IMG/VR virus record: IMGVR_UViG_3300008267_009052
Coordinates: 1-40,198 of that record
Strand: one strand, 5' to 3'
Length of the DNA stretch: 40,198 nt
From: a virus
How positions within the stretch are numbered: the stretch's first letter is position 1; each line of letters opens with the position of its first letter. The notes beneath the pieces were generated by a model. That model was not told the DNA's origin. It worked only from the letters and a program-made list of their open reading frames with translations, and ran no database searches. The translations under genes and the position numbers were made by a program. Of this stretch, positions 1-40,198 are shown piece by piece.

Positions 1-15
1 TGGGGTTTTTTAATT
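1..15. terminator. Right arm of a terminator hairpin cut by the window edge
   Basis: The window opens with TGGGGTTTTTT, the same right arm plus T-run seen in complete terminators at 6904-6930 and 39207-39240. The left arm would lie outside the window. It would end a plus-strand transcript coming from the left, and its reverse complement could also follow the minus-strand tmRNA. Confidence 0.35.
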
Positions 16-20
16 TATTG

Positions 21-406
21 AGGAGAAAGCGGGAGTTGAACCCGCGTCTTGAACATCTTGATAATTAAGGACTACACGCTTAGGTTAACATTTTCTAATG
101 TTCCAAAAATAGTTAATTCGTTCTTCACCATCGTGAATTTAACAACCAATGGATGACTCGATTTCGGGTTCAGTCAATTTTCCACCTTTGTAGAGACTTC
201 TGTTCCTAGGTTATATGTCCATCGACCCGTTAGTAGTTACTTAATCTTAAGCAGCCACAGTAGCATCTTCACGGATTAATCCGATAGTTGCCATTTTGTC
301 TAAAACGTTGCCGTCTATAAATCGATACCGTAGATTTAAGTGATAGATATCTTCTCACTGCGTGCCCCGAATGACCAACCATGCCAGTCGATTCCAATTT
401 TTCCCC
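21..406 (-). ncRNA. ssrA: Transfer-messenger RNA (tmRNA)
   Basis: Read on the minus strand, the RNA starts GGGGAAAAATTGGAATCGAC, the usual tmRNA 5' end, and finishes with the T-arm GACGCGGGTTCAACTCCCGC and acceptor strand TTTCTCC. The acceptor stem pairs GGGGAAA with TTTCTCC and keeps the G3-U wobble that alanyl-tRNA synthetase recognises. The base after the stem is U where bacterial tmRNAs usually have A, and CCA is not encoded. The RNA rescues stalled ribosomes by adding an encoded tag. Its length of about 386 nt fits one-piece bacterial tmRNAs. It is divergent from the gene at 502, with a host-type promoter upstream. The ends are inferred from pairing and could be off by one or two bases. 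Confidence 0.93.
247..312 (-). other. tmRNA tag-peptide reading frame
   Basis: The tag frame is set by TAGAC followed by the proposed resume codon GGC (312-310), matching the TAGTC-GCA arrangement of E. coli tmRNA. It encodes 21 residues, beginning GNVLDKMATI and ending REDATVAA, then TAA, with a second in-frame TAA two codons later. Bacterial tags usually end in LAA or ALAA; here the end is VAA and the tag is longer than the E. coli tag. The resume codon is inferred by analogy. The stop and C-terminal sequence are read directly. Confidence 0.75.
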
Positions 407-435
407 TTATATTGTTCAAAGAACGTTTATATCAA

Positions 436-466
436 CAAATATAATAAACAATTCAAATATATCAAA
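436..466 (-). promoter_or_regulatory. Bacteroidota-type promoter for the tmRNA
   Basis: On the minus strand TTTG (466-463) is followed after exactly 19 nt by TATATTTG (443-436). This matches the known Bacteroidota primary-sigma consensus TTTG-N19-21-TAnnTTTG. The start site would fall around 428-430, leaving a leader of about 24 nt before the mature tmRNA 5' end at 406. It differs from the TATTTATA boxes in front of most other genes, which suggests that the host polymerase transcribes the tmRNA. Confidence 0.65.
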
Positions 467-475
467 CGATTCATA

Positions 476-483
476 TATTTATT
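476..483 (+). promoter_or_regulatory. TATTTAT box
   Basis: TATTTATT lies 19 nt before the start codon at 502. It is one member of the recurring candidate phage-promoter motif in this window. Confidence 0.4.
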
Positions 484-501
484 AATAAAAAACTTTAATT
501 T

Positions 502-1887
502 ATGAGTTATACAGATTTAATCGATATATCGAATGGTGATAAAGAGGCTGCAGAATCTTTTGAATATGAAAATGATATTGTTTCGGATGTTAAGTTCTTT
601 GAGACAAAACCGGCAAAAAGCGTTGTTATTATACAGTTTGAAAATGATGATAAATTTTACGATCTATTTGATATGAATGATAGCGATAAATCATTTATTA
701 ACGGTGTTAACAGTTATTACGGTATAGATTTTGTTGACTCATATTGGTTAGATGAAGAATGGGATGAAGGTTATTTGGTACAACAAATAACCAATCAAGA
801 TTTAATTAAAGAAATAATTAAAAATATGGATCCAACATTCGATTTCACCAAGAATGACGATAATATGTATAAAAAAATATCATCAATGTTATATACACTT
901 AATGAACGTGAAGTTGATAATATTAAAGATACATTTAGAAACATCATGGATAGAAATGCCAATATTGCCGCAAAAAAACAAATTGATGATGATTTTTGTA
1001 ACGTTTTTAGTGATATTAAATTCATGGAAAAGAAATGTGGTGAACATAAATATTACACCACGGTTACCAATCTAATTAGATTATACGAATTAAGCGATAA
1101 TAAAGACCTTGATCTATACGAATTGATTAAGTTTTATGCCGAGCAAAAGGATCTTGGTGATAACTATTACTTTGAGGACACATACGATTTAATGTGGAGA
1201 AACTTCGATAATGATGAATTTAACGATAGCGTTCAAGGAGAACTAAAAAGTTTACTTGAATCATCCGAAGAATATTATGATGTATCACCAAATCCTGAAG
1301 AATTAAAAAAGATGATTGAAATGGTTGGTAAAATGGGAGGGTTTAATCAATGGATTGACTTACGTCCAAATAAAGAAAATAAAATAATGTTTTTTAGTAT
1401 TGATAATGAAACAAATTTTTTGAAGTTCGCAATAACAAAAAAAGGTAGTACGTGGGAATCTGAAACAAGAAGTGTTGATAACCTTGAAGATTTGAATAAT
1501 GTTATTTTCCAACCAGAATTATTTGAAAATAGAAATAAAAGAAATGAATTAATTATGGAACAAATAACAAGTGAGGAAATTGCAAATGAGTTCTATAATG
1601 AAAATAAAAATCTATTCAACGGAAAAGCAACACCAATTAGTTATTTAACCGACGCATTAAATAAATTCAACCAAAATCCAAAAAGACCAAAATTAAATTT
1701 GGATAAGTTAATCGAATTATCAAAAACAAAAAATCCATTGTTTAAGTTGGATTTCTTTTTTTTACAAAACGGAAGAATGGAGAAACCATTAACAACCGCA
1801 AACCTACAAGTTGGAAAAGATGTTAAATTTGTCTTAACAAGAATTCCAGGAAATAATTTTATTCCAGGTGTAAAAGTTAATTTCTAA
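502..1887 (+). CDS. Hypothetical protein, 461 aa
   Basis: I do not recognise this protein. It is acidic and hydrophilic, with no signal peptide, membrane segment or evident catalytic motif. The N-terminal third is rich in Asp and Glu, the middle looks helical, and the last 60 residues are more basic (LNLDKLIELSKTKNPLFKLD). The ATG at 502 follows a TATTTAT box by about 20 nt. It sits between the divergent tmRNA and a metallopeptidase gene 23 nt downstream, so it may share an operon with the peptidase. It could be a regulator or a virion component, but nothing in the sequence decides. Confidence 0.75.
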   Translation: MSYTDLIDISNGDKEAAESFEYENDIVSDVKFFETKPAKSVVIIQFENDDKFYDLFDMNDSDKSFINGVNSYYGIDFVDSYWLDEEWDEGYLVQQITNQDLIKEIIKNMDPTFDFTKNDDNMYKKISSMLYTLNEREVDNIKDTFRNIMDRNANIAAKKQIDDDFCNVFSDIKFMEKKCGEHKYYTTVTNLIRLYELSDNKDLDLYELIKFYAEQKDLGDNYYFEDTYDLMWRNFDNDEFNDSVQGELKSLLESSEEYYDVSPNPEELKKMIEMVGKMGGFNQWIDLRPNKENKIMFFSIDNETNFLKFAITKKGSTWESETRSVDNLEDLNNVIFQPELFENRNKRNELIMEQITSEEIANEFYNENKNLFNGKATPISYLTDALNKFNQNPKRPKLNLDKLIELSKTKNPLFKLDFFFLQNGRMEKPLTTANLQVGKDVKFVLTRIPGNNFIPGVKVNF

Positions 1888-1910
1888 AAATTATTCCATA
1901 TATTTGTTAT

Positions 1911-2729
1911 ATGGAAAGAGATTATAATTTACTAAAAGAGGTTTTATCAGTACCTACTAAGACTTATAAGGAAGATCTAATGATAGGATTCCTAGTCAAC
2001 TGGTTAACCGAGAATGGTTATAATCATTATTTGGACGACCGTAAAAATATCTATGTAACAAAACAAACGGATGATATTGAATATTTCCCTTGTGTTGTGT
2101 CTCACATCGATACCGTCCACAATATTGATACTATTAATATTAAAGAAATGTTATTACCCAACGAACAGGGTGAACTCAAACCGTCCTTAAAGGCATATAA
2201 TGATGATGGTAAGGAAACTGGTATTGGTGGTGATGATAAGTGCGGCGTATTTGCTTGTCTTGAACTATTAAAAGAGTTACCAAACCTTAAGGTCGCATTC
2301 TTCGTATCCGAAGAAACAGGTTGTCATGGATCAAGAAATTCTGACCCCACCTTTTTTGAAAATGTTGGTTATGCAATACAATTCGACGCACCCGGTAATT
2401 CCATGGTTAGCGAATATTGTATGGGAACAAAATTATTTGATCGTAAGAGTGAATTCTTTGAGAAGTGTGATCAAGTATTGACCGAATCATTTAATGGTCG
2501 TAACGACTACCAATCACATCCATATACCGATGTTTATGCGTTAAAGAAGTTATATAACTTTTCATGTATTAACTTCGCAATAGGTTATTACGATTATCAT
2601 ACAAAACATGAATATGTTGTTGTTGAAGATGTTTATTCGGGGATTGAATCCGGTAAAAAAATGATTGAGACCCTAGGTTACGAGTTTTATAAATTCGAAG
2701 AAGGAAAAGGGGTTGTTTTTGGTTATTAA
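1911..2729 (+). CDS. M20/M28-type metallopeptidase (aminopeptidase-like)
   Basis: The protein looks like a co-catalytic di-zinc peptidase of the M20/M28/M42 group, close in style to tripeptidase T. Candidate metal ligands appear in the expected order: His65 in SHIDTVH, Asp108 in GIGGDDKCG, Glu134/Glu135 in FVSEETG, Asp159 in FDAPGN, and His230 or His233 near the C-terminus (YHTKHEY). At 272 aa it is shorter than full PepT (about 400), so the lid/dimerisation domain is probably reduced or absent. There is no signal peptide, so it should act in the cytoplasm on peptides, perhaps those released by Clp. TATATTTG at 1899-1906, just before the ATG, may be a host-type -7 element. A bidirectional terminator follows. 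Confidence 0.82.
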   Translation: MERDYNLLKEVLSVPTKTYKEDLMIGFLVNWLTENGYNHYLDDRKNIYVTKQTDDIEYFPCVVSHIDTVHNIDTINIKEMLLPNEQGELKPSLKAYNDDGKETGIGGDDKCGVFACLELLKELPNLKVAFFVSEETGCHGSRNSDPTFFENVGYAIQFDAPGNSMVSEYCMGTKLFDRKSEFFEKCDQVLTESFNGRNDYQSHPYTDVYALKKLYNFSCINFAIGYYDYHTKHEYVVVEDVYSGIESGKKMIETLGYEFYKFEEGKGVVFGY

Positions 2730-2766
2730 TAAAAAAAAGTATAATAAAAAAAAAGTGTAATAAAAA

Positions 2767-2795
2767 AAGGGGGATTCTATTCCCCCTTCTTTTTT
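2767..2795. terminator. Bidirectional terminator between peptidase and clp
   Basis: AAGGGGG and CCCCCTT pair around an 8-nt loop, with T-runs on both sides. It can end the plus-strand peptidase transcript and the minus-strand clp transcript. The clp stop codon (2779-2777) lies in the loop. Confidence 0.8.
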
Positions 2796-3397
2796 CTACC
2801 TCTTTTCTTAGGTTCTTCTTCTATTTTTGTGATTTTAACTTCGTTATTTTCACTTGACACTAGGTATTGAGTATTTTCGGACAATCTACCGGCCAATATT
2901 TCTTCGGATATATAATCTTCAACTTTGTCCTGTATTGCTCGTTTAAGTGGTCTTGCTCCGTACATTTCATCATACCCAACTTCTGATATCATATTAATTA
3001 ACGATTCGTCGAATGTGAAGAAATACTTGATTTTACCAATTCTTTCTTTTAACTTGGAAAATTCTAATCTCACGATTTTGTTTACGTCCTCTTTAACTAA
3101 TCTATTAAAGAAAATTACTTCATCGATTCGGTTTAAGAACTCAGGTGCGAAGAACTTTTGTAATTCCTTTTTAAGAACATCACGTTTTTGTTCTTCTTGA
3201 GCGTAACTTTTATTACTAGTTGTAAAACCAACACCTGTACCGAAATCCTGTAATTTTCTAACACCTATATTGGAAGTCATAATAATAACGCAATTCTTAA
3301 AGTTAATTTTCCTACCTAAACTATCGGTCATGTGACCATCATCCAGTACTTGTAATAACACTGAGAATATATCTTTATGAGCCTTTTCAACTTCCAT
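2777..3397 (-). CDS. ClpA/ClpC-type ATPase, C-terminal part of D2 (fragment)
   Basis: This is the end of a Hsp100/Clp unfoldase. It begins at [20 protein letters not shown] and continues through the sensor-1 region (VIIMTSNIG), the FAPEFLNRIDEVIFF segment and the sensor-2 motif GARPLKRAIQ, ending with a basic tail (KKRGRKKKGE). In intact relatives about 25 residues join PGY to this point, covering the D2 pore loop and the Walker B VLFDE. These are absent from the DNA and the frame changes, so this piece is in a different frame from the fragment at 3387-3839, with which it overlaps by 11 nt. The ATG at 3397 may be accidental. The gene looks decayed, or the assembly has lost a short stretch. 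Confidence 0.8.
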   Translation of the reverse strand: MEVEKAHKDIFSVLLQVLDDGHMTDSLGRKINFKNCVIIMTSNIGVRKLQDFGTGVGFTTSNKSYAQEEQKRDVLKKELQKFFAPEFLNRIDEVIFFNRLVKEDVNKIVRLEFSKLKERIGKIKYFFTFDESLINMISEVGYDEMYGARPLKRAIQDKVEDYISEEILAGRLSENTQYLVSSENNEVKITKIEEEPKKRGRKKKGE

Positions 3398-3839
3398 ACC
3401 CCGGCATAGAACCTATCAATCTAGAAATTGAATGTTTTTCCTGGTACTCAGACATGTCAACACGTATTAAAGAATCTTCATTCCCAAAGATTTGTTTTGC
3501 CAATTGTTTTGCTAAATATGTTTTACCAACACCGGTACTACCAAGGAAGATAAAAGACCCTATTGGTTTATTTGGATCTTTAATACCCAATCTATTTCTA
3601 CGTATTGACTTAGCAATTTTAGTAACAGCTTCAGACTGACCAATAACCTTGTCGTTTAATGAATTTTCCAATTCTGATAATTGTTTGGATTCATCTGAAT
3701 TTAATTTGGATACCGGTATTTTAGTCATATTAGATACAACATCATATACCAATTCGATTGGGATCTCACGTTTATTAGTATTTAATTCTTCTTCGAATTT
3801 CTTCTTCTCAGTATCTAATTTATTTGTTTTGTGCTTCAA
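3387..3839 (-). CDS. ClpA/ClpC-type ATPase, middle region and start of D2 (fragment)
   Basis: The fragment holds the end of the coiled-coil linker ([18 protein letters not shown]), the [19 protein letters not shown] region, and the D2 Walker A GSTGVGKT with [22 protein letters not shown]. It then hits a stop where relatives read PGYVGY. Its own start would be a TTG at 3839 inside the preceding frame, which ends at 3820. Compared with Bacteroidota ClpC, about 20 linker residues between EDLK and DTEKK are missing and the frame shifts +1. Taken with the next lesion, D2 would lack Walker B and its pore loop, so it should not hydrolyse ATP. Confidence 0.8.
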
Positions 3840-4854
3840 GTTTTAAGTCCTCAATCACTTTTGGCATTTTAACTTCAACTTGACTTCTAGCCCCAACTTC
3901 ATCTAAAATATCGAACGCCTTATCAGGAAATTCTCGGTCTGTTATATAACGTTCGGCTAATTCAACACACGTTACTAATACTTCATCGGTGTAAATAACT
4001 TTATGATAATTCTCGTACTTTTCTTTTGCATTTTTAAGAATTTGTAACGTCTCATCTTTTGAAGGAGAATCAACAACCACTTTTTGGAAACGTCTTTCTA
4101 ATGCACCGTCCTTTTCAAAGTTCTTCCTATATTCATCTAATGTTGTCGCTCCGACACATTGTATTTCACCCCTTGCTAATGCTGGTTTGAATATGTTTGA
4201 CGCATCCATTGTTCCTGAAGAATTTCCGGCTCCAACTATTGTATGGATTTCATCAATAAAAACAATAATGTTTGGATTGTTTTGCAATTCTTCGATGATC
4301 ACCTTCATTCGTTCTTCAAATTGACCACGGTATTTGGTCCCAGCAACGATTGAGGTCATATCTAATGATACGATTCTTTTGTCCATTAAATTTCTTGGAC
4401 ACTCACCATTAAGAATTTTGAAGGCAAGACCCTCAACTATAGCAGTTTTACCACAATTATGGGAAACAATTCCGTTGGAGATATATTTTCGTTCAGTATC
4501 CAATACTTCAAGGTCGTATGTATCTTCAATACCATATTCTTCATACGATATCACCTCAGATAATTCGTTATTTTCGCACCATACCATTTCACCTTCAGTG
4601 ATATTAGATAATGCGACCCAATACGCGTTATTTTCGAATTGTAAGGTTGGGTTTAACGAATTTTCCGTTACCTCAACAAAATGTGAATCCGATCCGACCA
4701 ATTCAAAACCATTATTTAATTTTATTTTGATACAGGTTTTATTCTTCTTTTTATAAAGATTGCCCACGGGTTTGTATCCGGATGGGGTGTTGATTGCGTA
4801 AGTACCGCCTTCAGACTCCGCCAACTCAAAAAATTCTTTAATCGTTAACTTCAT
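3820..4854 (-). CDS. Split-intein C-half fused to Clp ATPase D1 (C-extein)
   Basis: Residues 1-133 are the C-terminal half of a split intein ending [10 protein letters not shown]. Residue 134 is the +1 Cys, starting [11 protein letters not shown], the second half of the D1 Walker A motif. D1 follows, with Walker [26 protein letters not shown] and the arginine-finger region LERRFQKV. The natural partner is the N-half at 6057-6302; splicing would restore GEPG-CGKT in one chain. The ATG overlaps the stop of the upstream endonuclease (ATGA), so translation is probably coupled. The frame ends early at EAQNK in the middle-domain coiled coil, where relatives continue. Confidence 0.9.
4456..4854 (-). 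other. Split intein C-terminal fragment (IntC, 133 aa)
   Basis: The fragment contains intein-like beta segments (block B-like GSDSHFVEV), block F-like [19 protein letters not shown], and the terminal SHN followed by Cys. There is no endonuclease domain. With the 24-residue N-half the whole intein would be 157 aa, a mini-intein. The break lies just after block A, as in known atypically split inteins with N-halves of about 25 residues. Confidence 0.88.
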
Positions 4855-6017
4855 ATTATTGTTTTTAATTGTTTAATCAATTCATCAAAATTCGTTGATT
4901 GAATTAATTTTAATTTATTTTTTTTACAAAATAAAATCTTTTGACCCATTTTACTTAGGTATTGTTCCTGTGTTGAGTTTAATTTATTAAAGTTTTTACC
5001 ATCAAGCATACCAAAATACTCGATATATGTATTTTTAGAAGGGATGTAGAAGTCGTATTTATAATTACTATTAGGATACCTACCTTCATATATAAAATCC
5101 ACACCATTCTCAATTAAAAATAATGATAACCGATATTCTTTAACACTCTTGAACCGATTACCATTACTATAAATTGGTGTACCATAAGTTTGGTAATCCC
5201 ACTTAAATATGGTCTTTTCAACCATTAAATTTTTAATAGTGTCTCGGTCAGTGTTAAATTTAGAATGTATTAATCTACTATTAATATATGGTAATACATC
5301 CGAATATCTTTTAACATCAATTTCCTCTAAAATTTTGTCAACGAACGATTCTATTGTCTCTTCAATTAAATACTTTAAGATTATTTTTTTAGTCCCCTCA
5401 AGGAATGATGTTCTTTTCACCATAAAGTTATAATCGTTTGTTTTGTATGAATTCTTCCTCTTATTTATATCGTCAATATTGATATTATTTTTTAACGAAT
5501 TTACCCATTTTTTTTGACGTTCATTAAAAATTTCTAACCCCACATCTTCACCATATTTCTCAATACACTTATCAAGACTAAATGTTGATTGACGTTTTTT
5601 TAATTCTTCTTTAGCTTTTTCTTCATCATAACCTTTTGAAATCCAATATTCGATTCGACTAGTTGTCGAACTATAATATAGTTCAGGGTTTTTACTTTTC
5701 TTTTCCCTTAAAATATTTGAATTTGATTTTTGTTTTTTACTAATAAAATCATTAATATCAATATCATCCCACCCCATACATTCCAAAAATTTAGGGTTGT
5801 AGATTGTTTCGGGATAATCTAAAACCTTTTTTAATGTTGGCTTTACCATTTTGAATGGTAACGAGTCCGTGGTATCAATTTTTTCCTGTATTTCTTTTAA
5901 TTTGTTCTCAGGGAATTTCTTAAAAAATTTATAGAGTTTATTTTGAATAATAAACTTTTCAAAATCGAGGGGTGTTTGTATCACCCCCATTACTTTTCTA
6001 TTATAGGTTATGTTCAT
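4851..6017 (-). CDS. Vsr-like (EDxHD-type) homing endonuclease inside a fractured clp gene
   Basis: This is a free-standing endonuclease of 388 aa between the two halves of the clp gene. The C-terminal part has a Vsr-like nuclease core ([18 protein letters not shown] then TYIEYFGM). The middle holds the [19 protein letters not shown] and [15 protein letters not shown] segments common in phage homing endonucleases. The equivalent of the catalytic motif is divergent, so activity is uncertain. It has its own TATTTATA box at 6049-6056, 32 nt before the ATG, and its stop overlaps the IntC start. Placement between split-intein halves matches the published fractured-gene arrangement, where the nuclease presumably spreads the split-intein allele. 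Confidence 0.87.
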
Positions 6018-6048
6018 AGTTAATCAGGGTTTGGTAAATACCCATACC

Positions 6049-6056
6049 TATAAATA
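6049..6056 (-). promoter_or_regulatory. TATTTATA box before the homing endonuclease
   Basis: TGATATTTATA on the minus strand overlaps the IntN stop codon and lies about 32 nt before the endonuclease ATG. It could drive the endonuclease and IntC-Clp independently of the N-half. Confidence 0.45.
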
Positions 6057-6302
6057 TCACATTTCTTCGATTTTGTGAGTACCCTCATCTGAAATTTTAA
6101 CAACTTCGATGATTGTATCACCAATCACACATCCAGGCTCACCAATTATAATTGGGTTATTCTTCTTCCTTCTCGACAAGATTTGTGCAATTCTGTTTAT
6201 TTCTTGTTCTCTTCCTATAACAGGGTCTATTTTACCTTGTTCGGCCAATTTAATTAGGTCACGACTAAAGTTATCTAGAACTGGTGTTGATGAATCTAAA
6301 AA
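6057..6302 (-). CDS. Clp ATPase D1 N-extein fused to split-intein N-half (5' end unclear)
   Basis: The frame reads [18 protein letters not shown], then [19 protein letters not shown] and IIIGEPG, the standard start of a ClpA/ClpC D1. Cys1 of the intein (codon 6131-6129) and 23 more intein residues follow, then a stop. There is no good start codon: an ATG at 6308-6306 is followed at once by an in-frame TGA, and the only candidate inside is a TTG at 6248. The usual Clp N-domain is absent, and only about 90 nt separate this from the divergent hsp20 gene. Either the 5' end is damaged or a non-ATG start is used. Confidence 0.85.
6060..6131 (-). other. Split intein N-terminal fragment (IntN, 24 aa)
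   Basis: The fragment [17 protein letters not shown] and seven further residues form intein block A, and translation then stops. Cys1 directly follows GEPG, so the insertion point is inside the D1 P-loop. The short N-half marks an atypical split intein. Confidence 0.88.
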
Positions 6303-6396
6303 TCACATAAAATCAATTAAAAAAATTATTTGACTTTTGAAGATGTTTGGTTATAATTAGGTTAACAATAAATATAAACTTAAAAAAATTAATGTT

Positions 6397-6894
6397 ATGA
6401 CAAAAACTTTAGAGAACTTATTAAACTACAACTTGGACACTGAGTTCAGAAACTTCGTTAACGAACTACGTTCAACAACTAATGATTGGGCTAATTGGAA
6501 TCCATCTACACCGTTTAATACGCCTCAACCAACAACTAACACTTGGTCTTTACCAACAACTAACAACTCAACTACTTGGAGAAATCCATTAACAAGAAAT
6601 TATAACTATAAAAGTTATACAACTGAGAATGGTTACGTTTTAACTTTTGATTTACCTGGTTATTCAAAAGAAAACTTAAACGTTGAAATCACTGACAACG
6701 TATTAACAATTGACGGTAGAAGAGAACATGGTTATGGTGAAAATACTTACACAACAACAATTAACGAACGAGTAACATTAAATACTTACGAGTACGATTC
6801 AACTAAAGTTACTGCTGAAGTTACTAATGGTGTGTTAGAGGTTACTTTACCAAAAAACAAAAAAGATAAGAAAAGAACATTAACTCTTATCTAA
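6397..6894 (+). CDS. Small heat-shock protein (Hsp20/alpha-crystallin family)
   Basis: The last 95 residues form an alpha-crystallin domain: YVLTFDLPGYSKENLNVEI, VLTIDGRRE, VTAEVTNGVLEVTLPK. The first 70 residues are a disordered N-terminal arm rich in Thr, Asn, Pro and Trp. The C-terminal IxI-like tail is LTLI. Small heat-shock proteins hold unfolding proteins without ATP and pass them to other chaperones. T4-like and cyanobacterial phages often carry one. At 165 aa it has the normal family length. It is divergent from clp and followed by a strong terminator, so it is monocistronic. Confidence 0.93.
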   Translation: MTKTLENLLNYNLDTEFRNFVNELRSTTNDWANWNPSTPFNTPQPTTNTWSLPTTNNSTTWRNPLTRNYNYKSYTTENGYVLTFDLPGYSKENLNVEITDNVLTIDGRREHGYGENTYTTTINERVTLNTYEYDSTKVTAEVTNGVLEVTLPKNKKDKKRTLTLI

Positions 6895-6903
6895 GAATAA
6901 ACG

Positions 6904-6930
6904 ACCCCACTCCACAAGGTGGGGTTTTTA
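6904..6930 (+). terminator. Rho-independent terminator after hsp20
   Basis: ACCCCAC pairs with GTGGGGT across a short loop, followed by TTTTT. It ends the hsp20 transcript. Confidence 0.88.
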
Positions 6931-6943
6931 ATTTATAAAAATT

Positions 6944-7186
6944 ATGGCAATAACAAAAGAAACTATTCAGGGAACAAAAATTATTTGTGAAATATTATCT
7001 ACTAATATTAAAGGTGCTGAGTATGATACTGAGACTAAAAATTTAATTATTGAATTTAACAATGGTGCTAAGTATGAATATTCTGAAGTTCCCCACCAAA
7101 CATTTACCCAATTAAGAATGAGCGAATCTCAGGGTAAATACTTTTCATCCAAAATTTCTAAGACTTTTAAGTACAAAAAAATATAA
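6944..7186 (+). CDS. KTSC domain protein, 80 aa
   Basis: The C-terminal 55 residues match the KTSC domain: LIIEFNNGAKYEYSEVPHQTF, then SESQGKYFSSKIS and the basic end FKYKKI. KTSC domains are small beta-rich units found alone or next to lysyl-tRNA synthetase modules and are common in phages; no function is firmly assigned. The gene starts just after the hsp20 terminator with an A-rich leader and no strong ribosome-binding site. Confidence 0.8.
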   Translation: MAITKETIQGTKIICEILSTNIKGAEYDTETKNLIIEFNNGAKYEYSEVPHQTFTQLRMSESQGKYFSSKISKTFKYKKI

Positions 7187-7203
7187 TTTTTAATTTTACG
7201 GAC

Positions 7204-7210
7204 TATTTAT
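7204..7210 (+). promoter_or_regulatory. TATTTAT box, very close to a start codon
   Basis: TATTTAT ends 4 nt before the ATG at 7215. If it acts as a -10 element, the transcript would be nearly leaderless. Confidence 0.35.
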
Positions 7211-7214
7211 TGTT

Positions 7215-7973
7215 ATGGGATTGAACGATATATTAAATAGTTTCCGTATTAAAGATGAATTAAATACGTATATTTGGACTGGCGGTGAGGATGGTGGATA
7301 TACCATGAAACCAAAAGTTCGCAATAAAATGTTGCAAATTGCAAACGATTTTATTGAATCATTTAATATACCCGTTGTTGTAAGTGATATTATAATGACG
7401 GGTTCTTTGGCTAATTATAATTGGTCGGAATTCTCAGATATCGATATTCATATTATTGTTGACTTTGATCAGTTTGAAGATGATAAAAAAGAGGTTTACG
7501 AAGAACTGTTCTACCTAAAAAAATCCATTTATAATAAAAATCATAACATAACAATTTATAGTTTTGATGTTGAACTATACGTTGAAAATGAACAAGAAAT
7601 TAAAGACGTTAAGTCTATTGGTAAATTTTCAATATTAAGCAATGAATGGATTGAAGAACCTTCAAAAGAAAAGGTTGATATTGATTATAATCGAATTCAA
7701 CAAAAATCAAAAAAATGGATGAAGGGTATTGATATATTAATTGATACCATTGAAGATGAAGATTATGATACGGCAACTAAATTAATTGACAAATACAATA
7801 ATAAGTTAAGAAAATATCGAGTTAGTGGGTTGAAGAGTGATGGTGAATATTCCGACGAAAATTTGGTATTTAAGACGTTGAGAAGAAATGGTTACCTTGA
7901 GAAATTAAGGAATCTTAAGAATGAATTATCGGATAAATACTTGACATTAAAAGAAACACAACGAATAAAATAG
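7215..7973 (+). CDS. Nucleotidyltransferase-like protein, 252 aa
   Basis: The protein carries a polymerase-beta-type nucleotidyltransferase core. GS at residues 63-64 (IMTGSLANYNW) is followed by the metal-binding DID at 75-77 (SEFSDIDIHIIVD). The third carboxylate could be Asp83 or one further on (YSFDVELYV). The C-terminal half is helical and charged. Such folds add nucleotides to proteins, RNA or small molecules; the substrate here cannot be read. It opens the head-gene region and ends before a new promoter box. Confidence 0.75.
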   Translation: MGLNDILNSFRIKDELNTYIWTGGEDGGYTMKPKVRNKMLQIANDFIESFNIPVVVSDIIMTGSLANYNWSEFSDIDIHIIVDFDQFEDDKKEVYEELFYLKKSIYNKNHNITIYSFDVELYVENEQEIKDVKSIGKFSILSNEWIEEPSKEKVDIDYNRIQQKSKKWMKGIDILIDTIEDEDYDTATKLIDKYNNKLRKYRVSGLKSDGEYSDENLVFKTLRRNGYLEKLRNLKNELSDKYLTLKETQRIK

Positions 7974-8004
7974 TTGTTAATTTTCTTTTTTTGGTTAATA
8001 CTTA

Positions 8005-8012
8005 TATTTATA
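8005..8012 (+). promoter_or_regulatory. TATTTATA box
   Basis: TATTTATA lies 30 nt before the ATG at 8042, at the start of a run of closely packed plus-strand genes reaching the terminase. Confidence 0.45.
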
Positions 8013-8041
8013 ATAAAAAATAATAGTTAAATAATAATAAA

Positions 8042-9313
8042 ATGGCTGGACTAAGACCTATTGGAAGTGAGAAATTAGAGGGTATGGAGAAAATTAATCG
8101 CATTATGGAAATTGCGAGATATAATGAAAATACTCCAACACCGATCAATGAAACTAAATCGACTGAATATGATATAACATTGGCTGATGGTAGAAACTAC
8201 CAAATCGTTAAGGAACGTAATGGTTATGTAATTAAAAGAACCTTAACTGAATCAGTTAATGAATATGAATATATGGAACCGATGAAGAATAGAAGATATT
8301 ATTCTTCATATTCTCAAGCGTTCAAAAGACTTAACTTGGTTGCTAAGGAGGTAAACATAAATGAAGGTTATGATAAGAATATATCACTTTTTAACGAAGG
8401 TGATGAAGATAAGAAATATATTCTAAAATTATCTAAAGAAGAGACTAATGAACAAGCGGCACCTGCTCCGGCACCCGCACCAGTTCCTGCACCACAACCT
8501 CAATCACAAGTACCCGCACCGGCACCAGCACCAGCACCTGAAGAAGATGTTGTTGACGATGAAATGGATGATATGGATTTCGATATGGAGGACGAAGTTA
8601 AGGACGAAGAAAATGATGAAGAAGTAACATTCAAAACAATTCAAAAATTAACAGGGAAGTTAGCACAAAAAATTAGAACTTTTAATTCTGATGAAGAAAA
8701 TAATATGGATTCAAAAGATATTAAATATGTTATCAACTCAGTATTATCGTCATTGGAATTGGGAAATTTGGATGAAGATGATAAGGAATCAATTGTTGAT
8801 AAGTTAGAAGGTGTTGAGGAAGATGATGAATTAGGTACTAATAATAATGAAATGGATGATGAATTGTCGGATGTGGAAGGTGAAGAAGTTAGTAATGAAG
8901 CACCACCAGCACCTGAAGGTGAAATAGCAGAAGATTTTGATTTCGAGGACGAAGAAGATTATCCGAAACACACTAGAAGAAGACATTATTACGACGATAT
9001 TACAGAATATGAATCTGAGAAAATCGGTGATATGTTAGAAAATATATTTAGCGAATCAAAGGTTGAGAAGATAATTAACAAATATATTGACAAAAAACCA
9101 TTAACTGAGACAAAAAAATCAAGTAAAAAAGTTATCACTGAAAGTATTAGTAAATTATCAGTTAATACACCTCAACAATTTGCGTCTCTTAAAGTTATTG
9201 AGAAATATCCAAACGCTAAATTTTTAGGTAAAACTGTATCGAATCATTTAGTGTTTGAAGCTGAAGATAAGAAAATTAGTGTATCACCAAAAGGTGGATA
9301 TAAATTATTATAA
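8042..9313 (+). CDS. Acidic probable virion protein with Ala-Pro linker, 423 aa
   Basis: I do not recognise the family. The N-terminal 130 residues form a compact basic/mixed region. Residues of about 139-170 are an Ala-Pro repeat, followed by a long Asp/Glu-rich stretch (DDEMDDMDFDMEDE). A helical segment (about 205-265), a second acidic stretch and a folded C-terminus containing KVIEKYPNAKFLGKTVSNHL follow. The architecture suggests an extended linker between two domains. Its stop overlaps the next ATG (TAATG), so translation is coupled. Position before the terminase suggests a structural or packaging role, but this is an inference. Confidence 0.7.
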   Translation: MAGLRPIGSEKLEGMEKINRIMEIARYNENTPTPINETKSTEYDITLADGRNYQIVKERNGYVIKRTLTESVNEYEYMEPMKNRRYYSSYSQAFKRLNLVAKEVNINEGYDKNISLFNEGDEDKKYILKLSKEETNEQAAPAPAPAPVPAPQPQSQVPAPAPAPAPEEDVVDDEMDDMDFDMEDEVKDEENDEEVTFKTIQKLTGKLAQKIRTFNSDEENNMDSKDIKYVINSVLSSLELGNLDEDDKESIVDKLEGVEEDDELGTNNNEMDDELSDVEGEEVSNEAPPAPEGEIAEDFDFEDEEDYPKHTRRRHYYDDITEYESEKIGDMLENIFSESKVEKIINKYIDKKPLTETKKSSKKVITESISKLSVNTPQQFASLKVIEKYPNAKFLGKTVSNHLVFEAEDKKISVSPKGGYKLL

Positions 9314-9723
9314 TGAGTTTTTTAATATACGTTAACGAATTAGGTTCAAATTATAAAGGTGAAAATATATATGAATTTATTTTCACCGATAATTTGGAAG
9401 ATATTTGGGGTGAATCATGGGATTCAAAACCATCTAATGGTTACCCTTCACCACCAAACATGGAACATATAAATAAAGTTGGTATATTAAAAACCGAATT
9501 GGTCAAAATGACCGTAATACAAAATTCGGATTATTTCTCAATGATGGATGCAATGGATGGTGTTATCGCATTATCTTGGGAAGATGAAAATGATGAGATT
9601 GACTTTACATTAAATACTAGATTAGTCTTTAAGTTTGGTGAAGAAGAACAATCGGTTAAAAATAAACTATACGAACGAGATTTCGTATTAGAATTTGATA
9701 AAAAAGTTGTATATGAATCTTAA
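9313..9723 (+). CDS. Hypothetical protein, 136 aa
   Basis: This unknown protein begins at the ATG of a TAATG overlap with the previous gene. It is acidic and beta-rich in appearance, with YEFIFTDNLEDIWGESWDS near the start and a mixed-charge end. No signal peptide, membrane segment or known motif is visible. Similar small proteins occur near terminase genes of T4-like phages, but I cannot assign a name. Its end overlaps the next gene by 11 nt. Confidence 0.7.
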   Translation: MSFLIYVNELGSNYKGENIYEFIFTDNLEDIWGESWDSKPSNGYPSPPNMEHINKVGILKTELVKMTVIQNSDYFSMMDAMDGVIALSWEDENDEIDFTLNTRLVFKFGEEEQSVKNKLYERDFVLEFDKKVVYES

Positions 9724-10585
9724 TGATAAAAAATTAAATTTAATCTCAGAAGGGTTTACACCTTCTTGGGTATTTTCATTAAATGAAGGTCAAGTTAATT
9801 TAATGTATAATAGATTGGTCGAGTCAAAATATGGTGATAAATGTGCTTGTGGATGTGAAAAGGGAACTTGTAAATGTGGACCAGAATGTAAAAAATGTGA
9901 TTGTGGTAAACAAAAACAAGAGACTAAGGAAGCTCAAATAACTTACGATCCTAAAAATCCTAATGATGTTGCACAAGCTAAAAAACAAGGGATTAACCTA
10001 AGTCCTGATGGTAAGGTTACGGCGCCACTAAAAGAAAGAGCTGTATCCCAAAAACAACAAGAATTTTTTGGCGTTGTTAGAGCAATGCAAAAAGGTGATA
10101 TACCTAAAAAAGGTAAAGCAGGTAAAGCTGCAAAAGAAATGACAAAAAAAGATGTTAAAGATTTTGCTTCAACAAAACATAAAGGTTTACCTAAAAAAGT
10201 TGAATCGAATGAAGCGAATTATGGTGATATGATTGGTAAAGCGATGACCAACAACATCAAAAAAGCTGTTAACACTTCAAAACTTAATATGGGATTTGAT
10301 AAATTAGAAGAAAATTTAACTAAATTAGTTGAAAAGAATATACATCCAAAATTGACTAAAGAAGAATTAATGAATACTATTAATCGTCTAATGAATGAAC
10401 AACCACAAATTGCTGAACCTAAGCCTGATGTTAAACCAGGTATTGATACACCATCAAAACCGGTTCACCCTCAAGATGACCCATTAAGACCTGGTAGAAG
10501 AACAATTCCAAGACCTGCACCACAGGCTGAGAAGAGTGACTTACCAACATGGTTACAGTGGAATTCAATATCGAATAAGAAATAA
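9713..10585 (+). CDS. Cysteine-cluster protein with DUF3008-like domain, 290 aa
   Basis: I chose the ATG at 9713 (MNLNDKKLNL) over a TTG 18 nt upstream. After a leader containing SWVFSLNEGQVNLMYNRL comes a tight eight-cysteine cluster (CACGCEKGTCKCG, then ECKKCDCG) that resembles a metallothionein. A basic segment follows with SQKQQEFFGVVRAMQKGD and DVKDFASTKHKGLPKK, which matches the DUF3008 phage family. The C-terminal third is Pro-rich and probably disordered. The cysteines most likely bind metal. DUF3008 has no known function. The gene overlaps its upstream neighbour by 11 nt and leads into the 491-aa gene before the terminase. Confidence 0.75.
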   Translation: MNLNDKKLNLISEGFTPSWVFSLNEGQVNLMYNRLVESKYGDKCACGCEKGTCKCGPECKKCDCGKQKQETKEAQITYDPKNPNDVAQAKKQGINLSPDGKVTAPLKERAVSQKQQEFFGVVRAMQKGDIPKKGKAGKAAKEMTKKDVKDFASTKHKGLPKKVESNEANYGDMIGKAMTNNIKKAVNTSKLNMGFDKLEENLTKLVEKNIHPKLTKEELMNTINRLMNEQPQIAEPKPDVKPGIDTPSKPVHPQDDPLRPGRRTIPRPAPQAEKSDLPTWLQWNSISNKK

Positions 10586-10592
10586 TATTAAT

Positions 10593-12068
10593 ATGAGTCT
10601 AAATAATAAAATGGAAAATATCTTGCAAGTAAAGAACGACCTAGAAAAGAAATTGGTTAAAGAAGGTTTGACAATTAGTGAAATGAACCTATTAAATGAA
10701 GTTAAAAACAATATTTCAGAAGCGCCGATCGATTATTCAGATGTGGGTGGAGCTAGAATGGATCCACAACTACAAAGATCTGTTGAGGGTGGAGAAACAC
10801 CATATTCAAAAATGGGTATTTCCAAAGATTTGATCGAATTATTATCAAGCGAATCATTCAAAGATTCTGTTGAGAAGGTTAAAGAAGCGATGGGTGATGA
10901 TTCACCAGTTGAGGGTAACCCACAACAAGTGTATATGCAATTGATGGGAACTGCTAGGGGTTGTTTACGAGATATTATTGGTAAACAATCGAGACACAAA
11001 AAAGAAATTGAAAAGATGGCAATTGATTTGGTTGCCGATCATTTCGGATTAAATTCACCAAGATATAAAAATGTACTTAAACTTAAAGCTGAATTAATTT
11101 CAGGACCTAGAGGAATGGTACAAGGAATGAGGACAAAACCTGAACAATTTTCAAGAGATGAAGTTGTTAAAGTATTCAAAAACGCCGATAAACATAAAGA
11201 AGAGTTAGAGAAATTTGCCCAAGAATTTGAGGAATTGGGTGTTGAGTTTGACTGGGAGAAGGGTGAAGAAATCGTTGCGAAGAAAATGGAAGATGTTGCA
11301 ATGAAGGAATTCGAAGGTCAAAAAAATAAAAGAAGATTTGTTAATTCATTGGTTAAAGGTGCGGCATTTAACTTGGCTCATTTGTTCACAAAACTTAATG
11401 ATAAGATTAACAAATTGGATCCAGAATTAAACAACCTTTATAAAGTGTCTCAAGCGACAATGGAACATTTATATTGGATGTATCCAAATATTGAACAAAT
11501 GGCAGCATCTGGTCAAGGTCAATTAGGTCAAGTATCAATTGATGAACCTGAAACTGAAAATGGCCCATATATCATTAACGCAAGAGCGGCAACTTTACCT
11601 CTTTTAGTTCATGAATTAATGATTGGGGTGTTTCAATTTATGGTGTGGGATTCACTACCTGAAGATGAGAAACAAGCTGGGATGGTATTAGGTGCTGAGG
11701 ATACTTTACCGGGTGAGGTTTGGGATTCATTATTGGGTAAAGCTTTTTATAAAAGACTTTTACAAATAATGCCAGCGGAATTCAATAACTTCGTATCAAA
11801 AGATGGTCAAAGTCAAAACATTATACAATTATATTTAATCAATAAAATAAGTTTATTATCACCTGACGACTTAAAAACGTTAATGGAGGGTTTAATTAGA
11901 AATTCTCAAAATGCTGTTGAGTTCGTTAACAGATTGGCTCAAGGTGCTAAGGAACAGGTGGAAAGATTACGTCAAATTCCTGTTAAAGATGAACCAGAAC
12001 AACCTCAACAAAATGATGATGAGGATGATGATATGTCATGGCTTGACGACTACGATGATGAAGATTAA
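10593..12068 (+). CDS. Hypothetical protein upstream of terminase, 491 aa
   Basis: The start is taken as the ATG at 10593 (MSLNNKMENI), just after the previous stop, not an ATG 57 nt upstream inside that gene. The protein is mostly helical. The N-terminus has short helices with (I/L)xE-type sites (MNLLNE, NISEAP). A central region is charged, a conserved-looking LPLLVHELMIGVFQFMVW segment lies in the C-terminal half, and the tail is very acidic (DDEDDDMSWLDDYDDED). I do not recognise it. Its position 3 nt before the large terminase gene suggests packaging or virion assembly. Confidence 0.7.
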   Translation: MSLNNKMENILQVKNDLEKKLVKEGLTISEMNLLNEVKNNISEAPIDYSDVGGARMDPQLQRSVEGGETPYSKMGISKDLIELLSSESFKDSVEKVKEAMGDDSPVEGNPQQVYMQLMGTARGCLRDIIGKQSRHKKEIEKMAIDLVADHFGLNSPRYKNVLKLKAELISGPRGMVQGMRTKPEQFSRDEVVKVFKNADKHKEELEKFAQEFEELGVEFDWEKGEEIVAKKMEDVAMKEFEGQKNKRRFVNSLVKGAAFNLAHLFTKLNDKINKLDPELNNLYKVSQATMEHLYWMYPNIEQMAASGQGQLGQVSIDEPETENGPYIINARAATLPLLVHELMIGVFQFMVWDSLPEDEKQAGMVLGAEDTLPGEVWDSLLGKAFYKRLLQIMPAEFNNFVSKDGQSQNIIQLYLINKISLLSPDDLKTLMEGLIRNSQNAVEFVNRLAQGAKEQVERLRQIPVKDEPEQPQQNDDEDDDMSWLDDYDDED

Positions 12069-12070
12069 TA

Positions 12071-13840
12071 ATGGCTAATTTAACAAAAGAACAAATTATT
12101 ATAGAGTATGTGAAGTGTATGAAAGACACTCCATATGCTCTTAATACATATTTACAAACATATGATAATACGGTCTCGAAATATGTTCCACTAGAGTTAT
12201 TTCCAGACCAAATTTCTTTACTTGACGATTATGAAAATTTTAATGAAAATATCGCATTAAAATATCGTCAGGCGGGTGTATCCACGGTAACATCAGCATG
12301 GATTTCAAAAAAACTGGCATTCGCCAAAAAAACACAACCTGAGAAAATACTTATTATTGCCAATAAATTGGATACTTCAGTTGAGATGGCGAATAAGATA
12401 CGTTCATTTGTCACTCAATGGCCATCGTGGGTTAAAATCGATTTCGACCCCAATAAAAAATCAACTAAACATTGGAAATTAAACAATGGTTGTGAGGTTA
12501 AGGCGGTTGCAACATCAAAAGATGCTTTACGTGGTTTTACACCGACAATATTGGTATTTGATGAGGCCGCGTTTATTGAAGCTGATAGTGACTTCTGGTC
12601 TGCTTGTATGGCATCATTATCAACGGGGGGTAAGGTGATTGTAATTTCAACACCAAACGGTAACGACCCGATTTATTATGAAATTTATGACCAAGCATTA
12701 AGGGGGATGAATGATTTTAAGATCACCGAAATGTATTGGTATCGTGACCCAAGATATACTCAAGACTTATATTTTGTTAAAACAGACGATATTATTCATT
12801 ATTTACTAAATAAAGAAGAATATGATAAAAATAATATCATAAATTGGTCGGATATTGAATTTAAGAGTAGGGATTTTGATGAAGCCAAAAAACTAATTGG
12901 GGACGGATATAAACCATGTTCGGATTGGTTCGAGCGAATGGTTAAAAAACTTAAGTACGACAAAAGAAAAGTATCCCAGGAGTTAGAGTGTAATTTTCTT
13001 GGGTCTGGTGACAACGTTTTTGACTCAAGATTGATGATGAAGATAAAAGAAAATTATCTTAAAGAACCCCAAAATAAAATGTTAGGTAATCAATTATGGA
13101 TTTGGAAAGAACCGGTAATTGGTCACAAATACATTATGGGAGTTGATGTTAGTAGGGGTGATAGTGAAGATTTTAGTTCATTTCAAATTGTCGATTTTGA
13201 CAATAGAGAACAGGTTGCCGAATTTGTTGGTAAACTACCACCAGACACAATGGCTGAAATTTGTTATAAGTGGGCGAACATGTATTCGGCATTTATTGTA
13301 ATCGATATCACCGGTGGAATGGGGGTATCAACATCTAGGAAATTGCAAGAGATGGGTTATCGTGACTTATATGTTGATGGTGAAGATATATCAAAAAGTT
13401 GGAAATACAATCCAAAATCGGCCGAAAAGATTCCGGGTCTTAACTTTAATAATAAACGAGTTCAGATTATTGCGTCTTATGAAGAGGCGATGAGGCACGA
13501 TTTTAAGATATATAGTTCAAGACTATATAATGAAATGGACACATTCGTGTATATTAATGGTAGACCTGATCACCAAAAGGGTAGACATGATGACTTAATC
13601 ATGTCAATTGCTATGGCAACATACGTGGGTGAAACATCATTTTCAAAATTAACAAAAGTTACTGAACAAACAAAAGCAATGATTGATTCTTGGTCGGTTA
13701 ATAATAATGAAAATCAAAAACGTATGATGGACTTCAATCCGAACATTCCAACATACGATGAACGAAGTGGTCAATTCGGTCGTCAAAATATCTCAAGACA
13801 AGACTATATGAACTACGGTTGGTTATTTGGTACTAGATAA
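12071..13840 (+). CDS. Large terminase subunit (gp17-like)
   Basis: This is the DNA-packaging motor. The ATPase domain has a Q/P-loop region KYRQAGVSTVTS (residues 64-75) and Walker B ILVFDEAAF (160-168), followed by the coupling motif VISTPNG. The RNase H-like nuclease has acidic residues in MGVDVSRGDSED (about 357-368), FIVIDITGG (about 405-413) and HDDLIMSIA (about 505). The P-loop reads RQAGVST where T4 gp17 has RQLGKTT, so the usual lysine is Val here. The length of 589 aa is normal. It lies directly upstream of portal, as in T4 but without sheath and tube genes between them. Confidence 0.95.
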   Translation: MANLTKEQIIIEYVKCMKDTPYALNTYLQTYDNTVSKYVPLELFPDQISLLDDYENFNENIALKYRQAGVSTVTSAWISKKLAFAKKTQPEKILIIANKLDTSVEMANKIRSFVTQWPSWVKIDFDPNKKSTKHWKLNNGCEVKAVATSKDALRGFTPTILVFDEAAFIEADSDFWSACMASLSTGGKVIVISTPNGNDPIYYEIYDQALRGMNDFKITEMYWYRDPRYTQDLYFVKTDDIIHYLLNKEEYDKNNIINWSDIEFKSRDFDEAKKLIGDGYKPCSDWFERMVKKLKYDKRKVSQELECNFLGSGDNVFDSRLMMKIKENYLKEPQNKMLGNQLWIWKEPVIGHKYIMGVDVSRGDSEDFSSFQIVDFDNREQVAEFVGKLPPDTMAEICYKWANMYSAFIVIDITGGMGVSTSRKLQEMGYRDLYVDGEDISKSWKYNPKSAEKIPGLNFNNKRVQIIASYEEAMRHDFKIYSSRLYNEMDTFVYINGRPDHQKGRHDDLIMSIAMATYVGETSFSKLTKVTEQTKAMIDSWSVNNNENQKRMMDFNPNIPTYDERSGQFGRQNISRQDYMNYGWLFGTR

Positions 13841-13848
13841 TATTTATA
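13841..13848 (+). promoter_or_regulatory. TATTTATA box before portal
   Basis: TATTTATA begins right after the terminase stop codon and lies 45 nt before the portal ATG at 13893. Confidence 0.4.
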
Positions 13849-13892
13849 AGATATGGTATTGAAGTATCATAAAAAAAAATTATAATTATAGT

Positions 13893-16673
13893 ATGGAAAA
13901 TAAAAATCAACTAACCATTTGGCAGAAGTTAACAAAAACATTTGGACCAAATTCATTATTGAATCAAGATTATCCCGTATATAAGTTTGATAAGAAGGAG
14001 TTACTAAAAACAAAATCGAAGGATGAGTATGAACATGAAAAACTTCAGGCTCAACAATCATTTTTCTTATCATCTCAATGGTCTAAGATTGAAACCAATT
14101 TATATAATCAAGCGGTATATTATGAACCAACAAGATTGGCTTCATTTTATGATTACGAAAGTATGGAATTTTGTATTGCGGGGGACACAAAAATCGCAAC
14201 ACCTGATGGTTTTGTAACAATTAAAGAATTAGCAGATAAGGGTCGTGACTACGAATTTATAACATATGCGTACGATCATAACCTTAAAAAGGTGGTCCCG
14301 GCAATGGCAAGAAATGCTCATTATACGAGAGATGAAATGACTTATAAAGTCACTTTTGATGATGGTTCTTTTATTATCACCACATGGGAACATCAATTGA
14401 TGAAAAGAGATGGTTCTTTTGAAAGGGTTATGAACTTAAAAGAAGGGGATTCAATGATGCCGTTCTATAGAAAATCATTTTACAATAATCAACGATACCA
14501 TTGGGTTTATACTTGTAATTCATCAGAAGGTCATCATGGTTGGATTTCAGAACACAATTTAATTGCTGAATGGTTTTACGAAACTAAAATCAATAAGGAC
14601 GAGGAGGTTCATCATATTGATTTTAACGGAAAGAACAACTTACCAAGTAATCTTCAGATAATGAAAATTGCCGAACATCGAGCATATCACGCTATACTAA
14701 ATAATGAAAAATTATGGGCTAACGAGGAATATAGGACTAAGATGATTGAGGTTGGGAGAAGAAAAGGTAAAATGAGTTGGGATGGTAAACGAAGTGGTAC
14801 TAATAATCCAGCTTATTTCCATCTACCATTTGACTTGTTAATTGAAACTGCGAGAAGTGAAAAAACGTTACGTAAAACAGCATCAAAATTAAAGGTTTCA
14901 ATAAGAAAAATTCAAAGAGAAATTGTTAATTCAGGTTATAATGATTGGATCACTTTTTTAGATGCGTATGGGATTGAAAAATCGGTATATTCGGTTGCAA
15001 GATGTAAAGGTGATGTACTAACATTAAACCATAAAATAGTTTCAATCGAACCTCACGAAGTTATTCCGGTTTACGATTTAACTGTTCCAGGTTATAAGAA
15101 TTTTGCGACTGATACTATATTCTCACACAATACTCCAGAAATCTCGGCAGCGTTAGACATTTATTCGGAAGAATCGACTACGGTGGATCAAAATGGCCAT
15201 ATGTTACAAATATATTCTGAATCAAAAAGAATTAAGAGTTTATTAGCCGATTTATTTAATAATACATTGGACGTAAATACTAACTTACCAATGTGGATAA
15301 GAAATTTGTCTAAATATGGTGATAATTTTGTATATCTTAAATTAGATTCTGAGAAAGGTGTTGTTGGATGTATGCAATTACCTAACGTTGAAATTGAACG
15401 ACTGGAGAGAGGTATGCCAGCCAAACCAATGAATGTTAATGAACCGGCTGAAAATAAAGGTTTAAGATTCGTATGGAAGGCTAAAGATATGGAATTCAAT
15501 GCTTGGGAAATCGCTCACTTTAGATTACTAGGTGACGATAGAAAATTACCATATGGAACATCAATGTTAGAAAAGGCTAGACGTATATGGAAACAATTAA
15601 TGTTGGCTGAAGATGCGATGTTAATTTATAGAACATCAAGAGCGCCTGAAAGAAGGGTATTTAAGGTGTTTGTGGGTAATATGGATGATAAAGATGTTGA
15701 GGCTTACGTTCAACGTGTTGCAAATAAATTCAAACGTGACCAAGTGGTGGATTCTAAAACGGGTAACGTGGATATGAGATTTAATCAAATGGCGGTAGAC
15801 CAAGATTACTTTATTCCTGTTCGTGACCCGGCAGCACCTAATCCAATTGATACGTTGGCTGGTGCACAGAATTTAGGTGAGATTGCCGATATTGAATATA
15901 TCCAAAAGAAACTTTTAACTGCATTACGTGTTCCAAAGGCATTCTTAGGTTTTGAGGAACCTGTAGGTGGTGGTAAAGATTTATCATTGATGGATATACG
16001 TTTTGCCAGAACAATCAATAGAATTCAAAAATGTGTAATATCTGAGTTAAATAAAATTGCTATCATTCATTTATTTTTATTAGGATTTGAAGATGAATTA
16101 AAAAACTTCACGTTAGGTTTGACAAATCCATCAAGTCAGGCCGATCTACTAAAAGTTGATATTTGGAAAGAGAAAATATTATTGTATAAAGATGCTGTTG
16201 CACCAATTCAAGATTCATTAGCTGCGGTATCCGCATCATGGGCTAAGAAACATATATTGGGATTCTCAGATGAGGAAATAAAACTTGATCTACAACAACA
16301 ACGAATTGAACGGGCGGTTGCTAGTGAATTAACTAACACACCGACAATTATAACTCACACAGGTATATTTGATAACTTAGATAAGTTATATGGCACCAAA
16401 TCAGGTGGAACTCAAACTGCGTCATCAGAATCAGTACCACCACCACCACCATCAGGGGGTATGGATATGGGCGAACCAATGATGCCACCACCTCCAGGAC
16501 CTGAACCAGGTGGTGAAGCGGGTGTAACGCCTGAATCATTCAGACCTAACAATTTGAAAATTCTTTTAGAAAGTGATAATTTAACTGAAGAAGATTCATT
16601 CATTGACTTATCAAAAGGGAAGAATTACTTGGGAGATATTGAAGATGAATTAAATAGACTTCTAAGGGACTAA
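13893..16673 (+). CDS. Portal protein (gp20-like) containing an HNH intein
   Basis: The host protein is a T4-like portal, the ring at the capsid vertex through which DNA passes. Recognisable parts are TPEISAALDIYSEEST, WEIAHFRLLGDDRKLPYGTSMLEKARRIWKQL, RAPERRVFKVFVG and LTALRVPKAFLGFEEPVGGGKDLS. Residues 94-413 are an intein, so the mature protein is about 606 aa, near the family size. The insertion falls in the conserved motif MEF-TPEIS, and the +1 residue is Thr. The C-terminal region has Pro-rich linkers (PPPPPSGG) and an acidic helix. Splicing is needed for a working portal. A terminator follows. Confidence 0.95.
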   Translation: MENKNQLTIWQKLTKTFGPNSLLNQDYPVYKFDKKELLKTKSKDEYEHEKLQAQQSFFLSSQWSKIETNLYNQAVYYEPTRLASFYDYESMEFCIAGDTKIATPDGFVTIKELADKGRDYEFITYAYDHNLKKVVPAMARNAHYTRDEMTYKVTFDDGSFIITTWEHQLMKRDGSFERVMNLKEGDSMMPFYRKSFYNNQRYHWVYTCNSSEGHHGWISEHNLIAEWFYETKINKDEEVHHIDFNGKNNLPSNLQIMKIAEHRAYHAILNNEKLWANEEYRTKMIEVGRRKGKMSWDGKRSGTNNPAYFHLPFDLLIETARSEKTLRKTASKLKVSIRKIQREIVNSGYNDWITFLDAYGIEKSVYSVARCKGDVLTLNHKIVSIEPHEVIPVYDLTVPGYKNFATDTIFSHNTPEISAALDIYSEESTTVDQNGHMLQIYSESKRIKSLLADLFNNTLDVNTNLPMWIRNLSKYGDNFVYLKLDSEKGVVGCMQLPNVEIERLERGMPAKPMNVNEPAENKGLRFVWKAKDMEFNAWEIAHFRLLGDDRKLPYGTSMLEKARRIWKQLMLAEDAMLIYRTSRAPERRVFKVFVGNMDDKDVEAYVQRVANKFKRDQVVDSKTGNVDMRFNQMAVDQDYFIPVRDPAAPNPIDTLAGAQNLGEIADIEYIQKKLLTALRVPKAFLGFEEPVGGGKDLSLMDIRFARTINRIQKCVISELNKIAIIHLFLLGFEDELKNFTLGLTNPSSQADLLKVDIWKEKILLYKDAVAPIQDSLAAVSASWAKKHILGFSDEEIKLDLQQQRIERAVASELTNTPTIITHTGIFDNLDKLYGTKSGGTQTASSESVPPPPPSGGMDMGEPMMPPPPGPEPGGEAGVTPESFRPNNLKILLESDNLTEEDSFIDLSKGKNYLGDIEDELNRLLRD
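14172..15131 (+). other. Intein in portal with HNH endonuclease domain (320 aa)
   Basis: The intein begins CIAGDTKIATPDGFVTIKEL (block A) and has a block B-like ITTWEHQLM. An HNH endonuclease core follows, EEVHHIDFNGKNNLPSNLQIM with EHRAYH. Then comes a helix-turn-helix-like stretch (LRKTASKLKVSIRKIQREI), and the end is VYDLTVPGYKNFATDTIFSHN before Thr. All splicing residues are present: Cys1, block B His, and the penultimate His with the terminal Asn. Most inteins of this size carry LAGLIDADG nucleases; the HNH type is less common. Confidence 0.93.
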
Positions 16674-16690
16674 TTAACCAAATTAAAAAT

Positions 16691-16720
16691 AACCCATTCT
16701 ATTATAGGATGGGTTTTTTT
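16691..16720 (+). terminator. Rho-independent terminator after portal
   Basis: AACCCAT pairs with ATGGGTT around an AT-rich loop, followed by TTTTTT. Confidence 0.85.
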
Positions 16721-16734
16721 ATTATATTTGTGTC

Positions 16735-17142
16735 ATGAAGAATCATAAGGAAATATTGAGACAAAAAGTGTTAAAACATGGGTGGATAAACGTTGCTGAG
16801 AGAATTGGGGGATTTGATATCCTGTATAAACACGCGTTTAATAATGACTACAATGAATTCTTAAACTTATTTAATAACCTTGAAGTTGTTCCGAGTGAAC
16901 AAAATTCTGAATTTATATTATATCGTTTTGAAAAGGGGAATAATGTTATAATGTATAATACAAAAAGTGGTTATGTTTACGTGAATTTTGAACTTATTTG
17001 GTCATTTTTTGAAGGTCTTAAACATGAAAAAATTCAGGATATTATGGAGAAGTGGTTAGATGGGGTATATAATTTAAGTGGAATTAATCCAGTTTCAAGT
17101 CCAGAAATTGAATATTCTCGTTGGGTATGGTCAGCGACTTAA
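16735..17142 (+). CDS. Hypothetical protein, 135 aa (paralogue of 17191-17649)
   Basis: The protein is unknown. It shares LK-GW--V-E-IG and the block FNNDYNEFLNLFNNL with the next gene, and both end in a Trp-rich helix then LSGINPVS or LTEINPIS. It lacks the N-terminal leader of the second copy. TATATTTG at 16723-16730, 4 nt before the ATG, resembles a host -7 element, but no TTTG lies 19-21 nt upstream. The pair arose by tandem duplication. It may be a virion or host-interaction protein. Confidence 0.72.
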   Translation: MKNHKEILRQKVLKHGWINVAERIGGFDILYKHAFNNDYNEFLNLFNNLEVVPSEQNSEFILYRFEKGNNVIMYNTKSGYVYVNFELIWSFFEGLKHEKIQDIMEKWLDGVYNLSGINPVSSPEIEYSRWVWSAT

Positions 17143-17169
17143 CCCAATAAAGTTTTTTAATTTCCGTGG

Positions 17170-17177
17170 TATTTATT
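17170..17177 (+). promoter_or_regulatory. TATTTATT box in a duplicated promoter segment
   Basis: The box lies 13 nt before the ATG at 17191. The surrounding segment (AGTTTTTTAATTTCCGTGG) is nearly identical to the one at 17650-17667, so the promoter was duplicated with the gene. Confidence 0.5.
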
Positions 17178-17190
17178 AATAAAATCATAC

Positions 17191-17649
17191 ATGAGAAAAG
17201 TTGTTAAATTAACCGAATCGGATTTAGCCAGGATTGTTAAAAAAGTTATCAAAGAACAAAAACAAACCAAACAAGACGTGTTAAAAAAACAGGTTCTTAA
17301 GAATGGGTGGGAATCCGTATCCGAGATGATCGGGTTCGATAATTTATATAAATTCGGCTTTAATAATGACTATAACGAATTCTTAAATTTATTCAATAAT
17401 CTTGATATTGAACATAAAGATGATGATTTTAGTTGGGTAGTTTATCGTGGTTATGATGGTGGATGGTTAATGATGTTACATAAAAGGGATAAAGAAATTT
17501 TCATAAATTCTAATATTATTTGGTCGTTTTTAGAACGTCTTGGATTTGGTAAAATCAAAATTAAAAAAATTATCAAGAAATGGTTAAGTGAAGTTTATGG
17601 TTTAACGGAAATTAACCCAATATCGTGGCAAGACAACAACAAATATTGA
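17191..17649 (+). CDS. Hypothetical protein with packaging-type leader, 152 aa
   Basis: This is the second copy of the paralogous pair. It adds about 30 residues at the N-terminus carrying KLTESDLARIVKKVIKE, an amphipathic basic helix ending in an (I/L)xE-like site followed by Gln. This looks like a capsid-targeting leader that the prohead protease could trim. The body shares FNNDYNEFLNLFNNL with its neighbour. The function is unknown; delivery in the virion is my inference from the leader. Confidence 0.72.
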   Translation: MRKVVKLTESDLARIVKKVIKEQKQTKQDVLKKQVLKNGWESVSEMIGFDNLYKFGFNNDYNEFLNLFNNLDIEHKDDDFSWVVYRGYDGGWLMMLHKRDKEIFINSNIIWSFLERLGFGKIKIKKIIKKWLSEVYGLTEINPISWQDNNKY

Positions 17650-17667
17650 AGTTTTTAATTTCCATGA

Positions 17668-17675
17668 TATTTATA
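17668..17675 (+). promoter_or_regulatory. TATTTATA box (second copy of duplicated promoter)
   Basis: TGATATTTATA lies 14 nt before the ATG at 17690 and repeats the upstream segment seen at 17150-17177. Confidence 0.5.
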
Positions 17676-17689
17676 AATAAAAATTAGAT

Positions 17690-18406
17690 ATGAAATTTGG
17701 AGTTATAAAATCAAAAATTGAAGGGTTATTAAACGAATCATATACAAAAAACACATTTAAGACCGAAATAAAAAATTTCGATAAATATGTTTTGAAGAAT
17801 AAGAATATTGCGAAATTATTTTATTTATATGATGAATTATCATCAAACAAAGGTCTTAATGAATCGATGGTGGATGAATATATATTCGAATCAATAACCA
17901 CTTATGAAAATATCATAAATAAGATTAAACCATCTGACTTAAATGAATTAAAGTCTTGGATTAAAAATGTAAAATCTGAAAATATCTACGAATCAATTGA
18001 TAATCTATTTTCAAAAGATGTTCATAATATTGAGAATCGTTTATTTTCAAAGAAAATAATTAAAGAGTCTTTAATTAAAACACCGGGAAATAATACAGAA
18101 ATTATCGATATCCCACTAACTAGTATGATTAATATCGCAAATAGAACGATTGATAATTTCGTTAAAGGATTAAGTGAATCTGAAATAAATGAATTAAAAA
18201 CAATATTAACAATTTCAGAAAATGAACTTAAAGAAAAGTTTGAGCCAATTAAAAACGAGGTTTTAACCAAATTAAATACAATAAAAGAATCAACAACGGA
18301 TCAACCAACCATTGACACAATCAATGAGACAATAAAAAAGATTAATACGGAGTCGTATAATAAATTGGGGTATTATAGATTAAAAGATTTGAACTCCAAT
18401 CTTTAA
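17690..18406 (+). CDS. Hypothetical helical protein, 238 aa
   Basis: The protein is not recognised. It starts MKFGVIKSKIEGLLNES, a short helix with an LLNE site like the leaders of neighbouring proteins. The rest is charged and predicted helical, with several ExxK heptad-like stretches (ESEINELKTILTISENELKEKF). No membrane segment or catalytic motif is visible. Its end overlaps the convergent bS21 gene by 4 nt. A role as internal head or scaffold-associated protein is possible but unsupported beyond position. Confidence 0.7.
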   Translation: MKFGVIKSKIEGLLNESYTKNTFKTEIKNFDKYVLKNKNIAKLFYLYDELSSNKGLNESMVDEYIFESITTYENIINKIKPSDLNELKSWIKNVKSENIYESIDNLFSKDVHNIENRLFSKKIIKESLIKTPGNNTEIIDIPLTSMINIANRTIDNFVKGLSESEINELKTILTISENELKEKFEPIKNEVLTKLNTIKESTTDQPTIDTINETIKKINTESYNKLGYYRLKDLNSNL

Positions 18407-18594
18407 TTATCATCCGAATTTTTAGTTTTGTTAACGTACTTTGCTTTGCTTAGTACGTTTCTTTTTTTAACGGATTTTTTAATAAATTCTTTACCCTCAT
18501 TTAATTTAGACATTTGTTTAGTTTTAATAACTTTTCCTTTATAAGTTTTTAATGCCTTTTCAATATTATTTCGTTCAACTTTAACTATTAACAT
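18403..18594 (-). CDS. rpsU: Ribosomal protein bS21
   Basis: The 63-aa basic protein matches bS21 along its length: MLIVKVERNNIEKALKTYKG at the start, then KEFIKKSVKKRNVLSKAKY, corresponding to the FIKPSVVKRAQIQKAAY end of Bacteroidota bS21. It should bind the 30S platform next to the anti-Shine-Dalgarno sequence. In Bacteroidota, bS21 with bS18 and bS6 covers the anti-SD, so a phage version could change which mRNAs are translated. Phages are known to carry bS21. It is the only minus-strand gene inside the head module and has its own TATTTATA box 18 nt upstream. Confidence 0.9.
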   Translation of the reverse strand: MLIVKVERNNIEKALKTYKGKVIKTKQMSKLNEGKEFIKKSVKKRNVLSKAKYVNKTKNSDDN

Positions 18595-18611
18595 AAATTT
18601 TTGACTTTAGT

Positions 18612-18619
18612 TATAAATA
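18612..18619 (-). promoter_or_regulatory. TATTTATA box before bS21
   Basis: AGTATATTTATAACT on the minus strand lies 17 nt before the bS21 ATG. This shows that the motif works in either orientation, tracking the gene it serves. Confidence 0.5.
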
Positions 18620-18664
18620 TACTTATCATTATTAAAAATAAACGTTGTTACATGAACAAAAATA

Positions 18665-19126
18665 ATGAAAAAAGGTAAAACCGCCAAAATAACAGGGTAC
18701 AATAATTCAAAAATAATTTACGGTACAGTTGATTCAGTTAATCTAAAATCTTTATATCTAAACATTCAAACATGGGTTAACCCTATTGAAGATTATGACA
18801 ATTGGAATAGAATCGTTCTAAATATGAGTAGGTCAATTAAACATTCCGTATTAGAATCGATGGATAAGTTATTATTCGATAAAACCTTTATTGTTGATCT
18901 TGATTTAAGACCTAGTGGGATATGTATGGGTAAAAAATCATTTATGAACCTTGAAATTAATTTCTATATGAAAGATGAAAATCTTGACTTCAAATCAAAA
19001 AGATTAAAGAATTCATTAATCAAGGTTATTGAATCAATATATAAAGATAACATCAATAATAATGAATATTTTACATTCCATTTGACCAAATCCAAAAAAG
19101 AATCACCACAAATGGAAATTGTATGA
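18665..19126 (+). CDS. Hypothetical protein, 153 aa
   Basis: I do not recognise it. The start at 18665 (MKKGKTAKITGYNNSK) is preferred because an ATG at 18653 is in another frame and stops after eight codons. The middle reads like a core beta sheet (KTFIVDLDLRPSGICMG, FMNLEINFYM) after a helix with WNRIVLNMSRSIKHSVLESM. The end is basic. It lies 24 nt before the prohead protease and may be co-transcribed with it. A head-assembly role is only positional inference. Confidence 0.7.
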   Translation: MKKGKTAKITGYNNSKIIYGTVDSVNLKSLYLNIQTWVNPIEDYDNWNRIVLNMSRSIKHSVLESMDKLLFDKTFIVDLDLRPSGICMGKKSFMNLEINFYMKDENLDFKSKRLKNSLIKVIESIYKDNINNNEYFTFHLTKSKKESPQMEIV

Positions 19127-19134
19127 TATTTATA
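19127..19134 (+). promoter_or_regulatory. TATTTATA box before prohead protease
   Basis: TGATATTTATA overlaps the previous stop codon and is 16 nt before the ATG at 19151. Confidence 0.45.
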
Positions 19135-19150
19135 AAGAAAATATCTAAAG

Positions 19151-19876
19151 ATGAGTTTGAAAATATTAAATCCCAACGAAACAGGAACTGGTATCCTTAT
19201 TGAGTACGACGCTGGTTTTGTTAATCCAACAACCGATACCAATAAATATATAATGGAATCCAAAAATTATTTGGATCATTCACAACCATTCGAGTTTTAC
19301 GCTGTATTACAAAAATATGATACTCCAAATAGAAATGGTCGTGTATACCCTGAACGTATCCTAAAACGTGAATCAGAAAATTATAAAAAAATGATTGAGA
19401 AGGGAATTTCCTTATCTGAATTGAATCACCCCGAATCATCATTAATTGATTTGGACCGAGTATCTCATATCATAACTAAAATTTGGTGGGAAGGTAACAT
19501 ACTAATGGGTCTTTTAAGATTACTTACAAGTCCTGGATTCCACGAACGAGGTATTGTATCAACCAAAGGTGATATGGCTGCTAACTACCTAAGACAAGGT
19601 GTTACGTTAGGTATATCATCAAGAGGTGTTGGTTCACTTAAAAAAGTGGGTGACCAAAATGAAGTACAAGATGATTTCGAATTAATTTGTTTTGACTTAG
19701 TATCTTCACCATCAACACCTGGTGCATATTTATTCCTTAATAAAGAAGATAAACATAAGTTCGAAGAAAATATTGAGGAAGAAAAAAGAATGTCGGTTGA
19801 AAGAAATGTTGGTCAATCCGGTAATAAATCACTTGACTTAATGAAAAAATTAAACGATTATTTGGGAAACAGATAA
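19151..19876 (+). CDS. Prohead serine protease (gp21-like)
   Basis: This is the assembly protease that trims scaffold and capsid proteins inside the prohead. Likely catalytic residues are His93 in SELNHPESS and Ser156 or Ser157 in TLGISSRGVG, with the conserved YDTPNRNGRVYPERIL segment (57-71) and GFHERGIVSTKGD before it. The 241-aa length is close to T4 gp21 (212). The order protease, small gene, scaffold, capsid matches the T4 21-22-23 module. Its targets probably carry (I/L)xE sites, as at Glu60 of the capsid protein here. Confidence 0.92.
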   Translation: MSLKILNPNETGTGILIEYDAGFVNPTTDTNKYIMESKNYLDHSQPFEFYAVLQKYDTPNRNGRVYPERILKRESENYKKMIEKGISLSELNHPESSLIDLDRVSHIITKIWWEGNILMGLLRLLTSPGFHERGIVSTKGDMAANYLRQGVTLGISSRGVGSLKKVGDQNEVQDDFELICFDLVSSPSTPGAYLFLNKEDKHKFEENIEEEKRMSVERNVGQSGNKSLDLMKKLNDYLGNR

Positions 19877-19887
19877 TAACTTAATTT

Positions 19888-20103
19888 ATGGAACAAGGAG
19901 AAAAATATTTCGTTGCGAAAATCACATCTGATTTGTTAGATACTGAATCAGGAAAAGTGAAAAAAATGAGAGAAGAAAAATTAGTATTGGCTTACACACC
20001 AACAGATGTTGAAGCTAAAGTTACTAAGTTGTATGAGAACTACACAATGGACTGGAGAATCACCGGTATCGTTGAAAGTAAAATCGACGAGGTGATCGAT
20101 TAA
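19888..20103 (+). CDS. Small protein, 71 aa, possibly DUF4494-like
   Basis: The protein reads YFVAKITSDLLDTESGKVKK, then EKLVLAYTPTDVEAKVTKLYEN and a beta-strand end with IVESKIDEVI. This order (variable strand, TxxEAxA-type helix, terminal strand ending in EVI) resembles the Bacteroidota DUF4494 family, but I am not certain. It sits between protease and scaffold and shares their transcript until a terminator at 20130-20159. Confidence 0.65.
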   Translation: MEQGEKYFVAKITSDLLDTESGKVKKMREEKLVLAYTPTDVEAKVTKLYENYTMDWRITGIVESKIDEVID

Positions 20104-20129
20104 TCTTATAAAGGTTTTTAAGGTAAAAA

Positions 20130-20159
20130 TGGGGATGAAGAAATTCATCCCTTTTTTTA
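20130..20159 (+). terminator. Rho-independent terminator
   Basis: GGGATGAA pairs with TTCATCCC over a 4-nt GAAA loop, followed by seven Ts. Confidence 0.88.
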
Positions 20160-20216
20160 TTTTAAATTTTTTTCACTAAAAAACTAATTAAAATGAAACT
20201 TTTCTTTTTTACGGCA

Positions 20217-20224
20217 TATTTATA
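20217..20224 (+). promoter_or_regulatory. TATTTATA box before scaffold-capsid operon
   Basis: TATTTATA lies 21 nt before the ATG at 20246. No terminator separates scaffold from capsid, so it could drive both. Confidence 0.5.
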
Positions 20225-20245
20225 TAAAAAATTAGTTTATAAATA

Positions 20246-21649
20246 ATGAATAAAGAAAAATCTTTGGTAGAAGAAGCGTTAATCCAAATGAAGAATTTGG
20301 AAGAGACGGTATCTGAGAACGCAAAAGGAATACTTGCTTCAACTATGAAACAAGAAATCAAAGACTTGGTAAAAGAATCTCTAACTGAACAAGATGAAGA
20401 TGAGATTGAAGACGAAAATGAGGATGACTCTGATAATGATTTTGACATGGATTTCGAAGATGAAGAATCTGAGGATGAAAATGAAGATGAATTAGAAGAT
20501 GACTCTGATAATTTTAACATTGGTGACGAAGTAGAAGACGAAGATGACGAGACTGTTATTGACTTAACTAAAGAGAAAAAGCCGGAAAATGTTCTTAAAG
20601 TATTTCAATTAATGGGACCTGATGACAAAATCGTGGTAACAAAAGACGAAACAGGGAATATCAATGTTAAAGACAACGAGACTAACAAAGAATATATGAT
20701 AGTTAACGAGTCTGACGAATTATATAACGAAGAAATGTTCGAATTCGAAGAAATGGATGAAGATTATAACGACCAAGATCTTCAAAAAATCATCAACGAC
20801 GTTTTCAATGAAACCGATGATGCTGAAATGGGAGATAACGACGTTCTTTATGAAATCGAATTTGACGAGGAAGAAGAGGAAGAAGAATCTTATGAAGTTA
20901 ATGAAGAAGAGGAAGAAGAATCTTACGACTTAGATGAAGTTATGGAAGCGTTCAAACCAAAAGGTAAGGGTATTTCTAAACCTAAATTCAAATACGACTC
21001 AAAACCAAACCAAGATAAAGGATTCAACACAAAAATGAAACAAGGTCCTAAATCTGTTGGTACAGGTAAAGCGAAATTTGACTATAAAGATGGTGAAAAT
21101 TTGGATGGTGAGTTCAAAGTTAAACCTAAAGTTAAAAAAGCTGAAACTAAAGAGGGTGTTAGAACTTTAGGTGCTGGTAGTAAAGCGGGAAGAAAAGGTG
21201 GTTTACCAAAACCAAGAACTGGTTCGGCATTTAATACGGCATTAAAAGAAAATACTTCTGAAAAAGAAATCCAAGTTCTTAAAGAGAAGAATGAAGAATA
21301 CAGAAACGCATTAAACGTTTTTAGAGATAAATTAAACGAAGTTGCTGTTTTTAATTCAAATTTAGCTTACGCTACACGTTTATTCACAGAACATACAACT
21401 AGCAAACAAGAGAAAATTAACATCTTAAAAAGATTTGATAATGTTGAGACTATTAAAGAATCTAAAAACTTATATCAAACTATTAAAGAAGAATTAACAA
21501 CTAAAACTTCAAAACCAATTAACGAATCAATTGAGAATACTATTGTTAACACTCCAACTAATGGATCGGCAGTAAACTTAATCGAATCTAAGACATATGA
21601 AAATCCACAATTCTTAAGAATGAAAGATTTAATGTCAAAAATAAAATAA
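20246..21649 (+). CDS. Prohead core scaffold protein (gp22-like)
   Basis: The protein sits directly before the capsid gene in the gp22 position. The N-terminal 60 residues are helical (KSLVEEALIQMKNLEETV) and end with LTEQ, a likely protease site. Residues 50-235 are extremely acidic (EDENEDDSDNDFDMDFEDEE). A basic Lys/Gly-rich stretch follows, then a coiled-coil C-terminus (VLKEKNEEYRNALNVFRDKL, LKRFDNVETIKESKNLYQTI) ending NPQFLRMKDLMSKIK, typical of T4-like core proteins. It should assemble the inner core of the prohead and be degraded during maturation. Several IxE/LxE sites are present. Confidence 0.85.
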   Translation: MNKEKSLVEEALIQMKNLEETVSENAKGILASTMKQEIKDLVKESLTEQDEDEIEDENEDDSDNDFDMDFEDEESEDENEDELEDDSDNFNIGDEVEDEDDETVIDLTKEKKPENVLKVFQLMGPDDKIVVTKDETGNINVKDNETNKEYMIVNESDELYNEEMFEFEEMDEDYNDQDLQKIINDVFNETDDAEMGDNDVLYEIEFDEEEEEEESYEVNEEEEEESYDLDEVMEAFKPKGKGISKPKFKYDSKPNQDKGFNTKMKQGPKSVGTGKAKFDYKDGENLDGEFKVKPKVKKAETKEGVRTLGAGSKAGRKGGLPKPRTGSAFNTALKENTSEKEIQVLKEKNEEYRNALNVFRDKLNEVAVFNSNLAYATRLFTEHTTSKQEKINILKRFDNVETIKESKNLYQTIKEELTTKTSKPINESIENTIVNTPTNGSAVNLIESKTYENPQFLRMKDLMSKIK

Positions 21650-21680
21650 ATAAACATAATAAAAAAAATTAAAAATTAAA

Positions 21681-23474
21681 ATGGGAGCATTATTAGAATC
21701 AGGTCTTGTAGGTAACATCGGGTTAAAACACCTTAAAGTTATCAAAGAAGATACAATCAACAAATGGGACAAATTAGGATTCTTAGAGGGTCTTAAAGGT
21801 CACTTAAAAGAAAACGTAGCACAATTATATGAAAACCAAGCGTCTTTCTTAATTAACGAGGCAACTTCAGAAGGTTCAAACGGAGCGTTCGAAACTGTAG
21901 TTTTCCCTATCGTTAGACGTGTATTCTCTAAATTGTTAGCAAACGATATCGTTTCTGTACAAGCTATGAACTTACCAATCGGTAAATTATTCTACTTCGT
22001 ACCTAAAATCCAAGGTTATGACACAGATGGTCAACACTTTGCACCTTTCGGTTCTCCAAACGGACCAACTGATGTAAATGCTGGATACGGTGCCGGAAGT
22101 ACTTATGACAACAAAAATCTTTACGATTTATTTTACGAAGGTGCTGAACCAGCATTAAACCCAGGTGGTTTATTTGACTATTCTAAAGGTCAATTCACTG
22201 CGGTTACTTCTAACACAACTGTTCAAATTTGGGAAAATGGTCAATTAGTTAACTATACAACTTCAGATTTAGATGGTACAGTACAAAGAAAATTAATCGT
22301 TAAATTATGTAACTTCGCTAACTCAGGTGCTGGTAAATTAATCGGTCCAGATGGTAACGAAATGGATACTGAAACTTTCTTATCTGACTTAGTTATCACT
22401 AAAGGTGCTGGTCTTGATGTTGAAGGATGTGAAATCGGTGACGGTCCATTATTATTCAGAGTTGTAACTCAACAATACGGTAAAGGTATCGTTAAATACG
22501 GTAACACTACTCAAGCTAGCTGGCCAGCAAACGGAAATGGTGGTTCTTTCTACGATATCTGTGATGCTGAAGGATGTATCTATTTAGAAATCGATTTATC
22601 TTGTCCAGTATGTGCGACTTGTGGTGAAGGTACTTTAGACGGATACACAGGTTCAACTATTAATGGTTTAACAGGTTCTACAGCATTTACAGCTGTATAC
22701 AAAAGATATAGAGAAATGGAATTCGAAGATAAAATCGGTGAAGTTTCTTTTGACTTAGAATCTGTAACAGTTTCAGTAACTGAAAGAAAATTAAGAGCAC
22801 AATGGTCTCCTGAATTAGCTCAAGACGTTGCAGCATTCCATAACATCGATGCTGAAGCTGAATTAACGGCTTTATTGTCTGAGCAAGTTGCAGCTGAAAT
22901 CGACCGTGAAATTTTACGTGACTTACGTAAAGGTGCGGCTTGGAACTTACGTTGGGATTACAACGGATGGAGAAGAATCCAAAATACAACTAACTACACT
23001 CAAAAAGATTGGAACCAAACTTTGATTACAGCAATCAACCAATTATCAGCACAAATCCACAAATCTACTTTAAGAGGTGGGGCTAACTGGATTGTTGTTT
23101 CTTCTGAGGTTTCAGCAATCTTTGATGATTTAGAATACTTCCACGTATCTAACGCATCTCCTGAGCAAGATCAATACAACATGGGTATTGAAAGAGTTGG
23201 TACATTAGCTGGTCGTTACCAAGTATACCGTGACCCTTATTTCCCACCAAACACTGTATTGTTAGGACACAAAGGAACATCATTATTGGATACTGGATAC
23301 ATCTACGCACCGTACGTTCCACTTCAATTAACACCAACAATGTATAACCCGTTTAACTTTACTCCAATAAAAGGAATAATGACAAGATACGCGAAAAAGA
23401 TGGTAAACAACCGTTTCTACGCTCGTATCACTGTTGACGGAGTTCGTACATTTGATTTAAGAGAATTGAGATAA
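21681..23474 (+). CDS. Major capsid protein (gp23-like)
   Basis: The protein is a T4-like HK97-fold capsid subunit of 597 aa. A propeptide of 60 residues ends SFLINE before ATSEGS, matching the gp23 cleavage FLTE/A, and VVFPIVRRVFSKLLANDIVSVQAM follows as in gp23. The C-terminal half has SPELAQDVAAFHNIDAEAEL and the conserved DPYFPPNTVLLGHKG. All seven cysteines lie in an insertion between residues 210 and 314, including CPVCATC at 308-314. Codon use is cleaner and more uniform than in neighbours, consistent with high expression. A terminator shared with the convergent endonuclease gene follows. Confidence 0.95.
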   Translation: MGALLESGLVGNIGLKHLKVIKEDTINKWDKLGFLEGLKGHLKENVAQLYENQASFLINEATSEGSNGAFETVVFPIVRRVFSKLLANDIVSVQAMNLPIGKLFYFVPKIQGYDTDGQHFAPFGSPNGPTDVNAGYGAGSTYDNKNLYDLFYEGAEPALNPGGLFDYSKGQFTAVTSNTTVQIWENGQLVNYTTSDLDGTVQRKLIVKLCNFANSGAGKLIGPDGNEMDTETFLSDLVITKGAGLDVEGCEIGDGPLLFRVVTQQYGKGIVKYGNTTQASWPANGNGGSFYDICDAEGCIYLEIDLSCPVCATCGEGTLDGYTGSTINGLTGSTAFTAVYKRYREMEFEDKIGEVSFDLESVTVSVTERKLRAQWSPELAQDVAAFHNIDAEAELTALLSEQVAAEIDREILRDLRKGAAWNLRWDYNGWRRIQNTTNYTQKDWNQTLITAINQLSAQIHKSTLRGGANWIVVSSEVSAIFDDLEYFHVSNASPEQDQYNMGIERVGTLAGRYQVYRDPYFPPNTVLLGHKGTSLLDTGYIYAPYVPLQLTPTMYNPFNFTPIKGIMTRYAKKMVNNRFYARITVDGVRTFDLRELR

Positions 23475-23497
23475 TCAAAAACTTAATAATCATAATT

Positions 23498-23526
23498 AAA
23501 AGGTCAGAGAAATCTGACCTTTTTTA
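23498..23526. terminator. Bidirectional terminator after major capsid gene
   Basis: AAAAGGTCAGA pairs perfectly with TCTGACCTTTT over a GAAA loop, with T-runs on both strands. It ends the capsid transcript and the convergent endonuclease transcript. Confidence 0.9.
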
Positions 23527-25140
23527 TTATATTAACATTTCATATTTTAAGTTACCAGTATCCCAAATTTTATCGAATCCCTCCTCAAACATAATTTGAT
23601 TTTCGGTTTTATTAGGATCAAAACCCATTTTCACTAACTTATCTTTTCTAAAATTATATCTATGTAGTTTAATAGAATAATTTTTTGTGTAATGATAATT
23701 AGGTTTGGTAACACCTATATAATTAAAACCACTTTTACCATAAAAACAATGTTCATCGGATGGTGACCAATTTCGATCAGCGTAGGTTAATATTTTGGTT
23801 GGGTTATGATGTTTAATAACATACTTTAACAATTTACTAAAACCCCCAACAACATTAAGGTTACAATAACGATATAACTCAAGGGTATTATTTTCTTTAT
23901 TTTTATGACCTAATGATGAACGTAGATTTCCTAATGTTATTAGCGATACTAATTTATCATTATGTTTAAGTCCGTAATAGATTGTTGATTTGTCGTTACC
24001 TTGTAAATGGTGGGTATCTAAAAATAAACGTTTCTCTTCTTTAGTTATGTTAACTATTTCACAATTTCTAGCATAAATTTTATGTTCATTTTTATTTAAT
24101 AAATTTTTTAATCGTTCCTTGATAATATCTTTTTTTGAACTCCACTCATCCGAGAATATATGGATTAATTTAATATTTTTAGTTAAACATTTTTTTGTCT
24201 TATCTATGTGATAATTTTTATGTTTACCCCTTTTCTCGGAATGCCAATATAGACCATTATATTCTATTGCGATATTATGTGAGGGGATGAAAATATCTAA
24301 TTCAGTACCATTCAATACTGACTTATTATTAGTTAAATATTCAACACCAATTTCGGTCAAAAACTCACATATTTCATTTTCAGGGTTACTTCTAAATGGT
24401 ATGTTGGATTCGATGGTCATTAATCTATTAACGTATGATTCATTTAAGTTTTTTGATATTATTTCACCATATTTTAGTTTATATTCATCGGCGGTTATAT
24501 TGTGGGTTAATAAATGTGTATTAGATAATATCTTCATCTTTTCATTACATATTTTACACGTCACAAAATTATCTTCTATTGAAAGATGATCCTCCCTATA
24601 TTTGAGTTTTTTTAAGGTGTTGAAGTAGATTTCATAATCGGGGTATGATTCAATAAAGTCGGTTATTGTTGAATGGTTTGATTCAACATGTTTTGTTAGT
24701 GAACCCGTGATATTATTAACATCTGAAGTTTCCCACTCGCATATTGGGCATTTAATTGTTGGTGTATTAACAATTTCACATTTATTAAAGAATTGTGTGT
24801 GATAATATTCCTTATATTCTTTAAGATACATTCTTCTTTTGAACGCTGTTGGTATTTCAACATCTGGGTAACATTCTTTAATATGATCTGTTATCGCACC
24901 ACTTTTATTTTCATAATCGTTATACCTCTTATAACACTTTTTACATTCTAGTGAATGAGGTTCAATTTCAGGTTTAACGTTATTGTGGGAGTATTTTGTT
25001 TGAGCACCTTTTGAATTAATTGGTATGTTATTATCCATTAAAATTTTCTTCAATTTTAATTTACCAATCTTAAATTCTTTACATAGCGATTCCAAAGAAA
25101 TCCCTCCTTCGGAGTATCGTTTTATTATTTCAGTTTCCAT
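23527..25140 (-). CDS. Free-standing EDxHD-type homing endonuclease with zinc fingers, 537 aa
   Basis: The N-terminus is a helix-turn-helix (SLESLCKEFKIGKLKLKKIL). Three Cys/His zinc-finger-like units follow: C66-x2-C69 with H86/C90, C131-x2-C134 with H151/H156, and C195-x2-C198 with H209/H213. A Vsr-like nuclease core comes next (TELDIFIPSHNIAIEYNGLYWH, split here as E280-x-D282, E293 and H300). The C-terminal 200 residues (RNCEIVNITKEEKRLFLDTHHLQG, read from about 350) form a conserved domain seen in phage nucleases of this kind. It is convergent with the capsid gene and is probably a mobile gene targeting that locus. Confidence 0.85.
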   Translation of the reverse strand: METEIIKRYSEGGISLESLCKEFKIGKLKLKKILMDNNIPINSKGAQTKYSHNNVKPEIEPHSLECKKCYKRYNDYENKSGAITDHIKECYPDVEIPTAFKRRMYLKEYKEYYHTQFFNKCEIVNTPTIKCPICEWETSDVNNITGSLTKHVESNHSTITDFIESYPDYEIYFNTLKKLKYREDHLSIEDNFVTCKICNEKMKILSNTHLLTHNITADEYKLKYGEIISKNLNESYVNRLMTIESNIPFRSNPENEICEFLTEIGVEYLTNNKSVLNGTELDIFIPSHNIAIEYNGLYWHSEKRGKHKNYHIDKTKKCLTKNIKLIHIFSDEWSSKKDIIKERLKNLLNKNEHKIYARNCEIVNITKEEKRLFLDTHHLQGNDKSTIYYGLKHNDKLVSLITLGNLRSSLGHKNKENNTLELYRYCNLNVVGGFSKLLKYVIKHHNPTKILTYADRNWSPSDEHCFYGKSGFNYIGVTKPNYHYTKNYSIKLHRYNFRKDKLVKMGFDPNKTENQIMFEEGFDKIWDTGNLKYEMLI

Positions 25141-25219
25141 ATATTATAATTATACCCTAAAAAGGTAAAAAGTCAAAAGGTTTATGTAAAAATAATAAAA
25201 AATATTTAATTTATGGTGA

Positions 25220-25227
25220 TATTTATA
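25220..25227 (+). promoter_or_regulatory. TATTTATA box
   Basis: GGTGATATTTATA lies 18 nt before the ATG at 25246 and probably serves the two-gene unit that ends at 26662. Confidence 0.5.
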
Positions 25228-25245
25228 TAAAAAGGTTAAAATTAT

Positions 25246-26100
25246 ATGAACAATATATTTGAAATAAGTGGTGACGAGATTAAAAGAATTTTGTCATTGC
25301 ACGAGGAATCGACAAAACAACAATATTTGAATGTGTTAAATGAGCAATCTAAAGACACGTATACAACAACTCAAGATCATAAAGAAGGTGGGTATATAAT
25401 ACCTAAAGGGACTATATTTTCACACACCAATAAAGAAGGGGTTTTATATGCGAACGTTAATTATAATGGGATGATTTTTACAATTTATTATAATTGTGTC
25501 AAATGGTTTTATGTTGTTAAAGGGAAAGATGATAAGTATTATGACAAAGGATTAAGTAATGAACTTTCTAATTTTTGTTCAAAAAGTAATAATAAAGTTT
25601 CAATTTCAGGTTCCTATTATTTAGGACTTAAAGAAGGGGTACCAATGTTCTCAATCCCATCTAAAACTTTATTCACAAAGAATAGTACCGGTGCTTCATT
25701 CGTATCATCATCGGTTAATCAAAAAACTCAAACAATGATTTCTGGGGTATCAATCCCTGTAACATATAAATCACAATTTAATTGTGATAAGTCTAACTTT
25801 TTAATTGAGGGTAAATATTATATCGAATTAAATGGTAAAAAATTAACAACATCGTTATTTAATAAATTTTGTAAGGGACAAAACCAAACAACCCCAAATC
25901 AACAAACACCCCAACAAACAACTACAACTACAACTAAATCACCAGTTCAACAAAAACCTGTAACAAGACAAACACCACAACAATTTGCACAACAGGTAAA
26001 AACATATAATACACAAATACAAACATCATTGGGTAGTCAAAAACCAACGGGTCAGATAACGGACGCTGATTTGGATAATATATTAACAAAATTAGGATAA
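25246..26100 (+). CDS. Probable virion protein with leader and Gln/Thr-rich tail, 284 aa
   Basis: The N-terminal leader (ISGDEIKRILSLHEEST) is clearly related to that of the next protein. The middle (residues 40-210) has three similar beta-rich units with tyrosines and cysteines, SH3-like in appearance (GYIIPKGTIFSHTNKEGVLY, then YYLGLKEGVPMFSIPSK). The tail is a low-complexity Gln/Thr/Pro stretch that probably acts as a linker. I do not recognise the family. The shared leader and spacing of 4 nt to the next gene suggest both go to the same compartment, perhaps the virion. Confidence 0.7.
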   Translation: MNNIFEISGDEIKRILSLHEESTKQQYLNVLNEQSKDTYTTTQDHKEGGYIIPKGTIFSHTNKEGVLYANVNYNGMIFTIYYNCVKWFYVVKGKDDKYYDKGLSNELSNFCSKSNNKVSISGSYYLGLKEGVPMFSIPSKTLFTKNSTGASFVSSSVNQKTQTMISGVSIPVTYKSQFNCDKSNFLIEGKYYIELNGKKLTTSLFNKFCKGQNQTTPNQQTPQQTTTTTTKSPVQQKPVTRQTPQQFAQQVKTYNTQIQTSLGSQKPTGQITDADLDNILTKLG

Positions 26101-26104
26101 GATT

Positions 26105-26662
26105 ATGAAGAATAGATTTTTAATTTCGGAAGAAGAAAAGAGTAGAATATTGGGTTTACACGAACAATCAACTTCGATATATCCAAATATTCCAAAATTT
26201 AATATCCCCTCGGCAAATCAAAAATTAATTGATGATGCAAACAAATGGTTGACGGATAATCAAAATATATTAAAATATAACGTAGATCAGGTGAATGAAA
26301 TCTTAAATGGTAAAGTAACTGGGGGTGAAATAACATCTGAAATATTACCATGGATTAAAGCCGCAATTCAATCTCAATCTCAGGGTAAGATCACATTCAA
26401 ACCTGAAGAAATGGGTGGTCAACCAACCCAACCACAAACAACTCAGGTTCAACCAAGTTCAACATTTAAGATGGGTGTTAAAAATGATAAGGTGACTCAA
26501 ATACAAACTAAATTAAATGAAAAGTTTAAGGCGGGATTGACTCCAGATGGATTATGGGGACCAAAAACTGCAGCCGCGGTTGCTAAATACTTACCCCAAC
26601 TTAAACAACCTGTAACAAATACAACACCAAACACTACAACCGACGACGACACATTAGTATAA
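26105..26662 (+). CDS. Protein with leader and peptidoglycan-binding domain, 185 aa
   Basis: The N-terminus has the leader ISEEEKSRILGLHEQST, shared with the upstream protein. The C-terminal part is a PG_binding_1-type domain: VTQIQTKLNEKF, then GLTPDGLWGPKTAAAVAKYL, with the typical DGxxGxKTxxAV core. A Gln/Pro linker separates them. No catalytic domain is present, so it probably binds cell wall as part of the virion or together with a separate lysin. The leader ends in an LHE site that could be cleaved by the prohead protease. Confidence 0.8.
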   Translation: MKNRFLISEEEKSRILGLHEQSTSIYPNIPKFNIPSANQKLIDDANKWLTDNQNILKYNVDQVNEILNGKVTGGEITSEILPWIKAAIQSQSQGKITFKPEEMGGQPTQPQTTQVQPSSTFKMGVKNDKVTQIQTKLNEKFKAGLTPDGLWGPKTAAAVAKYLPQLKQPVTNTTPNTTTDDDTLV

Positions 26663-26667
26663 TAATT

Positions 26668-26699
26668 AAAAAGGACGGAATTAAATTTCGTCCTTTTTT
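26668..26699. terminator. Bidirectional terminator
   Basis: AAAAAGGACG pairs with CGTCCTTTTT around an AT-rich loop. It serves the peptidoglycan-binding gene and the convergent gene at 26681, whose stop lies inside it. Confidence 0.85.
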
Positions 26700-26929
26700 G
26701 TTTCATCTTCTTCGGGTTTGGATAACAACCTTATTGATCTTGACAATACCTCCGATTCACCAAGGGAATATAATTGTGATTCATACGCTAATTTAACCGC
26801 TTGTGTTAAATAAAATATCGCATTATTTTTATCCATTGTATTAAGTAACATATCCATATGATCATCATTAAATACGGGAATTGTACCGAATAATTTACCA
26901 TATAACTTTTCTTCTTCCATAATTTTCAA
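26681..26929 (-). CDS. Hypothetical protein, 82 aa
   Basis: The protein is short, acidic and probably helical (NNAIFYLTQAVKLAYESQLYSLGESEVLSRSI). The start may be the ATG at 26929 or the one three codons later (MEEEKLYGKL). I see no known motif. It lies alone between a terminator and a divergent gene, with an AT-rich intergenic region of about 35 nt upstream. It could be a small regulatory protein, but nothing in the sequence shows that. Confidence 0.6.
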   Translation of the reverse strand: MKIMEEEKLYGKLFGTIPVFNDDHMDMLLNTMDKNNAIFYLTQAVKLAYESQLYSLGESEVLSRSIRLLSKPEEDETKKDEI

Positions 26930-26939
26930 TTAATTAAAC

Positions 26940-26947
26940 TATTTATA
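26940..26947 (+). promoter_or_regulatory. TATTTATA box
   Basis: TATTTATA lies 16 nt before the ATG at 26964, in the gap between two divergent genes. Confidence 0.45.
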
Positions 26948-26963
26948 AAATATACAATTAATT

Positions 26964-27596
26964 ATGGATAATATCAACATTAACGAGTCTGACACATCAA
27001 TAAGTGCTGGGGCTTATAACGGACCTATTGAACTTGGGATGAATAAATGGGGATCTGAAACCTTAAAACCATTCACTGAGTTGGTTGATACTAAATTTAA
27101 CGATCAATCAATAAAACAATCAATTAAGAATAATATTAAACGTGTTGTTGGTATGTGGGAAAAGAAAGATGGTACACATAAAAAAGACACCCATAAGGCG
27201 CATACAAGTGATGAAAATATAAATGAATGGGTTGAAATAACAGATGAATTATTAAATGAAGATTTGGCGGTTTGGTTTGGAACAAAAAAGAAACCTAAGG
27301 GATCCTCACAACCTAAAGGCCCATGGGTAAATATTTGTAAAAAAGTTGATGGTAAACACCCCCCATGTGGTAGACCTGACGCTAGTGATAAGGCGTATCC
27401 TAAGTGTCGTGCGGCTGGTGTTGCAGGTAAAATGTCGGATGATGAAAAGAAACGGGCGTGTGGTCAAAAACGTCGAGCTGAGAAGAGTCACGATAAAAGT
27501 GGGACTGGTAATAAACCAAAAATGGTCTCCCACAAGAAGAGACCAACTAACGAGATTATTGAGGGTTTAGTTCGAAGAATTATTTCCAAACTTTGA
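26964..27596 (+). CDS. DUF5872-like cysteine-containing protein, 210 aa
   Basis: The C-terminal half matches the DUF5872 type: PKGPWVNICKKVDGKHPPCG, then AYPKCRAAGVAGKMSDDEKK and a basic QKRRAEKS end. The conserved cysteines probably coordinate a metal. The N-terminal half is unrelated, with a central LLNEDLAVWFG stretch. The last residues (NEIIEGLVRRIISKL) form an amphipathic basic helix like the leaders of neighbouring proteins, but at the C-terminus. Such domains occur in virion proteins of large aquatic phages; no function is known. The 3' end overlaps the convergent gene by 30 nt. Confidence 0.75.
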   Translation: MDNININESDTSISAGAYNGPIELGMNKWGSETLKPFTELVDTKFNDQSIKQSIKNNIKRVVGMWEKKDGTHKKDTHKAHTSDENINEWVEITDELLNEDLAVWFGTKKKPKGSSQPKGPWVNICKKVDGKHPPCGRPDASDKAYPKCRAAGVAGKMSDDEKKRACGQKRRAEKSHDKSGTGNKPKMVSHKKRPTNEIIEGLVRRIISKL

Positions 27597-27995
27597 ATTT
27601 TCAACTTTATTTTTGATATCGATTAATGAATGTTGGATTTGGGCCATTATTTCATCTTCAAATTGTTGTCTAATTCGTTCAGTTTTATTGTCATACATTA
27701 ACACTATTCGATCCCAATCTCTTTGATTAACATTGATCTCATAATGGTATAGATGATTCGTTATACTAACTAATTTTTCATCAAGTATTAGAAACAAACC
27801 TAACTCTTCATTTTTAATATATCTTTTACCTGATAATGGAGCAATAAGGAATTTCGAACTATTATGTGTGATAAGGTGTCTACATATGGTTAATGCGGTT
27901 TTTTCACCTTCAGTTCTGATATAATTTTTATACTTGGTCTTTAGTACCCACTTGGTATAAATTCTCGTGAATATTCTAATTAAGAGGTTTTTCAT
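27567..27995 (-). CDS. Hypothetical protein, 142 aa
   Basis: The protein starts with a basic amphipathic segment (MKNLLIRIFTRIYTKWVLKT) that could contact a membrane or nucleic acid. A beta-rich middle (KYIKNEELGLFLILDEKLVS) and a helical acidic end follow. I do not recognise it. It is the last gene of the minus-strand operon and overlaps the convergent upstream gene. The gap to the gene at 28053 is 57 nt. Confidence 0.65.
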   Translation of the reverse strand: MKNLLIRIFTRIYTKWVLKTKYKNYIRTEGEKTALTICRHLITHNSSKFLIAPLSGKRYIKNEELGLFLILDEKLVSITNHLYHYEINVNQRDWDRIVLMYDNKTERIRQQFEDEIMAQIQHSLIDIKNKVENSKFGNNSSN

Positions 27996-28052
27996 GGCTT
28001 CGACGTTTAATACATCAAATATATATAAAAAACCTCTTAAATCAAATTAAAA

Positions 28053-28469
28053 TCACTTTTTCTTCCATTTCCCACCCTTGCTATTATAACGTTTAACAGC
28101 TGCACCATTACAATAAGCCGATGGACAAACTTTATATCTGGATTTCGCCCAATTCAAACATGATTTCCATAATGTTGGATTGGTTGGTGTGTTCTTTTTT
28201 TGCTTTTCTGTTATTTCGGATTCCAAAATATTATTCCCACCTTTGATTTCATTCATTATGAAATCAAAAACTTGATCCATATTATTTTTTGATTCGGCAA
28301 TATGGTCTTGTGCCCAATCATGTCCATTCTCAAGAATTGAACTAACTTCATCTTCATTTAATTCAAGCAACATTTCACATTGTCTTTTCATTTGTTGAAG
28401 ATTTTGGAAGAACATATATCTATTTGATTCTGTTTCTTCTCGTAATATTTTTTTAATTAAATTTTCCAT
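28053..28469 (-). CDS. Small probable virion protein with PSAYCNG motif, 138 aa
   Basis: The N-terminus (MENLIKKILREETESNRY) is another short basic helix ending with Glu. The C-terminal 45 residues carry WKSCLNWAKSRYKVCPSAYC, then NGAAVKRYNSKGGKWKKK. This motif (PSAYxNGxAxKxYxxKGGxW) recurs in proteins of T4-like phages, usually at the C-terminus. Its role is unknown. The DUF5872-like protein nearby often has the same company, an inference from memory. The gene is near the end of the long minus operon. Confidence 0.75.
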   Translation of the reverse strand: MENLIKKILREETESNRYMFFQNLQQMKRQCEMLLELNEDEVSSILENGHDWAQDHIAESKNNMDQVFDFIMNEIKGGNNILESEITEKQKKNTPTNPTLWKSCLNWAKSRYKVCPSAYCNGAAVKRYNSKGGKWKKK

Positions 28470-28471
28470 AA

Positions 28472-28633
28472 TTAAGAGTATAGACCGTTTCCGCCCAATT
28501 GTGTTGTATTCATTTGTTTAATTTCATTACCTTCACCGTCAGTATATATTGCATGTGGTTCCGTAATTGTTGTTCCACTACCATTACAATCGATGATACA
28601 TAATTTATATTCAGTATTAGCACTAGTCTCCAT
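28472..28633 (-). CDS. Small hypothetical protein, 53 aa
   Basis: A complete short frame lies between two operon genes, with 2 nt on each side. It starts METSANTEYKLCIIDCNGSG and ends LGGNGLYS. The tight fit in the gap and the normal A-rich start context support a real gene. It has two cysteines and a beta-rich composition, perhaps a small structural or decoration protein. I cannot name it. Confidence 0.72.
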   Translation of the reverse strand: METSANTEYKLCIIDCNGSGTTITEPHAIYTDGEGNEIKQMNTTQLGGNGLYS

Positions 28634-28635
28634 AA

Positions 28636-30081
28636 TTAATTTGTTTTATAGTTTATTATTTGAAATTTAAGATTTCTTTTATAAGTATTTACTTCACCCC
28701 CAGATTCCACTTTGATATCAACATAATATTCATTTGGTATTTTATCTCGGGTATCGAATATGAAATAATATTCATTTGGGGTTCTATTTATTTTTGTCCA
28801 ATCTTGAACTTGAACTTCAGTTTGACCTTCTCGAACATATATTCTGTAATAAGCGTCAATATTTCTTAATTGTTTGTTAGTTGTATAAGCCTCTTTAATT
28901 GTTACCCCAACTTTTCTAACATCTGTATTATATATCTTTTCATCTTGTTTGATCCCATAAAAATCAAAACCGTATAATTTTGATTGAGTTGAGGACGTAC
29001 CAATTTGAATTGAGTTCTTCATTGGGTAGATATTAAAATCATTTGTAATATTTGGTATATCAAAATTATTTATTTTTAAGTTCTTCCACACATCAACAAA
29101 TGAACATGGTGTCTTGAATCCGGTTAGAGCTGGTAAAGTCACTTCATACACCCCTTTTGTTCTTCTACATGTTGGTAGATCATTTAACCCAGGAATTGGA
29201 TTACCCGTTGGGTCGTAAATATCGACAATTGGATTATCGTCAAGGTTAATTGGATTTCCATTATCGTATAGATATAAATAAAGTTTATTAATCTTACCCA
29301 GAGTGAATAAATTCCTATCATCTTCAATTAAATCATTATATGAAGTCTCCAAAAATGGTTCGTAAAATGTTTGTGTGTGTCTTGTAAAAAATTGGACTTC
29401 GTAGTTATCGGTTAAACCGGTTAAATTTTCGATTTGAGGTTTGAATGCGATTCCCCATCCTGATATATTTGTTATTGACCCATCTAAAATTCCATTAATT
29501 TCATCGGTCATATTAAATGCAATATTTTCATTCCCGAATTGGAAGTGTTGTGTGTCAACAATAACTAAATCATCATAATTAACAACACCATTATTTTTAT
29601 TGTTATAGATACCCGGTTCTGACCAATTATTTATTGTTGTTGTTTGAATCCAGTTTGAAGGTCTATCTGAGAAGTTCTTATCATTTTTTATTTCATAAAT
29701 AAGATCCGCAAAATCGTATCCAACACCTTCATCCCATAATTGATTATTTGGTATCCTAAATAATATCAAATCGAAGGATGTTGCACGCATTCTTGATTGA
29801 GAAGTTTTGGTATTTAATTCATCAATATTAAATGTTGATGTGTTAACCATTCTCAAGGTATGGTTCATTTCACCACAATCAACGGATATTGTCCCATCAG
29901 ATATTTTCCCCATCAATAATGATAAGTCAATATCGAAGATGAATCTACTATATCCATTCGGATATTGGGTTGTGATTAATTGACCAAAAAATAGTTCTGT
30001 AACGGGGTTTCTTCCCGTATTAACGTAACTATTTGATATTATGGTATTATTCTTATTAAAATATGAATTGTTAATTGACAT
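28636..30081 (-). CDS. Probable tail or baseplate structural protein, 481 aa
   Basis: I use the ATG at 30081 (MSINNSYFNK), 14 nt after a TATTTATT box, instead of a TTG five codons earlier. The protein is beta-rich with many Asn/Thr/Tyr and repeated strand-turn units. It has a segment with Asp/Pro turns (NPIVDIYDPTGNPIPGLNDL) resembling immunoglobulin-like or baseplate upper domains. I see no enzyme motif. It lies downstream of the OB-fold baseplate gene in the same operon, so a tail, fibre-attachment or baseplate role is likely but not proven. Confidence 0.7.
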   Translation of the reverse strand: MSINNSYFNKNNTIISNSYVNTGRNPVTELFFGQLITTQYPNGYSRFIFDIDLSLLMGKISDGTISVDCGEMNHTLRMVNTSTFNIDELNTKTSQSRMRATSFDLILFRIPNNQLWDEGVGYDFADLIYEIKNDKNFSDRPSNWIQTTTINNWSEPGIYNNKNNGVVNYDDLVIVDTQHFQFGNENIAFNMTDEINGILDGSITNISGWGIAFKPQIENLTGLTDNYEVQFFTRHTQTFYEPFLETSYNDLIEDDRNLFTLGKINKLYLYLYDNGNPINLDDNPIVDIYDPTGNPIPGLNDLPTCRRTKGVYEVTLPALTGFKTPCSFVDVWKNLKINNFDIPNITNDFNIYPMKNSIQIGTSSTQSKLYGFDFYGIKQDEKIYNTDVRKVGVTIKEAYTTNKQLRNIDAYYRIYVREGQTEVQVQDWTKINRTPNEYYFIFDTRDKIPNEYYVDIKVESGGEVNTYKRNLKFQIINYKTN

Positions 30082-30094
30082 TATATCTTTTAAC

Positions 30095-30102
30095 AATAAA
30101 TA
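30095..30102 (-). promoter_or_regulatory. TATTTATT box inside the tail operon
   Basis: GATATTTATT on the minus strand overlaps the stop codon of the gene at 30103-30528 and lies 13 nt before the next ATG. It may give an internal start for the distal genes. Confidence 0.4.
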
Positions 30103-30528
30103 TCAATTAATTCGGATATTTTGATTAAGTACTGAATTTTCTGAATTTGCAAGTATTTCATTGATTTCATCTGACGATTGTCCCGATCCAACCGCAATTG
30201 GAACTGGTGGTAATGTTGATATCGAATGAACGTGACCGGTCACATAACTAAACATTTTTGTTAACAACTCCATTAACTTATCCCCCCTTACCGTTGGGTA
30301 GGTTTTACCGAATATGGTATCATTAACATTTCCCGACCCTCCAATATATTTGTCTTGGGGGATACCATATAAAGTTTCATTTAAGTTAATTTTACCTTTT
30401 GGCCCAGCGGAATCGTGGGACAACAAATAAAGTCGTTGTGCTCCCATTGTCCCATATGTAATATCATTATCGGTGGTCTTATATTTGAAAATTTTATTAA
30501 ACTTTAATTCCATCTGTTGACCAATCAA
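30103..30528 (-). CDS. Baseplate/tail protein, 141 aa
   Basis: The C-terminal half has GDKLMELLTKMFSYVTGHVH followed by STLPPVPI, a pattern often seen in T4-like baseplate wedge or spike-associated proteins. The front half has LYLLSHDSAGPKGKINLNE and a glycine-rich segment. Its ATG overlaps the stop of the OB-fold gene by 4 nt, so the two are translated together and may form one complex. It could represent a split C-terminal part of a larger gp5-like protein. Confidence 0.68.
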   Translation of the reverse strand: MIGQQMELKFNKIFKYKTTDNDITYGTMGAQRLYLLSHDSAGPKGKINLNETLYGIPQDKYIGGSGNVNDTIFGKTYPTVRGDKLMELLTKMFSYVTGHVHSISTLPPVPIAVGSGQSSDEINEILANSENSVLNQNIRIN

Positions 30529-31607
30529 TGCAATCCCTTCTCAAAAGTTAGTTTGGATGGGGTAACAATAAATGGGAACGAATTTTCGGGTAAAATATTG
30601 TTTTTACTTTTAATTGGATAACCTTCAATTTGAATATTACTTTTAACTAATCCATCAATTACATTATTAATTAATTCAACCACCTCGTTGAGTGTTTTAC
30701 CCATAAACTTCCATTCTTCAACGGGAGTTGTATAATCTTCACCTATAGATAATTTTGATATTGTATCGTAACTAAATTTATCGGTTTTAACCTTATCACT
30801 GGATTTTACATTATATATCCCAACTGAACCCGTAAATATATCTTGACTATTCTCTAAATTCATAATATCCCATATAACCAACTTTTTAACCATCTTGGAA
30901 GATGTTATTATGAATGGTTGATTAATCACTTCATCAAGTTCCTTTTCTTGAGTATAATTGGATAAATGGAGAAACGCCCTCTTTTCATTGGCCACGGGTA
31001 GTTTGGTTGAATCGATCACTTTTGTTTTACCAGCCCTTAATAATACTTCATTTTCTTTAATGATTAAGTCGGCGGTACCCCTACCCAATAATGAATTATC
31101 ACCCGGTTCAGGATAAACACCTTTACTATAAGCCTGTTTATAATTCCCATTGGTATCCTTTATTGATAATGATTTTTTGAATCGGTCTCCGGTACTTAAA
31201 TTTTTCTCAGCGGATTGATTATTTTCATGTACGCTGGACATTGGGTTAGAAAATGGTGATTGTAAATAATAACTATTTGAACTTCTTTTGAATTGTTTAT
31301 TTTCGTGAACTATTTGTACCTTTTCATTAATGTTGGGTACCTGTTGGATGAAATATGGTAATAAAGGCCATACTAACCCCGGATCTCTACTTCCCCACGG
31401 ATCGTTCTTTTCATCCCAGTTGGGGACACTACTAACCATATCATCATATGAACTGAACTCACCAGGTATTATTCTAATTCTACCCAACATATAGGGATCT
31501 TGATTATCATATACAGTTTCATAAAAAAATATCTGTAATGTATTTCTAGTCCTTAAATAATCGGTTATTATAGTTTCTACCTCAGTTCTATTTATATTTT
31601 CACCCAT
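30525..31607 (-). CDS. Baseplate hub/spike protein with OB-fold (gp5-like N-domain)
   Basis: The N-terminal 120 residues resemble the OB-fold of T4 gp5/VgrG-type spike proteins: DNQDPYMLGRIRIIPGEF, then DPGLVWPLLPYFIQQVPNIN and EKVQIVHENK. No lysozyme domain and no triple-helix repeat follow. The rest contains beta segments and ADLIIKENEVLLRAGKTKVI. It should sit at the centre of the baseplate. At 360 aa it is shorter than gp5 (575). It is followed by the 141-aa gene with an overlap. Confidence 0.72.
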   Translation of the reverse strand: MGENINRTEVETIITDYLRTRNTLQIFFYETVYDNQDPYMLGRIRIIPGEFSSYDDMVSSVPNWDEKNDPWGSRDPGLVWPLLPYFIQQVPNINEKVQIVHENKQFKRSSNSYYLQSPFSNPMSSVHENNQSAEKNLSTGDRFKKSLSIKDTNGNYKQAYSKGVYPEPGDNSLLGRGTADLIIKENEVLLRAGKTKVIDSTKLPVANEKRAFLHLSNYTQEKELDEVINQPFIITSSKMVKKLVIWDIMNLENSQDIFTGSVGIYNVKSSDKVKTDKFSYDTISKLSIGEDYTTPVEEWKFMGKTLNEVVELINNVIDGLVKSNIQIEGYPIKSKNNILPENSFPFIVTPSKLTFEKGLH

Positions 31608-31610
31608 GGG

Positions 31611-31808
31611 TTATTTTGTTCTTTTGTTATATTCTTCTAAAATTTTATTATAAGTTTCCTCCAAAAAATCTAATTGATGGCTTAAACTTATTAATGATTC
31701 CTTTGTTTTTGTGAAATCGGTGTTAATAGTATCCATCGCATAAATTAAGTCTTTATTTGACTTATTCTTATAATCTTTAATTATTTCGATTATCTTTTCA
31801 TTTTCCAT
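31611..31808 (-). CDS. Small coiled-coil protein, 65 aa
   Basis: The protein is one long charged helix with a heptad-like pattern (LISLSHQLDFLEETYNKIL). It lies between two tail genes with 2-3 nt gaps. It could be a tail-assembly chaperone or a small structural clip. I do not recognise it. Confidence 0.65.
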   Translation of the reverse strand: MENEKIIEIIKDYKNKSNKDLIYAMDTINTDFTKTKESLISLSHQLDFLEETYNKILEEYNKRTK

Positions 31809-31810
31809 AA

Positions 31811-33721
31811 CTATAATTTTTTACCATAAGCACTCAATGGAATTGTAACACCAGCCGGTGTTATTGTCAATGGTGGTATGGCGATTTGTACTTTACCATT
31901 TTCAGCCTCTTCATTTGCCATAGACTTCATTTGTGAGTACATTGATAACACGGTTAAGTTTGGACTACCATCGGGCATTGCACCTGTGGGTATACCCAAT
32001 TTCTCCAGATCTTCAATCGTTGATATAAACGCCCTTGTTTCAGAATAACCATCCAAAAGATTTGATGCAAATAGTAAAGGTAAAGGTACACTATTACCAA
32101 AAGATCTACCTCTGGCTAAATTTAATAGTGATAAAATTTCGTCAATAACACTCTTACATTGTCTCCAATCATTTACTAATTTTGCCAAAAATGCCAAAAG
32201 TTGAACCAACTTTAATATCATTTTCATTTTTTTACCCATTCGCTCTCTAGTCAAATCGGATAATATTGGTCGAACCAAGGCGATAATATCTTGTTTAATA
32301 ATGTTGAATAATTCTTTAACGAATAATGTCGCGATTTTTGATATAACTCTTTTAACATATTTACGAAATTTTTTAACAAATTCGGTAAATGATGTTATAC
32401 CATTTGTAGCCCCCTGTTTAAGAGATTCCATCATAACGAATAATGGTAACAATACTTTAGGTGAAAATATTGATAATACTAAACCTTTAATTATTGACTT
32501 CACAAAATCTTCATCAACATTAACTTCAATACCAATACCTTCATTTGTCTTATCAATAACGTTATTTGTTAAATTTTCAGCGTTTTTAACGAAATCTTCA
32601 TCTTTTACAAAAGTTATTTTCTCCAAGTCGTTAGATAATCCCAAAAAATTAATGGGTAGCTCAATATTGTCACACGATTCAAACGTCGCAACGCCCCTTT
32701 TAATATTTTGCAATCTTAAATTAATGTTTCTCAGATCAATTTCACTTAACTCAAAAAATGAATCGTCAACATTATCCGATTCCGAAATTTTTGAACTCGT
32801 ATTAACATCAATTTCTGAATTGGTATCAAAACATAAACCCATGATTCTTTGAATGAATAACATGAATTTAGACATATCATCAATCTTAGAATCACCACTT
32901 TTCATATTCATTGTCACCGCACCTGTTAGAGATTCCATAATCCACGACATCGTATTTTGTCTTTCGAACATCTTAATAGATTGATAATAATCTATAATGA
33001 ACTCTTTAACCGAATTGAATGAACTTGGTCTATTAGATAACGTCACTTCATACCACCCACCACCTTCATTGGTTACTGGGTGACTTTCAATAAATTTAAT
33101 GTTAAATAAATCATTACCGGACGCACCCCTATAATCATTCCCATAATCGGTGGTATAATCATTTGAACTTTGAATTCTATTATACAATTCTCTATTCATT
33201 GGGTAGGGTGTGGATTGTGGGTTTGTAACATCGGATTTCTCGTATAAACTTTTACCGATATTATCCTGTGGATTAACTTTTAATAGTCTTGGTAAGTCAA
33301 TTGTTGATACTTTAACGTATATTTTTTGTCCTGATTGGTAACCTTGGTTTTGGTCACAACCAACCGCAATTAAACTTTCATCAAATAATATTTCGGTGAT
33401 TTTCGGTTCAATATTTTTAAGTGATAATAAAAATTTACTTTTAACGTATTTTATGGAATTATTATTACCTACCGAACTTGACGTTGTTTTAACCAAATCA
33501 ATTAAATGGTCAAACTGAGTTTTAACATTCTTAACTTGATTCGTAGTATTACTTGATGATTTATTTATTTGTTTCGTTAAATTAGATTTCTTTTCTTCAA
33601 AGGCACTACCAGCTCTTTTCTTAGTTTTAGTATATTGTAACTTAGCGTCCCTATATACTTTATAAGAATTTATTTTACTTTGCGCATCTTTGTAACCTTC
33701 TTGTAAATCTAAAATCGGCAT
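31811..33721 (-). CDS. Large tail/baseplate structural protein, 636 aa
   Basis: The N-terminal 110 residues are a coiled coil (KINSYKVYRDAKLQYTKTKK). The middle is mixed beta with SGQKIYVKVSTIDLPRLL and EGGGWYEVTLSNRPSSFNSV. A hydrophobic helical segment (residues 420-480, KGLVLSIFSPKVLLPLFVMM) suggests membrane contact or a buried helix bundle. The C-terminus has AIPPLTITPAGVTIPLSAYG. I cannot match it to a named T4 protein, but its size and place in the tail operon suit a baseplate wedge or tape-like component. No enzymatic motif is visible. Confidence 0.68.
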   Translation of the reverse strand: MPILDLQEGYKDAQSKINSYKVYRDAKLQYTKTKKRAGSAFEEKKSNLTKQINKSSSNTTNQVKNVKTQFDHLIDLVKTTSSSVGNNNSIKYVKSKFLLSLKNIEPKITEILFDESLIAVGCDQNQGYQSGQKIYVKVSTIDLPRLLKVNPQDNIGKSLYEKSDVTNPQSTPYPMNRELYNRIQSSNDYTTDYGNDYRGASGNDLFNIKFIESHPVTNEGGGWYEVTLSNRPSSFNSVKEFIIDYYQSIKMFERQNTMSWIMESLTGAVTMNMKSGDSKIDDMSKFMLFIQRIMGLCFDTNSEIDVNTSSKISESDNVDDSFFELSEIDLRNINLRLQNIKRGVATFESCDNIELPINFLGLSNDLEKITFVKDEDFVKNAENLTNNVIDKTNEGIGIEVNVDEDFVKSIIKGLVLSIFSPKVLLPLFVMMESLKQGATNGITSFTEFVKKFRKYVKRVISKIATLFVKELFNIIKQDIIALVRPILSDLTRERMGKKMKMILKLVQLLAFLAKLVNDWRQCKSVIDEILSLLNLARGRSFGNSVPLPLLFASNLLDGYSETRAFISTIEDLEKLGIPTGAMPDGSPNLTVLSMYSQMKSMANEEAENGKVQIAIPPLTITPAGVTIPLSAYGKKL

Positions 33722-33729
33722 AACCTACA

Positions 33730-34101
33730 TTATTTCATTTTGTATGAACCTTTAGTATTAGTGTCCTTTTCTAATAGTCCTTTTATAATATCATCGTCCA
33801 TATCTATATCACTAATAGAAAAGTCCTCTTCTTTATTCTGGTTACTTTTCTCCCAAATACTAGCTTGTAGTTTGGATAATGATAATTTCTTCTCAACACA
33901 ATCGTTGATGATTTTTTGTTGTTTCTCAATAACTGGTCCAATCAGAGTCATATCTTCCGGTTCCTTCATCATTGTCAACATTTTATTCTGAATTCTAATT
34001 GCCGTATTACGTTGTTCAACTAACTCGTTATAGATTTCTTGCATCAACGATAACATTGATTCTTTTGTTAAATTAATTTGTTTCTTCATCGGTCTTCCCA
34101 T
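33730..34101 (-). CDS. Hypothetical helical protein beside the sigma factor, 123 aa
   Basis: The protein begins MGRPMKKQINLTKESMLSLM and is largely coiled coil, ending in an acidic segment (ISDIDMDDDIIKGLL). It follows the gp55-like gene by 3 nt. In T4, gp33 is a small acidic co-activator that works with gp55; size and charge pattern fit loosely, but there is no sequence evidence. It could instead be a tail chaperone. A TATTTATA box lies directly before its start. Confidence 0.6.
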   Translation of the reverse strand: MGRPMKKQINLTKESMLSLMQEIYNELVEQRNTAIRIQNKMLTMMKEPEDMTLIGPVIEKQQKIINDCVEKKLSLSKLQASIWEKSNQNKEEDFSISDIDMDDDIIKGLLEKDTNTKGSYKMK

Positions 34102-34104
34102 AAC

Positions 34105-34872
34105 CTATAAATATTCTGATTCATCGTTTATTATTGACCCCATCATACACTCGTAAAGTGACTTATACTTCTTCATAGATGATCTAATCTCTTTAGTTGA
34201 TAAGTTAGTCATTTCTCTAATGGATAATAATATGATATTTCTATTAAATTTGTTATTATCATTCCCGATGAAAATATTTTCATAATTGCTGAATATATCA
34301 TGTAATGCCAACCCTAATTTTCTTTCATTATCTGTGATTGTTTCATCTTTAATATGTTCATCCAATTCAGTTAATAATCTATTGATGATGAAGTTATAAT
34401 CCATACCGTCGTTATCAATACTATACGATAATGATTCATCATTTTCCAAATCGCTTGAAATATCCTCGTATGATATCTTCCTATTCATATCTTTTTGGTC
34501 TTTAATGATTTGACCCATTAAATAGTTTTTGCATATAGTACCAAAATATGAATATGCCTTCTTTTCTTTTGATGGTTTGAATTTATCAATTTTAGTCATC
34601 AAAAACGAATGAGTGTCTATATGAATTTCATAAAAATCCATATCTTTTCTGTATAATTTATATCGTCTAATAATTGACGATATCATCTTATCTAAGGGTT
34701 TACGTAAGAATTCGTTATAAATTCTATTCTTCTCTTCAAAAGAAGTGGCGGATAAGAAATCTATAACCGCCTTTTCTTCTCTTACATCAAAATAATTTGT
34801 TTGAGAAGGTTTCCTACCCTTCTTTTTAGACTCAATGTTCGTACCTTCATTTAATGTATTTTCGTTATTCAT
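34105..34872 (-). CDS. Late-transcription sigma factor (gp55-like)
   Basis: The 255-aa protein has a sigma-70 region 2-like core: KAYSYFGTICKNYLMGQIIK, then QKDMNRKISYEDISSDLEND, similar to the [20 protein letters not shown] part of T4 gp55. The preceding KMISSIIRRYKLYRKDMDFY fits region 2.1. The C-terminal helices (LLSIREMTNLSTKEIRSSMK) resemble a region 4-like helix-turn-helix. It should direct host RNA polymerase to late phage promoters, perhaps the TATTTATA boxes here. It overlaps the upstream glycosyltransferase by 1 nt (TAATG), so translation is coupled. Confidence 0.82.
   Translation of the reverse strand: MNNENTLNEGTNIESKKKGRKPSQTNYFDVREEKAVIDFLSATSFEEKNRIYNEFLRKPLDKMISSIIRRYKLYRKDMDFYEIHIDTHSFLMTKIDKFKPSKEKKAYSYFGTICKNYLMGQIIKDQKDMNRKISYEDISSDLENDESLSYSIDNDGMDYNFIINRLLTELDEHIKDETITDNERKLGLALHDIFSNYENIFIGNDNNKFNRNIILLSIREMTNLSTKEIRSSMKKYKSLYECMMGSIINDESEYL
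34106..34113 (-). promoter_or_regulatory. TATTTATA box at the end of the sigma gene
   Basis: AATATTTATAGG on the minus strand overlaps the sigma stop codon and ends 4 nt before the next ATG (34101), like the one at 7204-7210. It may start a separate transcript for the tail genes. Confidence 0.4.
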
Positions 34873-35684
34873 TAAATTTCTTGTGGTTCAAAATTTATGT
34901 GTCGGTCTTGAATGTGGAAGAACTCTTTTTTAGCTTGTTCCAACCAAAACTTAACTTCATTTTCCGTCATTTTATCTTCACCATTCTTATAGTTCCAGAA
35001 AATTGACCCTTCTCTAAGATTAATATGTTTGTAACCTATTTTTGGAATTGACATAATTGTCGTTGACTTATGTGTTAATCTTAAAAATAATTCATGACCG
35101 AAAATTAATTTTAACGATGGTTTGAACCCACCAACATTTAAGAATGATTCTTTTTTAATCACCATTCCTGATGTTTGGAAATTTTGATAATCCAATAATG
35201 TTTCGTGATCTAAATAACCAATCTCTTGAGTGAAGTTAGCCGCGAATGTTGCTTCATTTGTAAAACCGGCAAATACACCCTTATTATCAACATCAACAAC
35301 AATTGGTAAAAACGCATCAACATTTGGATAAGCCTTAGAATATTTGTCAACATTCTTGAACCAAATTGTCGCATATTCATCGTCAAATTCATAAAAACTA
35401 ACCCACGTTGAAGTGGAATTCTCAACACCATGATTAACTTGTTTAGCATAATTCGGTTCATCCGTCCATGTTAATCTTTTAACATTTAAGTCACCAAAAT
35501 CAAACCCGTTTAAGTACTCAATCAAATAATCTTCATCCGTATGAACAATAATTAATTCGTTAATACCCATTTTTTGAGTTTTTAATGATTCAATACTTTT
35601 AGTAAAAAAATCCGTGAAGTTATTTGATCTTCCAGATTTAATCGGCAAAATAACCGATACATCAAAATTTGTTTTATTTTCCAT
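34872..35684 (-). CDS. Family 2-like (GT-A) glycosyltransferase, 270 aa
   Basis: The protein starts with the GT-A nucleotide-binding strand VSVILPIKSGRSNNF and has SIESLKTQKMGINELIIVHT. The DxD-like metal site is FDDEYA (DDE at 101-103). The acceptor region contains MVIKKESFLNVGGFKPSLKL, followed by FGHELFLRL in the position of the usual ED motif. It should transfer a sugar from an NDP donor to protein, DNA or glycan. Its ATG overlaps the stop of the GT-B gene (TAATG). Target could be phage DNA, virion protein or host envelope. Confidence 0.85.
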   Translation of the reverse strand: MENKTNFDVSVILPIKSGRSNNFTDFFTKSIESLKTQKMGINELIIVHTDEDYLIEYLNGFDFGDLNVKRLTWTDEPNYAKQVNHGVENSTSTWVSFYEFDDEYATIWFKNVDKYSKAYPNVDAFLPIVVDVDNKGVFAGFTNEATFAANFTQEIGYLDHETLLDYQNFQTSGMVIKKESFLNVGGFKPSLKLIFGHELFLRLTHKSTTIMSIPKIGYKHINLREGSIFWNYKNGEDKMTENEVKFWLEQAKKEFFHIQDRHINFEPQEI

Positions 35685-36748
35685 TATTCTTCAATTGTTT
35701 GTAGTTTAGATGCTTGCAATTCAAAAGACTCCAATCTTGTGTTAAGGTAACCTTCGAAGATTGTTGTGATCGAATTTTCAAAATTTTCTTTTGTCTGTAG
35801 TTTAGAAGATGTGATATCCATCTCAGTATAAATTTCCTCCTTGATTGAATCTTCCAACCAATTCTGAATGAAGTCGGCAATCAAATCCAAAATATCCAAT
35901 TTATTGTTAACCCAGAATCCGTTATTTTCATTCATCCATTCAGGTAACATATTCGGAGTTAATCCAATAACAGGTACACCTGACTTAATAGATTCTAATG
36001 GGAACGTACCGTATGAACTCGTTTCATCAATCCACACCGATACACAACATTCATTTAATGATTTCGCAAATTCAGATTCGGTTACCCCTCGCATATCTTT
36101 GAAGGTAATCCATCTATATTGGGGAAATTTAACATAAAATTGTTTAATGATATTAATTGAGTCTCTATGTTCTCTTGAATGAATTGCGATAAACGGTTTT
36201 TGTGGTTTCTCGTTTTTTGTAAATTCATCTGAAATTAACGGTTCAATAACGTCGAACGATACGTGTCTAAAAACATTTGACAAATATTCTTTTTGTTTCT
36301 CAGACGTTGTAATACATTTTAAGAATCCAAACTGAGTCCAAGTCTGACCTGGGTTTAATGTTTCAAATACGTGATCGTACGCTTGACTTAAAACGATTTT
36401 ACCACAAGGTAGTTTGGCTATTTGTTCCATAATGAATGAATAAATTTCAGGTAACACAACGAAATCTTCTGGTCCAATTTCCAATGTTTGACTTTCAACA
36501 GATTGGTGGGGTAACTTAGTCATATACTCTTCACCCAACCATGAAGCAACACCATGATAATCATTCTTTTCAGTTAAGATGATTGGATTAAAACCACCAT
36601 TTAACAACGCCATACCCATTCTATAAATGTAAGCCACCGATGCTTTGGCGTTACCTTTTGTGTCTTGAGCAAATAAATAAATTTTAGAAGTTTTGTTCTT
36701 TAAGTTATCAATCGCTCGTTCTAGTTTTGTGATTTGTTCTTGATTCAT
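35684..36748 (-). CDS. GT-B-type glycosyltransferase, 354 aa
   Basis: The fold fits a GT-B enzyme: an N-terminal Rossmann half (KIYLFAQDTKGNAKASVAYI) and a C-terminal half with FIAIHSREHRDSINIIKQFY. The donor-site region is ETSSYGTFPLESIKSGVPVIG, corresponding to the EgfGlpplEAmAcGtPVi pattern of GT4-like enzymes. It is followed by LTPNMLPEWM and a C-terminal coiled coil. The donor and acceptor are unknown. It is co-translated with the GT-A gene, so the two probably build one glycan. Confidence 0.8.
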   Translation of the reverse strand: MNQEQITKLERAIDNLKNKTSKIYLFAQDTKGNAKASVAYIYRMGMALLNGGFNPIILTEKNDYHGVASWLGEEYMTKLPHQSVESQTLEIGPEDFVVLPEIYSFIMEQIAKLPCGKIVLSQAYDHVFETLNPGQTWTQFGFLKCITTSEKQKEYLSNVFRHVSFDVIEPLISDEFTKNEKPQKPFIAIHSREHRDSINIIKQFYVKFPQYRWITFKDMRGVTESEFAKSLNECCVSVWIDETSSYGTFPLESIKSGVPVIGLTPNMLPEWMNENNGFWVNNKLDILDLIADFIQNWLEDSIKEEIYTEMDITSSKLQTKENFENSITTIFEGYLNTRLESFELQASKLQTIEE

Positions 36749-36752
36749 AAAT

Positions 36753-37037
36753 TTAGTATTTAGTGATTATTTTTTTATTTAATAAAGTGTTAAATGCTAA
36801 CTTAAATGGGATGGATATTTCATTACTTTTAGCACCCATCATCTCGTCAATTTCACCACTTTCGGTCATTATAACCTCAATCATGGTTTTAATGATTTCA
36901 TATTTAACAACACTAATATGTTGCATCTGAGGTTCATCATCCTCAACATCTTCATCTGAAGGATCTTTTGGGATGTTAACACACTCCTCAATTTTGTCTA
37001 AGTCAAGGAAATACTCCTCTCCAAAAATTTTTAACAT
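36753..37037 (-). CDS. Hypothetical protein, 94 aa
   Basis: The protein is acidic and mostly helical, with EDVEDDEPQMQHISVVKYEI and a C-terminal AFNTLLNKKIITKY. It overlaps the HAD-like gene by 7 nt and lies 4 nt before the GT-B gene, so it belongs to the operon. I see no motif. Confidence 0.65.
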   Translation of the reverse strand: MLKIFGEEYFLDLDKIEECVNIPKDPSDEDVEDDEPQMQHISVVKYEIIKTMIEVIMTESGEIDEMMGAKSNEISIPFKLAFNTLLNKKIITKY

Positions 37038-37648
37038 AATTCTAAGGTTTTTAGTTTATCATTTAACTCTTTTATGGTTTTTATTGTTTCATCAACATTA
37101 ACGTGTTGATTGTATTGAGTTTCATATTTAATCACTCTTTTATCCGACGGATGATTTGTTAAGTGATTTGGATTTGACGTTATTAATACGTCCAATTCGT
37201 CCCACATTGATTCCAATGTTACCTGACTATAAAATTTAACCTTCTCGGTTAAACATCCAAATTTGGACAAGAAGAATAATGTAGCTGGTTTTGATTTTCC
37301 GATTTCGTCCGATACAACAAGAAAATCAATATTTTCTCTTAGATTAAGGTATAGGTCGTTAAAATCGTTGAATGTTGAATATTCGGCGGATTGTGCATGT
37401 CCAAATATTTCCATGGGAAATTCTTCATATAGGAATGAAAATAATTCTTCCTCGTTTTTGAATAAAAAATGGTTTGATAAATTTGGGGTGTCGATGGGTT
37501 TAATAATCTTATATTCGAAAATTTCATCATCTTCAATACCATCAGTCTTATCAATCATAAACTTTTGGTAGGTCATTTCGACTTTACCAACGGTGTCTCT
37601 TAACACACCATTAACATCAATTCCTACACGTAAATTTGGCTTTTCCAT
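37031..37648 (-). CDS. HAD-like phosphatase-related protein, 205 aa
   Basis: Motif I reads GIDVNGVLRDT (Asp11, Asn13), close to the HAD signature DxDGTLxDT but with Asn at the second acid. Motif II may be FLVVSDE, motif III GKSKPATLFFL (Lys), and motif IV DELDVLITSNP. The nucleophile is kept, but loss of the general acid Asp13 could weaken phosphatase activity, so it may bind or hydrolyse slowly. Relatives include 5'-nucleotidase-like phage proteins. It opens the long minus-strand operon. The promoter is not clear: an AATATATTTATT-like stretch at 37655-37666 lies on the wrong strand. Confidence 0.75.
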   Translation of the reverse strand: MEKPNLRVGIDVNGVLRDTVGKVEMTYQKFMIDKTDGIEDDEIFEYKIIKPIDTPNLSNHFLFKNEEELFSFLYEEFPMEIFGHAQSAEYSTFNDFNDLYLNLRENIDFLVVSDEIGKSKPATLFFLSKFGCLTEKVKFYSQVTLESMWDELDVLITSNPNHLTNHPSDKRVIKYETQYNQHVNVDETIKTIKELNDKLKTLELC

Positions 37649-37700
37649 ATAGCCAATATATTTATTATATTCAAGTTGTAAATAGTTTAAGTTTTAGGAA

Positions 37701-37714
37701 ATAAAAAACCCCAC
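37701..37714 (+). repeat. Left copy of a 14-nt direct repeat (partial terminator arm)
   Basis: ATAAAAAACCCCAC is repeated exactly at 39206-39219, where it forms the left arm of a working terminator. Here no right arm follows. The pair brackets the endonuclease gene at 37794. Confidence 0.6.
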
Positions 37715-37771
37715 CTATAAAAAAATAATTAAAAAAAAATCAAAAATTTTGAACTTCATCTAATAACGTGA

Positions 37772-37779
37772 TATTTATA
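37772..37779 (+). promoter_or_regulatory. TATTTATA box before endonuclease
   Basis: GTGATATTTATA lies 14 nt before the ATG at 37794. The mobile gene carries the same promoter type as structural genes. Confidence 0.45.
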
Positions 37780-37793
37780 TTAAAAAGAAGTTA

Positions 37794-39206
37794 ATGAAAA
37801 ACGAATGGCGACAAGATGATATTGATTATTTAATTGAACATTATCCAAACACATCTAATAAAGAGTTGGCGGAAAAACTGGGAATTACTCTTGGGAGACT
37901 GCGGAATAAAACTAGGGGTCTTAACTTAAAGAAATCTAAAGAACATATTGAAAATTATAATAAAAGTCGAAGATTGACCATGGATGGTGAAATTGATTAC
38001 GATTACATTAAAAATATTGCGTTAAAATATACAAACAGGGGTGAATTCATTAACAATGATGGTAAATATTATCGATTGGCTAAAAAGAATGGTATTTTAG
38101 ATGATATATGTTCACATATGTTAGTTAAATCGTATAGTACCCCACAATTAATACTGAAACAAATAACCGAACGATTATTCAAAGAAGAATGTTTATATAA
38201 TAACAGAACTCTTATAAAGCCATACGAATTAGATTTGTATTTTGAAAATTTAGGTTTGGCATTTGAGTATGATGGAGCTCGTTGGCATTTAGAAGATGAT
38301 GTTAATAAAACTGAATTATGTAAACAACATGGTGTTGAGTTAATCACAATTGTTGAGACTTCAAGGGATTATGAAGAAGATGTTAAACAACAATTAATTG
38401 ATAACTTGAAGTTAATTAATAAAACAACAAAAAAGAAAATTAAAAAATCCGATATAAAAAACTTTGTTGTTAATCGTGAAAAATTATTACCGAGTATTGA
38501 CTATATTCGTGAAATTTGTCAATCATATGATGATTATACTAAATTTAAGATTGAACAAAAGTATATAAATAGATTATTAATTGATCGTAAACTTATTGTT
38601 GAGTTTACTAGTCACATGAAAATAAATAGAGTTAGATATGATCTTTTGGATATTGAAGATATTATTAATAAATATGATACATATTTCGACCTAGCAAAAA
38701 ATGAACCAAATTTGGTTCAATACCTAAGACGACGTAATAAACAATACTTATACGAACATTTACCAAAAAACAGGTCTTTTTGGTCGAATGAAGAAATTGT
38801 CGCCGAAATAGGTAAATACGAATATCTGGGCGATTTTAGAAAAGATAATAATAATTGTTATTCAGCTGCGATTAATAAAGGTTTATATAAAGAATTGAGT
38901 GTATTAAAGAAAAAAAGAAATACATATACGATTGATGAACTCAAAGAAATTATATCCAAATATAATAAATTTAAAGATTTTACGGATAATGAACCGGCCA
39001 TTTATTCATATTGTACTCGTCATGATTTACATCATCTTTTTGAACATCTACCTAAACGAAGATGGTGGTCACTTGAAGAATTGGAGGAATTGGTGGGTCA
39101 ATATAAAACATTAAAGGAATTTGCATCAGAACAACAAAATGCGTATACGGTAATTCGTAGACGATATAAACATCTTATAGATAAATTAATAAAATATTCA
39201 CATTAA
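37794..39206 (+). CDS. EDxHD-type endonuclease with repeated DNA-binding-like modules, 470 aa
   Basis: The N-terminal 45 residues are a SANT/HTH-like unit (WRQDDIDYLIEHYPNTSNKE). The nuclease core is at residues 140-200: PYELDLYFENLGLAFEYDGA then RWH, the EDxHD pattern, followed by a CKQHGVELITI strand. Around it are six copies of a module of about 38 residues (near 70, 236, 287, 332, 381 and 428), each with a helix, a Y-x3-x-F step and an N-x3-Y-x-x helix, ending in an L-x-x-L or EHLPK turn. Such modules probably read DNA. It resembles free-standing homing endonucleases and lies between convergent units. Confidence 0.8.
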   Translation: MKNEWRQDDIDYLIEHYPNTSNKELAEKLGITLGRLRNKTRGLNLKKSKEHIENYNKSRRLTMDGEIDYDYIKNIALKYTNRGEFINNDGKYYRLAKKNGILDDICSHMLVKSYSTPQLILKQITERLFKEECLYNNRTLIKPYELDLYFENLGLAFEYDGARWHLEDDVNKTELCKQHGVELITIVETSRDYEEDVKQQLIDNLKLINKTTKKKIKKSDIKNFVVNREKLLPSIDYIREICQSYDDYTKFKIEQKYINRLLIDRKLIVEFTSHMKINRVRYDLLDIEDIINKYDTYFDLAKNEPNLVQYLRRRNKQYLYEHLPKNRSFWSNEEIVAEIGKYEYLGDFRKDNNNCYSAAINKGLYKELSVLKKKRNTYTIDELKEIISKYNKFKDFTDNEPAIYSYCTRHDLHHLFEHLPKRRWWSLEELEELVGQYKTLKEFASEQQNAYTVIRRRYKHLIDKLIKYSH

Positions 39207-39219
39207 TAAAAAACCCCAC
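39206..39219 (+). repeat. Right copy of 14-nt direct repeat
   Basis: This is an exact copy of 37701-37714. Here it is part of a complete terminator. Confidence 0.6.
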
Positions 39220-39240
39220 TCTATTAAGGATGGGGTTATT
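39207..39240. terminator. Bidirectional terminator between endonuclease and phoH
   Basis: AACCCCA pairs with TGGGGTT over a loop containing CTCTATTAAGGA. The minus strand has a long T-run, serving PhoH; the plus strand has a weaker one. Confidence 0.8.
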
Positions 39241-39244
39241 AAAA

Positions 39245-39994
39245 TTAATATTCCGTTTCGTATCGTTTAATGATTTCAGTTATTATTGGATTCCTAACAA
39301 TATCTTCAGGACTAAACTTAAATATTCCAACCTCCTTCATGTTATCCATACGTTGGATTGCATCATATAGACCGGACTTTTCTTTTTGTTTGAATTTATC
39401 CGATTGTTCAATATCACCAGATACGAAGAATTTACTATTAAAACCAATTCTCGTTAATAGTGTTTTCATTTCGGCCGGTGACGAGTTTTGACTTTCTTCA
39501 AAAACTAAAATCGCATTATCCACGGAAATTCCTCTAATAAAGGATAACGACATGATTTCAATCACCCCCAATTCCTCAAGTCTGTGGGTCATTTCTTTTC
39601 CAATTAATTTTTGTAACAAATAAAATGAAGCGTAGACATAAGGATCCATCTTCTCCCTAACATTTCCCGGCAATGCTCCCAGTTTCGCGTCACTACTCTC
39701 AACTGCAGGTCTTACGATTATAATTTTATCGTATGGTGTGTCGGGGTTTAATAACAAATCCAACGCAGCTTTTAACGATACGTGTGATTTTCCCGTCCCA
39801 GCTGGGCCAGAACATATTGTGATTTGGTTATGCTTTAATATTTCAAAATATTTGCGTTGATTTTCCGTTAAGAACTTTTCTTTAGGTCGTTTAATTTGTA
39901 AACGATTAATAATATCTTTTCGGTTTACTTCTCTTTCAATCTTATCCTCACTACCACTCGTGGTTTTTGTGGATGGTTTACGTCCTCTTGACAT
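39245..39994 (-). CDS. PhoH-like ATPase, 249 aa
   Basis: The Walker A motif is SGPAGTGKSHVSLKAALDLL (residues 62-81), Walker B-like is AILVFEESQN, and the family segment is IIVRPAVESSDAKLGALPGN. FVSGDIEQSDKFKQKEKSGL and a C-terminal arginine in DIVRNPIITEII complete the PhoH-type P-loop domain. The N-terminal 40 residues are a basic extension. PhoH-like genes are common in aquatic phages; the biochemical role is unsettled, with RNA helicase or nuclease-linked activity proposed for relatives. A perfect 11-bp inverted repeat lies in its upstream region. Confidence 0.9.
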   Translation of the reverse strand: MSRGRKPSTKTTSGSEDKIEREVNRKDIINRLQIKRPKEKFLTENQRKYFEILKHNQITICSGPAGTGKSHVSLKAALDLLLNPDTPYDKIIIVRPAVESSDAKLGALPGNVREKMDPYVYASFYLLQKLIGKEMTHRLEELGVIEIMSLSFIRGISVDNAILVFEESQNSSPAEMKTLLTRIGFNSKFFVSGDIEQSDKFKQKEKSGLYDAIQRMDNMKEVGIFKFSPEDIVRNPIITEIIKRYETEY

Positions 39995-40009
39995 ATAAAT
40001 GATTTTAAG

Positions 40010-40039
40010 TTTATCGGTAGATATCTACCTACCGATAAA
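40010..40039. promoter_or_regulatory. Perfect inverted repeat upstream of phoH
   Basis: TTTATCGGTAG and CTACCGATAAA form 11-bp perfect arms around ATATCTAC, and GTAGATATCTAC inside is itself palindromic. No T-run follows on either strand, so a terminator is unlikely. It overlaps the TATTTATC box at 40034-40041 and could be an operator or an mRNA leader hairpin. Confidence 0.55.
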
Positions 40040-40041
40040 TA
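40034..40041 (-). promoter_or_regulatory. TATTTATC box before phoH
   Basis: ATATTTATC on the minus strand lies 39 nt before the phoH ATG at 39994 and overlaps the right arm of the inverted repeat. Confidence 0.35.
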
Positions 40042-40050
40042 TAATCAATT

Positions 40051-40198
40051 TTAGTTTAAGATTGTTATTTGATGCTTGATTTTGTCAAAGTTCCCATTAA
40101 CGAACGGAACTAATGTATTAACATAATCTTTTCTTAATTTGTTAATCTTTTCTTCATCATCATTCCTTGTTTGAGACTCAAGGTGATAAGCGACCAAC
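40051..40198 (-). CDS. C-terminal end of an unidentified gene (cut by window edge)
   Basis: An open frame enters from the right edge and ends at TAA (40053-40051). The visible 48 residues are charged and helical, with SQTRNDDEEKINKLRKDYVN and PFVNGNFDKIKHQITILN at the end. There is too little to name it. It is in the same direction as phoH, with 56 nt between the stop and the phoH start. Confidence 0.6.
   Translation of the reverse strand, partial: LVAYHLESQTRNDDEEKINKLRKDYVNTLVPFVNGNFDKIKHQITILN

Follow-up and report, generated by a model that had tools for sequence, protein, structure and literature searches.

Among the closest described counterparts of the locus analyzed here is the tmRNA-SmpB system of Bacteroidota (Rfam family RF00023), whose tags are exemplified by GENNYALAA. 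Long tags have precedents in those of the Mycoplasma type, which are reportedly read by Lon and go along with a changed protease specificity. Phage-borne tmRNAs are known from mycobacteriophages Bxz1 and Wildcat, Bacillus phage G, and methylophage Melnitz (PMC4131195, PMC7474061, PMC9004378), and huge phages are reported to carry tmRNA together with SmpB (PMC7162821). The tmRNA described below resembles them in being carried by a lytic-type phage and, as in the huge phages, in being accompanied by SmpB in some records, whereas for known phage tmRNAs we found neither a shared long tag family nor a linkage to ClpC described. A search of the open-access literature for the present tag family, or for its linkage to ClpC, yielded no description either, which does not establish priority. 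The two huge-phage tmRNAs that we compared carry other tags than this clade: that of LR756511.1 (locus L480, 1501-1855 (-)) encodes the ordinary tag ANPEFAMAA, and in that of LR756508.1 (locus L481, 1501-1947 (+), 72 bits) a frame opened by GGC gives the 36-residue tag GVNNADYESAGFTAEDFAQMDGESLYHGSERKPAAV followed by a stop, which, if the frame is right, is a second, unrelated long phage tag. A separate short 5' and 3' tmRNA-like match was also seen in LR756511.1 (L484) and in LR756508.1 (L483).

The window, i.e. the whole stretch of DNA that was analyzed, comprises the 40,198 bases of a virus record and encodes portal and major head proteins of the T4-like kind. When it was searched with the Rfam tmRNA covariance model, a full-length match spanning model positions 1-374 was obtained (74.1 bits against a gathering score of 47, E = 4e-27; cf. 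Table 1), which bears out the claim of an earlier note on this DNA that a phage tmRNA is encoded here. ARAGORN missed the tmRNA of the window; of the nine phage relatives on which the same tool was run, it called a tag in four. As the whole tmRNA has an unremarkable minimum free energy (z = -0.82), its structure is taken from the covariance model. Searches of phage records by blastn with the window tmRNA and by tblastn with two tags gave no match, and such short queries make weak tests. Relatives were represented by records found via the capsid protein or via the M20 peptidase encoded near the tmRNA, which were then searched for tmRNA. It was present in 12 of 49 capsid-related and in 42 of 50 M20-peptidase-related records, many of them short fragments, and the resulting comparison set held 55 tmRNAs, that of the window and 54 from related phages.

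Table 1 Features of the tmRNA locus and its neighborhood (positions in the window)
Feature	Position	Strand	Remark
tmRNA (ssrA) gene, one-piece	18..406	-	Full-length match to RF00023
Tag reading frame GGC...TAA, GNVLDKMATIGLIREDATVAA and stop	247..312	-	Same frame in 55/55 tmRNAs, including the window
BoxA-like leader element GTTCTTTGA	416..424	-	Just 5' of the mature 5' end
Bacteroidota-type promoter TTTG-N19-TATATTTG	436..466	-	-7 element upstream of 41/55 tmRNAs
M20-family peptidase	1911..2729	+	PF01546 above cut-off; syntenic neighbor used to find relatives
ClpC-like unfoldase, C-terminal part	2777..4455	-	Keeps the GVGF loop; breaks near 3825 and 3395
ClpC N-terminal part, then intein N-half at GEPG^CGKT and stop	6057..6293	-	Presumed start codon upstream of 6293

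The G3-U70 pair of the acceptor stem, an identity element for alanine, had been reported as kept, and it was indeed found in the window and in all 55 tmRNAs compared. Judged by sequence, the phage tmRNA would be charged with alanine and be active in infected cells. The base after the acceptor stem is U in the window, as the earlier note had read it, but this holds for one tmRNA of 55 and does not stand as a feature of the group: the discriminator at position 73 is A in the other 54. An A73 is commonly present in tmRNA, and it is not a criterion of Rfam membership. Since the U73 of the window lies about 21 nt from the start of the contig, a contig-end error is possible.

The tag of the window consists of 21 residues followed by TAA, with the resume codon GGC at position 312, and its sequence and coordinates had been given correctly from the start. 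All 55 tmRNAs encode a tag of 21-22 residues that follows one pattern, GNVLxKMxxxGLIRxxE..VVA, in 32 distinct versions. Within it G11 and L12 are invariant (55/55), K6 and R14 occur in 53 of 55, and A closes every tag. The tags end in VVA (23), TVA (9), AVA (7), VAA (6), NVA (4), VTA (4), or SVA (2), that is, in VA, AA, or TA throughout and never in LAA or MAA (0/55). The VAA end, which the earlier note had stressed, is thus found in few tags even of this clade, most of which end in VVA, TVA, or AVA; VAA ends exist in cyanobacterial tags as well. What stands out is the long tag conserved as a whole rather than its final residues.

The resume frame was checked in three ways, and the covariance model, ARAGORN (with an identical frame in four relatives), and codon conservation agree on a single one. 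The resume codon is mostly GGC or GGA among the phages, and the base at -4 from it is A in 55/55, which we take to be the counterpart of the critical A86 in E. coli tmRNA. When the distinct 21-codon tags were compared, 63% of single-base codon differences were synonymous in the tag frame versus 27% expected, while the other two frames showed no comparable excess (25% versus 22% and 11% versus 16% expected). Mean differences at codon positions 1, 2, and 3 were 0.33, 0.20, and 0.51, and those of the flanks 0.50 and 0.65. These comparisons indicate that the tag reading frame is under purifying selection. That the tag might be conserved for RNA structure only was also considered, and was rejected in view of the synonymous excess in the tag frame.

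Like the Bacteroidota tmRNA, the phage gene combines a one-piece fold, the G3-U70 pair, a resume codon that is mostly GGC or GGA, and a promoter and leader of host type. The tags differ, those of the phages combining GNVLxKMxxxGLIR with a VA-type end over 21-22 residues, in contrast to 8-10 residues and LAA or MAA in the hosts. tmRNA was detected at the set threshold in 115 of 118 Bacteroidota genomes, and 111 loci were read. None of these host tags is long: most have 8-10 residues, the start being uncertain in a few, and nearly all end in LAA or MAA, 109 of them having been read by a motif-based caller that favors such ends; the remaining two, read by eye, are AENNYAYAA and GDNFGYRMAV. A phage-type tag was found in none of the 111, so the possibility raised earlier that the host carries the same tag finds no support in this sample, and the phage tag is distinct from the host tags read, among which that of the actual host may be missing. 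Furthermore, an IUPAC DNA pattern covering 42 of the 55 phage tags (the other 13 fell outside the search) matched one stretch in 84,980 bacterial and archaeal genomes, with no tmRNA there, and at least 120 viral contigs. Among the matches listed, 80 viral loci were read, and 78 of them encode a tag of 21-22 residues followed by a stop; the other two are cut at the contig end (L268) or belong to an unrelated open frame (L294). The pattern match in Marseilla (L241), which reads GNILLKMQFFGLLRW and a stop, was rejected as no tmRNA is present there; the genome's own tag is GENNYALAA (L362).

Since the phage tags lack the LAA or MAA end of the sampled host tags, they might merely free ribosomes and spare the tagged products from host proteases. 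We consider such a protecting role improbable: a tag of this kind need only lack a signal, whereas so strongly conserved a long motif hints at a binding partner, and a ClpC gene is linked to the tmRNA (see below). The same long, highly conserved motif with its invariant GL would also suit a tag with a non-degradative purpose, e.g. one that directs stalled products to a place or a partner within the infected cell. No receptor candidate turned up for such a role, however, and the genes linked to the tmRNA have to do with unfolding and proteolysis of proteins; we consider this explanation very improbable.

The host-type promoter proposed for the window proved to be as described and is above chance in the clade. 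TAnnTTTG, which we take to be the -7 element of Bacteroidota promoters, occurs upstream of 41 of 55 tmRNAs within 60 nt of their 5' end, compared with 2.7 in shuffles, and the complete TTTG-N17-21-TAnnTTTG arrangement in 27 of 55, compared with 0.14. By raw count, a similar boxA-like element lies in the leader of 37 of the 55 phage tmRNAs, and the ssrA leaders of several Bacteroidota have one as well. The -7 element and this leader element are an indirect indication of Bacteroidota as the probable hosts of the clade.

Each of the 30 tmRNA-bearing records tested encodes a ClpB_D2-small domain, at a distance from the tmRNA of 2.1-6.1 kb with a median of 2.5 kb. In the relatives the gene is intact, and its product, mostly 670-690 residues long, has two AAA domains with P-loops and a ClpP-docking (V/I)GF loop, of a type absent from ClpB; GxGF stands between TSN and FxPEFxNR in all 73 distinct intact sequences. 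The best match among solved structures was ClpC of S. aureus (PDB 6em8), to which the phage protein aligns end to end over both AAA domains and the middle region, from ClpC residue 150 onward, with the ClpP-docking GF loop in common. Unlike the S. aureus protein, that of the phages has about 680 residues and no N-domain, and Pfam detected no Clp N-domain in the ClpC of four relatives. Because this domain is missing, we speak of a ClpC-like protein and not of a full ClpC. Several isolate phage records from Gram-positive hosts, among them OR844998.1 and OR846592.1, also contain a ClpC match of about 50% identity; these records may be contaminating bacterial contigs.

From the gene neighborhood we infer that the phage ClpC recognizes the tag, and the loss of the adaptor-binding domain would fit direct reading of a private tag. 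The gene could instead serve general unfolding or capsid-related work. The suggestion in the earlier note that stalled products go to a different protease has become more plausible with a ClpC-like unfoldase beside the tmRNA in 30 of 30 records, although it is the proximity of the genes that is observed and the reading of the tag that is deduced from it. Neither a phage Lon nor an SspB-type tag adaptor was found in these 30 records. The precedent of Mycoplasma and its relatives raises the question of whether the host's Lon reads the phage tag. Both kinds of tag are long, but their sequences are unrelated, and ClpC rather than Lon accompanies the phage tmRNA, so we hold a role of host Lon to be very improbable.

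SmpB with a full C-terminal tail is encoded in 6 of 30 records, in five of them about 1.3 kb or less from the tmRNA, and ClpP, with the catalytic-triad residues in place by eye, in 5 of 30. Three genomes of 282-318 kb (G005, G061, and G070) contain tmRNA, SmpB, ClpC, and ClpP all together. Most records, many of which are fragments, contain neither SmpB nor ClpP; this also holds for two records of 229 and 272 kb, which may themselves be incomplete. Both genes are absent from the window. The absence of a phage ClpP from most records would be expected if the phage gene were simply an extra tmRNA copy that boosts rescue, its products being degraded by host ClpXP, a ClpAP-type protease, or ClpC, and the long tag being a quirk of the lineage in which only the small hydrophobic end matters. 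Small hydrophobic residues and a terminal A close the tag in 55/55, and the VAA ends of cyanobacterial tags agree with this as well. On the other hand, the residues that are conserved best (G11, L12, K6, and R14) belong to the central part of the tag and not to its end, host tags end in LAA or MAA, and clpC is linked in 30 of 30 records; we therefore regard an extra copy as rather unlikely, though deserving of serious consideration.

The clpC copy of the window departs from this picture. Compared with a relative, about 29 and 24 residues are missing, with a frame break at each site (cf. Table 1), while the sequence is otherwise 73-85% identical; the deletions may reflect decay or an assembly fault. 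In addition, the first P-loop, which is uninterrupted in most relatives, is broken up by a split intein. The fractured region spans 4456-6131 (-), and between the two intein halves, which were read from the sequence, lies a freestanding endonuclease-like ORF of 388 residues (6017-4851 (-)), an arrangement that we take to be a fractured gene with a split intein. Considering the clpC deletions with their frame breaks and U73, the copy of the window may function poorly, or there may be errors in the contig, and the functional argument thus rests on the clade and not on this contig alone. As to other genes of the window, a HSP20-family small heat-shock protein (6397-6894 (+)), a second protein-quality gene nearby, adjoins clpC, and a 461-residue protein without family match (502-1887 (+)) is divergent from the tmRNA; an IMG/VR scan found no relatives of the latter. 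The portal-like protein (926 residues, 13893-16673 (+)) matches HNH endonucleases at about residues 115-282, which suggests that a mobile element, e.g. an intein, has been inserted, and two further ORFs related to homing or HNH endonucleases are located at 23527-25140 (-) and 37794-39206 (+).

Taking everything together, we favor, with a probability of about 0.5, a trans-translation system of the phage's own in which the tag hands products to a phage ClpC(P). A tailed T4-like phage, probably of Bacteroidota, would transcribe its own tmRNA from a host-type promoter, and the tmRNA would be charged with alanine. Together with SmpB, the phage's own in some relatives and presumably the host's in the others, it would enter stalled ribosomes, where the 21-22 residue tag would be appended to the stalled products. 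A dedicated ClpC-like unfoldase of the phage, devoid of the adaptor-binding N-domain and with the ClpP-docking loop kept, would then read the first 14 residues of the tag (GNVLxKMxxxGLIR) and its V-A end and would deliver the tagged products to ClpP of the phage or the host instead of the host's short-tag route. Its working would resemble bacterial trans-translation, the difference being the tag and, probably, where the products go.

More tentatively, at somewhat less than even odds, these genes may form a private quality-control line of a widespread clade of Bacteroidota phages, running alongside the trans-translation and ClpXP of the host but separate from them, with its own tmRNA, its own tag code, and an N-domain-less ClpC tuned to the tag, to which the largest genomes add SmpB and ClpP. 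The tag and the unfoldase are candidates for a tag-protease pair whose evolution was separate from that of the LAA system of bacteria. A specific pair would provide an orthogonal degradation tag for Bacteroidota, and the conserved 14-residue part poses the question of how long tags are recognized by Clp unfoldases. The benefit of a tmRNA to a phage also becomes testable, be it only the rescue of ribosomes, the removal of stalled phage products, or the redirecting of host products.
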